64,000 bases of DNA from Alkalicella caledoniensis (lineage in GTDB: Bacteria; Bacillota; Proteinivoracia; Proteinivoracales; Proteinivoracaceae): the NCBI RefSeq assembly GCF_014467015.1, contig NZ_CP058559.1:2418001-2482000 (forward strand), in the 5' to 3' direction. Made by a program: the position numbers and the translations under genes. Shown here in pieces: positions 1-64,000 of the stretch; the first letter of the stretch is position 1, and each line of letters begins with the position of its first letter. The notes under the pieces are model-generated. The model did not search any database and was not told the DNA's origin. It saw only the letters and a list, made by a program, of their open reading frames with translations.

Positions 1-1
1 T

Positions 2-241
2 AACAATCAAGAACAGTCTTATTTAGAAAAAGAGAAGATTGAAAAAATAGAAAAAATAGAGAAAATAGAAGAAATAGAAGAAGGAACATTTTTTCAAGAG
101 GAACTAAAGACTAAAGATCTGAGCCACAAAAGAAATAGCAACGAACAGTTGCTACTATTATTAGTGTTGTTAACTGTATTAAAGAGCCCTAAGAAAGACT
201 TAGCATTAATAGGAACCTTACTAATTCTCTTAGTAAGCTAA
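2..241 (+). CDS. C-terminal part of an unidentified protein (5' end outside window)
   Basis: The frame is open from the window edge to the TAA at 239-241, so only the last 79 residues are seen. The visible part begins with a highly charged Glu/Lys/Ile stretch in a short periodic pattern (IEKIEKIEE type), which suggests a coiled coil. It ends in a hydrophobic Leu-rich tail of about 35 residues (LLLLLVLLTVL and LIGTLLILLVS segments) split by a KSPKKD linker. The Leu-rich end resembles that of the small protein at 939-1103. I do not recognise a family. A spore-surface or membrane-associated role would be a guess. Confidence 0.6.
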   Translation, partial: NNQEQSYLEKEKIEKIEKIEKIEEIEEGTFFQEELKTKDLSHKRNSNEQLLLLLVLLTVLKSPKKDLALIGTLLILLVS

Positions 242-278
242 AGTAAAAGGGATTCTTTAAAAAAAAGGAGGTGTTTTT

Positions 279-638
279 ATGTCTAAGAATAACTTAGACT
301 TAAACAAGCTTATGGCTATGTTTGATGGCAACGAGGAGATGAAAGAAAAGATTAGCAAAATGAGTAAGTTACTGGGAGGGTCAGAGCAAAGTGAAAAAAT
401 TGGTGATTTAGTATCAGATCTTATGAAAAAAGAGAAGGATGACAATGATCAAGTAAAGATAGAAGCTAGGAATATAAATCACAATGAACCGTCCATAAAT
501 TTACTTCTTGCGCTAAGGCCTTTTTTGTCTGAAGAAAAGCAATGTCAATTAGATGAGTGTATTGAGCCTTTGAATATGACCTATTTAATCCGGCGAATGG
601 GAGAGGTAAATACAGCAGTAAGAGGTAAAGATAGCTAG
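279..638 (+). CDS. Hypothetical 119-residue protein
   Basis: An excellent ribosome site (AAGGAGGTG) precedes the ATG by the usual distance, and a terminator follows, so this looks like a real gene. The N-terminal half is polar, Met/Lys/Glu-rich and probably helical (DLNKLMAMFDGNEEMKEKISKM). The C-terminal half has a conserved-looking block (LLLALRPFLSEEKQCQLDEC) with two Cys residues, followed by an RRMGEV motif. No signal peptide or membrane span is evident. It lies 37 bp behind the partial gene at the window start and is probably co-transcribed with it. The function is unknown. Confidence 0.7.
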   Translation: MSKNNLDLNKLMAMFDGNEEMKEKISKMSKLLGGSEQSEKIGDLVSDLMKKEKDDNDQVKIEARNINHNEPSINLLLALRPFLSEEKQCQLDECIEPLNMTYLIRRMGEVNTAVRGKDS

Positions 639-674
639 TATTAATTAAAGTAAAGTGTATAAAAAATAAGTGGG

Positions 675-720
675 AAAAAAAGCTAATTAAGGCAAAGTCC
701 TTAAGTAGCTTTTTCTTTTT
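675..720 (+). terminator. Intrinsic terminator after the 119-residue gene
   Basis: Inverted arms AAAAAAGCTA-(A)-TTAAGG and CCTTAAG-TAGCTTTTT enclose a CAAAGT loop and run into a T-rich tract. The position just after the stop at 638 fits termination of the first transcript. Confidence 0.75.
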
Positions 721-938
721 TACCATGTGTAGAAAATATTTGCCAAACCAGGGCACAAAAAACTAAGCAAATGCCTATTTAAAGGGGATGGGGGCGCAAA
801 ATTACGTTGAAAACATAGTATATATCGAGCTCAAAATAAAAACAAAATCTCAAATACTAGCTAAAAATTGTACTTGTGGTCATTGGTTAATGATCGTCCG
901 GACACAAGGTAGCTAGAAAAATTAAAGGGGGATTATTA
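721..938. other. Spacer before the His-rich small gene
   Basis: No open frame with a ribosome site is seen here. The only clear signal is AAAGGGGG at 924-931, which serves the ATG at 939. A promoter is expected in this gap but I could not assign one with confidence. Confidence 0.3.
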
Positions 939-1103
939 ATGAGTACAGAAGTTCAGCATCATCCACACCACCCGCATCATCCGAAAAAAAGAGACTTCCC
1001 ACTAATTCTTATTCTATTACTTTTCTTCTTACAAGATGACGGTATAGGTTTCGATGACGATATACTACCAATCATCTTATTACTTTTCTTCTTCAACAAA
1101 TAA
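939..1103 (+). CDS. Small His-rich, Leu-rich protein (54 aa)
   Basis: A short frame with a clear ribosome site (AAAGGGGG, 7 nt before the ATG) and its own terminator. The first 15 residues hold seven histidines in HHPHHPHHP spacing, which could bind metal. Next come a KKR basic patch and two very hydrophobic stretches (PLILILLLFFL and LPIILLLFFF) separated by an acidic turn (QDDGIGFDDD). The acidic hinge between two hydrophobic stretches suggests membrane or coat association. I do not recognise the family. The neighbouring ferritin-like gene at 1212 is convergent, so any link to metal handling is inference. Confidence 0.65.
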   Translation: MSTEVQHHPHHPHHPKKRDFPLILILLLFFLQDDGIGFDDDILPIILLLFFFNK

Positions 1104-1157
1104 CAACAAGAGAATCGCTGTATAGTTTATACTATGCGGCGATTTCTCTTGTTGTTA
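1102..1157 (+). terminator. Intrinsic terminator of the His-rich gene
   Basis: A long stem (AACAACAAGAGAATCGC pairing with GCGATTTCTCTTGTTGTT, one bulged base) begins inside the TAA stop codon. The loop is about 20 nt. The following U-tract is poor, so the stem is the main signal. Confidence 0.7.
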
Positions 1158-1177
1158 TTAAGTATGTAAAGGTAAAT

Positions 1178-1208
1178 TAAAAAGAGAAGGCCCAGCCTTC
1201 TCTTTTTT
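1178..1208 (-). terminator. Bidirectional terminator, mainly for the ferritin-like gene
   Basis: Stem AAAAAGAGAAGG / CCTTCTCTTTTTT with a CCCAG loop has A-runs on one side and T-runs on the other, so it can work on both strands. It lies 3 bp beyond the minus-strand stop at 1212. Confidence 0.8.
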
Positions 1209-1211
1209 AAT

Positions 1212-1757
1212 TTATTTTAATTGTGTTAGTAATTTATCCTGTATTTCCTGAGTGAAAGAAAACTTTTTGAATTCTTCTTTTAACCAATCATGGGTTCTAA
1301 AATGAGGGCAGTATTTCCCAATCATTTTAGTTAAACCTTGCACATGGCCAATCTCGTCATTAATTATCTGCAAAAGTATCTCCTGAACTTCTGGAACTGG
1401 GATTTGGTTAATTCGTTGATAATAATTAGAAATTGCTCCCAGCTCTCCTTGTAAATTCACCTGCAGAATGTCACAAACTTTGTACTGATAATTGACATCA
1501 GCACCACTCCAATACCTTCTGTTAGAATCATAAACCCGAGGATCTATACCATACTGCTCAAGTATATGACCTAACATTTCAAAATGCTGCATTTCATTTA
1601 GCGAGAATTTTTCTAGCATTTGCGCTACATCTTTATGCTTAACAACAAAATAGTGATGGAAATACTGTAAAATGGCTGTTAATTCACTATCGGGGCCAGC
1701 ATAATCGTCTAAGAGTAGATGAATGTTTTTTGGATGTTTTGTAATCAACTTGCTCAC
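1212..1757 (-). CDS. Ferritin-like di-iron protein
   Basis: This 181-residue helical protein carries the ligand pattern of ferritin-like four-helix bundles. An early helix has Glu in SELTAILQYFHHYF. A second helix has an ExxH motif (EMQHFEMLGH), a third has Glu in GELGAISNYYQR, and a fourth has a second ExxH (DEIGHVQGL). Spacing of the Glu and ExxH pairs matches bacterioferritin/rubrerythrin/manganese-catalase relatives. There is no rubredoxin CxxC domain, so it is not a classical rubrerythrin. Likely roles are peroxide removal or iron oxidation in the cytoplasm. A GGAGGTGAG ribosome site stands before the ATG. The exact subfamily is uncertain. Confidence 0.8.
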   Translation of the reverse strand: MSKLITKHPKNIHLLLDDYAGPDSELTAILQYFHHYFVVKHKDVAQMLEKFSLNEMQHFEMLGHILEQYGIDPRVYDSNRRYWSGADVNYQYKVCDILQVNLQGELGAISNYYQRINQIPVPEVQEILLQIINDEIGHVQGLTKMIGKYCPHFRTHDWLKEEFKKFSFTQEIQDKLLTQLK

Positions 1758-1867
1758 CTCCTTCTTTATTAAACAAGATATGATAAGGGAGGTAAGCTTG
1801 TATAATGTAAAAGCCCGATTTGTTGGAAAACATATTAAATTACTAGTTGCTATTATCTAGGAGAGGT

Positions 1868-3271
1868 CTAGGGGAAATACTGGCCGTGGGATCCAAAAGG
1901 GACTGGAAAAGGAAGATAGGCCCTAGCAATTTCTGTAAAGGAGGTTACATCTAGTATTAACAAATAGGTTTTACCTAATTCAGTATCAAGGATCATAGAT
2001 AATACAACTCCTTCATCTTCTACTCTATTTTCTGGTGAAGGGATGAAGATAGGTTCGCCAGGATAATTATTCTCCATAAACCAATAATTGGAATAACTAT
2101 TTTTAGTACTGAACTTTACCAACCTATTAGGGAAACCATTGGAGTTTTTAGCGTTCAGTCCGTATACATAGTTGTAAGCCTTACCGTTACATCTTTCATA
2201 GTTTAACCTTGGGAACTCAGCGAAATCTTCCCATATAGTTTCAGTTGTAACATTATTGCTGCCAAGCTGTAAGTGATATCTTATTATTTGAGGGGTAGGC
2301 AATAAAAAGTCTCCTTGCCGTAAATCCTCTAGATACAACGACCTTACAATTGTTGAATCTGAATATGCATCTATATCTACAACTACGTTACCATCAATTT
2401 CAAAACAATTTATATGATGGAAACCAAAGAAAGGCTCGCATTCAAACTTCCCAATGACTTTCCCGCTAATTTTGTCTATTATCAGAAAATGTGTACCACG
2501 TTCAGGTCTCCATTTTAAGTTATCAGCCACTGCACTACCTGTACGTAACAATCTAAAATGGTCCACTATAAGGGGGAATTGGGTTAAGATAATGTAGTTA
2601 TCTGTCATGCCAAAACTGTGCATATAAGAAGGGTGCTTTACAGGAACGGAGGAGATAATTTTTCTTTTAGTACTACCTTCACTGATACTATATATATTGT
2701 AGCTACTAATCAATGAGAACTTGGTAATGTAGTTGAAAATTTGTTTATTCTTATAATCATAATGGGGGTGGACAGTTGTTAGGTGACCTTTGACTTTGTC
2801 GCCGTAACTAAATCTACCTAAAGTCCTCAGACTTAAAGGATCAAACTCAACCCTAGGAGGGGTCTCCGTCAAGGCAATATATTTATTATCTATTTTTGCT
2901 ACGTTAACGCTGGCATTATCAGTAAAATGCCCAGTGGCGTTTCTTAGGATTCTACTTGGCATTGAGGTTTTGGGGAGGGTGGCAAACTCAGGGTATACAA
3001 CCGTGCCCTTTATCATAGATTCTTTATAAGTACTTCCCCTAAGGAACTTATTGGTGTAAAGGATTTTCCCTTGATTGAAATCAAATCTATGGAGCATAGC
3101 TAATCCATCAAACCAATGGTTGTAACTATCCTTTTCTACTTCAAATTTTGCGGCACCATTTCGTATTAATGTACCTGTAAGCCACTGGGGTATATTCCCT
3201 TGAATTGGTAGAGCAATATTATCTATTTCTTCTTCTAATGTTGTAAAGCCAAGGGCTACGTTTATTTTCAT
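1868..3271 (-). CDS. Carotenoid oxygenase family protein (RPE65/CCD type)
   Basis: Length (467 aa) and motifs match the seven-bladed carotenoid cleavage dioxygenase family. All four expected Fe(II) histidine positions are present: H168 in VHPHYD, H218 in MHSFGMTD, H285/H286 in FHHINCFE, and H462 in GSHGQYFP at the extreme C-terminus. The N-terminal block (GTLIRNGAAKFE, HWFDGLAMLHRF) is also family-typical. Known members use O2 to cleave carotenoids, apocarotenoids or stilbenes; some are isomerases. No carotenoid genes are nearby. An O2-using enzyme is unexpected if the host is anaerobic. The gene is monocistronic on the minus strand, upstream of the ferritin-like gene. Confidence 0.9.
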   Translation of the reverse strand: MKINVALGFTTLEEEIDNIALPIQGNIPQWLTGTLIRNGAAKFEVEKDSYNHWFDGLAMLHRFDFNQGKILYTNKFLRGSTYKESMIKGTVVYPEFATLPKTSMPSRILRNATGHFTDNASVNVAKIDNKYIALTETPPRVEFDPLSLRTLGRFSYGDKVKGHLTTVHPHYDYKNKQIFNYITKFSLISSYNIYSISEGSTKRKIISSVPVKHPSYMHSFGMTDNYIILTQFPLIVDHFRLLRTGSAVADNLKWRPERGTHFLIIDKISGKVIGKFECEPFFGFHHINCFEIDGNVVVDIDAYSDSTIVRSLYLEDLRQGDFLLPTPQIIRYHLQLGSNNVTTETIWEDFAEFPRLNYERCNGKAYNYVYGLNAKNSNGFPNRLVKFSTKNSYSNYWFMENNYPGEPIFIPSPENRVEDEGVVLSMILDTELGKTYLLILDVTSFTEIARAYLPFPVPFGSHGQYFP

Positions 3272-3511
3272 AGAAATTCATCCTTTAACCATATATTTCA
3301 AAAATGTATGGAAGTGCTTTGTAAAAAAACCTACTATAGACACTACCACTATCTATTATGCCAAATATAGTTGTAACAATTACCACCAAACAGCCTCAAA
3401 TATAATTAATACAAGGTTAATATTTTTATGCTACAATTAAAAGACAATATTATTAGAGATAGTTATAAAAGGCATTTTAGAGGTATAATGAAAAAATAGG
3501 GAGGGGTAGTC

Positions 3512-3652
3512 ATGGAGAATAAGACAGTTGAAATACTGTTAGTGGAACTAAAGGATAGTAATAACTACAATTCAAAGAAACTATTGTTTGAACAAATAGC
3601 CATTGAATCTGCCATGGATAATGATGCAAAGAAAAAAGGATTGGTGATTTAG
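3512..3652 (+). CDS. Small hypothetical protein (46 aa)
   Basis: A short frame preceded by a good ribosome site (AGGGAGGGG, 7-8 nt before the ATG). The product is charged and probably helical (ENKTVEILLVELKDSNNYN, then SKKLLFEQIAIESAMD), without membrane segments. It lies 79 bp before the YwbE-like gene on the same strand. No family is recognised. The ribosome site is the main reason to list it. Confidence 0.45.
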   Translation: MENKTVEILLVELKDSNNYNSKKLLFEQIAIESAMDNDAKKKGLVI

Positions 3653-3731
3653 TAAACCATGAAGTTTAGAAGGAGTGTAAAGGAGAAAATAGTACTATAA
3701 AAGAAGCTTATAAGCTGAAAGGAAGCTAAAA

Positions 3732-3926
3732 ATGGAAGGAACTATTAGAAGTAATATTAAGGTAGGAAGCATAGTATTGGTTGTTCAAAAGGAAGATCAA
3801 AGAACCGGCAAACTTACCGAGGGTACCGTAAAGAGAATTTTAACTAATTCCCCTCAGCACCATCACGGTATAAAAGTTATGTTGGAAAATGGCACTGTTG
3901 GTAGGGTAAAAGCTATTAAAAGCTAG
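3732..3926 (+). CDS. ywbE: YwbE family protein (DUF2196)
   Basis: This 64-residue protein matches the small YwbE family of Firmicutes and other bacteria. The signature is a G-(S)-IVLVVQKEDQRTGKLTEG block, the invariant GTVKRILTNSP, then HHHGIKVMLENG and GRVKAI. The fold is expected to be a small beta-barrel. The molecular role is unknown. The ribosome site AAAGGAAG lies before the ATG. It ends 29 bp before the EFR1 gene and probably shares a transcript with it. Confidence 0.85.
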   Translation: MEGTIRSNIKVGSIVLVVQKEDQRTGKLTEGTVKRILTNSPQHHHGIKVMLENGTVGRVKAIKS

Positions 3927-3955
3927 ATTTAATTATATGGAAGGCTGGGGAAGAG

Positions 3956-4729
3956 ATGACAACACAGATTTATTATTTTACAGGTACAGGCAATTCTTTA
4001 AAAGTAGCCAAAGATATTGCACGGGAAATTGGAGATTGTACGTTAACTAGAATCACCAGTGAAGTTTCAGCAGGCGAACTTCAGTGTCAATCTGTGAGAA
4101 TAGGTATAATTTTTCCTGTGTATTATTATGGGCTACCTATCATGGTAAAGAAATTTATCGAGAATTTTAACACCAATCCAAAGAATTATATCTTCGCTAT
4201 TGCCACCTGTGGGGGCTCGGTGGGTGCTTCAATGAATCAAATAGAGATGCTACTAAGCCTCAAAGGACTGAGTTTATCGGCTGGATTTAGGATCGTCATG
4301 CCTGATAACTTTCAGTTGATGTATGGACCAGCTTCGGAGACAAAACAGCAAAAACTTTTTAAACAGCAAGAGAGTTTCACGAAAGACATGGTAGAGATTG
4401 TACGTGATAACCGTCTGATCCCGTTTAGAGAACAAGGCAAATATTTCACAAAAGTTTTAGGTGGGATTTTTTCTAAAACATTTAACCCTAAGGGAAAAGA
4501 CCAAAATTTTTGGACACAGCAAAGCTGCAATGGCTGTGGCATTTGTGGAAAAGTGTGCCCAGCTGATAACATAGAAATTATACAAGGTAAACCAGTATGG
4601 AGGAACAACTGTGAACTATGCCTAGGTTGTATGCAATGGTGTCCTCAAAAAGCTCTACAGTACAAGCAAGGAACAGTTAAAAGGGCTAGGTACCAACATC
4701 CAGAAATTAAAGTAAAAGAATTATACTAA
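3956..4729 (+). CDS. EFR1 family flavodoxin/ferredoxin fusion protein
   Basis: The N-terminal part (about residues 1-150) is a flavodoxin-like domain with the FMN phosphate loop YYFTGTGNS and a second FMN-contact loop near ATCGGSVG. The C-terminal part (about 190-240) holds two [4Fe-4S] motifs: CNGCGICGKVCP, then CELCLGCMQWCP. This layout defines EFR1 proteins, common in anaerobic Firmicutes. They are presumed to pass electrons between flavin and ferredoxin partners in the cytoplasm, but the partner is unknown. The start is set by GGGGAAGAG before the ATG. Confidence 0.9.
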   Translation: MTTQIYYFTGTGNSLKVAKDIAREIGDCTLTRITSEVSAGELQCQSVRIGIIFPVYYYGLPIMVKKFIENFNTNPKNYIFAIATCGGSVGASMNQIEMLLSLKGLSLSAGFRIVMPDNFQLMYGPASETKQQKLFKQQESFTKDMVEIVRDNRLIPFREQGKYFTKVLGGIFSKTFNPKGKDQNFWTQQSCNGCGICGKVCPADNIEIIQGKPVWRNNCELCLGCMQWCPQKALQYKQGTVKRARYQHPEIKVKELY

Positions 4730-4786
4730 ATATTCTTGGTGCTCTGTTTTCAGAATATACTTTGACACTATCTGAAACTAACAAAG

Positions 4787-4816
4787 TTTGCAAAGTTTTT
4801 TGAAATATGGTATAAT
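4787..4816 (+). promoter_or_regulatory. Sigma-A promoter with no gene directly behind it
   Basis: TTTGCA at 4787-4792 and TATAAT at 4811-4816 are 18 bp apart. The -10 is extended (TGG before TATAAT). No sizeable open frame begins within the next 300 bp, but an intrinsic terminator lies at 5024-5052. Confidence 0.6.
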
Positions 4817-4822
4817 TCATAA

Positions 4823-5052
4823 GTTAGTCAAGATGGTTGTTCCAACAACCTATTAATTATTAATAATCTGTTTGTAGTTTCAAAATTATAACGCTGCTAT
4901 CATTTCTTATAAGGAGTCAGATGCTATCCTTTAATGTATATTAGAAAATTTCACAATCTAATAAATGAAAGTAAACTTATTCTATGTTGAATTTTCCACT
5001 CAGTAACTTAAAAATGATTATTTGCTAACATATCCATATGTTAGCTTTTTTA
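4823..5052 (+). ncRNA. Candidate small RNA or leader transcript (about 230 nt)
   Basis: This stretch lies between the promoter at 4787-4816 and the terminator ending at 5052. It holds a small stem (GGTTGTT / AACAACC at 4835-4850). It also holds a seven-codon frame at 4921-4944 (MLSFNVY) with an AAGGAG ribosome site. It could be an independent small RNA, or an attenuated leader of the UPF0316 gene that starts at 5143. Both readings are inference. Confidence 0.35.
5024..5052 (+). terminator. Intrinsic terminator in the 4730-5142 spacer
   Basis: Perfect stem GCTAACATAT / ATATGTTAGC with a two-base loop is followed by TTTTTT. Confidence 0.75.
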
Positions 5053-5074
5053 TGTCTTGGAACGATAAAATAAA

Positions 5075-5106
5075 ACCATATTAAAATAACACCATATTAA
5101 AATAAC
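5075..5106. repeat. Two tandem copies of a 16-bp AT-rich unit
   Basis: The unit ACCATATTAAAATAAC occurs twice back to back, just upstream of the ribosome site of the UPF0316 gene. It may reflect slippage or may tune expression. Confidence 0.6.
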
Positions 5107-5142
5107 ACTAACTAAATAAACAAAATTAAAGGAGGTGTCTTT

Positions 5143-5682
5143 ATGACACATATAATATTTACACTTATTGGCTTGTTTTTAATAACAGCCCTTACTAATA
5201 TTTTCGCTACTCTTAAGAGCATATTGCTTGCAAAAAAAATAATGAATCCAGTATACTTTTTAGTATTTGCAGATGCTATAATCTTCGCAACAGTACTAGG
5301 AAAGGTTACCAACTCAGAAGGGGTTCACTTCATAGTGGCCTATGCTTTAGGAAAAACCATGGGTGTTTTCATTGGAGGTAAGATTGAAGAAAAAATCGGA
5401 TTAGGTATTTTAGAAGTAGACTTATTCTTAAACAACAAAGACAAGATGGTCCAAGTTGCAGAGAAGCTAAGGGAAGAAGGCTATACAGTTAACAACTACC
5501 TAGCTAGGGGTAATAACGGAGACAGAAGATACAAGGTAGAGGTTGTTATAAAAAGAAAAGAGTTCAAAATACTAGAAAGCATAATGGGCCAATGTGGTGT
5601 TACAGAACCAACCTTAAAAATAAAGAACTTAAATAAAGTAGAAGGTAAAATAACGACCACTAGACTAATTAAAGCCACTTAA
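5143..5682 (+). CDS. UPF0316 / DUF2179 membrane protein (YebE-like)
   Basis: The 179-residue protein has about three N-terminal membrane helices (residues 3-22, around 40-55 and around 65-85, the last containing AYALGKTMGVFIGGKIEE). A cytoplasmic C-terminal DUF2179-type domain follows (about 100-165; VAEKLREEGYTV, then a YKVEVVIKRKEF strand). This order matches the UPF0316 family of Firmicutes. DUF2179 domains are thought to bind small ligands, but the function of the family is not known. A very strong AAAGGAGGTG ribosome site defines the start. A terminator follows directly. Confidence 0.85.
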   Translation: MTHIIFTLIGLFLITALTNIFATLKSILLAKKIMNPVYFLVFADAIIFATVLGKVTNSEGVHFIVAYALGKTMGVFIGGKIEEKIGLGILEVDLFLNNKDKMVQVAEKLREEGYTVNNYLARGNNGDRRYKVEVVIKRKEFKILESIMGQCGVTEPTLKIKNLNKVEGKITTTRLIKAT

Positions 5683-5693
5683 AATTCTTAGTC

Positions 5694-5735
5694 AAAAAGT
5701 TAAAGCGCCCAATCTGGGAGCTTTAACTTTTTTTG
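5694..5735 (+). terminator. Intrinsic terminator of the UPF0316 gene
   Basis: Stem AAAAGTTAAAGC / GCTTTAACTTTTTTT around a short loop with its own GCCC/GGG pairing. It has a strong U-tract. Confidence 0.85.
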
Positions 5736-6028
5736 AAAGAACGTTGATGTGTGAAGGGGATCAGGGGTGCACTTCTTGTAGATTTTTTAACTATTATATA
5801 TCTAACAGAAGGTTAACTATTTTAGAGGAGACTTATTCTCCTTATGAGTAGGAGATTATAAAAGCAAGTTCTTTTATATGATATAGATGTTGTAAAGAGA
5901 AGATCAGAAAATTAACAGGGCGTTTTAAATATAAGTTTCTCCCACTAGGGTTACACACCTATATGCATATGACCTCTAGGAATTGATAAGACTAAAGGTA
6001 AAATATGCCTAAATTAGGAGGCCGAAAA
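5736..6028. other. Spacer before the DUF362 gene
   Basis: Nothing protein-coding with a ribosome site is seen. Short GGAGA/TCTCC pairings near 5825-5855 are the only structure noted. Confidence 0.3.
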
Positions 6029-6967
6029 GTGAGAGAAAGAAAGATTAAAGAACCAATCGTTGGCTTATCTAGCAATAAAAATGAGCAACAATCTATTATT
6101 CAGGGATTAGAACTGTTGCCCATAAAACAAATAATTACTCAAGGGGATAGAGTAGTTATCACACCTAACTGGGTGAAAGCAAATGACCCTAGTACCGGTA
6201 CAGTAGTAGGGCCTCAAACCCTACAAGAACTAATAAGATATGTAAAAAGGTTTAATCCTAAAGAAATAATTATAGCCACTGGGTCCGGTGGTGATCAGAC
6301 TACTAGTGTTTTTAAAAAAGTTGGCTATGATAAAGCTATCCAAGAAGAAGCAGTTAAATTTGTAGACTTAAATTTTGGTCCTTACGTGGATATAGACTTA
6401 GGCCATAGCATAATAAATAGGACAAAGATAAATAGTCTTATAGAAAATATGGATGTTTTAATTAGTTTTACTCAATTAAAACAACACGAAGAGGCAACAA
6501 TGAGTGCTGCCATTAAAAATATTGCACTGGGGTGGCCCCCTGCAGAGATACATGGCTTTCCTAAAAAACAGACTGGTATCCATGAAGATTTACATGGATT
6601 TATTGTTGCCATGGCTAAGAAGATACCCATAGATCTATCCATTGTAAGTGTTGACAAGGGCATGATAGGAACAGGACCTTCTGATGGCAAGGCTGTGGAC
6701 ACAGAAGGGTTAACCATAGTATCAACTGACCCTGTAGCTGCCGATGCAATAGGTGGAAGGTTATTAGGATTCTTACCACAGGCCATTCAATACATATATG
6801 CTCTCTACAATGCTAAGGTAGGAGAAGCTGATCCTAACAACATGATAATTAAAGGTATGACACTAGAACAAGCAGAAAAAATATTCTCCAAAGCTGCCTA
6901 TGGACAGGAGATTGTTTTAGATAAAGACAATAAAATAAAAGGAATGCATGGCAACATGCCCAAATGA
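6029..6967 (+). CDS. DUF362 domain-containing protein
   Basis: The protein matches DUF362: VVITPNWVKANDPSTGTVVGP near the start, IIIATGSGG, an LISFTQLKQHEEATMSAAIKN core, and STDPVAADAIGGRLLG near the C-terminus. No ferredoxin cysteines are present, unlike longer DUF362 proteins. Members are presumed to be iron-sulfur or redox-linked enzymes; the reaction is unknown. I chose the GTG at 6029 because AGGAGG at 6016-6021 sits 7 nt before it. The in-frame ATG at 6005 has no ribosome site and would make the AGGAGG part of the gene. The protein is then 312 aa. Confidence 0.8.
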   Translation: MRERKIKEPIVGLSSNKNEQQSIIQGLELLPIKQIITQGDRVVITPNWVKANDPSTGTVVGPQTLQELIRYVKRFNPKEIIIATGSGGDQTTSVFKKVGYDKAIQEEAVKFVDLNFGPYVDIDLGHSIINRTKINSLIENMDVLISFTQLKQHEEATMSAAIKNIALGWPPAEIHGFPKKQTGIHEDLHGFIVAMAKKIPIDLSIVSVDKGMIGTGPSDGKAVDTEGLTIVSTDPVAADAIGGRLLGFLPQAIQYIYALYNAKVGEADPNNMIIKGMTLEQAEKIFSKAAYGQEIVLDKDNKIKGMHGNMPK

Positions 6968-7019
6968 CGCCTTGATAAGGCGTTATTTTCCCGTTCTTGA
7001 ATATTATTTATGGAATAAC

Positions 7020-7074
7020 ATTGACAATTATAGTTGTCAATGTTATTATGTATATGACAATAATATCTGTCATA
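7020..7074 (+). promoter_or_regulatory. Promoter with two TGACA-N-TGTCA operators for the Xre/DUF3169 pair
   Basis: Promoter TTGACA (7021-7026), 17-bp spacer, TATTAT (7044-7049). Two inverted repeats share the same half-site. ATTGACAA/TTGTCAAT at 7020-7041 covers the -35, and TATGACA/TGTCATA at 7053-7074 lies just past the -10. This layout suggests repression by the Xre protein encoded directly downstream. Confidence 0.65.
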
Positions 7075-7117
7075 ATGACAAGCAAAAATGTCAGATTAAA
7101 AGAAAGGGGAATGAAAA

Positions 7118-7330
7118 ATGCCACTTTTGAATCGACTAAAGGAGCATAGGGCCAGATTAGGTGTGAATCAAGCTGATCTAGGTAAGATGGCAGGAGTTTC
7201 AAGGCAAACTATTAGCCTGATAGAGAGAGGGGACTATTCCCCATCTATTACACTGGCACTGAAGCTTGCTAAAATATTTTCTGTAACTGTGGAAGAGATA
7301 TTTGCTTATGAAGAAGAGGAGGGTGAATAA
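7118..7330 (+). CDS. Xre family transcriptional regulator (70 aa)
   Basis: This minimal HTH_3 protein consists almost entirely of the DNA-binding fold (residues 3-62): LNRLKEHRARLGVNQADLGKMAGV, then SRQTISLIERGDYSPS as the recognition region and ALKLAKIFSVTVEEIF. It ends in an acidic EEEEGE tail. Such single-domain regulators typically control themselves and a co-transcribed membrane protein. Two palindromic sites in its promoter fit autoregulation. The start ATG follows AAAGGGG. The stop overlaps the next gene's ATG (TAATG), so translation is coupled. Confidence 0.9.
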   Translation: MPLLNRLKEHRARLGVNQADLGKMAGVSRQTISLIERGDYSPSITLALKLAKIFSVTVEEIFAYEEEEGE

Positions 7331-8082
7331 TGAAGTTAAAGAATTCTTACTTGAAAATAATGCTTTGGATTTTGGGAGGCCTAATTATTGGTGTCGTGGG
7401 AGCAATCATAGGTAGCTATGGTATTGAAAAAGCTAGGGAAGGTTTGGAAGCTGCATCTAGTTTTCTTATAACTAATATATTCTGGATTCAACTAACAGTG
7501 GGTATTGGTTTTAGTATCATCTCAATAGCTAATTTCTACAAATCCAAAAATTTAATGTCAAATAGTGTAGGAGATGATACAGAGGATGATACAGATAATC
7601 TAGAAGAAAATATTGATATAAGGCAAGGTAAAGCATTGGTATTCAGCTCCATAAATTATATTGCTAGTTTTACACTCTTTGGTATTGCTATTGATCAAAA
7701 TAACAATTGGTTCATAGGTTCCATAATTATTTTTCTGGGAGTTATATTCTTTTCATCATTCATGGATATTACTGTTGTTAATCTAGTAAAGAAGAGAGAA
7801 CCTTTGAAAAAAGGGGATCCTGCGGAAATGAAGTTTGAAAAGGAATGGATTGATAGCTGCGATGAAGCAGAAAAATACATGATATACCAAGCATCATATA
7901 AAACTTTTACAATGATGAAATATACACTCTTAGGTGCACTGGTACTAACTGTAATATCTAAGCAGGCTTTCAACACTGGAAATTTTGCAATCGTACTAGT
8001 GGGGGCTCTATGGCTTGTACAAACAATATCTTTCAATGTTCAATCTGGTAAACAAGAAAACATAAAAGGAATTAGTAGTTGA
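7330..8082 (+). CDS. DUF3169 family membrane protein
   Basis: The 250-residue protein has about six predicted membrane helices. They lie near residues 10-30, 38-60, 95-115, 120-145, 200-220 and 222-240, with a polar loop between helices 2 and 3 (acidic DDTEDDTDNLEEN). This fits DUF3169, a family usually encoded next to a small Xre regulator, as here. Function is unknown. The last codon and stop lie inside the 156-bp segment duplicated by the neighbouring insertion sequence, so the gene itself was not disrupted. Confidence 0.8.
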   Translation: MKLKNSYLKIMLWILGGLIIGVVGAIIGSYGIEKAREGLEAASSFLITNIFWIQLTVGIGFSIISIANFYKSKNLMSNSVGDDTEDDTDNLEENIDIRQGKALVFSSINYIASFTLFGIAIDQNNNWFIGSIIIFLGVIFFSSFMDITVVNLVKKREPLKKGDPAEMKFEKEWIDSCDEAEKYMIYQASYKTFTMMKYTLLGALVLTVISKQAFNTGNFAIVLVGALWLVQTISFNVQSGKQENIKGISS

Positions 8083-8232
8083 TTCTAAGGCTCAATAAGA
8101 CTGGAGTAGATACATTCTCTAGTCTTATTTGTTTCTCTATAAAGATCTGACAGTTTTTAAAATAGGTCGTAGGGGGTGTACAGTATATAGGTTGATCAAA
8201 TATGGAAAACATTTATGGTTGTGTAAATTAAT
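8077..8232. repeat. Left copy of a 156-bp direct duplication flanking the IS1634-family element
   Basis: Positions 8077-8232 are repeated, by eye base for base, at 10220-10375. The segment spans the last bases of the DUF3169 gene, its terminator and the -35 region of the downstream symporter promoter. Unusually long target duplications are a known trait of IS1634-family elements. Confidence 0.9.
8093..8133 (+). terminator. Terminator of the DUF3169 gene (duplicated at 10236-10276)
   Basis: Stem AATAAGACT-(G)-GAG / CTC-(T)-AGTCTTATT followed by TTGTTT. A second identical copy lies at 10236-10276 because of the target duplication. Confidence 0.7.
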
Positions 8233-8258
8233 CCCACGTTTGACACTTGATGATTAAA

Positions 8259-8308
8259 TAAAGCCTGTAATCCCTTGAAAATAAAGGGTTTGTAGGCTTT
8301 AATTTTTG
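8259..8308 (-). terminator. Transposase terminator inside the IS
   Basis: Arms AAAGCCT...CCCTT and AAGGG...AGGCTTT form an imperfect stem just beyond the minus-strand stop at 8331. On the minus strand it is not followed by a strong U-run. Confidence 0.5.
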
Positions 8309-8330
8309 TCAAAAAAGTGAATAATGTTTT

Positions 8331-10073
8331 TTACTTCTTTGTATCTTTTAGAATCTTTTTCATCTTGCTTTTTGTTACAATTTGGTAGTCTGTGCGAAAG
8401 TCAAAGGCTTCATGTAAAGCATCGGTAAAATCGGTTCTAGTATATAAGGGCTCATATCCTTCTCCCTTAATTTCTTTGAAATTCATATCTCTTAATTCAC
8501 TAATAATTTCATGACAGGTAAATTCCTCTTTAAGTCGCTTTTCTAGCATTCTATAGATGACTAAAGATATAAAGCATGTGCTGAAATGTGCTTCAATACG
8601 GTCATCTTTTTTTAAGAATACAGGTCTTGCTTTGAATTCACTTTTCATAATCCTAAAGCATTCCTCGATTTCCCATCTCCTGTGATTTACCTTAATTATT
8701 TCAGGTACATCATCCTCAAGATTTGTACAAACTCCATAAAAACCATCAAAAGCTTCTTCTTTTTGGATGATAGCTTGATCAATGCTGTATATTTCTTTCT
8801 TTGCAATTTCACCATCAGGAGTATAGCTCGTTTTATGAATAAATCTTTTGTAATCGTTAGCATTACATTTCTTGATTTTTGTCGGGTTTGTATCTATAGT
8901 CTTTTGAGCACGTTCTATTTGTGAGTTGCGGATTTTGCGCTGATAATCCCTGTATTTGATCGAATAAGTTACAATCAATCTTTGTTCAAAGCCATTTTCT
9001 TTGATCCAACGTTCTTTGAAATAGACCTTTGCACTTATTTTTGCTTTATCTTCAGGAGTAGCCTTATCTATCATTTCATCGAGTTCAGAAATATCATAGT
9101 TTTTTTTGCTGCCTGGAAGTTTCCAGCCATCAGGATCAAGAGCCCATTTCTTCAGGTGTGCTTTTAATTTTTTAATAGATTGTGTGGTAATAAAAGCTCG
9201 ACCATCCTTGTCGTTAAACTTTCGATTAGCTTCTGAAGCCAACCCAGCATCTGTGCACACGATAAATTTAGAAAGCTCAAAATCAGAAACGATTTTCTTT
9301 TCCAATGGTTTTAGAGTCAGTTGCTCATTCATATTCCCCCTGTTAATGCTAAAAGCCAGAGGAATGCCATCCCCGTCCATGAATAGCCCCATTTGGACTA
9401 TCGGGTTTGGTCTGTGTTCTTTTGACGGACCATACTGCTTTATACCATCTCCCTGCTCTATTTCAAAAAAGTAATTGGTGCAATCATAGTAAAGAACGCC
9501 GGTATTTCTTTTGGAGACCTTCAAGCTATTTTTGTACAAGGAGGACTGGATAAAGTCTGTCTCCTTAGCAAGAATTTCAAGAGCTCTGTATATTTGATGC
9601 AAATCATATTTGGGTTGTTCTATAAACTTTTTAGAAAGCTCATATGTAGCAAGTTTTGAAGAAGGGAAGATAATTCTACCGTAAATAAGCCTGGAAAGAA
9701 TCGAGTCTAAATCAAAATCAAACTTATATTTTTGTGATATTTCCATACAAATCTTGTGTAGCCCAAGATCATGATATATTTTTTGCAGGAATAGGTAACC
9801 GCCGTTAAACAAGCGTGGTTCACCTTTATCAATAAGTTTTGAGGGGGAGTACTTTACAAGAACTTCCCTTTTTTCTTCCTTTTCTTTTTTGTTAAGTTCT
9901 TCTACGTAATTTTTTGCCCATTCTATGGGATCTTGGTCGATTAATTTTTTTTCTAAATCAGCAACGGTACCGAGCTTTTCAACAACTTTAGAAGAGCGCT
10001 TTCCATTTTCGTAAATAGACTTAACCACATATAAAGATGCGGCATTTTTTGAACTAACAATTTGTAGTCTCAT
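8331..10073 (-). CDS. IS1634 family transposase
   Basis: The intact 580-residue frame fits IS1634-type DDE transposases in length and order. The N-terminal region (SLYVVKSIYENGKRSSKVVEKLG) is typical. The first catalytic Asp lies in LYYDCTNYFFE, the second in VCTDAGLASEANRKF, and the catalytic Glu in RRWEIEECFRIMKSEF (YREK-like region). The enzyme would cut and paste the element through its terminal repeats. It reads opposite to its neighbours. A promoter within the right end of the element is expected but not assigned. Confidence 0.92.
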   Translation of the reverse strand: MRLQIVSSKNAASLYVVKSIYENGKRSSKVVEKLGTVADLEKKLIDQDPIEWAKNYVEELNKKEKEEKREVLVKYSPSKLIDKGEPRLFNGGYLFLQKIYHDLGLHKICMEISQKYKFDFDLDSILSRLIYGRIIFPSSKLATYELSKKFIEQPKYDLHQIYRALEILAKETDFIQSSLYKNSLKVSKRNTGVLYYDCTNYFFEIEQGDGIKQYGPSKEHRPNPIVQMGLFMDGDGIPLAFSINRGNMNEQLTLKPLEKKIVSDFELSKFIVCTDAGLASEANRKFNDKDGRAFITTQSIKKLKAHLKKWALDPDGWKLPGSKKNYDISELDEMIDKATPEDKAKISAKVYFKERWIKENGFEQRLIVTYSIKYRDYQRKIRNSQIERAQKTIDTNPTKIKKCNANDYKRFIHKTSYTPDGEIAKKEIYSIDQAIIQKEEAFDGFYGVCTNLEDDVPEIIKVNHRRWEIEECFRIMKSEFKARPVFLKKDDRIEAHFSTCFISLVIYRMLEKRLKEEFTCHEIISELRDMNFKEIKGEGYEPLYTRTDFTDALHEAFDFRTDYQIVTKSKMKKILKDTKK

Positions 10074-10219
10074 TTTTTTACACCACCCTTACAAACAACT
10101 ACTTATATCATAACACATTGTTAAACATTGTGCACTAAAAATATGTAAAGTTTGACAAAAAAATAAGCCTATATTAAGGCTTACAAGAACTTTTCATCTA
10201 TTCAACTGTCAAAGACCCG

Positions 10220-10375
10220 AGTTGATTCTAAGGCTCAATAAGACTGGAGTAGATACATTCTCTAGTCTTATTTGTTTCTCTATAAAGATCTGACAGTTTT
10301 TAAAATAGGTCGTAGGGGGTGTACAGTATATAGGTTGATCAAATATGGAAAACATTTATGGTTGTGTAAATTAAT
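10220..10375. repeat. Right copy of the 156-bp direct duplication
   Basis: This copy matches 8077-8232 with a constant offset of 2143 bp. It restores the original sequence in front of the symporter gene, including its -35 hexamer. Confidence 0.9.
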
Positions 10376-10390
10376 GTATCATAATATAAT
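10362..10390 (+). promoter_or_regulatory. Promoter of the dicarboxylate/amino-acid symporter
   Basis: TTGTGT (10362-10367), 17 bp, TATAAT (10385-10390). The -35 lies inside the duplicated segment (ends 10375) and the -10 outside it. A TATCAT/ATGATA inverted repeat at 10377-10403 surrounds the -10 and could be an operator. Confidence 0.55.
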
Positions 10391-10464
10391 AGTCACTATG
10401 ATATTTATTTTAACTTTACCTAGATAAAGCATTAAAGTAAAAATATGATAAGAGGAGGCAGAAA

Positions 10465-11748
10465 ATGAAAAAGCAACTAGGTATAACAACTAAAATCTTT
10501 ATTGGACTAATTTTAGGCTTAATAACTGGAGTGCTACTTTACATGCTCCCACAAAGTACATTTAAAAGTGATGTAATCATTGATGGATTGTTCTTTTTAG
10601 TAGGACAAGTATTCTTAAGATCTATTTTGATGATGGTGGTACCTTTAGTATTTATATCTTTGGTAAATGGATCAGCAAGCATGGGTGACGTAAAAAAGCT
10701 TGGTAGGATAGGAGTTAAGACTGTACTGTTCTATCTAGTGACAACGGCAATTGCTATTTCTATAGCCTTGGCACTGGCATCTGTAGTTAACCCCGGAGTA
10801 GGTCTAGACCTATCTGACATTGTGACAAAAGAACCTATTATAAATGAAAGGGTTCCATTAGTGGAAGTTTTAATTGATATGATTCCTAGAAACCCAGTGG
10901 CAGCATTAACTAACGGCAACATGCTTCAGATAATTGTTTTTGCAGTATTTATGGGTGTAGGACTTTCTGCAATGGGAGAAAAAGCAAAACCAATTACTGG
11001 GATTTTTGATATATTAAATGACTTAATGATGAAAATGGTTAGCTATGTTATGCTTATAGCACCCTATGGAGTTTTTGCCTTAATTGCTAGAACTTTTGCT
11101 ACAGAGGGCTTTGATGTAATGATTCCACTGTTGAAGTATATGTTAACAGTAGTAGCAGCACTATTGATTCACGCTGTAGTGACCTATGGCGGTATGCTTA
11201 AGGCATTTACAGGCTTAAGCTTTGGAAAATTTCTGAAAAATTTCATGCCTGCAGTTTCAGTAGCCTTTTCCACAGCCAGTAGTGGTGCAACCCTTCCTGT
11301 TACAATGGAGGTAGCTGAAGATAACCTAGGAGTATCTAAAAGTATTGCTTCTTTCACCCTTCCATTAGGTGCTACCATCAATATGGATGGAACGGCAATT
11401 ATGCAAGGTGTTGCTACAATTTTTATCGCTCAGGTATATGGTATAGATTTAACATTCTCCGCAATACTGACAGTGATTCTAACAGCAACACTGGCATCCA
11501 TAGGTACAGCTGGTGTACCAGGGGTAGGTCTAGTAATGCTATCAATGGTACTTTCCTCAATAGGACTACCTGTAGAAGGTATCGCCCTTATAATGGGTAT
11601 TGATAGACTACTAGATATGACAAGAACCGCAATAAACATCACAGGTGATACTGTATGTACACTGATTATCGCTAAATCAGAAGGAGAATTTAACCAAGAT
11701 ATATTCGATTCAGAAGAAAATTCCTCAAATGTTAGTTTGCAATCTTAA
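10465..11748 (+). CDS. Dicarboxylate/amino acid:cation symporter (DAACS family)
   Basis: The 427-residue membrane protein has the DAACS/GltP fold. The signatures are the serine-rich hairpin (FSTASSGATLPVT), PLGATINMDGTAIMQG in helix 7, the second hairpin with GTAGVPGVGLVML, and LLDMTRTAINITGDT in helix 8. Members import glutamate, aspartate or C4-dicarboxylates with Na+ or H+; the substrate cannot be fixed here. GAGGAGG lies before the ATG. Its natural terminator was split by the IS3-family insertion directly downstream. Confidence 0.93.
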   Translation: MKKQLGITTKIFIGLILGLITGVLLYMLPQSTFKSDVIIDGLFFLVGQVFLRSILMMVVPLVFISLVNGSASMGDVKKLGRIGVKTVLFYLVTTAIAISIALALASVVNPGVGLDLSDIVTKEPIINERVPLVEVLIDMIPRNPVAALTNGNMLQIIVFAVFMGVGLSAMGEKAKPITGIFDILNDLMMKMVSYVMLIAPYGVFALIARTFATEGFDVMIPLLKYMLTVVAALLIHAVVTYGGMLKAFTGLSFGKFLKNFMPAVSVAFSTASSGATLPVTMEVAEDNLGVSKSIASFTLPLGATINMDGTAIMQGVATIFIAQVYGIDLTFSAILTVILTATLASIGTAGVPGVGLVMLSMVLSSIGLPVEGIALIMGIDRLLDMTRTAINITGDTVCTLIIAKSEGEFNQDIFDSEENSSNVSLQS

Positions 11749-11763
11749 ATAAAAAAAGACTAT

Positions 11764-11783
11764 AAAAAAAGAGCCGAGAATAT
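11764..11783 (+). terminator. Left half of the symporter terminator, split by an IS
   Basis: A-run plus GAGCCGA at 11764-11777 pairs with TCGGCTC plus T-run at 13482-13497, now about 1.7 kb away. Removing the IS and one AATAT copy restores a normal seven-base stem with A/T flanks and a small loop. Confidence 0.75.
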
Positions 11784-11836
11784 GATATGATACCTCCAAA
11801 GTAGACAGTCTAATTAATTAAAATTAGATTATCTAC

Positions 11837-12556
11837 TTGGAGGTATTTTTAATGGGAAGAAAACCAAAGTATAGTAAAGAAGTAAAAATCAAAGCTTGCA
11901 AGGATTATGAGAAAGGTCATAGTAGTTTTGTAGGAATTGCAGATGAAATTGGAACTACAAAGGAAGCTGTGCGTCAGTGGTATATCAGATATAAAGAACA
12001 TGGATCTAGTGTATTTGATACATCAAGTAGAAACCAATCATATAGCAAGGAGTTTAAGTTGTCAGTAGTAGATGAATATTCATCAGGGAAATATTCAATG
12101 CCAGACTTAGTAGCTAAGTATAATATTACTTATTCTGTATTAAGAGGATGGATTACTAAATGGTATAATGGTATAGAAATAGAGGATTACGATCCTAAGG
12201 GGGATGTCTATACTATGAAATCTAGAAAAACTACATTTGAAGAGAGATTAGAGATAGCAAAATGGGTTATCAAAAATAATATGAGCTACAAAGTTGCGGC
12301 TGACAAGTATTCAATTACTTATGCGCTCGTATATAAATGGACAAGAGCATATATAGACAAGGGACCAGAAGCACTAAAGTATCAAAAGCGTGGACCAAAG
12401 CTCAAATCTGAAATTGATGAAAATAATTTAACTGATGTTGAAAAATTAAAACTTGAACTTGAAAAAGAAAAGGCATTGAGAAAAAGAAGAGAATTTGAAC
12501 TCGAAGTTCTTAAAAAAAAAGAGGAATTCGAAAGGCAACTTCGCTCTCGAAAGTAA
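11837..12556 (+). CDS. IS3 family OrfA (helix-turn-helix protein)
   Basis: The 239-residue product has three tandem helix-turn-helix units (residues about 5-50, 60-110 and 130-180), each with a KYSxxYxxVxxW pattern typical of IS150-like OrfA. A Lys/Glu-rich leucine-zipper helix follows at the C-terminus (KLKLELEKEKALRKRREFELEVLKKK, in part). It recognises the IS ends. Near the 3' end a run of nine A residues (12512-12520) followed by G is a classic slippery site that joins this frame to OrfB. The ribosome site is TTGGAGG. Confidence 0.88.
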   Translation: MEVFLMGRKPKYSKEVKIKACKDYEKGHSSFVGIADEIGTTKEAVRQWYIRYKEHGSSVFDTSSRNQSYSKEFKLSVVDEYSSGKYSMPDLVAKYNITYSVLRGWITKWYNGIEIEDYDPKGDVYTMKSRKTTFEERLEIAKWVIKNNMSYKVAADKYSITYALVYKWTRAYIDKGPEALKYQKRGPKLKSEIDENNLTDVEKLKLELEKEKALRKRREFELEVLKKKEEFERQLRSRK

Positions 12557-13434
12557 GACATGAAGCAGAATACAAAACAGTAGTTTTTTTTAAAGATCAA
12601 GGTTATGCAGTGACCAAAATATGCGAATTTCTAAATATCTCAAGAAGTGCATACTACAAACATAAAAAACGTGTGAAACCTGAAAAAGAAAAACAAGATG
12701 AATTATTATGTTCACTAATTAATGAATATCATATAACTTTTGATGGGATTTTAGGCTATAGAAGAATGGCTATGTTCATTAACAAACTAAATCATAAGTC
12801 ATTCTCAGAAGGGTATATACATAGACTTATGAATCTTTTAGGTATTACAGCCAGGATTAGAAGAAAGAAAGTTAATCGTAAGAGAACAAAACCAGAATAT
12901 ACGAAAGAAAATATTTTATCAAGAGACTTTACTACTGAGGCTCCTAATGAGAAATGGCTTACAGATGTAACTGAATTCTCAATTCCTGGAGATAGTAGAA
13001 AGCTTTATTTAAGCCCAATTATGGATCTTTATGATAATAGTATTATTGAATATAAACTTTCCTTCAAAAATAATAATCATCTTGTATTTGACATGTTTGA
13101 TAAAGCAATAGAAAAGTATCCTGATGCAAAGCCGATATTTCACAGCGATAGAGGCTTTCAATACACAGGTAATATCTTTAGAGATAAAATCCAGGAAGCT
13201 GGTATGACTCAAAGCATGTCGAGGGTTGGCAAGTGTATAGATAACGGGCCTATGGAAGGTTTTTTTGGAGTTTTGAAAGCTGAAATGTTTTACGGAAAAA
13301 AGTTTAAGTCACTTGAAGAACTTAGGTGGAAAATAGTTGAATATATTAAGTTTTACAACGAAAAAAGATTTCAAAAAAGACTAAGATGCATGGCTCCTTT
13401 AGAATATAGAAACCATGCATCAAAATGTGCATAA
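12514..13434 (+). CDS. IS3 family OrfB (DDE integrase core), expressed by -1 frameshift
   Basis: The frame opens inside the A-run at 12514 and runs to 13434 with no ATG near its start; a GTG exists at 12610 but lacks a good ribosome site. Frame positions (OrfA in frame 2, OrfB in frame 1) fit a -1 slip at the A9G site. The N-terminal part has the HTH_21 region (ISRSAYYKHKK, GILGYRRMAMFIN). The rve core carries Asp in WLTDVTEF, Asp in FHSDRGFQYT and Glu in GPMEGFFGVLKAE. This is the catalytic half of the OrfAB transposase. Confidence 0.88.
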   Translation, partial: KKRGIRKATSLSKVRHEAEYKTVVFFKDQGYAVTKICEFLNISRSAYYKHKKRVKPEKEKQDELLCSLINEYHITFDGILGYRRMAMFINKLNHKSFSEGYIHRLMNLLGITARIRRKKVNRKRTKPEYTKENILSRDFTTEAPNEKWLTDVTEFSIPGDSRKLYLSPIMDLYDNSIIEYKLSFKNNNHLVFDMFDKAIEKYPDAKPIFHSDRGFQYTGNIFRDKIQEAGMTQSMSRVGKCIDNGPMEGFFGVLKAEMFYGKKFKSLEELRWKIVEYIKFYNEKRFQKRLRCMAPLEYRNHASKCA

Positions 13435-13559
13435 ATTTTAATTTAATTAACTGTCTACTTGACAAAGGTCAGTTCAATATATCGGCTCCTTTTTTTTATA
13501 CAGGAAAAAAATATAATATGTAGAATAATATAAACTAGAATCTCTAAAGGGGGATGGAT

Positions 13560-14255
13560 ATGAACGATAAAATAAACATACTGGTAGTAGAAGATGATCT
13601 GGATATAAACAAATTGCTATGCAAGATATTAGAAAGACAAGGCTACAATGTAATACCTGCATTTTCAGGTTCTGAAGCAAAATTATGTCTAGAGCATTAC
13701 AATTTCCAAATAATGCTACTAGACCTCATGTTACCAGGGACAACAGGAGAGGAAATAATTCCTTATTTAAGAACTCATAGTAATATACCTATTATAGTCA
13801 TATCAGCAAAAATAGCCCAAGAGTCAAAAATTGGTGTACTAAAACTTGGAGCAGATGACTTTATAAATAAACCCTTTGATATAAATGAAGTACTAGCACG
13901 GATAGAAGCACAGCTGAGACGGTATATCCATTTTTCTCAAGTAAAAGCAGTAACCAACATCATATCTCATAAAAACTTAATTCTAAATAGGGAATCACTA
14001 GAAGTAAGTGTGTTTGGTAAACTAATACCCCTTACAGTAAAGGAGTTCGCCATACTTGAACTAATAATTAAACACCCTAAAAAAGTATTTACAAAGGCAA
14101 ACATCTTCGAGGCAGTATGGAAGGACCCTTATCTAGGTGATGATAACACCGTTAATGTTCATATTAGTAACCTGCGTTCTAAACTTACCAAAGCAGACCC
14201 AACCACAGAATACATACAGACTATCTGGGGGATAGGATTTAAGATAAAAGAGTAA
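13560..14255 (+). CDS. Response regulator, OmpR/PhoB family
   Basis: The N-terminal receiver domain (about 1-118) has the acidic pair EDD, the phosphoacceptor Asp in MLLDLMLPG, Ser in IVISAK and Lys in FINKPF. The C-terminal winged helix (about 135-230) includes LTVKEFAILELIIKHPKKVFTK and NVHISNLRSKL. I chose the ATG at 13560. The AAAGGGGG at 13546-13553 has proper spacing to it, whereas it abuts the in-frame ATG at 13554. It probably controls the ABC transporter downstream, partnered with the histidine kinase at 16069. Confidence 0.92.
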   Translation: MNDKINILVVEDDLDINKLLCKILERQGYNVIPAFSGSEAKLCLEHYNFQIMLLDLMLPGTTGEEIIPYLRTHSNIPIIVISAKIAQESKIGVLKLGADDFINKPFDINEVLARIEAQLRRYIHFSQVKAVTNIISHKNLILNRESLEVSVFGKLIPLTVKEFAILELIIKHPKKVFTKANIFEAVWKDPYLGDDNTVNVHISNLRSKLTKADPTTEYIQTIWGIGFKIKE

Positions 14256-14281
14256 ACTTAAGGCTTTCTTAAGTTTTTCTT
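14254..14281 (+). terminator. Terminator or attenuator after the response regulator
   Basis: Stem AAACTTAAG / CTTAAGTTT with a five-base loop (GCTTT) and T-rich tail begins at the TAA stop. It separates the regulator from the ABC genes. Confidence 0.7.
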
Positions 14282-14295
14282 TACGTTATCTTGGA

Positions 14296-14317
14296 GACTA
14301 TTGTATAAAATATAGTC
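14296..14317 (+). promoter_or_regulatory. Palindrome around the -10 of the ABC transporter promoter
   Basis: GACTAT / ATAGTC flank TGTATAAAAT, which holds a TATAAA -10 box. The symmetrical site directly over the promoter could be an operator. The binder is unknown. Confidence 0.4.
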
Positions 14318-14340
14318 AAACAACAAAAGGGGGACTTACC

Positions 14341-15264
14341 ATGAAAGAAGTTGTTGTAAGGACTAAGAACTTAACTAAAAGATATAAGAACTTAACAGCA
14401 GTAGACAATGTTAATTTAGAAGTCTCAAAGGGTGAAATTTACGGACTAGTAGGTAAGAATGGTGCAGGCAAGACAACCCTGCTTAGGATGTTAAGTGGTT
14501 TGACAATACCTAACAGTGGGGTTATTGAGATATTTAATCAAACCTCCAAGGCGGGGCTAAATACTGCGAGGATGAAGTCAGGAATAATGATTGGTAAACC
14601 AAACTTTTTTCCTTACTTTACACCTAAGAAAAATCTAGAATACTATCGGATTCAATGGGGGATTGTGGAAAGAAAAGTTGTTGATGAGGTTTTAGAATTA
14701 GTAGGACTTGAGGATGTTAAAGATAAACTGTTTAAAAACCTTTCTCTTGGTATGAAGCAACGGTTAGGACTGGCATTAGCAATCATGGGAAACCCAGATT
14801 TATTGATACTAGATGAGCCTACTAATGGTGTAGACCCAGAAGGGATATTGCAATTTAGAGAAATACTGAAGAAACTTAGCAGGGATAGAAACGTAACTAT
14901 AGTAATAGCCAGTCATATATTGGCAGAACTGGACCAATTGGCTGATACCTATGGTATTATTCATAACGGAAAATTATTAGTACAGATTGAATCAAAAGAG
15001 CTAGAAAAAAAGTATAAGCAGTACTTAGTAATAAAAACAAAGGATACAGCTAAATCAACAGTTGTAATGGAGAAACAACTAAATACAACTAGCTACGAGA
15101 TATTAAATGATAACGAAATACACTTATATGAACACGTGAATAACCCCGAAGAAGTAAATGAATTACTTGTGAAAAATGGTATTCAAATCTCCACCATAAC
15201 CAAATCAAGTATGACTATAGAAAAGTACTTTATCGAAATGACAGGGAGGAATAAAGATGCTTAA
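14341..15264 (+). CDS. ABC transporter ATP-binding protein (BcrA/lantibiotic-immunity type)
   Basis: The nucleotide-binding domain covers residues 1-225: Walker A GKNGAGKTTLL, signature LSLGMKQRLGLALA, Walker B LLILDEPTNGVDPEG and switch His in VIASHILAEL. A C-terminal extension of about 80 residues follows, as in BcrA and LanF ATPases. It would energise the permease encoded next, with which it overlaps by 8 bp. The setting (response regulator, ABC pair, histidine kinase) suggests a peptide-antibiotic or cell-envelope stress exporter. The ribosome site is AAAAGGGGG. Confidence 0.92.
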   Translation: MKEVVVRTKNLTKRYKNLTAVDNVNLEVSKGEIYGLVGKNGAGKTTLLRMLSGLTIPNSGVIEIFNQTSKAGLNTARMKSGIMIGKPNFFPYFTPKKNLEYYRIQWGIVERKVVDEVLELVGLEDVKDKLFKNLSLGMKQRLGLALAIMGNPDLLILDEPTNGVDPEGILQFREILKKLSRDRNVTIVIASHILAELDQLADTYGIIHNGKLLVQIESKELEKKYKQYLVIKTKDTAKSTVVMEKQLNTTSYEILNDNEIHLYEHVNNPEEVNELLVKNGIQISTITKSSMTIEKYFIEMTGRNKDA

Positions 15265-16054
15265 CTATATAAAATCTGAGTTCTATAGAATTTTTAATAG
15301 ATTAGATTATTGGATATTTACTGGTATTATAATAGTAGGAGTTATAACAGTTGAACTTATCTTAAGGATAGTATTTCCTGACCAAAGCAATATACTAGGG
15401 CCTATGTTTAATATCCTAAACCTCATAACATCTCCCATAATTATTTTTGGTTTCTCTGTGGAGGTGATTACCATGGTAACAAGTGAAGAAAATGATTACC
15501 TTACTTTAAAGAATATTGTTTCCCATGGTCTTTCCAGGGAAAAAATTGTTATATCAAAGTTGATTGTATCTACAATAGTTGTATTAAAAGCTTTGCTTAT
15601 ATTTGTCCTTATTCTGCTTTTTAGTAACATGATAGTTAGGGGGAGAGCTGAGTTTTTAAGTGGAGAAGTTCTCATGATAATACTGGTAAAATCCATGGCA
15701 GTACTGTTTTTATGGGTAGGAGTTATTTCTATGGCAAACTTTGTTGCCCAGGTTAGTAAAAATACCAAGATATTTGCCTTAGCATTCGGGATCACTTTCT
15801 GGTTAATGCATTCTTTTTTCAACGACCTTTTTAATGCCTCAGGAGGACTTAATTCAGCAACGAATCTATTGATTACTAAACATCTATCACAACTATCTTC
15901 TTTAACATTTAGAATTACACCGAACCCCATAGAGTTCAGCATCATTGGATTTTCCCATGAACATTTGATTATACCTATACTCGTAGGATTGGGGTATACA
16001 GTATTTTTTACTGTCCTGAGTATTGCTTTCTTTAGGAGAAAAGAAGTTAGATAA
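15257..16054 (+). CDS. ABC-2 type permease (about six membrane helices)
   Basis: The 265-residue hydrophobic protein has predicted helices near 17-38, 52-75, 95-120, 135-160, 167-187 and 232-256. Size and layout match LanE/BcrB-type permeases. There is no large extracellular domain like that of BceB. The start codon overlaps the ATPase stop, so the two are translated together. The substrate is not identifiable from sequence. Confidence 0.85.
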   Translation: MLNYIKSEFYRIFNRLDYWIFTGIIIVGVITVELILRIVFPDQSNILGPMFNILNLITSPIIIFGFSVEVITMVTSEENDYLTLKNIVSHGLSREKIVISKLIVSTIVVLKALLIFVLILLFSNMIVRGRAEFLSGEVLMIILVKSMAVLFLWVGVISMANFVAQVSKNTKIFALAFGITFWLMHSFFNDLFNASGGLNSATNLLITKHLSQLSSLTFRITPNPIEFSIIGFSHEHLIIPILVGLGYTVFFTVLSIAFFRRKEVR

Positions 16055-16068
16055 CGAGGAGTGACAAT

Positions 16069-16971
16069 ATGGAACAAGGGATTATTGTATTACTTGCTAT
16101 ACTATTATGTTTCTTTGTCATTCTGTACTTTTTACAGCAAAGGGGCATCAAAAGTATAAGAAAAATGTTAAGTGAAGTCAACCACAATGAATCAAACTCG
16201 AGACTTTTAATTTCACATCCAGATAAACATTTAGAGGAGTTAGTTTTAGAAATAAATAAAGTTATAGATAAGAAACAAATCAGTGAGGTAGAGTCGAAAA
16301 AAATGGAAGTAGAAATCAGGCAAGCCATTGCAAACATGTCCCATGATTTGAGAACACCCTTGACATCCATAGTGGGCTATATGGAATTTATAGATGACGA
16401 AAATTTGCCATTTGAAGAGAAAAAAGACTATATTAATGTAGTTAAAAAAAGGGCACAGTCCTTGCAAAGTTTGATAACTAGCTTTTATGATTTAGCAAGA
16501 CTGGAGGCAAATGAATATAAGTTTGACGTTAAAGAAACTAGATTAGATGAAGTACTGGCTGATATCCTAAGCTCATACTACAGAGAATTCAATGAGTTGG
16601 GAATTGAGCCTATGGTTAAAATAGATGAAAAGACACCAGGGATAAGAGCAGATGAAAGGGCTGTAAGAAGAATTTTTTCTAATATACTAGATAATATTTT
16701 GAGATATGGAAATGAGCCAGTTACGATACTATTGGCAATGGAAGGTAACTATATATCAACAAAGTTCACAAATATGTCCTATGATTTGACTAAAGCAGAT
16801 TCAGAACAGATTTTCCAAAGATTTTTTACTGCAGACCGTACAAGAGGTGGGAAGGGTACGGGTCTTGGCCTTGCCATTACAAAAGAACTAGTAGAACAAA
16901 TGGGCCATGAAATCTCTGCTTGTCTAAAGGGAAATGAACTTACTATACTGTTAAAATGGAAACTAAGTTGA
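16069..16971 (+). CDS. Sensor histidine kinase with a single membrane helix
   Basis: One N-terminal helix (residues 3-21, IVLLAILLCFFVILYFL) anchors the protein; there is no extracellular sensor domain. The dimerisation domain has the phosphoacceptor His in NMSHDLRTPLTSIVGY. The ATP-binding domain has the N box (RRIFSNILDNILRYG) and G boxes (GGKGTGLGLAITKEL). The gene follows the permease by 14 bp and is the probable partner of the response regulator at 13560. Kinases without an outside domain in such loci often sense through their ABC transporter; that is inference here. Confidence 0.9.
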   Translation: MEQGIIVLLAILLCFFVILYFLQQRGIKSIRKMLSEVNHNESNSRLLISHPDKHLEELVLEINKVIDKKQISEVESKKMEVEIRQAIANMSHDLRTPLTSIVGYMEFIDDENLPFEEKKDYINVVKKRAQSLQSLITSFYDLARLEANEYKFDVKETRLDEVLADILSSYYREFNELGIEPMVKIDEKTPGIRADERAVRRIFSNILDNILRYGNEPVTILLAMEGNYISTKFTNMSYDLTKADSEQIFQRFFTADRTRGGKGTGLGLAITKELVEQMGHEISACLKGNELTILLKWKLS

Positions 16972-17049
16972 AAAAGAGCTGTTGTAAAATGATTAGCAAC
17001 ATTTTTTTATAGTGGCTTTCAATTATGACTCAACCTTTAAAATATTAAC

Positions 17050-17068
17050 AATAACAATTATCATTAAT
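17050..17068 (+). promoter_or_regulatory. Weak Fur-like box upstream of the encapsulin operon
   Basis: By eye, 13 of 19 bases match the classical Fur consensus, with ATTATCATTA as the core. A TATAAT -10 lies downstream at 17100-17105. Iron control of an iron-storage operon would make sense but is unproven. Confidence 0.4.
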
Positions 17069-17167
17069 ATTAGTAAAAATGTCAGAAAAATCTTGAAGGT
17101 ATAATTGTAATATGTTACCATAATAATATAGTTATCAACAATACAAAACTAGAGGAGGCGAAATAGG

Positions 17168-17518
17168 ATGAGTAACTATATAGAACCTATTGAGCAATTA
17201 GATGAAAAAACTAAAAATATTTCTAAAGCTATTATAAGCTTAAGGGAAGAACTAGAGGCTGTGGATTATTACAACCAAAGGGTTGCAACAACTAATGACC
17301 CAGAACTTAAAAGGATACTTGAACATAATCGTGACGAGGAAATAGAGCATGCTGCCATGGCAATTGAGTGGTTGAGAAGAAATATGCCAGTTTGGGACGA
17401 AGAGCTTAGAAGTTGTTTGTTTAAAGAGGGTCCCATTGTAGGTCAACATGGTCATGAAGAACCAGAAAGTACTGAAGAAGCAAAGGGTTTATTAGTAGGA
17501 GACTTAAAAAACAAATAA
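17168..17518 (+). CDS. Encapsulated ferritin (EncFtn) cargo protein
   Basis: The 116-residue helical protein has the EncFtn ferroxidase ligands: Glu30 in REELEAVDYY, then Glu58 and His61 in RDEEIEHAAM. It is half of a ferritin fold, so it should form the active site only as a dimer within a ring. The C-terminus (GLLVGDLKNK) matches the encapsulin targeting peptide pattern. It would oxidise Fe(II) inside the encapsulin shell encoded 14 bp downstream. GGAGGCG sits before the ATG. Confidence 0.93.
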   Translation: MSNYIEPIEQLDEKTKNISKAIISLREELEAVDYYNQRVATTNDPELKRILEHNRDEEIEHAAMAIEWLRRNMPVWDEELRSCLFKEGPIVGQHGHEEPESTEEAKGLLVGDLKNK

Positions 17519-17532
17519 GGGAGGAACTATAA

Positions 17533-18324
17533 ATGGATATGTTAAAAAGATCATTAGCACCTTTAACACAAGATGCTTGGGAAGAAATTGAACAAAGGGC
17601 TGCTCAGGTTCTAAAAACTCATTTATCCGCAAGGAAAGTAGTAAAGGTAGATGGACCTAAAGGTTGGGATTTCAGTGCAGTATCTTGGGGAAGAATGGAT
17701 TTAATTGAATCAGAAAATGGTGAAGTAAATAGTGGCCTTTATAGTGTTCAACCTCTGATGGAAGCTAGAATATCTTTTGAACTTGATAGATGGGAATTAG
17801 ATAACATAGTACGAGGCGCTAGGGACATAGACTTAGAATCTCTAGAAAAAGCTGCTGAAAAAATTGCTTCCTTTGAAGAAAATGCAGTCTATAACGGGTA
17901 CGAAAAAGCAAACATTCAAGGTATGGTAGAGATGGCTGATCACACCATGGAATTTGGCAAGGAAGCAAATGAGATAATGGCTGCAATTTCTAAAGGAATA
18001 CTTAAGTTAAGGGATGCCTACTCTGAAGGGCCATATACACTAATTGTTGGTGAAGAAGGCTGGAAGTACATCAACACAATAGTTAACGGTTATCCACTAA
18101 AGAAAATTATAGAGAATTTACTTGGTACTGAAATTGTATATTCAAAAAAACTAACTGGAGCATTATTGGTTCCATACAACCATGATGACCTTGAGTTAAC
18201 CATAGGTCAAGACTTCAGCATCGGTTATGAAGGACATGACACAAAGAAAGTTAAATTATTTATAACTGAGTCATTTACTTTCAGAGCCCTAGACCCAAGT
18301 ATAATAGTTAGCTTTACAATTTAA
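17533..18324 (+). CDS. Family 1 encapsulin shell protein
   Basis: The 263-residue protein matches the linocin/CFP29 encapsulin family, which has the HK97 capsid fold. The start MLKRSLAPLTQDAWEEIEQ is characteristic. Other family blocks are LSARKVVKVDGPKGW, ARISFELDRWELDNIVRGA, and the C-terminal ITESFTFRALDPS. Sixty or more copies self-assemble into a nanocompartment. The cargo is the EncFtn encoded immediately upstream, so the complex should store iron in the cytoplasm. The ribosome site is AAGGGAGGA. A terminator follows, closing a two-gene operon. Confidence 0.95.
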   Translation: MDMLKRSLAPLTQDAWEEIEQRAAQVLKTHLSARKVVKVDGPKGWDFSAVSWGRMDLIESENGEVNSGLYSVQPLMEARISFELDRWELDNIVRGARDIDLESLEKAAEKIASFEENAVYNGYEKANIQGMVEMADHTMEFGKEANEIMAAISKGILKLRDAYSEGPYTLIVGEEGWKYINTIVNGYPLKKIIENLLGTEIVYSKKLTGALLVPYNHDDLELTIGQDFSIGYEGHDTKKVKLFITESFTFRALDPSIIVSFTI

Positions 18325-18343
18325 TACTTTAAATTCACATAAA

Positions 18344-18376
18344 TCAAAGCCGAGATTTCCTCTTGGCTTTGTTTTA
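18344..18376 (+). terminator. Terminator of the encapsulin operon
   Basis: Stem CAAAGCC-G-AG / CT-T-GGCTTTG followed by a T-rich tail. Confidence 0.75.
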
Positions 18377-18517
18377 TATTATTCTATTAAAAAATCATAT
18401 TGGGAATAAAGGAAGTAGAAAATTCTGTTTTGGAAGTAAAATGACATTTAATGGTGACGATGGTACAATTATTGGTATTAGAGGTAGAACTATAAAAGCT
18501 AAAAGAGGTGGGTTTAT

Positions 18518-19435
18518 ATGAAAAACATTAAAATTGGAAATGGGGAACTGAGTGCATCCCAGATATCCCTAGGTTGTATGAGAATTGCCAAGCTTAGCAC
18601 TGCCCAAGCGAGCACCCTTATTAATACAGCCCTAGACCAAGGAATTAACATCTTCGATCACGCAGATATTTACGGGGGTGGAAAATCAGAAGAAATATTT
18701 GCAGAAGCTGTAGGTATGAACTCTAACGTAAGAGAAAAACTTATACTTCAGACAAAATGTGGAATTAGGCAAGGATTTTTTGACTTTTCAAAGGAACATA
18801 TAATAAGTTCAGTGGATGCTAGCTTGAAAAGGCTTAACACCGAATACATAGATATACTGTTACTCCACCGCCCAGATACACTAATGGAGCCAGAAGAAGT
18901 TGCAGAAGTTTTTGATACCTTGCACAATAGGGGTAAAGTTAAATATTTCGGAGTTTCAAATCAAAACCCTATGCAAATAGAACTGCTAAATAAATATTTA
19001 AATCAAAAGATACTTATAAACCAGCTTCAACTTAGCATAACAAATACTGGGATGATTGACTCTGGCCTAAACGTAAACATGAAAATAGATCCATCCATAG
19101 ATAGAGATGGAAGTATCTTAGAATACTGCCGCCTAAAAGACATAACAATACAAGCGTGGTCACCGTTCCAATACGGATTCTTTGAAGGAGCATTTCTAGA
19201 TAACCCTAAATTTCCAGAGCTTAATGCAACAATAAATAAAATTGCAGAAACTAAAGGTGTAACAAACTCTGCTATTGCAGTGGCTTGGATTCTAAGGCAC
19301 CCAGCCAAGATACAAACAATAGTAGGAACAACAAACAACCAAAGATTAAAAGATATATGTAAAGCTTCACAGGTTGAACTTTCAAGACAAGAGTGGTACG
19401 AAATTTACAGAGCAGCAGGAAACCAACTCCCATAA
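18518..19435 (+). CDS. Aldo/keto reductase (YdhF-like)
   Basis: The 305-residue protein has the AKR (beta/alpha)8 pattern. The catalytic Asp and Tyr are in NIFDHADIYGGGKSE, Lys in LQTKCGI, and His in DILLLHRPD. NADPH-binding residues lie near the C-terminus (TIVGTTNNQRL). It reduces carbonyl compounds with NADPH; the natural substrate is unknown. The sequence resembles the YdhF group (QAWSPFQYGFFEG segment). It is a single gene with its own ribosome site (AAAGAGGTGG) and terminator. Confidence 0.9.
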   Translation: MKNIKIGNGELSASQISLGCMRIAKLSTAQASTLINTALDQGINIFDHADIYGGGKSEEIFAEAVGMNSNVREKLILQTKCGIRQGFFDFSKEHIISSVDASLKRLNTEYIDILLLHRPDTLMEPEEVAEVFDTLHNRGKVKYFGVSNQNPMQIELLNKYLNQKILINQLQLSITNTGMIDSGLNVNMKIDPSIDRDGSILEYCRLKDITIQAWSPFQYGFFEGAFLDNPKFPELNATINKIAETKGVTNSAIAVAWILRHPAKIQTIVGTTNNQRLKDICKASQVELSRQEWYEIYRAAGNQLP

Positions 19436-19441
19436 TTATAT

Positions 19442-19479
19442 AAAAAATCCTTCCAATTTCCCCTTTGGAAGGATTTTTT
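19442..19479 (+). terminator. Terminator of the aldo/keto reductase gene
   Basis: Stem AAAAAATCCTTCC / GGAAGGATTTTTT with a 12-base loop. Confidence 0.85.
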
Positions 19480-19684
19480 GTAGAAATTATTACAATTCAA
19501 TTTCTTATGGTAGCCTCATGGGTGATGTAAAAAAATAAGAATTTTAATGAACCGCCGTACACAAACGGCAAGTATCGTAGTGTGAAAAGAGGTAAATAAT
19601 CTAATTATTTGCCTCTTATTTAATTGGAGGACTTTTGTTATTTTTTAACTTGCTCTATAGTATTACCTGATGGGAGGTGATGCT

Positions 19685-19843
19685 ATGCGGGAAAAAAATA
19701 TAATATTAATATTAGAAATGTTAGCAAAAGATGAGCCTAAAACCTTAGTCAACTTTGATGAAGACATTTTAAGGGGAAAATACCATTTAGATGAGATTTT
19801 AAATAAAATAATGGATAATATTATTTTTGATGTAACTAACTAG
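19685..19843 (+). CDS. Small hypothetical protein (52 aa)
   Basis: A frame with a strong ribosome site (GGGAGGTGA, 4-5 nt before the ATG). The product is acidic and probably helical: EKNIILILEMLAKDEP, then FDEDILRGKYHLDEILNKIMD. No membrane segment or cysteine is present. It converges on the Xre regulator at 19861-20202, with a shared hairpin between them. The pairing of a tiny protein with an opposing Xre regulator could be functional or chance. No family is recognised. Confidence 0.5.
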   Translation: MREKNIILILEMLAKDEPKTLVNFDEDILRGKYHLDEILNKIMDNIIFDVTN

Positions 19844-19867
19844 AGGGATAAACCTTCTAGCTAGTTA
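19831..19867. terminator. Stem-loop between two converging genes
   Basis: Arms GTAACTA-(A)-CTAGA / TCTAG-CTAGTTAC overlap both gene ends. There is no clear U-run on either side, so it is a likely but not certain terminator. Confidence 0.5.
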
Positions 19868-20202
19868 CAATGTCTGTTTTTAAGCTCTATAAACTCAATT
19901 AGGAACTTCAATTCTTCTTCTGAATAATCTTTGGTATAAGCAATGATCTTATCTAACAGAATATGATATTCTCCACTTTGAGCAGTATCATTTTCTATAC
20001 CTATTAAATAATCCGAGGAAATTTTAAATGTCATACAAACTTTATATAATGTATCAATACTAATACCCCTTTGTCCCCTTTCAATAAGTCCCATGTATGA
20101 AGGAGATAATTCTAGAACTTCGGCTAACTGCTCCAGTGTTAAATTACGTAACATTCGTTCCTCTCTTATTTTCTTTCCGATAGATATATAGTCAATTGAC
20201 AT
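19861..20202 (-). CDS. Xre family transcriptional regulator with C-terminal helix
   Basis: The HTH_3 domain covers about residues 6-65: IGKKIREERMLRNLTLEQLAE, SPSYMGLIERGQRGIS and LYKVCMTFKISSDYLIG. A C-terminal helical tail (EYHILLDKIIAYTKDYSEEELKFLIEFIELK) may mediate dimer formation. I place the start at 20202, because GAGGTG lies 6 nt before that ATG; an upstream ATG at 20232 lacks a ribosome site. The protein is then 113 aa. Such regulators often respond to stress or control sporulation-type switches; the target is unknown. Confidence 0.85.
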   Translation of the reverse strand: MSIDYISIGKKIREERMLRNLTLEQLAEVLELSPSYMGLIERGQRGISIDTLYKVCMTFKISSDYLIGIENDTAQSGEYHILLDKIIAYTKDYSEEELKFLIEFIELKNRHCN

Positions 20203-20375
20203 TTTTATCACCTCATAAATAACTTTATACATATATAATGAATATTTCTATGAACTAAAAGAATTTAAAAACAATTCCAAAAGAATTGACAGCATAATGA
20301 GAATAGATTACAATTAGATTTGTGGAAAAAATATGCTTTGGGTAGGCAGTAGAGTTGAAAAGGGGACGGGGTAGT

Positions 20376-20540
20376 ATGGACTGTTTAAAAAAACAATTGG
20401 CTAGGGAGATAATCAAAGATTGCAAAAATACAAAAGAGGCACATAATATTATAAAAGAGATTTTTAGAGACTGCTTAGAAGAAATTTTACAAAATGAAAT
20501 CGATGAATACATGAAAAAAATTGAAAATAAAATCAACTAA
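20376..20540 (+). CDS. Small protein like the N-terminus of IS256-family transposase
   Basis: The 54-residue product (LAREIIKDCKNTKEAHNIIKEIF, then DCLEEILQNEIDEYM) resembles the helical start of mutator-type (IS256) transposases, where a D/E-x-LQxELDxHLGY motif follows. The rest of the transposase is missing. It may be a decayed IS end or a domesticated small protein. AAGGGGACGGGG precedes the ATG, and the HD-GYP gene follows by 31 bp. The family link is by eye and needs a profile search. Confidence 0.4.
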   Translation: MDCLKKQLAREIIKDCKNTKEAHNIIKEIFRDCLEEILQNEIDEYMKKIENKIN

Positions 20541-20571
20541 TTAATCCTATAGACACAATGGAGGTAATTAA

Positions 20572-21201
20572 ATGGACAACAATTATCATTCTATCCTTCA
20601 TGTAAAAAATGAAGTTCTTCTCAATAGTTTTCCACTGGATGTTTTCGTGCATTCTGTAAATGTAGCCAATATTGCTTTATCCATTGGTAGCTTGCTGACG
20701 GACAATAAAGTAGAGCAAAGAAAAGTATATGACGCAGCATTATATCACGATATAGGCAAAAGTAAAATACCTCCATCTATATTACATAAAAATGGAAAAT
20801 TACACCATAGGGAATGGGTTATAATGGCTAAACACTCGTTATATTCCCAAGAATTATATCTAAACATGGCCAGTAACGACACAGTAAACAAGGAGATTGG
20901 GAAAGTAATTCGCCATCACCATGAGAACTGGGATGGAAGTGGCTACCCTGATAATTTAGAAGGTAATAAAATTCCTCTTTATAGTAGAATTTTAAAAATA
21001 GCAGATGTGTTTGATGCTATTACACAACCTAGATGTTACAGACCATTTAGAATGAGGAATGCAATAGATGTCATGGAACTAATGAAGGGGAAAGAATTAG
21101 ACCCTTTACTATTTGAAAAAAGTAAAGGATTGTTAAAAATTCTATTGGAAGAAACATACTCCAAAGATACTTGTAACTGGATGGAAGCGATTAATATCTA
21201 A
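20572..21201 (+). CDS. HD-GYP domain protein
   Basis: The 209-residue cytoplasmic protein consists of an HD domain with HDIGKSKIP (HD pair), a downstream H-H pair (IRHHHENWDGSGYPDN) holding the GYP motif, and KIADVFDAITQPRCYRP. These are the metal-binding and signature residues of HD-GYP phosphodiesterases, which cleave cyclic di-GMP. There is no receiver, PAS or membrane domain, so its activity control is unclear. GGAGGTAA precedes the ATG. A strong terminator follows. Confidence 0.88.
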   Translation: MDNNYHSILHVKNEVLLNSFPLDVFVHSVNVANIALSIGSLLTDNKVEQRKVYDAALYHDIGKSKIPPSILHKNGKLHHREWVIMAKHSLYSQELYLNMASNDTVNKEIGKVIRHHHENWDGSGYPDNLEGNKIPLYSRILKIADVFDAITQPRCYRPFRMRNAIDVMELMKGKELDPLLFEKSKGLLKILLEETYSKDTCNWMEAINI

Positions 21202-21204
21202 GAA

Positions 21205-21251
21205 GGGGCTATGGCACAATGAGTATTCACTGATTGTGCCATAGCCCCTTT
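21205..21251. terminator. Long perfect-stem terminator between converging genes
   Basis: A 16-bp perfect stem (GGGGCTATGGCACAAT and its complement) with a 12-base loop lies between the HD-GYP stop and the AraC-regulator stop. It probably serves both strands. Confidence 0.8.
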
Positions 21252-21266
21252 AAGCAATTTCAATAA

Positions 21267-22007
21267 TCAATTATTTCTAAATTGATGTGGTGTGATGCCA
21301 TTAAGTTTTTTGAATAGCATACTATAGTAATTTTGATTGTTATAGCCAACAGAGATGGCTATATCTATAATAGAACGGTCTGTGTCTAGTAATAAGACTT
21401 TGCTTTTTTTAATTCTAATTTCATTAACTACTTGAGTAAATGTTTTACCAGTATCTTTCTTAAACAAGAAGCAAAAGTAACATTTACTTATGCCAAGTTT
21501 GTTGGAAACCATATCAACTGTTAAGGAATCGTGATATTTCGAATCTATATAATCTAAGGCTCTCTTAACATAAAAACCGTGTGGGGCGTGTTTTTTACTT
21601 TTTATAAAGTCTGTACTTTCTGCCATGTTACGCAGTAATGTTATTAAATGCCCTATGCAATCAGAAGGCTTATAGGGGAAAACGGTACCTGGATTAGTAG
21701 CATAAGGACCTATAATATAAATGCCCCGATCAGTATTCCTAGGGCATATGTATACTACAACATAATTAACATCACTAAAAGATAGTACCAAAGAGCTGGT
21801 ACTATCTTTTTTGTTTAGTTCTAAGTCTACTTTCTCTAAAACTTTTAATTGGCCTAAAAGAGAATCAACATCATTGCTGTATCCGCAAGAATTAAGTTCG
21901 TCACCATTTAAACCCACTGCTTTTATGGGAAGGTGGGTACATAGATTAAACTTCTCCATAATCTCTACAATATGTTTTCTGCCAGGGGATAGCCAGTTCT
22001 TTGCCAT
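21267..22007 (-). CDS. AraC family transcriptional regulator
   Basis: The C-terminal 100 residues (about 145-246) form the AraC DNA-binding domain with two helix-turn-helix units: LTVDMVSNKLGISKCYFCFLF, and SIIDIAISVGYNNQNYYSMLFKK ending GITPHQFR. The N-terminal 140 residues contain several Cys and a segment VVVYICPRN, but no clear known sensor domain. It is divergent from the siderophore transporter operon, which suggests that it activates that operon when the siderophore is bound. That link is inference from position. Confidence 0.9.
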   Translation of the reverse strand: MAKNWLSPGRKHIVEIMEKFNLCTHLPIKAVGLNGDELNSCGYSNDVDSLLGQLKVLEKVDLELNKKDSTSSLVLSFSDVNYVVVYICPRNTDRGIYIIGPYATNPGTVFPYKPSDCIGHLITLLRNMAESTDFIKSKKHAPHGFYVKRALDYIDSKYHDSLTVDMVSNKLGISKCYFCFLFKKDTGKTFTQVVNEIRIKKSKVLLLDTDRSIIDIAISVGYNNQNYYSMLFKKLNGITPHQFRNN

Positions 22008-22107
22008 TAATAACCAACTCCTTTATATATAAATAACTCAAATATAGTTATAAAAATAGAAATATATTTAAGTTCTTCATCTTTCTATCTGATAATATAA
22101 TGTAAGT

Positions 22108-22126
22108 GAAAATGATAATCATAATC
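22108..22126 (+). promoter_or_regulatory. Fur box upstream of the siderophore transporter
   Basis: By eye 17 of 19 bases match the classical Fur consensus (core AATGATAATCAT). A TATAAT lies at 22096-22101, just upstream, so the box would overlap the transcription start. This supports iron repression of the downstream operon. Confidence 0.8.
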
Positions 22127-22205
22127 AATTAAAATCATGTTATTAATTATAGTACCAATAATCGTAAGTGTCAATTTTTAATCTAATACTGGCCAAGGAG
22201 GAATT

Positions 22206-23150
22206 ATGAAAAAAAAATACTTAATTGTAGCATTAGTCATACTCTCTTTTGCTTCATTATTTATAGGAGTAAAAAACATTAGCTTTTGGGATATCATTCG
22301 TTTGGAGAGTGAGCAAGTTCAAATAATCTTAGTAAGTAGACTACCCCGCCTTATTAGCATCATAGTTGCAGGTATCAACATGAGTATGAGTGGATTGATA
22401 ATGCAACAGTTAACTAGAAACAAGTTTGTTTCCCCTACAACTGCTGCCACAGTGGATAGCGCTAGGCTAGGGATTTTGGTTTCTCTTTTACTTTTCTCTG
22501 CAGCGGGAACCTTCACAAAAATGTTGGTATCATTTGCATTTGCCCTAGCAGGAACCTTTTTGTTTCTTAAGATTATGAAAAAGATAAAGTTTAAAAATAA
22601 AATATTTATCCCGCTAGTAGGGATAATGCTAGGAAATATTATAGATTCCATCACTACTTTCTTTGCTTATAGATACGACTTAATTCAAAATATATCATCA
22701 TGGCTACAAGGGGACTTTTCTATGGTTATACGGGGAAGATACGAACTATTGTACTTAAGCATCCCATTGGTTGTTATAGCATTCTTGTATGCAAATCAAT
22801 TTACAGTTGCAGGTATGGGAGAAGATTTTTCTTCAAACCTTGGCCTTAACTACAATAAAGTGGTAAACATAGGGCTTGTTATAGTAGCATTATCTACATC
22901 CCTTGTAGTAATAACAGTGGGTCGAATGCCATTTTTAGGGCTGATTATCCCAAACATAGTTACAATCTACCAGGGTGATAATCTGAAAAAAAATCTTGTG
23001 CCAACAGCTTTACTTGGAGCAGTGTTCCTTCTTTTCTGTGATATTTTAGGAAGAATCATTATTTATCCTTATGAAATCTCAATAGGGCTATCAGTTGGAG
23101 TTATAGGTAGTTTCCTATTCTTGTACCTACTTCTTAGGGGGGATAAGTAA
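22206..23150 (+). CDS. yclN: Iron-siderophore ABC transporter permease (FecCD family, YclN-like)
   Basis: The 314-residue protein has about nine membrane helices and FecCD signatures: SRLPRLISIIVAGINMSMSGLIMQQ near the start, the ATPase-contact region GLNYNKVVNIG, and PFLGLIIPNIV. It pairs with the second permease, whose ATG overlaps its stop. Gene order permease-permease-ATPase-lipoprotein and sequence style match YclNOPQ/FatDCB, which take up petrobactin or similar catecholates. A Fur box lies upstream. AAGGAGGA precedes the ATG. Confidence 0.92.
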   Translation: MKKKYLIVALVILSFASLFIGVKNISFWDIIRLESEQVQIILVSRLPRLISIIVAGINMSMSGLIMQQLTRNKFVSPTTAATVDSARLGILVSLLLFSAAGTFTKMLVSFAFALAGTFLFLKIMKKIKFKNKIFIPLVGIMLGNIIDSITTFFAYRYDLIQNISSWLQGDFSMVIRGRYELLYLSIPLVVIAFLYANQFTVAGMGEDFSSNLGLNYNKVVNIGLVIVALSTSLVVITVGRMPFLGLIIPNIVTIYQGDNLKKNLVPTALLGAVFLLFCDILGRIIIYPYEISIGLSVGVIGSFLFLYLLLRGDK

Positions 23151-24100
23151 TGTCAAATAAAAAGAAGTTATTACTACTAACATTAGCTCTTGTAGCCCTA
23201 ACAGCACTGTACCTTACTATTGGATTAAATAGCTTTAACTGGGGTTATGCTCTTCCTAGGCGTATACCTAGGGCAGTGGCAATTTTATTGACGGGATCAG
23301 TTATTGCTTTCTCATCATTGATATTTCAAACAATAATTAATAATAGGATATTGACACCAAGTGTCCTTGGTTTAGATTCCCTCTATATGTTCGTTCAAAC
23401 TGTAATTGTTTTTGTTTTAGGCTCTAGGACTTTTGAGGTTATCAGTGGAAAACAAAATTTCTTAATATCAATAGCTGTAATGATGTTTTTCTCTACACTA
23501 CTTTATAAATTACTTTTTAGGAAAGAAAAGCAAAATATTTACTTTCTTCTACTAGTAGGGATGATTTTTAGTACGTTATTTCAGAGCATGTCTTCGTTTA
23601 TGCAAATGCTGATTGACCCCAATGAATTTAGTATAGTTCAAAACAGAATGTTCGCCAGTTTCAATAATGTCAACACCGATTTATTAAATATATCAGCAAT
23701 AATATTTATAGGGTTAGCTATTTACACTTATCCATACTTAAAGAAAATGGACGTACTCTCACTAGGAAGAGAACATGCCATTAACCTAGGTATTGATTAT
23801 GACAAGTTCATAAAGAGAATGCTTGTGGTAATTGTAATAATGGTATCTGTTGCTACAGCATTGGTAGGACCTATAACATTCCTAGGTCTATTGGTAGTAA
23901 ACCTTGCCAGGGAGTTAATGAGTACCTACAAACATAAATACCTCATTGTGGCATCTATGCTCATTAGTGGTATAGCCCTCATAGGTGGACAGTTGCTAGT
24001 TGAAAGGATTTTCAACTTCCACACTCCACTTAGTGTAATTATAAACCTAGTTGGAGGAATCTATTTCATATACCTACTGTTAAAGGAGAGAAAATCATGA
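23150..24100 (+). CDS. yclO: Iron-siderophore ABC transporter permease (FecCD family, YclO-like)
   Basis: This second FecCD permease (316 aa) has YALPRRIPRAVAILLTGSVIAFSSLIFQTI near the N-terminus, LGLDSLYMFVQT, the ATPase-contact helix GREHAINLGIDYDKF, and GPITFLGLLVVNLAREL. It forms the membrane channel with the preceding permease. The ATG overlaps the previous stop (TAATG) and its own end overlaps the ATPase start by 4 bp, so the three are translationally coupled. Confidence 0.92.
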   Translation: MSNKKKLLLLTLALVALTALYLTIGLNSFNWGYALPRRIPRAVAILLTGSVIAFSSLIFQTIINNRILTPSVLGLDSLYMFVQTVIVFVLGSRTFEVISGKQNFLISIAVMMFFSTLLYKLLFRKEKQNIYFLLLVGMIFSTLFQSMSSFMQMLIDPNEFSIVQNRMFASFNNVNTDLLNISAIIFIGLAIYTYPYLKKMDVLSLGREHAINLGIDYDKFIKRMLVVIVIMVSVATALVGPITFLGLLVVNLARELMSTYKHKYLIVASMLISGIALIGGQLLVERIFNFHTPLSVIINLVGGIYFIYLLLKERKS

Positions 24101-24852
24101 TAGAAGTTAAAAACTTAACTAAATTATATGGGGATATAAAAGTAGTAGATAATGTTTCTCTTAAAGTACCTAAAAATAAAATAACTTCCTTTATTGGGCC
24201 CAATGGAGCAGGTAAAAGTACACTGCTTTCCATGGTTAGCCGTCTACTAAAAAAAGACGAAGGTGAAGTATTTATTGAAGGAAAGGAGATAGGTCAGTGG
24301 GATACAAAAGAGTTATCTAAGAAAATTTCCATTTTGAAACAATCAAATCACCTTGATATACGATTGACCATAAGAGAACTTGTGAGCTTTGGTAGATTCC
24401 CATATTCCCAAGGTAATTTAACGAAAGAGGACGAAAAACAAATTGAACAGGCCATAGCATACATGAAGTTAGAAGATATCCAAGGTAAATTCATAGATCA
24501 GTTAAGTGGAGGGCAAAGGCAAAGGGCATATATAGCCATGGTTATAGCTCAGAACACTGAATATATCCTCCTTGATGAACCCCTCAACAACCTAGATATG
24601 AAGCATGCCGTTGAGATTATGAAGATCCTCAGGAGTTTAGTGGAAAACCTAGATAAGACTGTGATTATAGTTATCCATGATATAAATTTTGCATCATGCT
24701 ACTCGGATTACATAGTAGCAATGAATGAAGGCAAACTTGTAGAGGAAGGTAGTACCGCAAGTATCATCGACGAAGGGGTACTAGGTGGAATCTATGACAT
24801 GGACTTTAATATACAAAATATTAACAATCAAAGGATCTGTGTTTATTTCTAA
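24097..24852 (+). CDS. yclP: Iron-siderophore ABC transporter ATP-binding protein (YclP-like)
   Basis: The 251-residue ATPase shows Walker A GPNGAGKSTLL, Q-loop ILKQSNHLDIRLTIRELVSFGRFPY (in part), signature LSGGQRQRAYIAM, Walker B YILLDEPLNNLDM and switch His in IVIHDINFA. The Q-loop style (RELVSFGRFPYSQG) is typical of FepC/YclP-type siderophore ATPases. It energises the two permeases upstream. The start overlaps the yclO-like stop. Confidence 0.93.
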   Translation: MIEVKNLTKLYGDIKVVDNVSLKVPKNKITSFIGPNGAGKSTLLSMVSRLLKKDEGEVFIEGKEIGQWDTKELSKKISILKQSNHLDIRLTIRELVSFGRFPYSQGNLTKEDEKQIEQAIAYMKLEDIQGKFIDQLSGGQRQRAYIAMVIAQNTEYILLDEPLNNLDMKHAVEIMKILRSLVENLDKTVIIVIHDINFASCYSDYIVAMNEGKLVEEGSTASIIDEGVLGGIYDMDFNIQNINNQRICVYF

Positions 24853-24895
24853 GTATTAAAACAAAACAAACTAAAAAAATAGGATGGTGTAAATT

Positions 24896-25843
24896 ATGTT
24901 TAAGAGAAAAGGTTTAATGTTATTGGCATTCTTAATGATTATTTCAATGATTGGTTTAACAGCTTGCTCAACAGAGGCAACAACTGAAGGCAATGTAGAA
25001 GATTTAGAAACAGTAACAATAACCCATGAACTTGGTGAAGCAACAGTGGTAAAAAACCCTCAAAGGGTAATAGTATTTGACTATGCAACTTTGGACTCTT
25101 TGAATCAAATGGATGTGGAGATAATTGGTCTTCCTAAATCAAATATCCCTGCTTACTTAGGTCAATACAATGACAATAAATATGAAGATGTAGGAACTTT
25201 GTTTGAACCAAACTATGAGAAGATTTATGAACTTAGACCAGACCTGATTTTAATAGCTGGTAGGCAAAGGGACGTGTATTCTGACCTAGCGGAAATTGCT
25301 CCAACTGTATTTCTACCTATAGATAACCAGGATTACTTAGGGTCTTTTACTAGCAATCTAAGGGTGCTAGGAGAAATTTTCGAAAAAGAGGATTTTGTGA
25401 ATGCAGAGATAAACAAAATTGAGACACAGATTAGTGAAGTGAACTCTCAGGTCACAGAAGCCGGTAAAAACGCTCTAATAATTATGGCCAACGATGGGGC
25501 ACTTAGTGTATATGGACCAAACTCTAGATTTAATGTTATCCATAAAGAGTTTGGTTACCCCGCAGCAGATGAGACTATAGAAGTATCTAATCACGGTCAA
25601 AGTATATCCTTTGAGTATATCTTAGAAGTAAATCCAGATATAATCTTTGTTATAGATAGAGCAGCAGTAACAGGTGGAACCAACGGAGCATCAAAAGTGT
25701 TAGATAACGACATTGTAAGAATGACAAATGCTTACAAAAACCATACAATAAACTACCTAAGTTCCCACATCTGGTACGTAGCCTCAGGAGGACTAGAAGG
25801 AACAAACATCATGATAGAAGAAATATCAGCAGCACTGAAGTAA
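24896..25843 (+). CDS. yclQ: Siderophore-binding lipoprotein (YclQ/FatB-like)
   Basis: A lipoprotein signal occupies the first 25 residues, with lipobox LTAC at about Cys24. The mature protein is a class III (TroA/FecB-like) solute-binding protein: VTITHELGEATVVKNPQRVIVFD, YEKIYELRPDLILIAGRQ, IAPTVFLP, and SFEYILEVNPDIIFVIDRAAV. This pattern is closest to YclQ and FatB, which bind catecholate siderophores such as petrobactin. It sits outside the membrane and delivers ligand to the permease pair. The ribosome site is weak (AGGATGG). A strong terminator follows. Confidence 0.92.
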   Translation: MFKRKGLMLLAFLMIISMIGLTACSTEATTEGNVEDLETVTITHELGEATVVKNPQRVIVFDYATLDSLNQMDVEIIGLPKSNIPAYLGQYNDNKYEDVGTLFEPNYEKIYELRPDLILIAGRQRDVYSDLAEIAPTVFLPIDNQDYLGSFTSNLRVLGEIFEKEDFVNAEINKIETQISEVNSQVTEAGKNALIIMANDGALSVYGPNSRFNVIHKEFGYPAADETIEVSNHGQSISFEYILEVNPDIIFVIDRAAVTGGTNGASKVLDNDIVRMTNAYKNHTINYLSSHIWYVASGGLEGTNIMIEEISAALK

Positions 25844-25846
25844 AAC

Positions 25847-25881
25847 AAACCCCATGCCCTAAGAAGGGGCATGGGGTTTAA
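25847..25881 (+). terminator. Terminator of the siderophore operon
   Basis: Strong stem AAACCCCATGCCC / GGGGCATGGGGTTT, starting a few bases after the yclQ-like stop. Confidence 0.85.
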
Positions 25882-25915
25882 TTGTGTGCCTAAGAAGTCA
25901 GGGTAGATTTTAGGG

Positions 25916-25950
25916 GTTAGGAGTCAGAAGTTAGGTGTTGGGCGTTTAGG
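25916..25950. repeat. Degenerate heptamer repeat (GTTAGGN type), five units
   Basis: Successive seven-base units read GTTAGGA, GTCAGAA, GTTAGGT, GTTGGGC, GTTTAGG. The same degenerate heptamer occurs on the other strand at 60797-60831. The rest of the 25882-26165 spacer holds no convincing gene. Confidence 0.5.
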
Positions 25951-26165
25951 GGCTAAGCTCAGTTGAATTTGAACTTGGCCGATAATCTGTTTAGTCTATA
26001 TTGGTGTAAAATTGGTGGTGGGTTTTGTTGGTGTAATTGGTGTCTAAACGTTTTAATTTTCGAGCATCATTGGAAAAAGATGCATTTTTCTAGAATTTAT
26101 AGTAACATAGAAGGGAAGGAAGCTATATATAATAAAAGAATGAAAGTTACAAAGGAGAATTAACT

Positions 26166-27002
26166 ATGATTAGATTAGGTGAAAAGCAAACACTTGTTGC
26201 CATAAGAAAATCTTCGGTAGGTATGTACTTAAGTTCAAGGGAAGATGATTTTGCAGAAGAAGTTCTACTACCCAATAGTCAAGTGCCAGCTGAACTAGAA
26301 GAAGGAAATGAAATAGAAGTATTTATTTACAGGGATTCTGAAGATAGAATCATTGCTACTCCCAAAAAACCAAGAATAACCCTAGATGAGGTGACTGCTC
26401 TAAAGGTAAAAGAAGTAACAAAAATTGGTGCATGGTTAGATTGGGGGCTGCCCAAGGACCTATTGCTACCTTACAAAGAACAAAAGGGAGATGTAGAGGC
26501 TGGTAAATACTATATGGTTGGCCTATACATAGATAACAGTGATAGACTGTGCGCCACCATGCGTCTCTACGATTTTTTAAGGACAGACTCCCCTTATCAA
26601 AAGGATGATAAAATTAAGGGTGTTATATATGACGTTAACAATGATCTAGGTGCCCTTGTGGCAGTGGACTATAAATTCAATGGTCTTATCCCTCGCAAAG
26701 AGTTATTTGAGGATTATAAGGTAGGGGATATAGTAGAAGCCAGAGTAACAAAGGTAAGGGAAGATGGAAAACTAGATCTTAGCCTTAGGGAGAAATCCTA
26801 CATACAGATGGATATTGACGCTGAATTTATCCAAGAAAAACTAGATGAAAATGGAGGAATACTTCTTTTAAATGATAAAAGCTCCCCAGAACTTATAAAA
26901 GAGCAGCTAAACATGAGCAAAGGTGCATTTAAAAAAGCAGTGGGTAAACTGTTGAAGGAAAATAAAATAAAATTTATAGAAAATGGTATAGAGAAGATAT
27001 AG
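26166..27002 (+). CDS. cvfB: CvfB family S1-domain RNA-binding protein (YitL-like)
   Basis: The 278-residue protein has the CvfB layout: S1-like barrels at about residues 1-62, 66-130 and 145-210, then a C-terminal winged helix (about 225-278; KEQLNMSKGAFKKAVGKLLKE, FIENGIEKI). Family motifs include GMYLSS, GAWLDWGLPKDLLLPYKEQ and GKLDLSLREKSY. CvfB binds RNA and affects virulence-factor expression in Staphylococcus; the role here is likely RNA metabolism. AAAGGAG precedes the ATG, and a terminator follows. Confidence 0.92.
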   Translation: MIRLGEKQTLVAIRKSSVGMYLSSREDDFAEEVLLPNSQVPAELEEGNEIEVFIYRDSEDRIIATPKKPRITLDEVTALKVKEVTKIGAWLDWGLPKDLLLPYKEQKGDVEAGKYYMVGLYIDNSDRLCATMRLYDFLRTDSPYQKDDKIKGVIYDVNNDLGALVAVDYKFNGLIPRKELFEDYKVGDIVEARVTKVREDGKLDLSLREKSYIQMDIDAEFIQEKLDENGGILLLNDKSSPELIKEQLNMSKGAFKKAVGKLLKENKIKFIENGIEKI

Positions 27003-27022
27003 AAAAGATATAGAAAAGATAT

Positions 27023-27058
27023 AAAAGCACTGGACAGTTTTAAAAGTCCAGTGCTTTT
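27023..27058 (+). terminator. Terminator of cvfB
   Basis: Stem AAAAGCACTGGAC / GTCCAGTGCTTTT. Before it, a 12-bp unit (AGATATAGAAAA type) is repeated about three times from 26993. Confidence 0.85.
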
Positions 27059-27067
27059 CATAACCCT

Positions 27068-27112
27068 ATAAGGATGGTTGAAGGGATATATATCACTTCA
27101 ACCATCCTTATA
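27068..27112 (-). terminator. Terminator of the OhrR-like gene
   Basis: Perfect 17-bp stem (TATAAGGATGGTTGAAG and complement) with a 12-base loop lies beyond the minus-strand stop at 27134. Confidence 0.75.
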
Positions 27113-27133
27113 GAAAAAACTAGTTAAGTGTTT

Positions 27134-27622
27134 TTACCCGTCAACTAATGACATAAGCTTTTTCAAAGCTAGATAAATGTCCAAAGCACTTTCTTCACTT
27201 AAATTACTTGAACAAATTAGTTTTTTAGGTATTTCCACAGCCTCTGCTTTTAATCTTTGACCTTTTTCAGTCAAAACCACATGGACATTTCTCTCATCAA
27301 CAGAGCTTCGCACCCTATTTACATAATCCAGGGATTCTAACTTTTTAAGCAAAGGTGTCAATGTACCGGAATCTAAATATAACTTTTTGCCCAACTCTTT
27401 CACTGTAATATTGTCTTTTTCCCATAGGGCAAGTAATGTAATATAACCTGTGTAGGTAAGGCCAAAGGGCTCTAACAGTGGCTTATATTTCTTAATAATT
27501 TCCTTTGAACATACATATAAGGAAAAACAAAGTTGGTTATCTAATTTTAGAATATCATCTTCGTGATTATAGTTTGTTTCTAATGTATTTTCTTTATAAG
27601 TCATTGGATTCATCCTATTCAT
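27134..27622 (-). CDS. MarR family regulator, OhrR-like
   Basis: The winged-helix core (about residues 30-150) includes LTYTGYITLLALWEKDNITVKELGKKL, LDSGTLTPLLKKLESLDYVNRVRS and DERNVHVVLTEKG. The sequence LDNQLCFSLYVCSKEI matches the OhrR N-terminus, whose Cys in LCFALY senses organic peroxides; a second Cys sits seven residues later. A TACAATT-type palindrome lies just upstream. The start is uncertain: ATGs exist at 27622, 27613 and 27604, and the last has the best ribosome site (AGGATG). No ohr gene is seen in the window. Confidence 0.87.
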   Translation of the reverse strand: MNRMNPMTYKENTLETNYNHEDDILKLDNQLCFSLYVCSKEIIKKYKPLLEPFGLTYTGYITLLALWEKDNITVKELGKKLYLDSGTLTPLLKKLESLDYVNRVRSSVDERNVHVVLTEKGQRLKAEAVEIPKKLICSSNLSEESALDIYLALKKLMSLVDG

Positions 27623-27634
27623 AATTTAGTTGCA

Positions 27635-27649
27635 CACAATTTAATTGCA
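27635..27649 (-). promoter_or_regulatory. OhrR-type operator
   Basis: CACAATT-T-AATTGCA differs at only two positions from the known OhrR box TACAATT-N-AATTGTA. It lies 13 bp upstream of the first ATG of the OhrR-like gene, which supports autoregulation. Confidence 0.6.
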
Positions 27650-27823
27650 ATTTAATTCTAATAAAACTAACATAATAAGTCAAGTTGAGTAGCTATTCCA
27701 TTTCGCCCAAAGGAGCCTTTTACATTTACAAAACATTTACAATTACCTTATGATTTGTTGATTATTTATGTTTAATATTATATATGAATCATAAATATCC
27801 TAGCTTTGTTTGGAGGTAATTAT

Positions 27824-28303
27824 ATGGAGGTATCAGATTTTAAAAATACAGTCTTGCAAAACTTTAGGAAATTATCAGAGCAAATGACTAAGATACTTAA
27901 CAACCTAGGTGAAAAGTATGGCATTACCATGCTCCAGTTACTTATTCTTTTTGAGTTATTCCATCATGGGAAACATACTATCGGGAGCCTAGCCAATAGT
28001 ATCTGTGTTGCAGAAGCTAACCTATCTTTGATATGCAAAAAGCTTGAACAAAAAGGATTCATTAGGAGGATAAGAAATATTGATGATGCAAGGGTTGTGG
28101 AAGTAATACTTACACCCTCAGGGAAAAAATTAGTTTGCGAAATAGATCAAGAGTTAGACCTTATGTTTGGGGAAAGGCTTAGGTTCTTGGAGGAAAACTC
28201 TCAAGTCTTAATCACTCTTGGGATGGGGAAACTTCAAGACCTCCTCGAAGAAGTAACAGAGGAAAATAATAGAACGTCACAACAAGGGAAGAGGAGATAT
28301 TAA
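27824..28303 (+). CDS. MarR family transcriptional regulator
   Basis: The 159-residue protein has the MarR winged helix: KYGITMLQLLILFELFHHGKH, IGSLANSICVAEANLSLICKKLEQKGFIRRI and the wing NIDDARVVEVILTPSGKKL. I chose the ATG at 27824 because TGGAGGT lies 7 nt before it; a TTG 18 bp upstream would place the ribosome site inside the gene. The stop abuts the ftsH start, so both are probably co-transcribed and the regulator may control ftsH. No ligand is predictable. Confidence 0.88.
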   Translation: MEVSDFKNTVLQNFRKLSEQMTKILNNLGEKYGITMLQLLILFELFHHGKHTIGSLANSICVAEANLSLICKKLEQKGFIRRIRNIDDARVVEVILTPSGKKLVCEIDQELDLMFGERLRFLEENSQVLITLGMGKLQDLLEEVTEENNRTSQQGKRRY

Positions 28304-30115
28304 ATGAAATTACCAAAAGGACCGAAGAAACCTAGAAAGCCACTTATATATTACTATGCATTGACATTTGCTGTTGTAATGATCTTAAATGCATTTGTTT
28401 TTCCACTTTTTATAAATGATCAAGTAACAAAAGTAGACTATAATACTTTTTTAAATAGGGTTGAAGCAGGAGAAGTTAAAGATGTAGAAATACAAGATAG
28501 ACAGATTGCCTATACTGCCCTAGAAGACGGTAAGGAAAAAGTTTATATAACCGGTAGAGTTGATGACCCTGATTTAGTAAATAGATTGCATAGTAAAGGA
28601 GTAGAATTTTCCCGGATTATTCCAAGGGAAATATCTCCTTTTATGAACTTGATTCTAACTTGGATTTTCCCTATCATGATTTTTATAGTATTAGGTCAGT
28701 TTATTATGAAAAGGATGGGTGGCAATGCCATGTCCTTTGGAAAAAGCAACGCTAAGGTTTATGTTGAAGCTCAAACTGGAAAGACCTTCGCAGATGTGGC
28801 AGGTCAAGATGAAGCTAAAGAGGCGTTGACAGAGATTGTGGATTTTTTAAATGATCCAAATAAATATAGGGACATAGGGGCAGTTTTGCCTAAAGGAGCA
28901 CTACTGGTGGGACCACCTGGTACAGGAAAAACCCTTCTCGCTAAGGCCGTAGCTGGAGAATCTAAGGTTCCGTTTTTCTCCATTTCAGGTTCTGAGTTTG
29001 TGGAGATGTTTGTGGGTATGGGAGCAGCAAGGGTAAGGGATCTATTTAAGCAAGCTCAGGAAAAAGCTCCTTGTATTGTTTTCATAGATGAAATAGATAC
29101 CATAGGTAAGAAACGTGATACTGGTGGTATAGGAGGTAATGATGAGAGGGAGCAGACCTTAAATCAGCTATTAACAGAACTAGATGGTTTCAGTGGTGAG
29201 AAGGGTGTTGTTATACTAGCTGCAACAAATAGGCCTGAAACCTTAGATAAAGCACTTCTACGTCCAGGAAGATTTGATAGAAGAGTACCTGTGGAACTTC
29301 CGGATTTAGCTGGCCGTGAATCTATATTAAAAGTACACTCCAAAAAGGTTAAGGTAAGTGATGGTATTGACTACAATGCCATTGCAAGGGCTACCCCTGG
29401 AGCCTCTGGAGCCGACCTTGCCAATATGATTAATGAGGGAGCACTAAGGGCTGTGAAATTTGGACGTAAACAAGTTGTCCAAAGTGACCTAGAAGAAGCA
29501 GTGGAAGTAGTTTTAGCTGGATATCAAAGGAAGAACTCTGTTCTGTCAGCTAAAGAAAAAGAAATTATAGCTTATCATGAAATCGGTCATGCCATAGTTG
29601 CTGCGAAACAAACAGACTCTGCTCCAGTTCATAAGATTACTATAATCCCACGAACTTCAGGGGCACTGGGATATACAATGCAGTTGGCAGAAAGTGAAAA
29701 CGTACTATTATCAAAAGAAGAGGCATTTAATAAAATCGTAACCTATACAGGTGGTCGGGCAGCTGAAGAGATAGTTTTTAACAGCATAACTTCTGGTGCA
29801 TCCAACGATATAGAACAATCTACTAAACTGGCTCGTGCCATGGTTACCCGCTTAGGTATGAGTAAAAACTTCGACATGATGGCATTAGAAACAGTAACAA
29901 ACCAGTATCTTGGTGGAGATACATCTTTAGCTTGTTCACCAGAAACGGCAGCAAAAATAGATCACGAAGTACTGGAAATAATTAAAAATGCCCATGAAAA
30001 AGCCATAAACATCTTAAAAGAAAACATGGAGAAACTCCACGAATTATCAGCTTATCTAATAGAAAAAGAAACAATAACTGGTGAAGAATTCATGAAAATA
30101 TTAGAAGCCAATTAA
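28304..30115 (+). CDS. ftsH: ATP-dependent zinc metalloprotease FtsH
   Basis: Two membrane helices (about 14-37 and 112-135) bracket the outside domain. The AAA domain follows, with Walker A GPPGTGKT at 203-210, Walker [10 protein letters not shown] and the second region of homology [11 protein letters not shown]. The protease zinc site is HEIGH at 425-429, with the third ligand Asp in GASNDIEQS. FtsH degrades membrane and short-lived regulatory proteins as a hexamer. The 603-residue length is typical. Being paired with a MarR gene rather than hpt/tilS suggests that it may be a second, regulated FtsH copy; that is inference. Confidence 0.95.
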
Positions 30116-30124
30116 GGACAATAA

Positions 30125-30149
30125 AAGAACCCAAGGGATTGGGTTCTTT
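30125..30149 (+). terminator. ftsH terminator hairpin (left copy of a 25-bp duplication)
   Basis: Stem AAAGAACCCAA / TTGGGTTCTTT. The same 25 bp recur at 32083-32107, flanking the IS1182-family element. Confidence 0.85.
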
Positions 30150-32082
30150 AGACTGATGACAAAGTCATTTTTTAGGAATGTCGCATATTAAACGCTAAAC
30201 AAAATTCTCCGTCGGGACTTAAGGCTTCTATCTAAACTCCAGAAGGGTACCGCTCCAATTCACCGTCCATGGTTAAGTGGAGCTCTCGAAACGTCAGACT
30301 GTGTGAGAATTAGAGAATAATATATGTCTAAATGGCTCTAAAGTACTGTAAATACAGTACTTTTCCCTTTTTCTGTAGTATAATTAAGTTATAGAATATC
30401 GGAGAGGGGATTTTAAATTGTCATTTATAAAAGGTACAGATAGAAAGCAAAAAACAATGTTTCCTGACTGCATAGAAGATTACATAGGTGAGGATAATCC
30501 CGTTAGAGTAATTGATGAATACGTAGAACTGGTCAATATGAGTGCATTCACTAAATCAAAGGAACACCGCAGAGGTGCACCAGGATATCATCCCTCTGTT
30601 TTATTGAAGTTATATCTATATGGGTATGTAAATGGCATAAGATCATCTAGAAAGCTAGAAACAGAATCTCACAGGAATATAGAAGTGGTTTGGCTATTAC
30701 AAAAACTAAAACCTGATTTTAAAACAATAGCTGATTTCAGGAAAGAAAATAAAACTCAGCTAAAACAAGTTTTCAAGGATTTTACTAAGTTGTGTAAGGA
30801 TCTCAAACTATTAGGCGAGGAATTCATAGCAATAGATGGGACTAAAATTCAAGCTAATAATTCAAAGAAGAATAATTTCTCAAAGAAAAAAATACAAAGA
30901 CACAAACAATATATCGAAGATAAGGTTAATTCCTATCTAGATTTGTTAGAAAGCAGTGACAAAGACGATTCACCTAAACTTAAGTATACACCTGAAGAAA
31001 TTCAGCAAAAAATTGAAAAACTCAAGGAGCGTAAAATTAAATTTGAAGAGTTGGAAAAAAAACTACAGGATAGCGAAAGTAATGAAATATCTACAGTTGA
31101 CGAAGATGCTAGGCTTATGGACAACAAAAACAATGGTGTTACTGTAGCATATAACATACAAACAGCTGTAGACTCTAAGCATAGTATTATAGTGGCATAT
31201 GATGTTACAAACAATCCCGCAGATCAAGGTAATCTAAATTCACTTGCAGAAAAGGCTAAAGATATATTTGGAAAAAGGAAACTTGAAGTAGCAGCAGATA
31301 AAGGCTATTACCAAGCAGACGACCTTATGAAATGTGAGAGAAACGAAACAACAGTCTATTTGCCAAAACAGTCGTATTCTAACGCCACAGGAGACAAAGA
31401 TTTCTACGGAGATAAATTTACTTATGTGCCTGAAAAAGACTTATATATTTGTCCTTTGGGCCATGAATTACGCAGAATAAACCACAAATCAAAAGAACCA
31501 AAAAGAATAAAATATAGAAACTACGATGCCTGTAAAAACTGTGAATCAAAAAGCAAATGCACCACTGCAGCCAAAGGCAGGATAATAAATCGGTCACCTA
31601 ACCAAGATTTTTTGGATACTATAGATGCTAGAACAGAAGCAAATATGGACAAATACCTACAAAGGCAGATGATTGTTGAGCATCCTTATGGAACCATCAA
31701 AAGGACAATGAATGCTGGGTATTTTTTAACAAGAGGGATGGATTCTGTAACTACAGAGACAGCCCTAGTTTTGCTAGCCTATAATTTTAAAAGAGTAATA
31801 AATATTATAGGAGTGAAAGAACTACTAAGGATATTAGTAGCTCTTAGACCCACTTTATCATTGTATTTTTATATGTTTAAGTCATATTGCACCAAAAGAC
31901 AGGAAATTTACGGCTAATCTTTGAGTTTTTAGAGATTAGCCACACAGTCTGACGTCCTGTTCCTCGCCCCTTCTTCCGTTTAGCTATTCAGCTCTTAAGT
32001 CTATCTCCTCGAATTAATTGTATAGCTTTTTAATATGCACATCTTAGGTCAATGACTTTGTCTAAGGTTTGTCTACAAGCTG
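30150..32082 (+). mobile_element. Insertion sequence, IS1182 family, 1933 bp
   Basis: The borders are set by the 25-bp duplicated terminator hairpin. Imperfect terminal inverted repeats share GACAAAGTCATT and GCATATTAAA (30158-30193 and 32027-32062). A second inverted pair ACGTCAGACTGTGTG lies closer in (near 30290 and 31955). The 499-residue transposase frame is intact. Confidence 0.85.
30418..31917 (+). CDS. IS1182 family transposase
   Basis: The 499-residue frame shows the family blocks: N-terminal HRRGAPGYHPSVLLKLYLYGY, then IADFRKEN, catalytic Asp in FIAIDGTKIQAN, a Lys-rich coiled linker, second Asp in VAADKGYYQADD, zinc-like Cys pairs (CKNCESKSKC), and catalytic Glu in IVEHPYGTIKRTM. 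The start is a TTG preceded by GGAGAGGGG; no better ATG lies nearby. The frame is complete, so the element could be active. Confidence 0.9.
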   Translation: MSFIKGTDRKQKTMFPDCIEDYIGEDNPVRVIDEYVELVNMSAFTKSKEHRRGAPGYHPSVLLKLYLYGYVNGIRSSRKLETESHRNIEVVWLLQKLKPDFKTIADFRKENKTQLKQVFKDFTKLCKDLKLLGEEFIAIDGTKIQANNSKKNNFSKKKIQRHKQYIEDKVNSYLDLLESSDKDDSPKLKYTPEEIQQKIEKLKERKIKFEELEKKLQDSESNEISTVDEDARLMDNKNNGVTVAYNIQTAVDSKHSIIVAYDVTNNPADQGNLNSLAEKAKDIFGKRKLEVAADKGYYQADDLMKCERNETTVYLPKQSYSNATGDKDFYGDKFTYVPEKDLYICPLGHELRRINHKSKEPKRIKYRNYDACKNCESKSKCTTAAKGRIINRSPNQDFLDTIDARTEANMDKYLQRQMIVEHPYGTIKRTMNAGYFLTRGMDSVTTETALVLLAYNFKRVINIIGVKELLRILVALRPTLSLYFYMFKSYCTKRQEIYG

Positions 32083-32107
32083 AAGAACCCAAGGGATTGG
32101 GTTCTTT
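32083..32107 (-). terminator. Duplicated terminator hairpin (right copy)
   Basis: This is identical to 30125-30149 and is followed by TTTTATATTTTT. As a symmetric hairpin it may now also terminate the ABC-F gene that ends at 32130 on the minus strand. Confidence 0.75.
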
Positions 32108-32129
32108 TATATTTTTCAATATTTGAATA

Positions 32130-33761
32130 TCATAACTTTGTAGACCTTAACTTCTTTGTGAGCTCCATAAACTCCCTATCCAGTTCATTTTTTTTATCAC
32201 TGGCCAATGTTGGATCAGACAATTGTCCAATTACCTGTGCGATTTTGTTTTCCAATAAAATTTTATCCTCGTAGGAGTCATTAACAAAAGTTCTTTGATT
32301 AGATTTAATAAATTCTTCATAACACCCTTCATAGGTGTTAATTTTTTTGTCCCCAATGTGTAAAACTCTACTGGCAACAGAGCTTAAAAACCTGCGGTCA
32401 TGGGACACAGCCAGTATAGTGCCTTGGTAGTCTTCTAGGGCATTCTCTATTGCTTCAATTGTAGCCATATCCAAAAAGTTAGTTGGTTCATCTAAAATCA
32501 AAATATTAATGTCCTGGAGAAAAATTTTAGCAAAAGTAACCTTTACTCTCTCTCCACCACTTAATACTTCAACCTTCTTATAAACCTCATCTCTAGTAAA
32601 CAATAGTCTAGAAAGTACTGTCCTTGTAAATGACTCTCCGTGTGGTGAGGACTCCATTACGTTTTCTAAGATAGTTTTACTTTCATCTAGGATATCAAGG
32701 CTCTGACTAAAATACCCTATCTTTAACTTAGAAGATGATTTAATACAATCCTCACCCTGCACAATCATCTTCACGAGAGTAGATTTGCCACAACCATTAT
32801 CACCCACAAGGACTGTTTTGGATTTATTAGGTATATTAAATTCTGCATTATTAAATATAACATTGCTACCAAAAGCTTTATTGATGTTATTACCCTGTAT
32901 TAGAATCTTGCTATGAATTTCATCCTTTTTGTTTATGTCCACTAATGTTTTCTTTAGTTCACGGGGTTTTTCCTTAACCTCTAGCTGATCAAGTCTTGTT
33001 TTAATAGATTTTACTGCATTATCTAAGTTTTTCTTAGATTTTTGGTTGCCCATCTTGTGAAGCCTTGCTTCGGAGTTGCCCATTCTTTTGGGAGTTTTCC
33101 TCATGGTACTAGATTTTTCTGCTTTTTCTTGCATGGCCTTAGTCAATCTTTCTTTTTCTCTAACATATGATTCATACTCAAAGGCAGCATAATCTTCTTC
33201 TAATTGCTTTTGATATTTGTAGTTTGAATAGTTTCCGTTGTAAAGCTTTACATTACCATTTTTGACCTCTAGAACCTTATTACAAATTTTATCCAGTAGC
33301 TCCCTATCATGGGAAACCAAAAGTAAAGTTCCTGTTAACTTAGTGAGCTCATCCTCTAAAAGCTGGATTCCCTTGATATCTAAGTTAGTTGTAGGCTCAT
33401 CCATGAGTACTAGGGATGCATTTTTACCAAGACCCGTGGCAAGCTTTAATCTGGTCTTTTCTCCACCACTCATTGTCTCACAGTATTCTCTCTTGTTAGT
33501 AAAACGTGATAGCATATGCTCACAACTGTCGTCATGTACTGAGTCTAATTGTGTTATATATGATAACTTTCCATGAGTATTAAATGTTCCTTCATCTGCT
33601 AATTCTCTGCCACTAATTATGTTTAAAAGTGTGGTTTTGCCAGATCCATTTATACCAACAATACCTACTTTGTCTCCTTCATAAAGTTCTAAGTTATCTA
33701 TATCTAAAATTAATCTATCCCCATAAAACTTCTTAATTTTATTTAAACTTAAGGTTTGCAT
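32130..33761 (-). CDS. ABC-F protein, probable ribosome-protection (antibiotic resistance) type
   Basis: Two ABC domains without membrane segments (Walker A GINGSGKTT and GDNGCGKST; signatures MSGGEKTR and LSGGERVK; Walker B LVLMDEPTTNLD and ILILDEPTNFLD) define ABC-F. A long charged linker with SSTMRKTPKRMGNSEARLHKMG is like that of Lsa/Vga-type proteins, which displace drugs from the ribosome. I place the start at the ATG at 33761, which has GGAGGG upstream. An in-frame TTG at 33860 also has AAGGAG and would add a hydrophobic 33-residue extension. A long leader precedes the gene. Drug specificity cannot be read from sequence. Confidence 0.9.
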   Translation of the reverse strand: MQTLSLNKIKKFYGDRLILDIDNLELYEGDKVGIVGINGSGKTTLLNIISGRELADEGTFNTHGKLSYITQLDSVHDDSCEHMLSRFTNKREYCETMSGGEKTRLKLATGLGKNASLVLMDEPTTNLDIKGIQLLEDELTKLTGTLLLVSHDRELLDKICNKVLEVKNGNVKLYNGNYSNYKYQKQLEEDYAAFEYESYVREKERLTKAMQEKAEKSSTMRKTPKRMGNSEARLHKMGNQKSKKNLDNAVKSIKTRLDQLEVKEKPRELKKTLVDINKKDEIHSKILIQGNNINKAFGSNVIFNNAEFNIPNKSKTVLVGDNGCGKSTLVKMIVQGEDCIKSSSKLKIGYFSQSLDILDESKTILENVMESSPHGESFTRTVLSRLLFTRDEVYKKVEVLSGGERVKVTFAKIFLQDINILILDEPTNFLDMATIEAIENALEDYQGTILAVSHDRRFLSSVASRVLHIGDKKINTYEGCYEEFIKSNQRTFVNDSYEDKILLENKIAQVIGQLSDPTLASDKKNELDREFMELTKKLRSTKL

Positions 33762-33866
33762 AAAAAAATCCCTCCTATATTTATGGAGAGAATAGTCTTT
33801 TGCTTTGTTAGGTATTAATACTAGAGAAAATATAATACAAAAAAGTAATTCAGTGAGCAAGAGGTA

Positions 33867-33911
33867 TTACTCCTTTTCAACTTTTAACTTTCTACTTTCT
33901 ACTAGTAACAT
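33867..33911 (-). CDS. Possible leader peptide (14 codons) upstream of the ABC-F gene
   Basis: A short ATG frame (MLLVESRKLKVEKE) lies in the ABC-F leader, and its last codons include AAGGAG. ABC-F resistance genes often have such peptides that control attenuation. It has no clear ribosome site of its own, so it is only a candidate. Confidence 0.3.
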   Translation of the reverse strand: MLLVESRKLKVEKE

Positions 33912-33926
33912 ATAAGCAATTATAAC

Positions 33927-34011
33927 TATCTCATTCCACAATTAGTAAATAGCAAATAAACCTTTAAATAAAGGTTTGCTAATTCTCTGTAATTGATTAG
34001 TAAATGAGATA
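33927..34011 (-). promoter_or_regulatory. Large nested hairpin in the ABC-F leader
   Basis: Outer arms TATCTCATT / AATGAGATA enclose AATTAG...AGCAAA / TTTGCTAATT pairings and a central AAACCTTTAAATAAAGGTTT palindrome. In the minus-strand transcript it forms an extended structure between promoter and gene, fitting an attenuator or drug-responsive leader. Confidence 0.55.
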
Positions 34012-34030
34012 ATTACTTCATTGACAATAC

Positions 34031-34143
34031 CATACCCTTTCATGATTATCAGAACATTTTTATTATACTATTTTGGGATTATTTAATCAATAAGTTATTT
34101 TAGTGCTTTAACTAGAATGAAGACAACTATATTTTTATAATCT
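34031..34143. repeat. 113-bp promoter-bearing repeat, copy 1
   Basis: Nearly the same sequence recurs at 34540-34652 with a constant offset of 509 bp and only a few differences. It carries a minus-strand promoter in front of the ABC-F leader. Confidence 0.85.
34062..34090 (-). promoter_or_regulatory. Promoter of the ABC-F gene
   Basis: Read on the minus strand: TTGATT, 17 bp, TATAAT. Transcription would start near 34055, giving a leader of about 290 nt. Confidence 0.7.
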
Positions 34144-34198
34144 AGGATTTCATTTGGTATTTGATTTCTTTAAAGTAAATACATACATATTTTTTATA

Positions 34199-34402
34199 CT
34201 ATAACTTAGGGGGGCGAGCACTCAACCAATAAACTAAACCGATGGGACCACCGAATAAAACTATTGCAGCTATTTTCCAGCCTGTTTTTCCTCTGCTTAT
34301 AGCATCTTTATAGGCCCAAAAGACTAGTGACAAATGTAAGAGATAAATAGCAAAACTAAATAAAGAATATATACCCCTATTTTCATAAAAAAAATTTATC
34401 AT
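34199..34402 (-). CDS. Small membrane protein, PLDc_N-like (67 aa)
   Basis: Two membrane helices (about residues 12-32 and 44-60) are followed by YWLSARPPKL. The segment WAYKDAISRGKTGWKIAAIVLFGGPIG (in part) matches the protein at 63291-63503, so the two are paralogs. The pattern resembles the small two-helix domain found before phospholipase D nucleases or as free proteins. AGGAGA precedes the ATG. Its promoter is the second copy of the 113-bp repeat at 34540-34652. The function is unknown. Confidence 0.75.
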   Translation of the reverse strand: MINFFYENRGIYSLFSFAIYLLHLSLVFWAYKDAISRGKTGWKIAAIVLFGGPIGLVYWLSARPPKL

Positions 34403-34539
34403 TTTTTTTCTCCTCTCTTTTAAAATTGCCTCTAACCTAAATTTAGAATAAATCTAGCTACTACGATTTATTTCTGAGTAGCTCGTTAAATTCCCTAAAG
34501 AGATAATTGAGAGTATAATTACAACATAGAGCTGTAAGA

Positions 34540-34652
34540 CATACCCTTTCGTGATTATCAGAACATTTTTATTATACTATTTTTAGATGATTTAATAAAT
34601 AAGTTATTTTAGTGCTTTAACTAAAATGAAGACAACTATATTTTTATAATCG
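34540..34652. repeat. 113-bp promoter-bearing repeat, copy 2
   Basis: This matches 34031-34143. Here it supplies a minus-strand promoter for the small membrane protein gene. The remainder of the 34403-34768 spacer holds no gene. Confidence 0.85.
34571..34599 (-). promoter_or_regulatory. Promoter of the small membrane protein gene
   Basis: Read on the minus strand: TTTATT, 17 bp, TATAAT, equivalent to the ABC-F promoter but with a weaker -35. Confidence 0.55.
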
Positions 34653-34768
34653 AGTGTTTTTATTGCAGGAATATTACGGTATTATGTCGAAAGATTTATA
34701 ATATAACTAATAATGGAGTTTTATAACTCAAGGCAAAAGGAAAATCAAAATATAAGGGGGAGTTTAAG

Positions 34769-36580
34769 TTGGATAAGAAAGTACTTGAAAGAAAAGACGT
34801 AGATCAATCACTTACATGGGACCTTACAGCAATTTATAAGACAGAAGAGGAATACGAGGCTGCAGTGAAAAAAGCCCAAGAATTAGTGGGAGAAATTGAA
34901 GCTACCTTCAAAGGCAAACTAAACTCTGCAGAGACCATTAACAACTGCCTAGACAAGCTAAAAAAAGCCATGGAGACCATGAATCTCGCAGGAACATTTG
35001 CAAATCTATCAGTTTCAGTAGATCAAGCTAACGGGGAAAATCAAGGAAGATACATGAAGTTCATGAATGTCATGTCGAGCCTAAGCAGTAAACTAAGCTT
35101 TGTAAGAAGTGAGATAATAGAAGCTGATGAAAGTATCATAGAAGAGGCCATATCTAGCTCTTCAGAAAACGCAAACTACCTAGAAGACATCAAGCAGGAA
35201 AAACAATACGCCCTTCATCCAGAAGTGGAAAGAGTGTTGTCTGCTTTATCTGGCACTTTAAATGCACCATACGGAATCTACAATAAAGCAAAACTTGCTG
35301 ATATGGATTTCGGAACCTTTACAGTTGACGGAAAAGAATATCCACTAAGCTTTGTGCTTTTTGAAAATGAGTGGGAATATGAAAATGATACAAAAGTACG
35401 TCATGCTGCCTTTGAAGCATTTTCTAAGAAAATCAAAGAGTACCAGCACACCATAGCAGCAGCATATCAGACACAAATACAAAAAGAAAAATCACTTGCT
35501 GATCTTAGGGGCTTTGAGTCTGTATTTGACAGCCTACTATTTCCACAAAGGGTTAGTAGAGAGCTATACAACAGACAAATAGATGTGATTATGGAAAAAC
35601 TAGCTCCTCATATGAGGAAATACGCTAAATTACTTCAAAAGGTACACAAGTTAGATAAGATGACATGGACAGATCTAAAGCTAGCTGTGGACCCAGCATT
35701 TGAACCAAAGGTATCTGTGGAAGAGTCTAAGCAATACATGTATGATGCTTTAGGTATCATGGGTGAAGACTATCTTGAGATGGTAAAAAGAAGCTATGAT
35801 GAACGCTGGGTGGACTTTGTTCAAAACAAAGGAAAGTCAACGGGAGCTTTTTGCGCAAGTCCCTATGGAAGCCATCCTTTTATATTAATTTCTTGGTCTA
35901 ACAGAATGGCAGAGGTTTTTGTTCTGGCTCACGAACTAGGTCACGCTGGACATTTCTACTTAGCTAATAGCCATCAAAATATCTTTAACACTAGACCTTC
36001 TATGTACTTTATAGAAGCACCGTCCACAATTAACGAAATGTTACTGGCAAATCACTTAATCAACACAAATGATGACCCGAGATTTAAAAGATGGGTTCTT
36101 TCCTCAATGGTAAGTAGAACATACTATCACAACTTTGTAACACACCTTTTAGAAGCTGCATACCAAAGGGAAGTTTACAAAATCATCGATGCTGGTGGAA
36201 GTGTTCAAGCTCCAAAGTTAAGCCAGCTTAAAAAGCAGGTCCTAGAACAGTTCTGGGGAGATACAGTGGAAATTAACGAAGGTGCAGAACTTACTTGGAT
36301 GAGACAACCTCATTACTACATGGGACTATACCCATACACCTACAGTGCAGGACTAACAATAGGCACACAAGTAAGTAAGAGAATACTAGCAGAAGGGCAA
36401 CCTGCTGTTGAGGACTGGAGAGAGGTATTAAAATCTGGTGGAACTAAATCCCCAGTGGAACTTGCTAAAATGGCAGGAGTAGATGTGACAACTGAAAAAC
36501 CACTTCTTGACACAATTGAATACATCGGAGAAATGATCGAAGAAATAATCAAAATAACCGAGGACCTAGGAGAGATATAG
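34769..36580 (+). CDS. pepF: Oligoendopeptidase F (M3 family)
   Basis: The 603-residue protein matches PepF in length and layout: helical N-terminal lobe (SLTWDLTAIYKTEEEYE), then the zinc site HELGH at 388-392 in VLAHELGHAGHFYLAN, and the third ligand Glu in IEAPSTINEMLLANHL. A YMGLYPYTYSAGL block follows. PepF cleaves short peptides in the cytoplasm. The start is a TTG with AAGGGGGA upstream; no in-frame ATG is better placed. It heads a peptidase cluster with M17 and S9 enzymes. Confidence 0.95.
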   Translation: MDKKVLERKDVDQSLTWDLTAIYKTEEEYEAAVKKAQELVGEIEATFKGKLNSAETINNCLDKLKKAMETMNLAGTFANLSVSVDQANGENQGRYMKFMNVMSSLSSKLSFVRSEIIEADESIIEEAISSSSENANYLEDIKQEKQYALHPEVERVLSALSGTLNAPYGIYNKAKLADMDFGTFTVDGKEYPLSFVLFENEWEYENDTKVRHAAFEAFSKKIKEYQHTIAAAYQTQIQKEKSLADLRGFESVFDSLLFPQRVSRELYNRQIDVIMEKLAPHMRKYAKLLQKVHKLDKMTWTDLKLAVDPAFEPKVSVEESKQYMYDALGIMGEDYLEMVKRSYDERWVDFVQNKGKSTGAFCASPYGSHPFILISWSNRMAEVFVLAHELGHAGHFYLANSHQNIFNTRPSMYFIEAPSTINEMLLANHLINTNDDPRFKRWVLSSMVSRTYYHNFVTHLLEAAYQREVYKIIDAGGSVQAPKLSQLKKQVLEQFWGDTVEINEGAELTWMRQPHYYMGLYPYTYSAGLTIGTQVSKRILAEGQPAVEDWREVLKSGGTKSPVELAKMAGVDVTTEKPLLDTIEYIGEMIEEIIKITEDLGEI

Positions 36581-36586
36581 GGGACA

Positions 36587-36624
36587 GGGTCAATGACTTT
36601 GTCGTAGGTCTGACTACAAGTTGA
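36587..36624 (+). mobile_element. Solo end remnant of an IS1182-type element
   Basis: About 33 of 38 bases match the right end of the IS at 30150-32082 (GTCAATGACTTTGTC followed by CTACAAG). As there, it directly abuts a terminator hairpin. No transposase remains. Confidence 0.6.
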
Positions 36625-36655
36625 AATATATGTGGCAATATGCCACATATATTTT
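36623..36655 (+). terminator. Terminator of pepF
   Basis: Stem AAATATATGTGGCA / TGCCACATATATTTTT with a three-base loop. Confidence 0.8.
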
Positions 36656-36686
36656 TATAAATACAGTGCTAACAAGGAGGAGTAAG

Positions 36687-38162
36687 ATGAATATAAAAGT
36701 ACTAGCTAAAAAACCAAGTGGAAATTACTCAGAAGCAATTATTATTCCTTTTTATGAAGGAATAAAAGCTGATGAGATTAATTTTCCTGTTAAAGAGGTA
36801 GAACAAGCAATAAGATACTTCGTTGAAGAAAATGAATTCAGTGGAAAGTTTAAAGAAGTGCAAGCTGTAAAGCTACCAAGAACAGAAAGCCCCAAAAAGG
36901 TAGTTCTAGTTGGCCTTGGTAAAGAAGAAGATTCAGATCTCGAAAAGCTTAGAAGGGTTTTCTCTAAGGCAGTAAAAGAAACCGCTGCTATGAAGCCCCT
37001 GGCAGTGGATGTAATACTGCCAACCAGTTTAGTAGAGGTAGCTGATGCCGTTAGAGCAATTACTGAGGGTCTATTACTAGGTAGCTATAAATTCCATAAG
37101 TACATTAAGGATAAAAAGGTAAACACCATTGAGGTAATCCATTTTATTACTGAAAATGTCGAATTAGTTGAAAGTGCAATGGAGGAAGGGGAAATTCTTG
37201 CTCAGTCTACAATACTAGCAAGGGATTTAGTGAACGAACCAGCCAATGTCCTAACTCCCCATAAAATGGCTGAAATAGCTGCAAAGACAGGAAGGGACAA
37301 TGGCTTTGAGGTAGAAGTATTCGAAGAAAATAAAATAGAAGAACTAGGTATGGTTGCATTCTTAACTGTGGGAAGGGCATCAGAAAACAGGCCAAGACTT
37401 ATTGTTATGAGGTATAAAGGAGATACAGAAAACCCCAATGAGATAATTGGTCTCGTGGGTAAGGGGCTTACTTATGACAGTGGGGGACTTTCCATAAAGC
37501 CTAAAGAGGGTATGCTTAATATGAAGTGTGACATGGGTGGAGCAGCCTCTGTCATAGGTGCCATGAAAGCTATTGCCTTATTGAAACCTAGGCTTAATGT
37601 CACGGCCATCGTAGCAGCTTGTGAAAACGCCATCGATGCCACTGCATATAGGGGTGGGGATATCATAAATACAATGGCAGGAAAAACAGTGTTTATAGGA
37701 AGTACCGATGCTGAGGGTAGATTAACACTGGCAGATGCCATCCATTTTGCCATAATGAATGAAAAAGTAACCAGAGTTGTGGATGTGGCCACATTAACCG
37801 GTGGAGCTGTGGTTGCCCTAGGTGCTCACGCAACCTTAGTAGTTTCCAATGACGATGAATTCTACAGTAAACTTGAAGCTTCGACAATTATTTCCGGGGA
37901 AAAGATTTGGAGAATGCCAACATTCGACGATTATAGGGAACAACTGAAATCTAAAGTTGCAGATTTAACAAATTCTGCGGGGAACCCACAAGCCATCACA
38001 GCGGCTATGTTTGTTGAAGAGTTTGTGCAAAAGAAACCATGGATTCATATGGATATAGCTGGAACTGCTTTTACAGGTAGCGACAGAGACTATATAGCAA
38101 CAGGTGGAACTGGTGTGGGTGTAAGGACCCTTTACCAATTAGTTAAAAATCTAAGTGAATAA
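36687..38162 (+). CDS. pepA: Leucyl aminopeptidase (M17 family)
   Basis: The 491-residue protein has the M17 N-terminal regulatory domain, then the catalytic domain. The latter has LVGKGLTYDSGGLSIKP (metal Lys and Asp), MKCDMGGAASVIGAM and the signature STDAEGRLTLADA. The two-zinc enzyme removes N-terminal residues from peptides, usually as a hexamer. I place the start at 36687 with AAGGAGG 6 nt upstream. The frame extends further upstream only through the pepF terminator. The S9 peptidase follows by 16 bp in the same operon. Confidence 0.94.
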   Translation: MNIKVLAKKPSGNYSEAIIIPFYEGIKADEINFPVKEVEQAIRYFVEENEFSGKFKEVQAVKLPRTESPKKVVLVGLGKEEDSDLEKLRRVFSKAVKETAAMKPLAVDVILPTSLVEVADAVRAITEGLLLGSYKFHKYIKDKKVNTIEVIHFITENVELVESAMEEGEILAQSTILARDLVNEPANVLTPHKMAEIAAKTGRDNGFEVEVFEENKIEELGMVAFLTVGRASENRPRLIVMRYKGDTENPNEIIGLVGKGLTYDSGGLSIKPKEGMLNMKCDMGGAASVIGAMKAIALLKPRLNVTAIVAACENAIDATAYRGGDIINTMAGKTVFIGSTDAEGRLTLADAIHFAIMNEKVTRVVDVATLTGGAVVALGAHATLVVSNDDEFYSKLEASTIISGEKIWRMPTFDDYREQLKSKVADLTNSAGNPQAITAAMFVEEFVQKKPWIHMDIAGTAFTGSDRDYIATGGTGVGVRTLYQLVKNLSE

Positions 38163-38178
38163 TTAAGGAGGGAAATGA

Positions 38179-40182
38179 ATGAAAAGTCTTAAGTTAGAGG
38201 AATTTACCCGCTATAAGTTTTTATCTGGTATTGAGTTATCACCAAAAGGAAAACATGCAGGGTTTGTAGTTCATGGGTCTAATCTAGAGGACAATAACTA
38301 CAACTCAAATCTATGGCTCTATAATCTTAAGTCCGAGGGGCTTACCCAACTAACTGCACTTGATAAAGAGAGTAACTTTATATGGTTAGAAGACGGAGAT
38401 AGTATCATATTCCCCACTGTGAGAGATGAGAAGGATAAGAAAAAGCTGGAATCAGGAGAAAGTTTTACACAATACTACAAAATAAATATAAATGGAGGAG
38501 AAGCTCAGAAATTCTTCAAAATTGATAAAAGGGTAACCTCCATAAAGCAAGTGGATCAAAGTAACTTCGCTTTTGCTGGAATTTTTGATCATAATGAAGA
38601 AGACCTATCTTCGTTAAATGAAGAAGAAAAAGCTAAGGAACTAAAAAAGAAAAAGGAAGAAAAAGACTATCAGGTTATAGAGGAGATTCCTTTTTGGAGT
38701 AATGGTGGAGGATTTACAAACAAAAAAAGAAACAGACTTTATATCTATGACCTAAAAACCAATGAATACAAAGCTATCTCAGAAGCTACCCATAGTGTAA
38801 ACACATATATTGTAAGCCCTAATAAAGGCAAAATTTTATTCACAACACAATCCTTTGAAGGAGTAGTATCCCTTAGTACGGGAATTTACTTATATGATAT
38901 AGCAACACAAAGTACTAAGACCCTTTTACAAGAAGGAGAGTATGCTTGTGGCTACACTGATTTTATAGATGAGGGAAGTATTGTATTTGCCGGAACAAAG
39001 GGAGAAGTATACGGAATGAATGAAAACAGGAAGTTCTTCCAGCTTGATATTGAAAGTGGAGAAGTAACTTGTCTAACCCCTGAGCTAGATGCGGGACTTT
39101 ACAACTCAGTTGGTTCAGATTGCCGCTATGGTGGATCAACATCTTATAAAGTAGAAGACGGAAACCTGTACTTTGTTACCACTGAAGGTGAAAACTCCTA
39201 TCTGAACAAATTGAATATCAAAGATAAGACAATCAAGAAAATAACCCATGGGGAAGGTTCCATTGATGGATTTGATGTAATAGGTGGGAATATTGTATTC
39301 ATAGGTCTGAGGGGACTAAAACTACAAGAGTTATATTCCTTGGAAGATCAAGAAAAGCAAATCACAAACTTTAACCAGTGGGTAATGGATGAAATTAAGC
39401 TGTCCATACCAGAAGCATTGACCTTTGAAAATAGTGATGGAATAACCATAGATGGTTGGGTACTTAAACCAGTGGACTTTGATGATAATAAAAAATACCC
39501 TGCCATACTAAACATCCATGGCGGACCAAAGACTGTGTACGGAACAGTGTTCTATCATGAAATGCAATACTGGGCAAATGAAGGTTACTTTGTGTTCTTC
39601 TGTAATCCAAGGGGCAGTGATGGAAAAGGCAATGAATTTGCTGACATTAGAGGTAAGTACGGAACAGTTGACTATGATGACTTGATGCAATTTACCGATG
39701 AGGTGTTAGCAAAATACCCGAACATCGATGAAGACAGAGTTGGTGTAACTGGTGGATCATATGGTGGATTTATGACAAACTGGATTATTGGTCATACCCA
39801 TAGATTTAAAGCTGCAGCATCTCAACGAAGTATCTCCAACTGGATATCGAAGTTTGGAACCACGGATATTGGTTTCTTCTTCGTGGATGACCAACAGGGA
39901 GGGACTCCTTGGAACAACGTTGACAAACTATGGTGGCACTCACCAATGAGGTATGCAGACAAAGTAAAAACTCCAACCCTCTTTATACACTCTGACGAAG
40001 ACTACCGCTGCTGGACTCCTGAAGCATATCAAATGTTTACTTCAATCAAATATCATGGAGTAGAAGCAAGAATGTGCATATTCAAAGGTGAAAACCACGA
40101 ACTAAGCAGAAGCGGAAAACCAAAACACCGTATAAGAAGACTAGAAGAAATAACAAACTGGTTTAACAGATACTTGAAGTAG
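38179..40182 (+). CDS. S9 family prolyl oligopeptidase-like peptidase
   Basis: The 667-residue protein has an N-terminal beta-propeller (about 1-400) and a C-terminal alpha/beta-hydrolase domain. The catalytic triad is visible as Ser527 (GVTGGSYGGFMTNW), Asp606 (HSDEDYRCW) and His640 (GENHELS). LNIHGGPKTVYG is the oxyanion region. It resembles acylaminoacyl-peptidase/YuxL enzymes, which release N-terminal residues or dipeptides. No signal peptide is present, so it acts in the cytoplasm. AAGGAGGG precedes the ATG. It completes the peptidase cluster. Confidence 0.93.
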   Translation: MKSLKLEEFTRYKFLSGIELSPKGKHAGFVVHGSNLEDNNYNSNLWLYNLKSEGLTQLTALDKESNFIWLEDGDSIIFPTVRDEKDKKKLESGESFTQYYKININGGEAQKFFKIDKRVTSIKQVDQSNFAFAGIFDHNEEDLSSLNEEEKAKELKKKKEEKDYQVIEEIPFWSNGGGFTNKKRNRLYIYDLKTNEYKAISEATHSVNTYIVSPNKGKILFTTQSFEGVVSLSTGIYLYDIATQSTKTLLQEGEYACGYTDFIDEGSIVFAGTKGEVYGMNENRKFFQLDIESGEVTCLTPELDAGLYNSVGSDCRYGGSTSYKVEDGNLYFVTTEGENSYLNKLNIKDKTIKKITHGEGSIDGFDVIGGNIVFIGLRGLKLQELYSLEDQEKQITNFNQWVMDEIKLSIPEALTFENSDGITIDGWVLKPVDFDDNKKYPAILNIHGGPKTVYGTVFYHEMQYWANEGYFVFFCNPRGSDGKGNEFADIRGKYGTVDYDDLMQFTDEVLAKYPNIDEDRVGVTGGSYGGFMTNWIIGHTHRFKAAASQRSISNWISKFGTTDIGFFFVDDQQGGTPWNNVDKLWWHSPMRYADKVKTPTLFIHSDEDYRCWTPEAYQMFTSIKYHGVEARMCIFKGENHELSRSGKPKHRIRRLEEITNWFNRYLK

Positions 40183-40290
40183 GAAAATAATTACAGGAAT
40201 TATAGGATGAACTAAACACTACTCCTACACTATCAAAACATACAAAACGCACTTAAATTTGTTAAGACCTAGTTCTTTAGCATCCAAGAG

Positions 40291-40396
40291 AAAGTCTGAC
40301 CTCAAAATGAGCATATTAACTTAAACATTATCATTAACTCTCGACGCAAGAGTTGGTACTGTGTAGTTAATATGCGGCGCATTAAAATGACTTTGT
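40291..40396. mobile_element. MITE-like deletion derivative of the IS1182-type element (about 105 bp)
   Basis: The left end (AAAGTC, TGACCT, GCATATTAA) matches the inverted right end of the IS at 30150-32082. The right end (TTAATATGC, AATGACTTTGT) matches its inverted left end. Between them is a small AACTCT/AGAGTT hairpin and no gene. The rest of the 40183-40503 spacer is empty. Confidence 0.6.
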
Positions 40397-40417
40397 TTCA
40401 TACAGAAATAGCTAAAC

Positions 40418-40456
40418 AAAAAGCTCCTTACCAAAAAATAGGTAAGGAGCTTTTTT
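40418..40456. terminator. Bidirectional terminator before the DeoR regulator
   Basis: Stem AAAAAGCTCCTTACC / GGTAAGGAGCTTTTTT. A-run and T-run allow use from both strands. Confidence 0.85.
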
Positions 40457-40503
40457 ATATTAGGAATCATGGATTCATGTATGTGTTTTATTTAGCTTTG
40501 TTA

Positions 40504-41238
40504 TTAGGCAAAAATAATATCTGTATCTTCAGCATCAAAATCCACTGTAGAATCTGTTATGATGGAAGCTTCTTTTAGGTCTCCATAGGTATAAAATTTT
40601 CTAACATTAAACTTCGATGTATCAGCTAATACAAAACACCTTTGGCTGGCCTTTATTACTGCTTTTTTTAATTCCCTGTCCACTAAGTTATTAGTTGTAA
40701 AACCACCAACACAGTGGATGCCCAATGTGCCTATAAAAGCCACATCGAAGTTCATCATACTAACCTTGTCAGCCATATCTTCACCTATAATCATGTTGTA
40801 ATCTGGTGTTGCATAGCCACCAAGGATATATGTCTTTATATTCTTCTCAAAAAGCTTTTGTATGTGGAAAAGTCCGTTTGTAACCACAGTTACGTTATTA
40901 GCTGTAATGCTCTCTATTAGATAGTAGCAAGTTGAGCCCGAATCTATGAAAATAAAGTCATTGTCTTTGATTAAGCTGGCAGCCTTTTTAGCAATCTTTC
41001 TTTTCTTATCAGTATCCTTTTTGAAAACTTCTTTTATATTTATAATATTATCTTCCCTAACTTCCATTTCAGCACCACCACGGGTTCGTTTTATAAGGCC
41101 TTGCTCTTCCATGGCTATAAGATCCCGCCTTACTGTAGATTTGGATATGTCAAAAGCATCCATTAAATCATGGACAGTGGCGGACTGGTTTTCCTTAAGA
41201 TAATTCAATATTTTACTCCATCTATCTATCAAAATCAT
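40504..41238 (-). CDS. DeoR/GlpR family transcriptional regulator
   Basis: The N-terminal winged helix (IDRWSKILNYLKENQSATVHDLMDAFDISKSTVRRDL) is typical of DeoR. The C-terminal sugar-phosphate sensor domain has the family blocks KKRKIAKKAASLI, FIDSGSTCYYL, VVTNGL and FVLADTSKFN. It probably represses a sugar or nucleoside operon; the ligand would be a phosphorylated sugar. It is divergent from the maltodextrin genes, but the LacI-type gene at 54071 is the better candidate for controlling those. Confidence 0.9.
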   Translation of the reverse strand: MILIDRWSKILNYLKENQSATVHDLMDAFDISKSTVRRDLIAMEEQGLIKRTRGGAEMEVREDNIINIKEVFKKDTDKKRKIAKKAASLIKDNDFIFIDSGSTCYYLIESITANNVTVVTNGLFHIQKLFEKNIKTYILGGYATPDYNMIIGEDMADKVSMMNFDVAFIGTLGIHCVGGFTTNNLVDRELKKAVIKASQRCFVLADTSKFNVRKFYTYGDLKEASIITDSTVDFDAEDTDIIFA

Positions 41239-41418
41239 ATTCTAGTCACCAACTTCTATAAATTGTTCAGAAAGGTTCATGCTTTGTTCATTTCCTTAAA
41301 TACTAACATTAAAATAAAGACAATGTCAATGAGGACACTTTTGAGCTTAAGTTTTACAACTAAAAGCCATCACTTATGAATATCCTTAGTCTTTATTTGC
41401 AAATTTTAAGAAAAGTAC

Positions 41419-41476
41419 TTTACCAATAAAATACTATGTGTTATATTAAAACTAGACTTGGGCAATCGTTTGCACG
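41419..41476 (+). promoter_or_regulatory. Promoter and LacI-type operator of the glucosidase operon
   Basis: TTTACC (41419-41424), 17 bp, TATATT (41442-41447). A palindromic operator GGGCAA-TCGT-TTGCAC (41459-41476) starts about 5 nt past the predicted transcript start. A half-site TTGTGCAATC follows near 41491. Confidence 0.65.
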
Positions 41477-41515
41477 GTGAAGAGATAACCTTGTGCAATC
41501 TTTTTCCCTAAACAT

Positions 41516-43699
41516 ATGGAAATCACTCTGATTGCCAAAAGAAGTGGGGGTGTCATTATAAAATCTTATTTAATGGAAAATGGTGTTAAAGTTTTTAGAT
41601 ATGGAGAACCCATAGAAACAGGGATTATACAAGGAAAAATGACAGCTACGGAGCTAAATGCCGATCTTGAGATTGAATTCAAAAAAAATAATAGTTCTAT
41701 AAACTTGCTGCTATCCCCTGAGGACATTGTCTATGGACTTGGTGCAAACTTAGGTGGAATAAATAAGCGAGGAAGAACTTATGAGTCATACTGTACAGAT
41801 GATCCAAGTCATACAGAAGATAAGACCAAACTATATGGTGCACATAATTTTTTTATCATATCTGGTGACGTCTCTAGGGGATATTTTATAGATTACCCTT
41901 CAATGATTAAGTATGACGTGGGCTTCAAAAAAACAGATATATTGAACATTGAGATTACTGATGAGAATTTTACTATATATATTATTGACGGTAAATCACC
42001 CAGTGAAGTTACATCAAAATTCCTAACAATAATTGGTAGAGCATATATACCTCCAAAGTGGGGTTTCGGATACTTTCAAAGTCGTTGGGGGTATAAGGAT
42101 AAAGGGGAAATATTAGATATTTACAATTCCTTTAAAGAAAATGATATCCCAATTGATGGTATTTACTTAGACTTAGACTACATGGAGAACTTTAAGGATT
42201 TTTCCATATCTGATGAAAGATTTAGTGACTTTAAAGAATTTGTTACGGATTTGAAGAAAGAAGGGTTATACCTAGTACCCATAATTGATGCAGGTGTAAA
42301 GGTAGAACCAGGGTATGACGTTTATGAAGAGGGGATAAAGGGAGACCACTTTTGTAAAGACATAAATGGAGATCCTTATGTAGCAGCCGTTTGGCCTGGC
42401 AAAGTGCACTTCCCCGATTTTCTAAAAGATGAAACTCAACACTGGTTTGGATCAAAATATAAGTTACTGACAGACGCAGGTATTGAGGGTGTTTGGAATG
42501 ACATGAATGAGCCTGCCATATTCTATGATACTAAAGCTTTAGATGAAGCCATAGAATATGCCATAGAATCAAAGGGGAAGAACCTTGATATTCATTCGTT
42601 TTTTTCACTAAAAGATAAGTTTACAAACCTAGCAAATAAGGATGCGTACTATAAAAGCTTTTATCATCTACTAGGGGATAAAACGCTATCCAATGATGAA
42701 GTCCACAATTTATATGGATTCTACATGACTAAATCTGCCAATTTAGGTCTTACAAAGCTTTTAGAAAATAAAAGGTTTCTCCTAATCTCCCGTGCGTCAA
42801 GTATTGGAATGCATAGGTTTGGTGGCATGTGGACCGGTGACAACTCATCATGGTGGTCACACCTAGAACTGAACATAAAGATGATGCCATCACTAAATAT
42901 GTGTGGATTTTTTTACACAGGTGCAGACACAGGGGGATTTGGTGGAAATTGTAGTGGCGAGCTACTTACTAGATGGCTTCAATTCAGTGTTTTTACACCA
43001 CTTTTGAGAAATCACTCAGCCATAGGGTGTAGAAATCAAGAGCCATTTAGCTTTGATGAACAAGTTACTAAAAACTCTAAGAATATAATTAAAGTAAGAT
43101 ATAGACTTCTTCCATATATTTATTCTGAGTACATGAAAGCTGTCAGTCAATATGAGTTGATGTTTAAACCCCTTGCATTTGAGTATGGAGAAAGCTTAGC
43201 CAAAGAGACAGAAGATCAACTTTTGTTTGGTAATGAATTGATGCTTACACCAGTACACAGTGCAAATCAAAAGGGAAGATATGTTTTCTTACCAGAAAAA
43301 ATGGCGGAGATAACTCTGGGTTCCGAAAGCTTAGAAGTGGAAATTAAATCTGACAAAATACACTATATGGATTATGGATTAGAAAATATAAAGTTTTACC
43401 TGCGGAAAAACAGTATTTTGCCATTAGTTAGACCATCTCAGAATGTAAAAAATATGGATACTAGTATGATGGATGTAGTTGCATATGTGGATGAAAAAGC
43501 TCATTACACTTTATTAGATGATGATGGGATAACATATGATTTTGAAAAAGGGGAAAAATTTGTCACAAACATCTCTATTGAATGGAAGAAAGATGATTAT
43601 GAAATTAATGTCTCTAACAACAATTCATCAGTGAAAGAGCTAAATTTCAAAGTCATTGATTCTAGAGGTAATATGACAGTAAAAAAAATAAATCTATAG
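41516..43699 (+). CDS. Alpha-glucosidase, glycoside hydrolase family 31
   Basis: The 727-residue protein has the GH31 layout: N-terminal beta-sandwich, (beta/alpha)8 barrel with PPKWGFGYFQSRWGY, nucleophile Asp329 in GVWNDMNEP and acid/base Asp442 in GMWTGDNSSWW. An ADTGGFGGN block and C-terminal beta domains follow. It hydrolyses alpha-1,4 (or 1,6) glucosidic ends of maltodextrins, retaining configuration. No signal peptide is present, so it acts on imported sugar. No clear ribosome site precedes this ATG, so the start is less certain; Met20 is an alternative. It heads an operon with malQ and the phosphorylase. Confidence 0.93.
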   Translation: MEITLIAKRSGGVIIKSYLMENGVKVFRYGEPIETGIIQGKMTATELNADLEIEFKKNNSSINLLLSPEDIVYGLGANLGGINKRGRTYESYCTDDPSHTEDKTKLYGAHNFFIISGDVSRGYFIDYPSMIKYDVGFKKTDILNIEITDENFTIYIIDGKSPSEVTSKFLTIIGRAYIPPKWGFGYFQSRWGYKDKGEILDIYNSFKENDIPIDGIYLDLDYMENFKDFSISDERFSDFKEFVTDLKKEGLYLVPIIDAGVKVEPGYDVYEEGIKGDHFCKDINGDPYVAAVWPGKVHFPDFLKDETQHWFGSKYKLLTDAGIEGVWNDMNEPAIFYDTKALDEAIEYAIESKGKNLDIHSFFSLKDKFTNLANKDAYYKSFYHLLGDKTLSNDEVHNLYGFYMTKSANLGLTKLLENKRFLLISRASSIGMHRFGGMWTGDNSSWWSHLELNIKMMPSLNMCGFFYTGADTGGFGGNCSGELLTRWLQFSVFTPLLRNHSAIGCRNQEPFSFDEQVTKNSKNIIKVRYRLLPYIYSEYMKAVSQYELMFKPLAFEYGESLAKETEDQLLFGNELMLTPVHSANQKGRYVFLPEKMAEITLGSESLEVEIKSDKIHYMDYGLENIKFYLRKNSILPLVRPSQNVKNMDTSMMDVVAYVDEKAHYTLLDDDGITYDFEKGEKFVTNISIEWKKDDYEINVSNNNSSVKELNFKVIDSRGNMTVKKINL

Positions 43700-43714
43700 A
43701 TAGGGAGAGTCTAT

Positions 43715-45193
43715 ATGAAAAACCGATCCAGTGGGATTTTAATGCATATTTCATCTTTGCCAAGTGATTATGGTATAGGGGATTTTGGTAAAGAGGCATA
43801 TAATTTTGTGGACTTTTTAGTTAAAGGGAACCAAAAAAACTGGCAGATACTGCCTTTGGGTGTTACCGGCTATGGTGATTCACCATATCAATGCTTTTCT
43901 GCCTTTGCAGGAAACCCATACTTCATTGACTTAGATGAACTGATTGAACTTAAGTTTTTAAGTATTCAAGATGTTAAAAATTTCGACCTAGGTACAAACT
44001 CAAGCTATGTTGACTATGGTTTGCTTTACAAAAACAAAATGCAGCTTTTGAGAATGGCCTATAAAAAAGCAAAAAAAGAGATTTTTGCTGATTTGCAAGA
44101 TTTTTATGAAGATAATAAAGATTGGCTTAGGGAGTTTGCCCTATATATGTCTATTAAAGCCCATAACAACAATAAATCTTGGATGCAATGGGATGCTTCA
44201 TATAAAAGTGCTACATCTGATGCTGTTATAGCCTTTGAAAAGGCTAATGAAGGCGAATTATACTTCTGGGTATTTACCCAATATTTCTTTACAAATCAAT
44301 GGGAAAAGTTGAAAAAATATGCCAACAAAAATGGGATAAGTATAATAGGTGACTTGCCCATATATGTGTCTGAAGATAGCTCAGATGTCTGGAGTAACCC
44401 AAGTTTATTTAATTTAGATGAAGCCTTGATGCCTATTACAGTAGCAGGTTGTCCTCCAGATGCATTTTCAGAAACTGGACAGTTGTGGGGTAACCCAATA
44501 TACAACTGGAAGGCAATGGAAGAAGACGACTACAAATGGTGGATTAAGCGTATAAACCACAGCTTCCAATTATATGATACTTTAAGAATTGACCATTTCA
44601 GAGGCTTTGAAGCATACTGGGAAGTGAAATACGGCTCTGCTACTGCCATAGATGGTAAATGGGTAAAGGGCCCAGGTATGAAGTTATTTAAAAAGATCAA
44701 AGAAGAGTTAGGTGACTTAGATATAATTGCAGAAGATTTAGGCTACCTTACAGAAGATGTTTACAAGCTTATGGAAGACTCAGGCTTTCCAGGTATGAAG
44801 GTACTTCAGTTTGCCTTTGATTCACGGGAAGAAAGTGATTATCTACCTCACAACTACAACAATAATTGCGTAGTATATACAGGAACCCATGACAATCATA
44901 CTGCCATGGGATGGTTTGAAAATGTACCGAAAGAAGACAAGAAATACGCAATTGATTACCTAAAGCTTAACTATGATGAAGGTTTTAACTGGGGATTCTT
45001 AAGAGGTGCTTGGAGTTCAGTGGCATATCTAGCAGTGGCACCAATGCAAGATTTTCTAGCCTTAGGTGATGAAGCTAGGATAAACATACCATCAACCATT
45101 GGAACCAACTGGACTTGGAGAATGAGCAAGTCTGACCTAGATGATACCCTTGCAAAGAAAATAGCTAAGCTAAATAAAATATATAGGAGGTAG
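43715..45193 (+). CDS. malQ: 4-alpha-glucanotransferase (amylomaltase, GH77)
   Basis: The 492-residue protein begins with the GH77 signature GILMHISSLPSDYGIGD, followed by WQILPLG and SPYQCFSAFAGNP. The catalytic residues are visible: nucleophile Asp293 (LRIDHFRGF), acid/base Glu340 (IIAEDLGYL) and Asp393 (GTHDNHT). It transfers glucan segments between maltodextrins, making longer chains for the phosphorylase and freeing glucose. Start: GGGAGAG before the ATG. It lies 15 bp behind the GH31 gene and 5 bp before the phosphorylase. Confidence 0.96.
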   Translation: MKNRSSGILMHISSLPSDYGIGDFGKEAYNFVDFLVKGNQKNWQILPLGVTGYGDSPYQCFSAFAGNPYFIDLDELIELKFLSIQDVKNFDLGTNSSYVDYGLLYKNKMQLLRMAYKKAKKEIFADLQDFYEDNKDWLREFALYMSIKAHNNNKSWMQWDASYKSATSDAVIAFEKANEGELYFWVFTQYFFTNQWEKLKKYANKNGISIIGDLPIYVSEDSSDVWSNPSLFNLDEALMPITVAGCPPDAFSETGQLWGNPIYNWKAMEEDDYKWWIKRINHSFQLYDTLRIDHFRGFEAYWEVKYGSATAIDGKWVKGPGMKLFKKIKEELGDLDIIAEDLGYLTEDVYKLMEDSGFPGMKVLQFAFDSREESDYLPHNYNNNCVVYTGTHDNHTAMGWFENVPKEDKKYAIDYLKLNYDEGFNWGFLRGAWSSVAYLAVAPMQDFLALGDEARINIPSTIGTNWTWRMSKSDLDDTLAKKIAKLNKIYRR

Positions 45194-45198
45194 CCTGC

Positions 45199-47565
45199 AT
45201 GAACAAAGAAAATATCTTAAAAAAGATGGAAAGCTATTCTTTAACTAGTTTTGGAAAAACATTAGCAAAATGCAGTTACAAAGAGAAATATATCGCTTTA
45301 GCAAAAGCGCTTATGGAAGAAATTGTGCCTACATGGATTCAATCAGAGGAAAAATTTGAGGGTAAAAAGCAAGCATACTATCTGTCAGCGGAGTTTTTAA
45401 TGGGAAGAGCACTTACCAACAACCTATTAAACATGAAATCTAAAGCTATAGTTGAAGAACTATTTGAAGACATGGGGATAGACTTCAATACTATCGAGGA
45501 AGCAGAAGAGGATGCTGGCCTTGGAAATGGTGGTTTAGGTAGACTTGCAGCATGCTTTTTAGATTCTGGGGCAACCTTAAACTACCCATTAACGGGTTAT
45601 GGAATTAGATATCAGTTTGGTATATTTAAGCAATTATTCATTGACGGTTTTCAAGTGGAAATCGGTGATAACTGGCTAGAGCACGGTGACCCTTGGTCTA
45701 TCAGAAAAGCATCTGAAGCCATTACGGTTTCCTTTGCAGATGGAGACGTCCTTGCGGTTCCATACGATACCCCTATTATAGGCTTTGGTCAGAAAACCAT
45801 TAACACATTGAGGCTGTGGCAAGCAGAAGCTCTTAATAAGTTTGACTTTGAAGAGTTTAACCATCAGAACTATGATTTGTCTGTTAAAGATAAAAATGAT
45901 GCTGAAAACATCTCTAAAGTTTTATATCCTAACGACTCTAACGATGAAGGTAAACTACTCAGACTTAAACAACAGTATTTCTTTGTATCTGCGTCCCTTC
46001 AAGACCTTGTTAGAAAGTACAAAGAAAAATATCAAGATCATAACTTTGATAACTTTGCAAAGCTTCATGCAGTGCAACTAAATGACACTCACCCAGGGGT
46101 AGCTATACCTGAGATGATGAGGTTATTGACACAACAAGAGAACTTGTCTTGGGAGAAAGCATGGAAGATAGTAGTTGATACATTTGCTTATACAAATCAC
46201 ACCCTGCTAGCTGAAGCCCTTGAACAATGGTCAGTGAAATTATACCAGGAGTTACTACCAGAAGTTTACGAAATTATTGTTAAGATAGATCAACAACTTC
46301 GGGAAGAATTAGAAGCTAAAGGTATAACTAAAAAAGAACTGCCACAGTTCGAGATAATAAGTAATGGAATGATAAAAATGGCTTGGCTTTCTATCTACGG
46401 GACAAAATCTACAAATGGTGTTGCTCAGTTACACACTGACCTTCTCACAGAGGTGGAGTTAAACCACTGGTATAAGCTATACCCAGAGAGATTTAACAAC
46501 AAGACCAACGGGATAACCCAAAGAAGATGGCTACTCCAAAGCAATCCTGAGCTATCTAATTATATAACGGAGCTTTTAGGTTCAGACAATTGGATTACTA
46601 ACTTAGAAGAACTGAAGAAACTTAACCAGGTTTCTGATGATAAAGAAGTTTTAAAGGAATTTATAAACATTAAGCAAACCAAAAAAAATCAACTAGCAGA
46701 CTATATAAAAGAAAACGAAGGAATAGAGGTTGATCCTAAATCTATATTTGATATACAGATTAAAAGGTTGCACGAATACAAAAGACAGCTACTTAAGGCA
46801 TTTTATATATTAGATTTATACTATAGATTAAAAGAGGATCCAAGCTTAGATATAGTTCCTAGAACCTTTATATTTGGAGCAAAGGCAGCACCTGGATACT
46901 TTAGAGCCAAGGGAATTATCAAGTTTATAAATGAAATTAAAAAACTAGTAAACAACGACTCGGAAATCAACGGAAAAATTAAAGTAGTATTTGTGGAAAA
47001 CTACAGAGTATCCTATGCAGAAAGACTCTTCCCAGCTGCAGATATATCAGAGCAAATTTCAACTGCAGGTAAAGAAGCATCTGGCACAGGCAATATGAAA
47101 TTCATGCTTAATGGTGCTCCCACAATAGGAACCTATGATGGGGCAAATGTGGAGATAGTGGAAGAAGCAGGGGAAGAGAATAACTTTATCTTTGGCCTAA
47201 GGGTGGAAGATATCGCGAAAATAGAAAACTATGATCCAAAAGCTGAATATGTAAACGTAAAAGGGCTACAAAGGGTGATAGATTCATTAATTGACGGTAC
47301 CTTCGATGATGGAGGTACAGGGATGTTTAAGGAACTGCACGACTCTATTTTAAAAGGTGCTAGCTGGCATAAGCCAGACAACTACTATATTGTTCGAGAC
47401 TTTGATGATTATAGAAAAGCCCAATTAGAGGTTGACCAAGCTTTTAGAGAAAAAATGACCTGGGCAAAAAAATGCTGGCTGAACATCGCAAACGCTGGTA
47501 AATTCAGTTCTGATAGAACAATTGATCAATACGCTAAAGAAATATGGGGAATTGAAAAGGCGTAA
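45199..47565 (+). CDS. glgP: Glycogen/maltodextrin phosphorylase (GT35)
   Basis: The 788-residue protein matches alpha-glucan phosphorylases: YLSAEFLMGRAL, EEDAGLGNGGLGRLAACF, HAVQLNDTHPGVAIPE, VQIKRLHEYKRQ-type block (DIQIKRLHEYKRQLL) and the PLP-binding Lys634 in SGTGNMKFMLNG. It splits maltodextrins with phosphate to yield glucose 1-phosphate, saving ATP. With malQ and the GH31 enzyme it completes intracellular maltodextrin breakdown. GGAGG precedes the ATG. Confidence 0.96.
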   Translation: MNKENILKKMESYSLTSFGKTLAKCSYKEKYIALAKALMEEIVPTWIQSEEKFEGKKQAYYLSAEFLMGRALTNNLLNMKSKAIVEELFEDMGIDFNTIEEAEEDAGLGNGGLGRLAACFLDSGATLNYPLTGYGIRYQFGIFKQLFIDGFQVEIGDNWLEHGDPWSIRKASEAITVSFADGDVLAVPYDTPIIGFGQKTINTLRLWQAEALNKFDFEEFNHQNYDLSVKDKNDAENISKVLYPNDSNDEGKLLRLKQQYFFVSASLQDLVRKYKEKYQDHNFDNFAKLHAVQLNDTHPGVAIPEMMRLLTQQENLSWEKAWKIVVDTFAYTNHTLLAEALEQWSVKLYQELLPEVYEIIVKIDQQLREELEAKGITKKELPQFEIISNGMIKMAWLSIYGTKSTNGVAQLHTDLLTEVELNHWYKLYPERFNNKTNGITQRRWLLQSNPELSNYITELLGSDNWITNLEELKKLNQVSDDKEVLKEFINIKQTKKNQLADYIKENEGIEVDPKSIFDIQIKRLHEYKRQLLKAFYILDLYYRLKEDPSLDIVPRTFIFGAKAAPGYFRAKGIIKFINEIKKLVNNDSEINGKIKVVFVENYRVSYAERLFPAADISEQISTAGKEASGTGNMKFMLNGAPTIGTYDGANVEIVEEAGEENNFIFGLRVEDIAKIENYDPKAEYVNVKGLQRVIDSLIDGTFDDGGTGMFKELHDSILKGASWHKPDNYYIVRDFDDYRKAQLEVDQAFREKMTWAKKCWLNIANAGKFSSDRTIDQYAKEIWGIEKA

Positions 47566-47587
47566 TAAAAACAACCACTGATAGACT

Positions 47588-47627
47588 GACCATGTAAGCA
47601 CCCCTCCAACCTTTGCTCACATGGTCA
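47588..47627 (+). terminator. Stem-loop after the phosphorylase gene
   Basis: TGACCATGT / ACATGGTCA arms around a pyrimidine-rich loop with AAGCA/TGCT pairing. It lacks a U-tract, so it may be a processing or weak termination site. Confidence 0.4.
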
Positions 47628-47637
47628 GCACCTCTAG

Positions 47638-47655
47638 TGTGCAAACAATTGCACA
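47638..47655 (+). promoter_or_regulatory. LacI-type operator O1 upstream of malE
   Basis: TGTGCAA-ACAA-TTGCACA is a perfect 7+7 palindrome. It shares its half-site with the operators at 41459-41476 and 47748-47765. Confidence 0.65.
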
Positions 47656-47686
47656 AAATATAAATAAAATAAAGTTTAAAATATTA

Positions 47687-47715
47687 TTGCTATTTAACAA
47701 TGTTCGTTGTATAAT
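47687..47715 (+). promoter_or_regulatory. Promoter of the maltodextrin transporter operon
   Basis: TTGCTA (47687-47692), 17 bp, TATAAT (47710-47715). It lies between the two operators. The remaining 47766-47860 region is an untranslated leader with no gene. Confidence 0.7.
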
Positions 47716-47747
47716 GTTTTTGAGGGATATTAATTTTTTTGCTAAAC

Positions 47748-47765
47748 TGTGCAATCGTATGCATG
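47748..47765 (+). promoter_or_regulatory. LacI-type operator O2 in the malE leader
   Basis: TGTGCAA-TCGT-ATGCATG, an imperfect copy of the operator about 25-30 nt past the predicted transcript start. The 110-bp spacing from O1 would allow repression by looping. Confidence 0.6.
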
Positions 47766-47880
47766 AAATTTTATTTTATGACCTAGCTATGAAAAATATT
47801 TTCATAACCATGTAATTAAATAAACAAGTAATGCGTAATTTGTATCAGTTTAAGCTAGTAAAAAAAGGGGAGGATTCAAA

Positions 47881-49179
47881 ATGAAAAAAGGACTAAGTTT
47901 ATTACTTATCGCGATTTTGGCACTATCATTAGCTGCTTGTAGTGGCGGTTCAAACGACGACCCAAAGGGTGAAGCTCTCACGGCTGAGATTACTGTACAG
48001 GTTGAAGAAGATTGGTTAGCTTACTACGAAGCTGCCAAAGCTAGAGTATTAGAAAACAATCCTGATGCTAAAATTGAATTTATCGTCACAGGTTCCTTTG
48101 ACCATCTAAATGTACTAGATGATACAGACGTTACAAACGAAGACGTTGCAGACGTATTCGCTATCCCAGCTGACAGAATTTATACCTTATCACAAAATGA
48201 AGCTTTAGCAGCTTTAGATGCAAAGGCCATGGCATCTAACGTAGGTGGTTTCAGCAACTACGACGCTGGTCTAGGTGGAAACTTTAAAGTTAATGGCGAA
48301 TACCTAGCATTCCCAATGAACATCGAAACCCTTATCACTTTTGCAAACCCTGCAAATGCTGAAGATTTAGATGTTGACTTATCAGGTTCTGTTGAACTTA
48401 CTGAAGTAGATTTCGAAACTATATTAATACCTGTTTTCGATGCATGGTTCGGTGTTGCTGTCGCTAACGCTGGAGGTATTGAACTGTTAGGTAAAGATGC
48501 TCAAGGAAATCTTTTCTCTGATATGACAAAAGATTTCGCTGACTTAAACCAACAACAACAAGATGTTTTAACTGCACTTTATGACTATTGGAAAACACAT
48601 CATCAAGCTGGAACAGACCTTTGGGATGAAGACGCAGCTTGGGGCTACATGGATACACAGTTTGCTCCCGGTGGAAACACTGCTCTAAGAATAGAAGGTC
48701 CATGGTCTACTGGTAACTTAACAAACCATGCAGGTGGAAATGTTGAAATCCTACCAATAGGTCAAGTTACAATAGCAGGTCACCCGCTAACTCACTGGCA
48801 AGGTGGTTGGGGATTAGCTGTTAACTCTCGCGTTGAATTAGACGAAGAGAAAATGCTCCTTTCTCAACTTATGATTGAAGAAATTATGAATACTGACTAT
48901 GCAGTAGATTTATTCAAAGCTACTGGTAAAATCATGGAGAACGTTCCAACTTCTGTATATTTAAACTCTGACTTATCAGCAACTGACAAAGCTGTTATCG
49001 AAGCTGTAATCGAGTCTTACGAAGAAGCTCCAGCTCGTCCTCTGTTCACTGAATGGGGTCAAGTATGGGATACTTGGAAGAACTCACTTCTTTCATGGTC
49101 TTCTGTTAATCCACAGTCAGTAGAAGAAGCTTATGAGCAAATGAAAGCTTCATTCGATGCCTTGATGGCAAACTTCTAA
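47881..49179 (+). CDS. malE: Maltodextrin-binding lipoprotein of ABC transporter
   Basis: A lipoprotein signal ends at the lipobox LAAC (Cys20), followed by a SGGSNDD linker. The mature 410-residue part has the family 1 solute-binding layout: AEITVQVEEDWLAYYEAAKARV, VADVFAIPADRIYTLSQNEALAALD, YLAFPMNIETLITFANP, and LRIEGPWSTGNLTN. It is MalE-like, so it should bind maltose or maltodextrins outside the membrane. Codon use looks richer in preferred codons than its neighbours, as for a highly expressed gene. GGGGAGG precedes the ATG. Confidence 0.9.
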   Translation: MKKGLSLLLIAILALSLAACSGGSNDDPKGEALTAEITVQVEEDWLAYYEAAKARVLENNPDAKIEFIVTGSFDHLNVLDDTDVTNEDVADVFAIPADRIYTLSQNEALAALDAKAMASNVGGFSNYDAGLGGNFKVNGEYLAFPMNIETLITFANPANAEDLDVDLSGSVELTEVDFETILIPVFDAWFGVAVANAGGIELLGKDAQGNLFSDMTKDFADLNQQQQDVLTALYDYWKTHHQAGTDLWDEDAAWGYMDTQFAPGGNTALRIEGPWSTGNLTNHAGGNVEILPIGQVTIAGHPLTHWQGGWGLAVNSRVELDEEKMLLSQLMIEEIMNTDYAVDLFKATGKIMENVPTSVYLNSDLSATDKAVIEAVIESYEEAPARPLFTEWGQVWDTWKNSLLSWSSVNPQSVEEAYEQMKASFDALMANF

Positions 49180-49192
49180 GGACTAGAGTATT

Positions 49193-49223
49193 AAGGGAAG
49201 AGAGGTTAAACCTTTCTTCCCTA
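49193..49223 (+). terminator. Stem-loop between malE and the downstream transport genes
   Basis: AGGGAAGAGAGGTT / AACCTTTCTTCCCT form a 14-bp stem with a two-base loop and a weak AT tail. It could act as a partial terminator or RNA stabiliser so that malE is made in excess, as seen for other binding-protein genes. Confidence 0.55.
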
Positions 49224-49316
49224 TATTTATAACTTAAAACATTATTTTCTTATATTATTTAACAAGTAACTTATGTTAAACTTAAAGATAGAATCTATAA
49301 TAAAGGGGTAAGGCTA

Positions 49317-49775
49317 ATGGATGGTTACACTAAATTACCTAGAAAACATCTATATTTTATTTTAGTATTTTGTGCAGTGATTATATTTGCTGTATCTTTG
49401 GAAACGATGTTTAGGGTGAAAGATATTGGCCTTTACCACAATTGGGTTGAAAACATGGAACTAATGGATAATCCACAGGTGTTAGAAGCAGAAATTTGGA
49501 ATGCATACCTAACAGCTAACCTAAGCCACTACTTCTTAACTGTCATTATACCAATGATATTTAGTATTCATTCTTATTTTGCTTTTGTAAAAGTCAGGAT
49601 AAGCGGGTTGTTTGTTTTTCTCTGGATAGTTTTAATACTAGGTGGCCTGGCATACACAGCTGTGGAGTTAAATTTTCATTCAGTTTTTTACTATATTAGA
49701 ATAGTGTCCTATTTAGGTTTGACAATTACAACATTGTCATTATCAAGCGTAATAAATGAAAGCAAACTCTTGTAA
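49317..49775 (+). CDS. Unknown four-helix membrane protein inside the mal operon
   Basis: The 152-residue protein has about four membrane helices (near 13-28, 69-90, 94-113 and 122-142), with an outside-facing loop between helices 1 and 2 (RVKDIGLYHNWVENMELMDN). No family is recognised. It lies between malE and the malF-type gene, ending 13 bp before the latter, so it is very likely co-transcribed and may assist the transporter. GGGGTAAGG precedes the ATG. The function is unknown. Confidence 0.7.
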   Translation: MDGYTKLPRKHLYFILVFCAVIIFAVSLETMFRVKDIGLYHNWVENMELMDNPQVLEAEIWNAYLTANLSHYFLTVIIPMIFSIHSYFAFVKVRISGLFVFLWIVLILGGLAYTAVELNFHSVFYYIRIVSYLGLTITTLSLSSVINESKLL

Positions 49776-49788
49776 AGGTGGGAGTACC

Positions 49789-51888
49789 TTGGCAAAACAT
49801 AAACAATTTTTATATGATGACATCGGAAATGAATATCAACGTAAAAACTTATATTTATTAGAACTTGCATTGTTAGAGAACAAGATTGAAGGGGCAGATA
49901 ATGCAAATAAAGACAAGCTTAAAGCTGAGCTTGCTGAGTTGACTAAGAGCAAAGCAACTCATCCATATAATCAAAAGTTAAGGGAATATGAAACAAAAGA
50001 AAGAGATTTTTTAAAAGCACTAAAAGAAAAGAAAAGAGCTTATATTAAAGATCTAAAAAAAGAAACTGATATGGCATATAGAATGAAGAATCTAAAGGTT
50101 CAGTTGTTAGATGCTCAAGAGAAAAATAGTTTCTATGGAAAATATATAGAGCTATGTTATGACGCTGAACTATCTTTCGATGAAAGTAAACTAAAATTAA
50201 AACATATCCCTGAAATAATTGCCACACTAGAGCAAAATCAAAGGGATTTAGCTGAAGCAATCAAAGAGAGTAGTAATATAGACCAACAGAAAGAAGTTAA
50301 AGCAAATTCAGAGATAAGAAAATACAAGGAAGACCAAAAAGTATTACTACAGGAAAACAAAAAAAGACTGAAGCAAAAAAAGAAACAAGGAACTATTTCA
50401 CAAAAGGCAATGAAAAATGGATTTTCAGAGTTAAAAACAAAGTTTAAAAAAGCCCTTGCAATTAAGAAGTTTGAGTCCCCTAAAAGGGCTAATAAAGAGC
50501 TTATAGCAAACAAGAAATATGAGATTAGAAATGGTACGAAACGCATGTTAAATGTCTTGTATGCTGATATAGCAGATGTAAGAAGAAAAACACCAATGGA
50601 AACAAAAAAACAGTCACCAATCTTCGCTTACCTTACTTTTTTAATTCCAGGGCTGGGACAATTATTAAATAAGCAGTATGTAAAAGCAGCTATGTTTTTT
50701 GTGGCTTCAATTTTCATCTACTTTGCTGCTGTACCTTATGCACTAGGTTACGGAAATTATCAAGGAGAAGGTATTGCAGGGCTTATATCCCTAGCTGAAG
50801 GTGGCGCAAGAATTCATAAGTCCCTTATATTTATGATTGAAGGGATTATCGCGTTATTTTTAAGTATAATTGCCATTGGTTTAATTGTAGTCTCATTTAA
50901 TGATGTACTAAAGGTGGAAAAACAGAAAATCCTTGGTATAAGACCGAAAAACTGGTTTGAAACCAGATCAGGCATTACACAAGAAGGGTTTCCCTACCTT
51001 GTTTCTTTTCCAGCCCTATTTGTAACAGTATTTATAGTTATGGTGCCTGTATTGACAACTGTGCTATTGTCCTTTACAAATATGGGACCTCAAACACAGT
51101 CGAAATTTACATGGGTGGGAGTAGAAAATTATAAAAGAATTTTTCTTGGGCAAGGGTTGGCAGGATCAACTTTTTGGTTAATTTTATTTTGGACAGTTAT
51201 TTGGACCTTGGCTGCTACTACTTTAGCAATACTTATAGGGTTCCTGCTAGCCATTATAGCAAATAATGAAAGAATTATTGGTAAGAAGTTTTTTAGAACA
51301 ATATATCTACTGCCATGGGCAGTACCTGCCTTTATAACCATAATGTTTTTTAGTATAATGTTCTCTCCAAGAGGAGCATTAACACAAATAATTGAAAACA
51401 TAACTGGAATATCTGTGGTTGTAAAATACAGCCCAACCTTAACTAGGTTAACCTTGATAGCGTTACAGGGATGGTTAGGTAGTGCTTATGTATTTTTGTT
51501 AACAACTGGCGTTTTACAGGCTATTCCTGGGGACCTTTACGAAGCTGCAGATATGGATGGAGCTTCATCTTGGCAGAAGCTTCGAAGGATTACGATACCT
51601 ATTGTATTGTTCCAGATAGCGCCACTATTGGTTACACAATATACATTTAACTTCAATAACTTTTCGATTATTTACCTATTTAATGGAGGAGGGCCATTTA
51701 ACCCCGTTAAATATGGAAACTTAGCAGGTTCGTCAGACTTGTTGATTTCCTACGTATATAAGTTGACAATCGAAAATCAATACCAAGCTATAGGTGCTGC
51801 AATTACCATATTTATATCCCTTGGATTGATGACGTTTGCCTTTATAGGATTTAAGAATTCAAAAGCCTTTAAAGAGGAGAGGTTATAA
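49789..51888 (+). CDS. malF: MalF-type permease with long N-terminal coiled coil
   Basis: The 699-residue protein has three parts. Residues 1-265 are highly charged and predicted coiled coil (KLKAELAELTKSKA, KKRLKQKKKQG). Residues 270-375 hold extra membrane helices starting with FLIPGLGQLLNKQYVKAAMFF. Residues 400-699 form a normal MalF domain with the EAA loop EAADMDGASSWQKLRRITIPI. It imports maltodextrins together with MalG and MalK. I prefer the TTG at 49789, with AAAGGTGGGAG upstream. The ATG at 49756 would overlap the previous gene and place that site in the coding region. The coiled coil is not part of normal MalF. Confidence 0.87.
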   Translation: MAKHKQFLYDDIGNEYQRKNLYLLELALLENKIEGADNANKDKLKAELAELTKSKATHPYNQKLREYETKERDFLKALKEKKRAYIKDLKKETDMAYRMKNLKVQLLDAQEKNSFYGKYIELCYDAELSFDESKLKLKHIPEIIATLEQNQRDLAEAIKESSNIDQQKEVKANSEIRKYKEDQKVLLQENKKRLKQKKKQGTISQKAMKNGFSELKTKFKKALAIKKFESPKRANKELIANKKYEIRNGTKRMLNVLYADIADVRRKTPMETKKQSPIFAYLTFLIPGLGQLLNKQYVKAAMFFVASIFIYFAAVPYALGYGNYQGEGIAGLISLAEGGARIHKSLIFMIEGIIALFLSIIAIGLIVVSFNDVLKVEKQKILGIRPKNWFETRSGITQEGFPYLVSFPALFVTVFIVMVPVLTTVLLSFTNMGPQTQSKFTWVGVENYKRIFLGQGLAGSTFWLILFWTVIWTLAATTLAILIGFLLAIIANNERIIGKKFFRTIYLLPWAVPAFITIMFFSIMFSPRGALTQIIENITGISVVVKYSPTLTRLTLIALQGWLGSAYVFLLTTGVLQAIPGDLYEAADMDGASSWQKLRRITIPIVLFQIAPLLVTQYTFNFNNFSIIYLFNGGGPFNPVKYGNLAGSSDLLISYVYKLTIENQYQAIGAAITIFISLGLMTFAFIGFKNSKAFKEERL

Positions 51889-52844
51889 TGAAGCTTTTTA
51901 ACCGTTTTAATAGAGATGATTTAGTTATTAACAAAAAACCTTTATTACCTTTCTTAAGATTTAGAAAAAAGGAAAGGCTATATCTGTCTGATAGGCAACC
52001 ACTAACCCTAATGGGGATATTAGGGTTAGGACTATCGTATGTTGTCCTCTTTGCCTGGGCATTTATTATAATATGGCCACTCTTACAGATGGTTATATCT
52101 GCCTTCAACGGTAAACAAGGGGCATACTTGATGCAAAACACTAACTTCGAATTTTCTTTGAAACATTTTGAGTACCTTTTTAGTGAAACCCTATATTTGA
52201 CATGGGTTAAAAATACATTATTTATTTCTGGTGCCACTGCTATACTGACCCTTATCATTGTATCCTTTACAGGTTATGCATATTCAAGGTATCGTTTTAA
52301 AGGAAGAAAAGCTTCCCTCATGGCTATAATGCTTATTCAAACAATACCAACATTTGCGGGCATAACAGCATTTTTTACCATGCACTCAATAATAGCATCA
52401 GTGATTCCACAATTCACAAGACAAATGATGCTGATACTAATTTACTCAGGTGGGGCAATAGCTAGTAATACTTTTATTCTGAAGGGGTATATAGACTCTG
52501 TTTCTACTGAACTTGATGATGCAGCGAAAATTGATGGATGCTCTAATATGGATGTATACAGACTTATAATACTTCCCATTGCACGTCCTATGCTTACCAT
52601 AATAGCCCTTTGGTCTTTCATAGGACCTTTTATGGATTATATGTTACCCAGGGTATTACTAACAAACCCTCAATCATATACATTGGCTGCTGGACTCTTT
52701 ACACTAACAAATGATTTTAGAACAATGAACCAACCAGCCTTTGCGGCAGGTGGTTTGTTAACAGCCATACCTATAGCAGTACTATTTATGTTGCTTCAAG
52801 ATCAACTTGTATCAGGGTTGGCAAAGGGTGCAGTCAAAGGTTAA
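51888..52844 (+). CDS. malG: MalG-type maltodextrin permease
   Basis: The 318-residue protein has six membrane helices and the MalG EAA loop ELDDAAKIDGCSNMDVYRLIILPIARPML. Other family blocks are WVKNTLFISGATAILTLIIVSF and GYAYSRYRFKGRK. It forms the channel with the malF product. The ATG overlaps the malF stop (TAATG), so translation is coupled. A roughly 40-residue cytoplasmic N-terminus precedes helix 1. Confidence 0.93.
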   Translation: MKLFNRFNRDDLVINKKPLLPFLRFRKKERLYLSDRQPLTLMGILGLGLSYVVLFAWAFIIIWPLLQMVISAFNGKQGAYLMQNTNFEFSLKHFEYLFSETLYLTWVKNTLFISGATAILTLIIVSFTGYAYSRYRFKGRKASLMAIMLIQTIPTFAGITAFFTMHSIIASVIPQFTRQMMLILIYSGGAIASNTFILKGYIDSVSTELDDAAKIDGCSNMDVYRLIILPIARPMLTIIALWSFIGPFMDYMLPRVLLTNPQSYTLAAGLFTLTNDFRTMNQPAFAAGGLLTAIPIAVLFMLLQDQLVSGLAKGAVKG

Positions 52845-52894
52845 TATCCATAAAATGAGTTTACAATACTAGTGATAATACGAGGAGGGTCCTT

Positions 52895-53980
52895 ATGAAA
52901 GTTACTTTGAAAAACATAGGTAAGAAATATGAAGGACGGGAAGAGTTTACCTTAAAAGACATAAATCTTGAAATAGAAGAAAAAGATTTTTGTGTTATCT
53001 TAGGTCCATCTGGTTGTGGGAAAACAACACTACTGAGGATGATTGCTGGACTGAACTCCATAACAGAGGGTGACCTGTTATTTAACAATAAAAGAATGAA
53101 CAAAGTAGCACCAAAGGATAGGGATATCGCTATGGTATTTCAATCCTATGCACTCTACCCACACATGACAGTTTATGAGAACATGGCATTTTCCCTCACC
53201 ATGAGAAAAGAACGTAAAAAACTTATAGATGAGCGAGTTCGTGAGGCTGCCAAAGTACTTCAGATTGAAGACTATCTATACTCCAAACCATCTGATATAT
53301 CCGGTGGGCAGCGCCAAAGAGTAGCTCTAGGCCGTGCCATGGTAAGGAATCCAAAGGTATTCCTAATGGATGAGCCCCTATCCAACCTAGATGCTAAGCT
53401 TAGAGAGCACATGCGAGTGGAGCTTGTTAGACTGCATAAGCAGTTAGGTACCACAAGTATCTATGTTACCCATGATCAAACGGAAGCCATGACCATGGCA
53501 AGTAAAATAGTACTTATGAATGAAGGTAAGATTCAACAAGCCGGAAGACCCGATGAATTTTACAATAAACCTGCTAATATATTTGTAGCTAAATTTATTG
53601 GTTCACCTACAATGAATATCCTTAAAGGTACCATGGAAGATGGGAAATTTGTATCGAAGAATAAACTTATGGTAATAACACCATCTGAAGAAGATAGTAT
53701 TAAACTTAAATCCTATGAAGGACGTAATGTATCAGTGGGCATAAGGCCTGAAAGATTCGAAAGTGGTGGAGAGTTCGGTGACACCTTTAAGGCATTAGTT
53801 GAAGTTGTTGAGATGCTTGGAAAAGAAAAAATTCTATATGCCAAGATGGCAGATGGCCATGAACTAGTTATTTCTACACCAGGGCACTACAAATATAACG
53901 AGGGTGAGACACACTCCTTTGGTTTTGATATTGAAGCAATCCACTTTTTTGATACAGAAAGTGGAGAACGTATAAATTAG
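52895..53980 (+). CDS. malK: Sugar ABC transporter ATPase (MalK/MsmX/UgpC type)
   Basis: The 361-residue protein has Walker A GPSGCGKTTLL, Q-loop MVFQSYALYPHMTVYENMAF, signature ISGGQRQRVALGRAM, Walker B VFLMDEPLSNLDAKLR and switch His in YVTHDQTEAM. A C-terminal TOBE/regulatory domain (about 240-361; VSVGIRPERFE) follows. It drives the malFG permease. Some related ATPases serve several sugar transporters, but here it is within the operon. GAGGAGGG precedes the ATG. Confidence 0.94.
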   Translation: MKVTLKNIGKKYEGREEFTLKDINLEIEEKDFCVILGPSGCGKTTLLRMIAGLNSITEGDLLFNNKRMNKVAPKDRDIAMVFQSYALYPHMTVYENMAFSLTMRKERKKLIDERVREAAKVLQIEDYLYSKPSDISGGQRQRVALGRAMVRNPKVFLMDEPLSNLDAKLREHMRVELVRLHKQLGTTSIYVTHDQTEAMTMASKIVLMNEGKIQQAGRPDEFYNKPANIFVAKFIGSPTMNILKGTMEDGKFVSKNKLMVITPSEEDSIKLKSYEGRNVSVGIRPERFESGGEFGDTFKALVEVVEMLGKEKILYAKMADGHELVISTPGHYKYNEGETHSFGFDIEAIHFFDTESGERIN

Positions 53981-54070
53981 TCAAGGATGTAACTAAAAAA
54001 TTACTATATATTTAGTAAGAAATAATCTATAATATAAGAATATACGTATTAACATAAGGAAGTGGAGAAT

Positions 54071-55099
54071 TTGAAAACAAGTGGAGCAGTCACAATTAAA
54101 GATGTTGCAAAAATGGCTGGCGTATCTCCCTCGACAGTTTCTAGGGTTATATCTAGGAATCCTAAAATCACCCCTGAAACCAGTGAAAAAGTGCTAAAAT
54201 GCATGAAAGAACTTGGATATTACCCAAACGCCATTGCTAGGTCTTTGGCAAGCAAAAAGTCAGGGACTATTGGCGTAATTATGCCTACAACCTCTGAAGA
54301 TGTATTACTGAATCCTTTTTTTCCAGAAGCATTGAGGGGTATTGCAAAGGCTGCATCTAAGGCAGGCTATGATCTATTACTTTCCACAAATGCGGAAAAG
54401 GGAGAAGAATTAAAGGTAATAAAAAATTTCATAAGAGGTTCGAAGGTCGATGGAATAATTCTAATGTCCAGTAAAGTAAATGATGAATGTATTGAGTTTC
54501 TAACATCATTGGACTTTCCATTCTCCCTTATAGGGTCACCCCACTGTTTTAGTGATAAAATAAACCATGTGGACAACGATAACTACATGGCAGCATATGA
54601 ACTTACCCGTCACCTCAGCATGACTGGTAGAAGGAAAAAGATAGCCATGATTGCCGGAGACGAAAAACTCACTGTGACTCAAAAAAGGATAGAGGGCTAT
54701 AAAAAAGCTCTAGAAGAAAGTAATATACCCTTTAAACACGAACTGTTATTTATGGGAAGCTTTGATGAGAAAACAGGATATAAATACGGTAGCATAATAG
54801 CTGACCTAGACCCAAGACCCGATGCAGTGATTGTCACTGATGACGTGGTAGCATTTGCAGCTGTAAGGTTATTTGAGAGTTTGGATGTAAAGATACCTGA
54901 AGATATAGCTGTGGCAAGTTTCAACAACAGCATCTTATCAAGATACTCAAATACTCCCATAACTTCAGTGGATGTAAATGCAGCAAAGCTAGGGAAAGAA
55001 TCCATGAAGCTACTAGTAGAAGCCATGGAAAGTGGAGTAAGGGGTAGTAAAGTAATTACGCCCTATACTCTTCATAAGAGAAAATCCACCGAAGGGTAG
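54071..55099 (+). CDS. malR: LacI family regulator, probable maltodextrin repressor
   Basis: The N-terminal HTH (TIKDVAKMAGVSPSTVSRVISRNPKITPETSEKV, in part) and the periplasmic-binding-like core (GTIGVIMPTT, DGIILMSSKV, GYKKALEESNIPF, PDAVIVTDDVVAFAAV, VASFNNSILSRYS) define the family. Its palindromic sites are presumably the GCAA-N4-TTGC operators before the GH31 and malE genes. The start is uncertain: TTG at 54071 has AAGGA at a good distance, while GTG at 54062 has it almost adjacent. It is the last gene of the operon, 342 aa. Confidence 0.92.
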   Translation: MKTSGAVTIKDVAKMAGVSPSTVSRVISRNPKITPETSEKVLKCMKELGYYPNAIARSLASKKSGTIGVIMPTTSEDVLLNPFFPEALRGIAKAASKAGYDLLLSTNAEKGEELKVIKNFIRGSKVDGIILMSSKVNDECIEFLTSLDFPFSLIGSPHCFSDKINHVDNDNYMAAYELTRHLSMTGRRKKIAMIAGDEKLTVTQKRIEGYKKALEESNIPFKHELLFMGSFDEKTGYKYGSIIADLDPRPDAVIVTDDVVAFAAVRLFESLDVKIPEDIAVASFNNSILSRYSNTPITSVDVNAAKLGKESMKLLVEAMESGVRGSKVITPYTLHKRKSTEG

Positions 55100-55103
55100 G
55101 CTG

Positions 55104-55212
55104 TTGAAAAGCATCCATCTTCTTGGTTGCTTCAAAACCCCAGAATCGTCACGTATAAAACATACGCTCCGAGTCTGGGGTTTCTTGCGCCTCAAAGATG
55201 AATGCTTTTGAA
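55104..55212. repeat. Long imperfect palindrome (about 109 bp) after the lacI-type gene
   Basis: Arms of about 52 bp (GAAAAGCAT...CCCCAGA...CGTAT and ATACG...TCTGGGG...ATGCTTTT) surround a five-base loop. It could act as a terminator or be a dispersed palindromic repeat. Confidence 0.6.
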
Positions 55213-55296
55213 TGATCTAGTGGCTGTTAACAAAATATAAAATGAAATTAACAAAATATATTGACTATTACAAAAAAAGTGTTAATATAAATGTAA

Positions 55297-55680
55297 GTTA
55301 AAATTAAAGTCTGGCCTGCAACTGATCCAAGGTATGCTTCAATCTATGTTTATGGTGGTAAACGCTCAACCTTAGAGAGAATGTATAGTGGTCTTAAAGG
55401 TTATGCAGCTGTAGCTAGATTTACTAAACAATCATTTGATGGGTATTACTTGTATCGTGGGGATATAAAGTTAAGAGTTAAACAAGAAGAGACATTTGTT
55501 TATGTACCAACTGGCTTATTAACAAGTAGTAGACAATACAGAACTATGTTTACCCATGAGCTTGGGCATGCATTAGGTTGGAGAGGGCATAGTCCTGTAA
55601 AAGATGATGTAATGCATTCATCTTCTAATAAAGATGTTCTAACAGGAAGAGATAGAGCACATTTAAGACAAATGTACTAA
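55297..55680 (+). pseudogene. 5'-truncated matrixin-like zinc metalloprotease
   Basis: The frame from 55297 encodes KVWPATDPRYASIYVYGG..., then the metzincin zinc site HELGHALGWRGH followed by DVMHSSSN. The frame is closed by stops just upstream (55288 and 55294) and there is no usable start codon or ribosome site before the mature region. Related secreted proteins begin with a signal peptide, which is missing here. An internal ATG at 55381 would give 99 residues. A promoter-like TTGACT lies at 55261. It is probably a remnant, perhaps caused by deletion. Confidence 0.65.
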
Positions 55681-55715
55681 ATAAATGTAAGTAAAAAATA
55701 AAGGGAGGGTAAGCA

Positions 55716-56612
55716 ATGAACCGAAAATTATTTTGGGGCGGTCTAGCATTTGTTTTATTTGCTTGTGTAGTTATTCTTGTGGTTACTAATCTCGGAGATA
55801 GAAATAAAATTAGAGCAATATCCAGTGAGCTTGCGTTAGTAGAAACACACGTTAATACTTCTGTAGAGGGTACTAAACTTTACGAGCCTACAATGGAAAA
55901 CGCATTAAAGCATAGTGAATATATACTAAGTGGGAAAATATCTGGCATTAAGGATGAGATAAAAGAAAGTATATTATACTCATTTACCATTGAGGAAACC
56001 ATAATGGGTGAGATTGCCGAAAGGGAAATAATTATATTTGGCTATGGATCTGAGTTTGAAGTGGGAAGTGAATATATTTTGTTTCTAAATGTGCATAGCT
56101 ATACAGAAAGACCATACGATATCTATGTTTACGATGATCACTTTTTTTTTAAAATCGACAATGGTGAAATTCAGAGATTAATTGATGTCTTCCCTTTCGA
56201 AGAATATATATCCCCGTTCGAAAATGAAAAATACAATAACATAGATAACTTTATAAAACTATTAAAAGATAACACACTAAGTAAAAAAGGGACCAGTGAG
56301 AGGGCAAAGGAAAAAATTGATGATTATGGAACACTATATAACAAATCCCATATAGTAATGGAAATAAAGTTAAGTGGTTTGTACAAAATTGATAAGTATA
56401 TTTCTGAGCCTATATTTACAATTTCAGAAACTTATAAAGGCGATGCAACTGATATATTGTTTTTCTTACCCACTAATTTAGAAATAGGTGAGAACTATCT
56501 AATATTCCTTGAACAAACGGAGGATAGTTTTTATAGCATCACAACAAGACAAAACAGTATATTTAAAGTTGGTACATCAGAGTACAAAGAAGTTTTAAGT
56601 GAAATTAACTAA
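55716..56612 (+). CDS. Unknown membrane-anchored protein with two internal repeats
   Basis: One N-terminal helix (residues 7-24) anchors the 298-residue protein, with the rest probably outside. Two similar segments are seen. The first (about 66-145) has YILSGKISGI, SFTIEETIMGE and VGSEYILFLNV. The second (about 208-290) has HIVMEIKLSGL, IFTISETYKGD and IGENYLIFLEQ. Each probably forms a beta-barrel domain. No catalytic motif is visible. GGGAGGG precedes the ATG. It lies 35 bp after the metalloprotease remnant and may have been its partner or inhibitor; that is speculation. Confidence 0.7.
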   Translation: MNRKLFWGGLAFVLFACVVILVVTNLGDRNKIRAISSELALVETHVNTSVEGTKLYEPTMENALKHSEYILSGKISGIKDEIKESILYSFTIEETIMGEIAEREIIIFGYGSEFEVGSEYILFLNVHSYTERPYDIYVYDDHFFFKIDNGEIQRLIDVFPFEEYISPFENEKYNNIDNFIKLLKDNTLSKKGTSERAKEKIDDYGTLYNKSHIVMEIKLSGLYKIDKYISEPIFTISETYKGDATDILFFLPTNLEIGENYLIFLEQTEDSFYSITTRQNSIFKVGTSEYKEVLSEIN

Positions 56613-56697
56613 AACGTACTCCACCACCTTACAATCATAATAGATATTATAAGGAACTGTTTATAAACATTTTTCATCAAATGTTCATTGATTTTAG

Positions 56698-56752
56698 AAG
56701 AGCCCCCAAAACCCTCGCGTATAGGCCATACGCGAGGGTTTTGGGGGCTCTT
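56698..56752. terminator. Very long perfect hairpin (25-bp arms)
   Basis: AAGAGCCCCCAAAACCCTCG and five more bases pair perfectly with the right arm around a five-base loop (AGGCC). TTTT follows. It separates the unknown protein from the convergent MFS gene and can serve both. The rest of the 56613-56945 spacer is empty. Confidence 0.8.
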
Positions 56753-56945
56753 TTAGCTTCTCTTTTCCAATATTCCAACAGACCTCACTTGCAAGAACCA
56801 AAGCGTTCGCCCTTAAAAAAATGAATTGCGATAAAACTGGGAATATTTAACTTATATAGAAGTTGATATGGAAGGGTAAATAATGAGACGAAAAGTACCA
56901 AGCTGAGGAATACTCTTTTTAGGTTCTAATGTTTTTTAATCTTAT

Positions 56946-58262
56946 TTATGCCCCTTGCCCTTGACCTTGGCTGATAAGTTCTAATTCTTCTTCTACCACT
57001 ACTTTGTCTTCTTCAATGACTTGAACAGGTGCTTTAATTCTCAGTGCTATAATAGCTCCTAGTACACTTAGCACACCTGAAACCATGTAACTTACTGTGT
57101 ATGCACCAGTGAAGTCCCTTACCAGTCCTCCTAGAAGAGGTCCTAGCACACCACCAATACCCCAAGCTGTGATTACTAAACCGTAGTTAACACCTAGGTT
57201 TTTCATTCCGAAGAAATCAGCTGTGATAGATGGGAAAAGAGTTAACATACCACCGAAAGTGAATCCGATTACAGCTACACCTGGTATTAGCAATACTGGT
57301 GTGGTGAATAGGGGAAATGTAAAGTAAACAGCAACCTGCATAACAAACATTAAAAATAAGGTTTTAGTTCTTCCTAATTTGTCGGATATAACACCACAGC
57401 CGACTCTACCAACTGCATTAAATACAGCATATAAACCAACTAGAATAAATCCGTTTGTAATACCAGCCTGTTCGCGGCCGATGCTAGATAACTGACCTAT
57501 GGTTAAAAGACCAGCAAAAGTACCAAAACAAAAGATAGTCCAGATAGACTTGAATTGTTTAGTTTTTAGAACTTCTTTCCACTCATAATCTACCTTGATA
57601 TTTGCTTTTGAAACCTTTGCAGTAACATCACCTTTGCTTAGGGTTTCAGGACTTTCATCCTCTGGGATTACGTAATCCTTTGGAGGATTACTAATGAATT
57701 GAGAAAGAATCAAAATAAACAAGCAGAAACTACCACCTAAAAAATAGAAGGTTCTAGCTAACCCTTGGGATTCAATCAGGCTAGTTGTAATTGGAGCAAC
57801 ATAAAGTGGTGCAAGACCAAAACCACTTACTACGATACCAGATATTATTCCACGCTTTTTCTTACTAAACCATTTAACTGCCGCTGGAGTGGGGGCAGCG
57901 TAGCCCATACCCATTGAAGCACCAAAGATTAATCCGAAACAAATAGTTAAAGCGATAACTGCAACAGTAGTGCTCTCATGCATAATAAATAAACCTGAAG
58001 ATATAAGTCCGATACCTGCTAAAACAGCAGAAATAATGATAACTGGTTTTGGCCCTAAACTATCTTGTAGTTTGCCACCTGGAACCATCGAAAAAGCAAA
58101 TAGTGCACAAGCTACCATATAAGGGATTTGACTTTGGGTAGCACTCCACCCTAGATTTTCAATTAGTGCTGAAGATATAACTCCCCAAGCGTATAAAGTA
58201 CCTAGCATTAAGTTTACACCAATACCAGCTGCAACAACGATCCATCCACGTTTAGTTGACAT
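56946..58262 (-). CDS. MFS transporter, OFA (oxalate/formate antiporter) family
   Basis: The 438-residue protein has twelve membrane helices. It starts with RGWIVVAAGIGVNLMLGTLYAWGVIS, a signature of the OFA family. Other family blocks are GPKPVIIISAVLAGIG, GFGLAPLYVAPI and DKLGRTKTLFL. Members exchange oxalate/formate or carry other monocarboxylates; the substrate is not known here. The central loop (about 200-225) is charged. A GGAGGATT site precedes the ATG on the minus strand. Confidence 0.9.
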   Translation of the reverse strand: MSTKRGWIVVAAGIGVNLMLGTLYAWGVISSALIENLGWSATQSQIPYMVACALFAFSMVPGGKLQDSLGPKPVIIISAVLAGIGLISSGLFIMHESTTVAVIALTICFGLIFGASMGMGYAAPTPAAVKWFSKKKRGIISGIVVSGFGLAPLYVAPITTSLIESQGLARTFYFLGGSFCLFILILSQFISNPPKDYVIPEDESPETLSKGDVTAKVSKANIKVDYEWKEVLKTKQFKSIWTIFCFGTFAGLLTIGQLSSIGREQAGITNGFILVGLYAVFNAVGRVGCGVISDKLGRTKTLFLMFVMQVAVYFTFPLFTTPVLLIPGVAVIGFTFGGMLTLFPSITADFFGMKNLGVNYGLVITAWGIGGVLGPLLGGLVRDFTGAYTVSYMVSGVLSVLGAIIALRIKAPVQVIEEDKVVVEEELELISQGQGQGA

Positions 58263-58504
58263 TTTAAAATAATCCTCCTCTGTTCTAAAAAAGATGTAAT
58301 TTGCTGATAAAAATAGAATACGTAAAGTAGTATAACAGATTTAAGAAAAAAAGAGAACACTTTTTAAGATATTCTAGAGGTAAAACCATACATTCTATAT
58401 ATTCTGATGGTATAAAAAAAACTGTACTACTAATTTGTGGAATATTATAGTAATAACATTTGCTAACTGAAGGAGTATTATTACCGGTGCTTTCAGTTTT
58501 TCTA

Positions 58505-58534
58505 TTGCAAATATACGAACAATCGTTCTATAAT
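58505..58534 (+). promoter_or_regulatory. Promoter with LexA/DinR-like box before the topoisomerase genes
   Basis: TTGCAA (58505-58510), 18 bp, TATAAT (58529-58534). The spacer contains CGAAC-AATC-GTTC (58516-58528), a GAAC-N4-GTTC palindrome of the Gram-positive SOS type. LexA bound there would block the promoter. Confidence 0.55.
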
Positions 58535-58630
58535 AAAATATAGAAAAATGGGGAATTAGCACCAAAATCAACTATGAAGGCAAAATTTGTGTTAATATAG
58601 AATTGTTTATGATAGAAATGAGGGGAAAAG

Positions 58631-60610
58631 ATGAGTATAGAAAATCAACAAAATTATGGAAATGACAGTCTTTCAACCTTAGAAGAAAAAGACAAGGTAA
58701 GGCTGAGACCAGGGGTTATATTTGGTAGTGACGGGATAGAAGGATGTCGCCATACCCTTGTGGAAATTGTAGCAAATGCTAGGGACGAGGCCCAAGAAGG
58801 ATTTGGAGATCTTATCGAAGTATTCCGCTATAAAGACAAGTCAATGGAAGTAAGGGATAGAGGTAGGGGAATACCCCTTGAATACAATACAAAAGAACAA
58901 AAATATAACTGGGAAATAGTATTCACTATCCTGTATGGTGGTGGTAAGTACAACAATAACTCAGGGAGTAATTATCAATATAGTATAGGTCTTAACGGAC
59001 TTGGTACTGCAGCAACCCAGTTTGCTTCAGAGTATATGGATGTGGAAGTTTACCGAGATGGACATAAATACACCCTCCACTTTGAAAAGGGAGATAACAT
59101 AGGTGGTCTAAACAAGGAAAAATATGATTATGAACACACTGGTTCTATTATCAAATGGAAGCCAGATTTAGACGTGTTTAATGACATAGATATCCCACTG
59201 AGCTTTTATCAAGAGACTTTAAAAAGGCAAGCAATCGTAAACAAAGGAATAACTTTCAAGCTATATGATGAAGAGACAGATGAAACCTTTGTATATTCTT
59301 ATGAAAATGGAATAATCGACTATGTCAAAGAAATAAATGGAGACAGTGGAATCACTGAACCTCAGTACTTTGAATTTGAAACAAGGGGTAGAGATCGAGA
59401 AGATAAAGAAGAGTATAAGCTTAAAATAGAGGTGGCTTTTGTATTTAACAATGAGAATACCATGCTAGAATACTATCATAACTCTTCTTATTTAGAATAC
59501 GGCGGTTCACCGGATAAAGCTGTTGATAGCGGATTTTCGTCCCAGATACATAGCTTTCTAAAGGATAGGAACAAGTATAATAAAAATGAAAAAAGGGCTA
59601 CATTCACGGATATAAAAGATAGTTTAATACTTGTAACCAATACCTTCTCTACTGTGACAAGTTATGAAAATCAGACAAAGAAGGCAATTACTAACAAATT
59701 TATACAAGAAGCCATGACAAACTTCCTAAAAGAAAAGCTAGAGATATATTTCATAGAAAACAAGTTGGACCTAGAAAGAATCATGGATCAGGTTCTAATA
59801 AATAAGCGTAGTAGAGAAAAGGCAGAGCTGACCCGTATAGATGTGAAGAAAAAGCTAAGTAAGGGAATGGATAACTTTGCTAACAAGGTGAAGAAATTCG
59901 TTGACTGCCGTACAAAGGATAAAGATAAAAGGGAATTATTTATAGTTGAAGGGGATTCTGCTTTAGGATCAACAAAAATGGGCAGAGATGCAGAGTTTCA
60001 AGCTATAATTCCTGTTCGCGGAAAAATATTAAATTGTTTAAAATCTGATTATGATAAGATATTTAAAAACGATATCATTATAGATTTATTAAAGGTGCTT
60101 GGTTGTGGAGTAGAAATCAAAAGTAAACATAAGGATCTAAATACCTTTGACATCGAAAAACTAAACTGGAATAAAGTTATTATATGTACCGACGCCGATG
60201 TGGACGGATTTCAGATAAGGACCCTTATTTTGACCATGTTATACGTACTTACACCCACACTAATAGAACAAGGTTATGTATATATCGCTGAATCCCCTCT
60301 TTATGAAATAACCGATAGCAAAGACAATGTATATTTTGCCTACTCTGAAAATGAGAAAAGCAAAGTTATAAAGAAAATAAAAAGTAACTATAAGCTACAA
60401 AGATCTAAGGGACTTGGGGAAAATGAACCCGATATGATGTGGCAAACAACCATGAATCCAGAAACAAGAAGGCTGATTCAAGTAACCCCATCAGAGGTCC
60501 ACGCAACCCGAGAAGCCTTCGAGCTATTCCTAGGAGACAACCTAGCAGGAAGAAAAGAGTTCATATTCGAACATGGATATAAGTATATAGATGAATCAGA
60601 TGTGGGGTAA
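58631..60610 (+). CDS. parE: Type IIA topoisomerase subunit B (ParE/GyrB-like)
   Basis: The 659-residue protein has the GHKL ATPase domain (LVEIVANARDEAQ with the Mg-binding Asn, VRDRGRGIPLEY, LNGLGTAATQF), the transducer domain, then the TOPRIM domain with FIVEGDSALGSTKMGRD and ICTDADVDGFQIRTL. It works with the subunit A encoded downstream to pass DNA through DNA. Several motifs diverge from housekeeping GyrB (EGDSALG rather than EGDSAGG), so it is a ParE-like Clostridia form. GAGGGG precedes the ATG. Confidence 0.9.
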   Translation: MSIENQQNYGNDSLSTLEEKDKVRLRPGVIFGSDGIEGCRHTLVEIVANARDEAQEGFGDLIEVFRYKDKSMEVRDRGRGIPLEYNTKEQKYNWEIVFTILYGGGKYNNNSGSNYQYSIGLNGLGTAATQFASEYMDVEVYRDGHKYTLHFEKGDNIGGLNKEKYDYEHTGSIIKWKPDLDVFNDIDIPLSFYQETLKRQAIVNKGITFKLYDEETDETFVYSYENGIIDYVKEINGDSGITEPQYFEFETRGRDREDKEEYKLKIEVAFVFNNENTMLEYYHNSSYLEYGGSPDKAVDSGFSSQIHSFLKDRNKYNKNEKRATFTDIKDSLILVTNTFSTVTSYENQTKKAITNKFIQEAMTNFLKEKLEIYFIENKLDLERIMDQVLINKRSREKAELTRIDVKKKLSKGMDNFANKVKKFVDCRTKDKDKRELFIVEGDSALGSTKMGRDAEFQAIIPVRGKILNCLKSDYDKIFKNDIIIDLLKVLGCGVEIKSKHKDLNTFDIEKLNWNKVIICTDADVDGFQIRTLILTMLYVLTPTLIEQGYVYIAESPLYEITDSKDNVYFAYSENEKSKVIKKIKSNYKLQRSKGLGENEPDMMWQTTMNPETRRLIQVTPSEVHATREAFELFLGDNLAGRKEFIFEHGYKYIDESDVG

Positions 60611-60641
60611 AGTCTTTAAAGGAGATAACTATATTTTTTAA

Positions 60642-60669
60642 TTGTAGCCAAGGCTTTAGCTTTGGTGAC
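60642..60669. repeat. REP-like palindrome, copy 1
   Basis: TTGTAGCCAAGGC and GCTTTGGTGAC around TTTA. It recurs almost unchanged at 60681-60709. Confidence 0.65.
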
Positions 60670-60680
60670 TTCTTTTGAAT

Positions 60681-60709
60681 TTGTAGCCAAGGCTTTAGCC
60701 TTGGTGACC
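60681..60709. repeat. REP-like palindrome, copy 2
   Basis: The same unit as 60642-60669, with GCCAAGGC / GCCTTGGT arms forming a perfect stem. Confidence 0.7.
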
Positions 60710-60735
60710 CACACAACAACCAAAAATATTTTAAA

Positions 60736-60770
60736 TTTGTAGGGGGCACCCTTGTGGTGCCCTGACATAC
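60736..60770. repeat. Second REP-like palindrome (GGGGGCACC...GGTGCCC)
   Basis: TTTGTAGGGGGCACC-CTTGT-GGTGCCCTGACA. A close copy lies at 63639-63671, beyond the topoisomerase genes. Confidence 0.65.
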
Positions 60771-60796
60771 AAAAATCGCTTTAGAAGATTTTAAAC

Positions 60797-60831
60797 TAAC
60801 GGCTAACAGCCAACTGCCAACCGCGAACTGT
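60797..60831. repeat. Degenerate heptamer repeat, five units
   Basis: Units TAACGGC, TAACAGC, CAACTGC, CAACCGC and GAACTGT follow each other exactly every seven bases. On the other strand they read GTTNGCN, like the units at 25916-25950. Confidence 0.55.
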
Positions 60832-60859
60832 CAAAAACCACAGGTAAGGAAGTGAGTTA

Positions 60860-63052
60860 ATGTCTAAGCTAACCCACCTTAATGTAATAGATACACTAGA
60901 AAAAAACTATATGCCCTACTCAATGAGTGTTATTGTATCTAGGGCACTACCTGAAATAGATGGACTAAAGCCATCTCACCGCAAGCTCTTATATACCATG
61001 TATAAAATGGGTCTCCTTAAAGGAGCAAAAACCAAGTCTGCAAATATTGTAGGACAAACCATGAAGCTTAACCCCCATGGTGACGGAGCTATATACGAAA
61101 CAATGGTACGTCTTACTCGAGGTAATGAAGCACTACTACATCCATTGGTGGACAGTAAGGGTAACTTCGGTAAAAACTACTCTAAAGAGATGGCATATGC
61201 AGCACCGAGGTATACTGAAGCAAAACTAGATGGGATTTGTGAAGAATTCTTCAACGATATCAATAAAAACACCGTTGATTTTATGCCCAACTACGATAAC
61301 ACCATGCAAGAACCAAAGCTACTACCCACAACCTTCCCCAATATTTTAGCTAACCCTAATATGGGTATAGCTGTAGGTATGGCTAGCTCCATATGCAGCT
61401 TCAACTTAAAGGAAGTTTGTCAAACAACAATTGAGTTCCTTAAGAACGAAGAAGTTGATATACTTGAGTATCTAAAAGCACCTGATTTTTCTTCAGGTGG
61501 TCAACTAATACTCAACAAAAGGGAACTAAAAGCCATATACGAAACAGGAAGAGGAAGTTTCTCCCTAAGGGGTAAGTATGTATACGATCAAAAGAATAAC
61601 TGTATAGACATATACCAGATACCCTATACAACAACCACAGAAGCAATAATTGATAAAATTATTGAGCTAGTTAAGGGTGGGAAAATAAAGGAAATAAATG
61701 ACATTCGTGATGAAACAGATAAAGAAGGCCTTAAGATAACCTTAGATCTTAAACGAAACACCGATGCAGAGCACTTGATGAATAGGCTATTTAAAATGAC
61801 AACCCTGCAAGATACCTTTAGCTGTAATTTCAATATCTTAATCCATGGTAAACCAATGGTACTAGGGGTAAAACAAATTATAAAAGAATGGACAAGCTTT
61901 AGAATAGGGTGTATAAAAAGACAGCTTGCCCATGATATAGAACAAAAAACTCAAAGGTTACACTTGCTTAAAGGTTTAGAAAAAATCCTTTTAGATATAG
62001 ACAGAGCAGTACAGATCGTAAGGGATACCAAGAAGGATAAAGAGGTAGTGCCAAACCTTATGAAGGGTTTTGAAATTGATGAAATTCAAGCTGAATTTAT
62101 AGCAGATATCAAGCTGCGTAATTTCAACCAAGAATATATCTTAAACAAAACAAAAGATATAAAAGCCCTTGAAAAGGATATAAAGAATCTCGAGTCTACG
62201 CTGAAAAACGAGGAAAAAGTAAAGAAAATAATAATCACTGAACTAGAGCAAGTAGCCGAAAAATATGGTAAACCCCGTAAAACTGAAATAATAGAGGAAA
62301 AACATATAGAGGTAGTTACTGTGGAAAATCTTATAGAAGATTACAATGTAAAATTCTTTATAACCAGTGAAAACTATCTTAAAAAGATTCCCCTAACATC
62401 ACTAAGGAGTAGCAGTAATGGCCAAAAGCTAAAGGACGACGATTTCATAACTCAAGAAATAGAAGGAACTAACAAATCAGAGCTACTGCTATTTTCCAAC
62501 AAGGCCGTTGTTTATAAGGTTAGAGCATATGAATTGGAAGATAAAAAAACAAGCAGCTTAGGGGATTACCTGAAAAATTTATTAAACCTAGCTGATGACG
62601 AAAGAATAATTTACATGGCTGTAACAGATGACTATACTGGATATATGCTCTTCTTCTACAAAAACGGGAAATGCGCCAAGATACCTTTAGAAAGTTACCA
62701 AACAAAAACAAACAGGAAGCAGCTAGCAAATGCTTATTCAGATGATGAAAAACTCATACACATAGAACACATCAAAGAGGAAAAAGAACTAGTGGCAGCT
62801 AGTAGTATTAAAAAGGTATTAGTATTTAACACCGGGGAAATTAGTCCGAAAACCACTAGAAATTCTGTTGGAGTGCAGGTGCTAAAACCTAAAAAAGGTA
62901 GCTCACTGACAATGATTAAAGAACTGGACAAGGTTAACTTTAACAATATAGATTACTATAGAGGAAAGGTTGCCGCCATAGGAACTTTTCTGAAAAGAGA
63001 TGACTCCTTAGAAAAAGTGGAAGAGTTGACATTTGAAGGATTAGATGAATAA
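60860..63052 (+). CDS. parC: Type IIA topoisomerase subunit A (ParC/GyrA-like)
   Basis: The 730-residue protein has the breakage-reunion domain: YSMSVIVSRALPEIDGLKPSHRKLLY, then GQTMKLNPHGDGAIYE (quinolone-determining region) and active-site Tyr118 in AAPRYTEAKL. A coiled coil with KNLESTLKNEEKVKKII follows, then a C-terminal beta-pinwheel (about 490-720) lacking a clear GyrA box, which favours topoisomerase IV. It lies 249 bp behind parE, separated by REP-like repeats. AAGGAAG precedes the ATG. Confidence 0.9.
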   Translation: MSKLTHLNVIDTLEKNYMPYSMSVIVSRALPEIDGLKPSHRKLLYTMYKMGLLKGAKTKSANIVGQTMKLNPHGDGAIYETMVRLTRGNEALLHPLVDSKGNFGKNYSKEMAYAAPRYTEAKLDGICEEFFNDINKNTVDFMPNYDNTMQEPKLLPTTFPNILANPNMGIAVGMASSICSFNLKEVCQTTIEFLKNEEVDILEYLKAPDFSSGGQLILNKRELKAIYETGRGSFSLRGKYVYDQKNNCIDIYQIPYTTTTEAIIDKIIELVKGGKIKEINDIRDETDKEGLKITLDLKRNTDAEHLMNRLFKMTTLQDTFSCNFNILIHGKPMVLGVKQIIKEWTSFRIGCIKRQLAHDIEQKTQRLHLLKGLEKILLDIDRAVQIVRDTKKDKEVVPNLMKGFEIDEIQAEFIADIKLRNFNQEYILNKTKDIKALEKDIKNLESTLKNEEKVKKIIITELEQVAEKYGKPRKTEIIEEKHIEVVTVENLIEDYNVKFFITSENYLKKIPLTSLRSSSNGQKLKDDDFITQEIEGTNKSELLLFSNKAVVYKVRAYELEDKKTSSLGDYLKNLLNLADDERIIYMAVTDDYTGYMLFFYKNGKCAKIPLESYQTKTNRKQLANAYSDDEKLIHIEHIKEEKELVAASSIKKVLVFNTGEISPKTTRNSVGVQVLKPKKGSSLTMIKELDKVNFNNIDYYRGKVAAIGTFLKRDDSLEKVEELTFEGLDE

Positions 63053-63054
63053 CC

Positions 63055-63084
63055 AAAAACCCCTAGCATGAGTGCTAGGGGTTT
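63055..63084 (+). terminator. Terminator of the topoisomerase operon
   Basis: Stem AAAACCCCTAGCA / TGCTAGGGGTTT with a four-base loop. Part of the right arm (AGTGCTAGGGGTT) is repeated at 63187-63199. Confidence 0.8.
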
Positions 63085-63290
63085 GCTGCGTAGTATACAA
63101 ACTCTACAAAGTGCATAGATACTGTAGGGTGCAGGGCTCCGTACCTGCCCGGACCTGAGAGGAAAACCTATGTAAGTCACTCTGTTAGTGCTAGGGGTTC
63201 ATAAATTCAACAATTATCAAGATTAATAGTCACTAGTAACATTATTGTAATTATGCTAAAATTATGTCAAAAGGAAATGGGGGAATGGGG

Positions 63291-63503
63291 ATGAGTGATT
63301 CATTTTATGGTAGTGAAAGACATGGAATCATCTTGTTAGTGCAACTTATTATTGCAATACTTTATGCCATTATTGTACCTATCTGGGCATATATAGATGC
63401 AGAAAAAAGAGGAAAGGATGATCCTGGCACTGCAGCAGCGATAGTTTTCTTTGGGGGACCATTAGGATTAATATATTGGCTAAGTGTAAGGCCACCTAAA
63501 TAA
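63291..63503 (+). CDS. Small membrane protein, PLDc_N-like (70 aa)
   Basis: Two membrane helices (about residues 12-32 and 44-62) with WAYIDAEKRGKDDPG between them and YWLSVRPPK at the end. It is a clear paralog of the protein at 34199-34402. I place the start at the ATG at 63291, preceded by GGGGGA. The ATG at 63264 lies only two bases from a TAAAAT -10-like box and is unlikely to be used. The function is unknown. Confidence 0.7.
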   Translation: MSDSFYGSERHGIILLVQLIIAILYAIIVPIWAYIDAEKRGKDDPGTAAAIVFFGGPLGLIYWLSVRPPK

Positions 63504-63536
63504 TAAACAGATCTCAATTTTGAGGTCTGTTTATTA
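63501..63536 (+). terminator. Terminator of the small membrane protein gene
   Basis: Stem TAATAAACAGA-T-CTCAA / TTGAGG-TCTGTTTATTA overlapping the stop codon region, with short T-rich tail. Confidence 0.75.
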
Positions 63537-63638
63537 CTTTAAACCTAAAGGAAAGAACATAATAGACACTGATAACACAGATAATCACGATTTAAATGCC
63601 CACAGTAAAAAAGTGAAGTATTGTCCTAGCTTTCCTCC

Positions 63639-63671
63639 TTTGTAGGGGGCACTCTTGTAGTGCCCTGACAG
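63639..63671. repeat. REP-like palindrome, second copy of the 60736 type
   Basis: TTGTAGGGGGCACT-CTTGT-AGTGCCCTGACAG matches 60736-60770 with compensating changes (CACC/GGTG to CACT/AGTG) that keep the stem. Confidence 0.65.
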
Positions 63672-63754
63672 TATGAAAGCACTAGCAGGTTTTGAATGTC
63701 AAGATGGTACAAAAGCAACCCCTACTAAACTTTATATCTATCCATAAATTTAAA

Positions 63755-63899
63755 TGCCCGTAAAGATTGTGAAGACAACAGTCACTGATATAATAAAAGA
63801 TTAATTGACACTGCGGAAGCAGATATGACCATTTTACAGTTATTCAAAGTTCTACCGCGTAAATCGGCCATTGATTTCAAACATATAGAAGGAAATTAA
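63755..63899 (+). pseudogene. Possible decayed transposase fragment
   Basis: A short segment reads NARKDCEDNSH before a stop, similar to the Cys-rich CKNCESKSKC block of the IS1182 transposase at 30418. After a frame change, KRLIDTAEADM continues to a TAA at 63897-63899. The link is weak and by eye only. The rest of 63537-63952 holds only the REP-like repeat. Confidence 0.25.
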
Positions 63900-63952
63900 C
63901 ACTAAGTATTGAATATTATAATAAATGGTTAGTTAACTAAGGGGGGACTACA

Positions 63953-64000
63953 ATGAATACAAAATACTTAACTATAACAACGGCAATACTGGGATTTGTA
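63953..64000 (+). CDS. Start of an unidentified protein (3' end outside window)
   Basis: AAGGGGGG lies 8 nt before the ATG. Only 16 residues are visible (MNTKYLTITTAILGFV); they look like the start of a membrane helix or signal peptide. No further identification is possible. Confidence 0.5.
   Translation, partial: MNTKYLTITTAILGFV

Follow-up and report, generated by a model that had tools for sequence, protein, structure and literature searches.

The maltose importer is a textbook ABC importer, and in E. coli its MalF subunit combines a short N-tail in the cytoplasm with a large P2 loop in the periplasm. The malF gene of Alkalicella caledoniensis, within the 64,000 nucleotides analysed here as a whole (the window), places a long charged helical stretch before its permease. 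This raises the question of what that addition is, how it arose and what it might do for the transporter. We find, and consider nearly certain for both identity and architecture, that the malF product is the MalF of a separate lineage of ABC importers for maltodextrins, composed of MalE, a small protein with four transmembrane segments (4-TM protein), MalF itself, MalG and a MalK that is probably dedicated to this system.

The malF gene and its membrane part

The gene occupies positions 49789-51888 (+), in a run of genes that reads, on the same strand, GH31, malQ, glgP, malE, the small membrane protein, malF, malG, malK and lacI. It is a single uninterrupted open frame of 699 amino acids, and its start codon is most likely the TTG at 49789, because a ribosome-binding-like AGGTGGGAG lies immediately 5' of it. 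More than 70 complete relatives align with the product over its full length, so we rule out a chance fusion, a chimera or the frame error that the original prediction had named as a possible refutation. Its description of a charged helical addition before a complete permease is therefore confirmed, in one intact frame that is conserved in relatives.

The permease core (residues 385-699; 50941-51888, +) is recognised by several searches. PF00528 (BPD_transp_1) matches residues 481-679 with an E value of 1e-16 and 61.7 bits, against a gathering cut-off of 26.4; the best solved relative of the core in a PDB sequence search is MalF from the E. coli MalFGK2 complex (2r6g, 3fh6, 9bcr; E about 1e-43 to 8e-43); and Foldseek with the full AF2 model, in which the permease part is predicted at moderate confidence only, retrieved only permeases (MalF E 6e-11). 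The core contains the EAA coupling loop at residues 585-604 (EAADMDGASSWQKLRRITIP, EAADMDG...ITIP), where E585, A587, D590, G591, A592, I601, T602 and P604 are invariant, and A586 nearly so, in the alignment of relatives. The protein falls outside the E. coli-type equivalog NF008232, which matches only its C-terminal half (E 1e-53) and with 182.9 bits, below the curated cut-off of 392. Between TM3 and TM4, where that type has its large periplasmic P2 loop, our protein has only about 27 residues, separating the helices at 402-428 and 456-492.

Residues 275-384 (50611-50940, +) comprise an IPGLGQ region followed by TM1 and TM2, which had been taken for an extra membrane segment. We rejected this interpretation: short MalF proteins (430-465 aa) align with ours from query residue 254-285 onward, GLGQ motif included, and their own N-termini consist of such an IPGLGQ-like TM1-TM2 part. 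Judging from these alignments, the region is what Firmicutes MalF proteins ordinarily have as their N-terminal membrane part. The Pfam families for an IPGLGQ hairpin, DUF6677 and DUF5683, scored below their gathering cut-offs (19.9 vs 24.3 and 16.1 vs 26.7 bits, respectively).

Short Firmicutes MalF proteins of the MdxF/MalC type, of 430-460 aa, are energised by the shared ATPase MsmX. The nearest of them have in common with the long MalF a permease core with 45-49% identity, the IPGLGQ/TM1-TM2 region and the absence of a P2 loop, and both kinds of operon keep the order malE-malF-malG. Unlike the long form, the short-form system is devoid of the N-terminal domain, the 4-TM gene and a LYLSD motif in MalG (see below), and malK is usually not alongside. 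The window protein, with 699 aa and a folded domain, does not belong with the MdxF/MsmX-type proteins of 430-460 aa.

The N-terminal helical domain

When residues 1-269 were modelled alone with AF2 using 33 relatives, they yielded eight helices, of which several span 30-39 residues, together with a small beta hairpin, at a mean pLDDT of 95.3 and a pTM of 0.83; the model of the whole protein shows the same N-terminal helices. Residues 1-268 (49789-50592, +), specific to the long form, are thus predicted to be a compact folded multi-helix domain rather than a mere coiled coil. Of the long coiled coil originally proposed, the approximately 268 charged helical residues remain and the loose coiled coil does not. 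From the established topology of MalF, the domain should lie on the cytoplasmic side of the membrane.

Residues 1-268 gave no significant sequence match in Pfam, NCBIfam or the PDB, and Foldseek found no significant fold for the domain in the PDB. BAR domains headed the list with an E value of 0.35; the likeness to BAR/F-BAR domains (endophilin, PACSIN) is loose, limited to long antiparallel helices, and with E values of 0.35 or worse and a TM-score of about 0.3 they are not homologous. A single match outside MalF (E 1e-6, in genome G158) lies within an Rhs-like protein and was discarded as chance. We found no description of the MalF extension in the open-access literature, to which the search was confined, subscription journals being outside its scope, and in the libraries searched both the domain and the 4-TM family seem to lack a description.

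The rate at which the domain evolves is about threefold that of the permease core (mean distance 1.62 vs 0.46), as might be expected if it were a neutral addition, structurally stable, fixed once and kept through descent. However, residues D10, R18, F115, Y116, Y124, I203, S204 and A207 are invariant, its length is near gap-free from residue 121 on in the alignment of relatives, and every sampled descendant retains it, which makes neutrality extremely improbable. In most relatives the net charge of the domain is positive. Its conserved loops (HPY at 58-60, and 115-124, 200-207 and 266-271) would all be at the membrane end, if the long helices alternate and the last one enters TM1. Mean information decreases from 2.53 bits at the inferred membrane base to 1.58 at the tip (rho -0.41), along an axis deduced from the order of the helices and not from model coordinates.

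This gradient bears on the earlier idea that the domain is a scaffold on which GH31, MalQ or glycogen phosphorylase dock; imported dextrins would then be processed at the membrane. The three genes do precede malE in the window and in several relatives, but the inferred membrane-distal tip is the least conserved part of the domain, and any of the three enzymes is encoded nearby in only 26 of 57 well-flanked loci, all of which have the domain. For both reasons we disfavour enzyme docking, and consider it very unlikely.

Could the domain be a receiver of catabolite control, with HPr-Ser-P, a PTS protein or a metabolite imposing inducer exclusion on the importer? In E. coli, EIIAGlc acts on MalK in inducer exclusion. 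A cytoplasmic location and conserved polar invariants would suit such an input, as does the precedent of inducer exclusion established at E. coli MalK (4jbw), but Pfam and PDB fold searches found no known ligand-binding or receiver domain within residues 1-268. As an explanation by itself we deem signal input unlikely; it would fit within the clamp discussed below, since a sensory role in inducer exclusion is one form of a module acting at the inner face of the transporter.

Companion genes and origin of the long form

In a scan of genomes from 84,980 species, from which the best 80 loci were taken, nearly all of these 80 encode the full long form, of about 670-730 aa. The host organisms are found among the Tissierellia, the Clostridia and related groups, with Oceanivirga and Streptobacillus as representatives of the Fusobacteriota. 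The long form is rare across the phylum, with profile matches in 5 of 398 genomes, one of which is a chance match and three of which belong to the window's own family. Within one family, 43 of 130 genomes contain a long MalF, and no other type of MalF was found there.

The small 4-TM protein (49317-49775, +; 152 aa) was assigned by position, size and co-occurrence. Practically every complete long-form locus has such a gene, for 137-173 residues, between malE and malF, whereas in short operons malE runs directly into malF with no 4-TM gene between. To our knowledge, E. coli MalFGK2 has no 4-TM partner. Hydropathy indicates four transmembrane segments, basic ends and an acidic loop at 31-64; the protein is fast-evolving (mean identity 32%) and matched no Pfam or NCBIfam family. 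In the family of 130 genomes, 43 have profile matches to both the domain and the 4-TM protein (Fisher P 1.8e-29, a description and not a test, as the genomes are related), and we found no true case of a long-form genome without the 4-TM gene, which is directly upstream in 43 of 43. The membrane protein that the original prediction noted in the malF operon is, then, linked to the long form. Two genomes of this family matched the domain only, and they carry a degenerate MalF. Two weak partner-only matches (G843 and G853) turned out to be another gene, with unrelated neighbours, and were rejected as 4-TM proteins outside mal operons.

The remaining genes of the operon are distinctive as well. In malG (51888-52844, +), the motif LYLSDxxPLT, here LYLSDRQPLT at 51978-52007, is found in the cytoplasmic N-tail, immediately ahead of TM1; 76 of 81 long-form proteins and none of 45 short-form ones have it. 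Wherever a long-form locus has sufficient flank, malK (52895-53980, +) comes after malG, and position 84 of its product, by alignment to MsmX (6yir), is Ser in all 80 long-form copies (53144-53146 in the window). This residue neighbours the Q-loop and is Asn in MsmX and in every ATPase able to replace it, while the dedicated MalK of E. coli has Ser (PMC7658222), as in the long form. Of 45 loci with other types of MalF, three have a malK within the stretch examined, each with Asn, and 42 show none. Besides, apart from the operon MalK, no MalK-like ATPase exceeding 49% identity is encoded in the genome of the window. The operon MalK, with Ser84 and not the Asn of the MsmX type, is probably a dedicated ATPase. 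Finally, malE (47881-49179, +) appears to supply the same system with its substrate-binding lipoprotein. This protein is divergent: it has no match to a Pfam binding-protein family and only an E value of 6e-4 to the MalE model, though its identity among long-form loci is 45-69%.

In a tree of the permease core, all 37 long rows form one clade (100/100) with a stem of 1.26, nested within short MalF, and the type with a P2 loop forms a separate clade. From this nesting, the domain was most simply gained once. No loss was seen in the sampled descendants, and the extension, for which conservation across related mal operons had been named as supportive, characterises a whole lineage with a single origin. 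The Fusobacteriota proteins from Oceanivirga and Streptobacillus (L062, L069) branch inside the Bacillota clade, which suggests transfer of the long-form MalF between phyla.

Two species of one genus contain a degenerate protein resembling the long MalF (L122:7391-9681 and L183:1143-3433, both -), of 561 aa, with the helical domain partly kept and without a recognisable permease domain. It adjoins a degenerate MalK-like protein of 201 aa that has lost Walker A. Both frames are open in the two species, 84-86% identical and gapless, with dN/dS values of about 0.09 and 0.14, and the pair is apparently a remnant of the pump that has been retained for another purpose.

A possible module at the inner face of the importer

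The MalF domain, the MalG motif, the MalK interface residue and the 4-TM partner were gained jointly, which points to a module on the inner face of the transporter. We tentatively favour, as the most likely of several mechanisms, that the domain is an assembly or regulatory clamp acting at this face. On the cytoplasmic side the domain would be suspended from TM1, its conserved base lying next to the membrane and touching the N-tail of MalG, the MalK dimer and the inner side of the 4-TM protein; the clamp would keep the private MalK on its own transporter and may modulate the transport cycle. The earlier notion of a scaffold or load sensor survives only in this narrower form, as a module whose target is the transporter itself. 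A more specific proposal, possible but held with less confidence, is that the MalF domain, the 4-TM protein and the N-tail of MalG constitute an undescribed subassembly; this would make the system a five-component importer (E, F, G, K and a 4-TM accessory subunit), with a cytoplasmic bundle that controls or holds the private MalK.

Evolutionary distances lend this inner-face module weak support. After correction for the core, distances of the domain show partial correlations of 0.47 with the 4-TM protein, 0.36 with the MalK NBD, 0.35 with MalG, 0.14 with MalE and 0.11 with TM1-2, all of these values coming from genes within one operon. Alternatively, shared ancestry could have fixed the co-occurring features jointly, along a single stem branch, with no contact between them.

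That the 4-TM distances track the domain most closely, and that the 4-TM gene is fast-evolving and directly upstream, would likewise suit a role in biogenesis, the domain and the 4-TM protein helping MalF to insert or assemble while taking no part in the working pump. Nonetheless, a transient role would hardly call for a permanent cytoplasmic domain of 268 residues that two phyla have conserved, and we regard this explanation as distinctly unlikely.

A whole lineage with an added folded cytoplasmic domain, a membrane partner and a changed relation to its ATPase would represent a further mode of building or controlling importers, of relevance to how these move between shared and private ATPases. 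The single origin is clean and the nearest short relatives are without the domain, the partner and the MalG motif, so that deletion and domain-swap tests would be direct.

Elsewhere in the window, a frame of 99 aa (55381-55680) contains HELGHALGWRGHS, which resembles the zinc site of metallopeptidases; the frame is short, and is possibly a metallopeptidase fragment.
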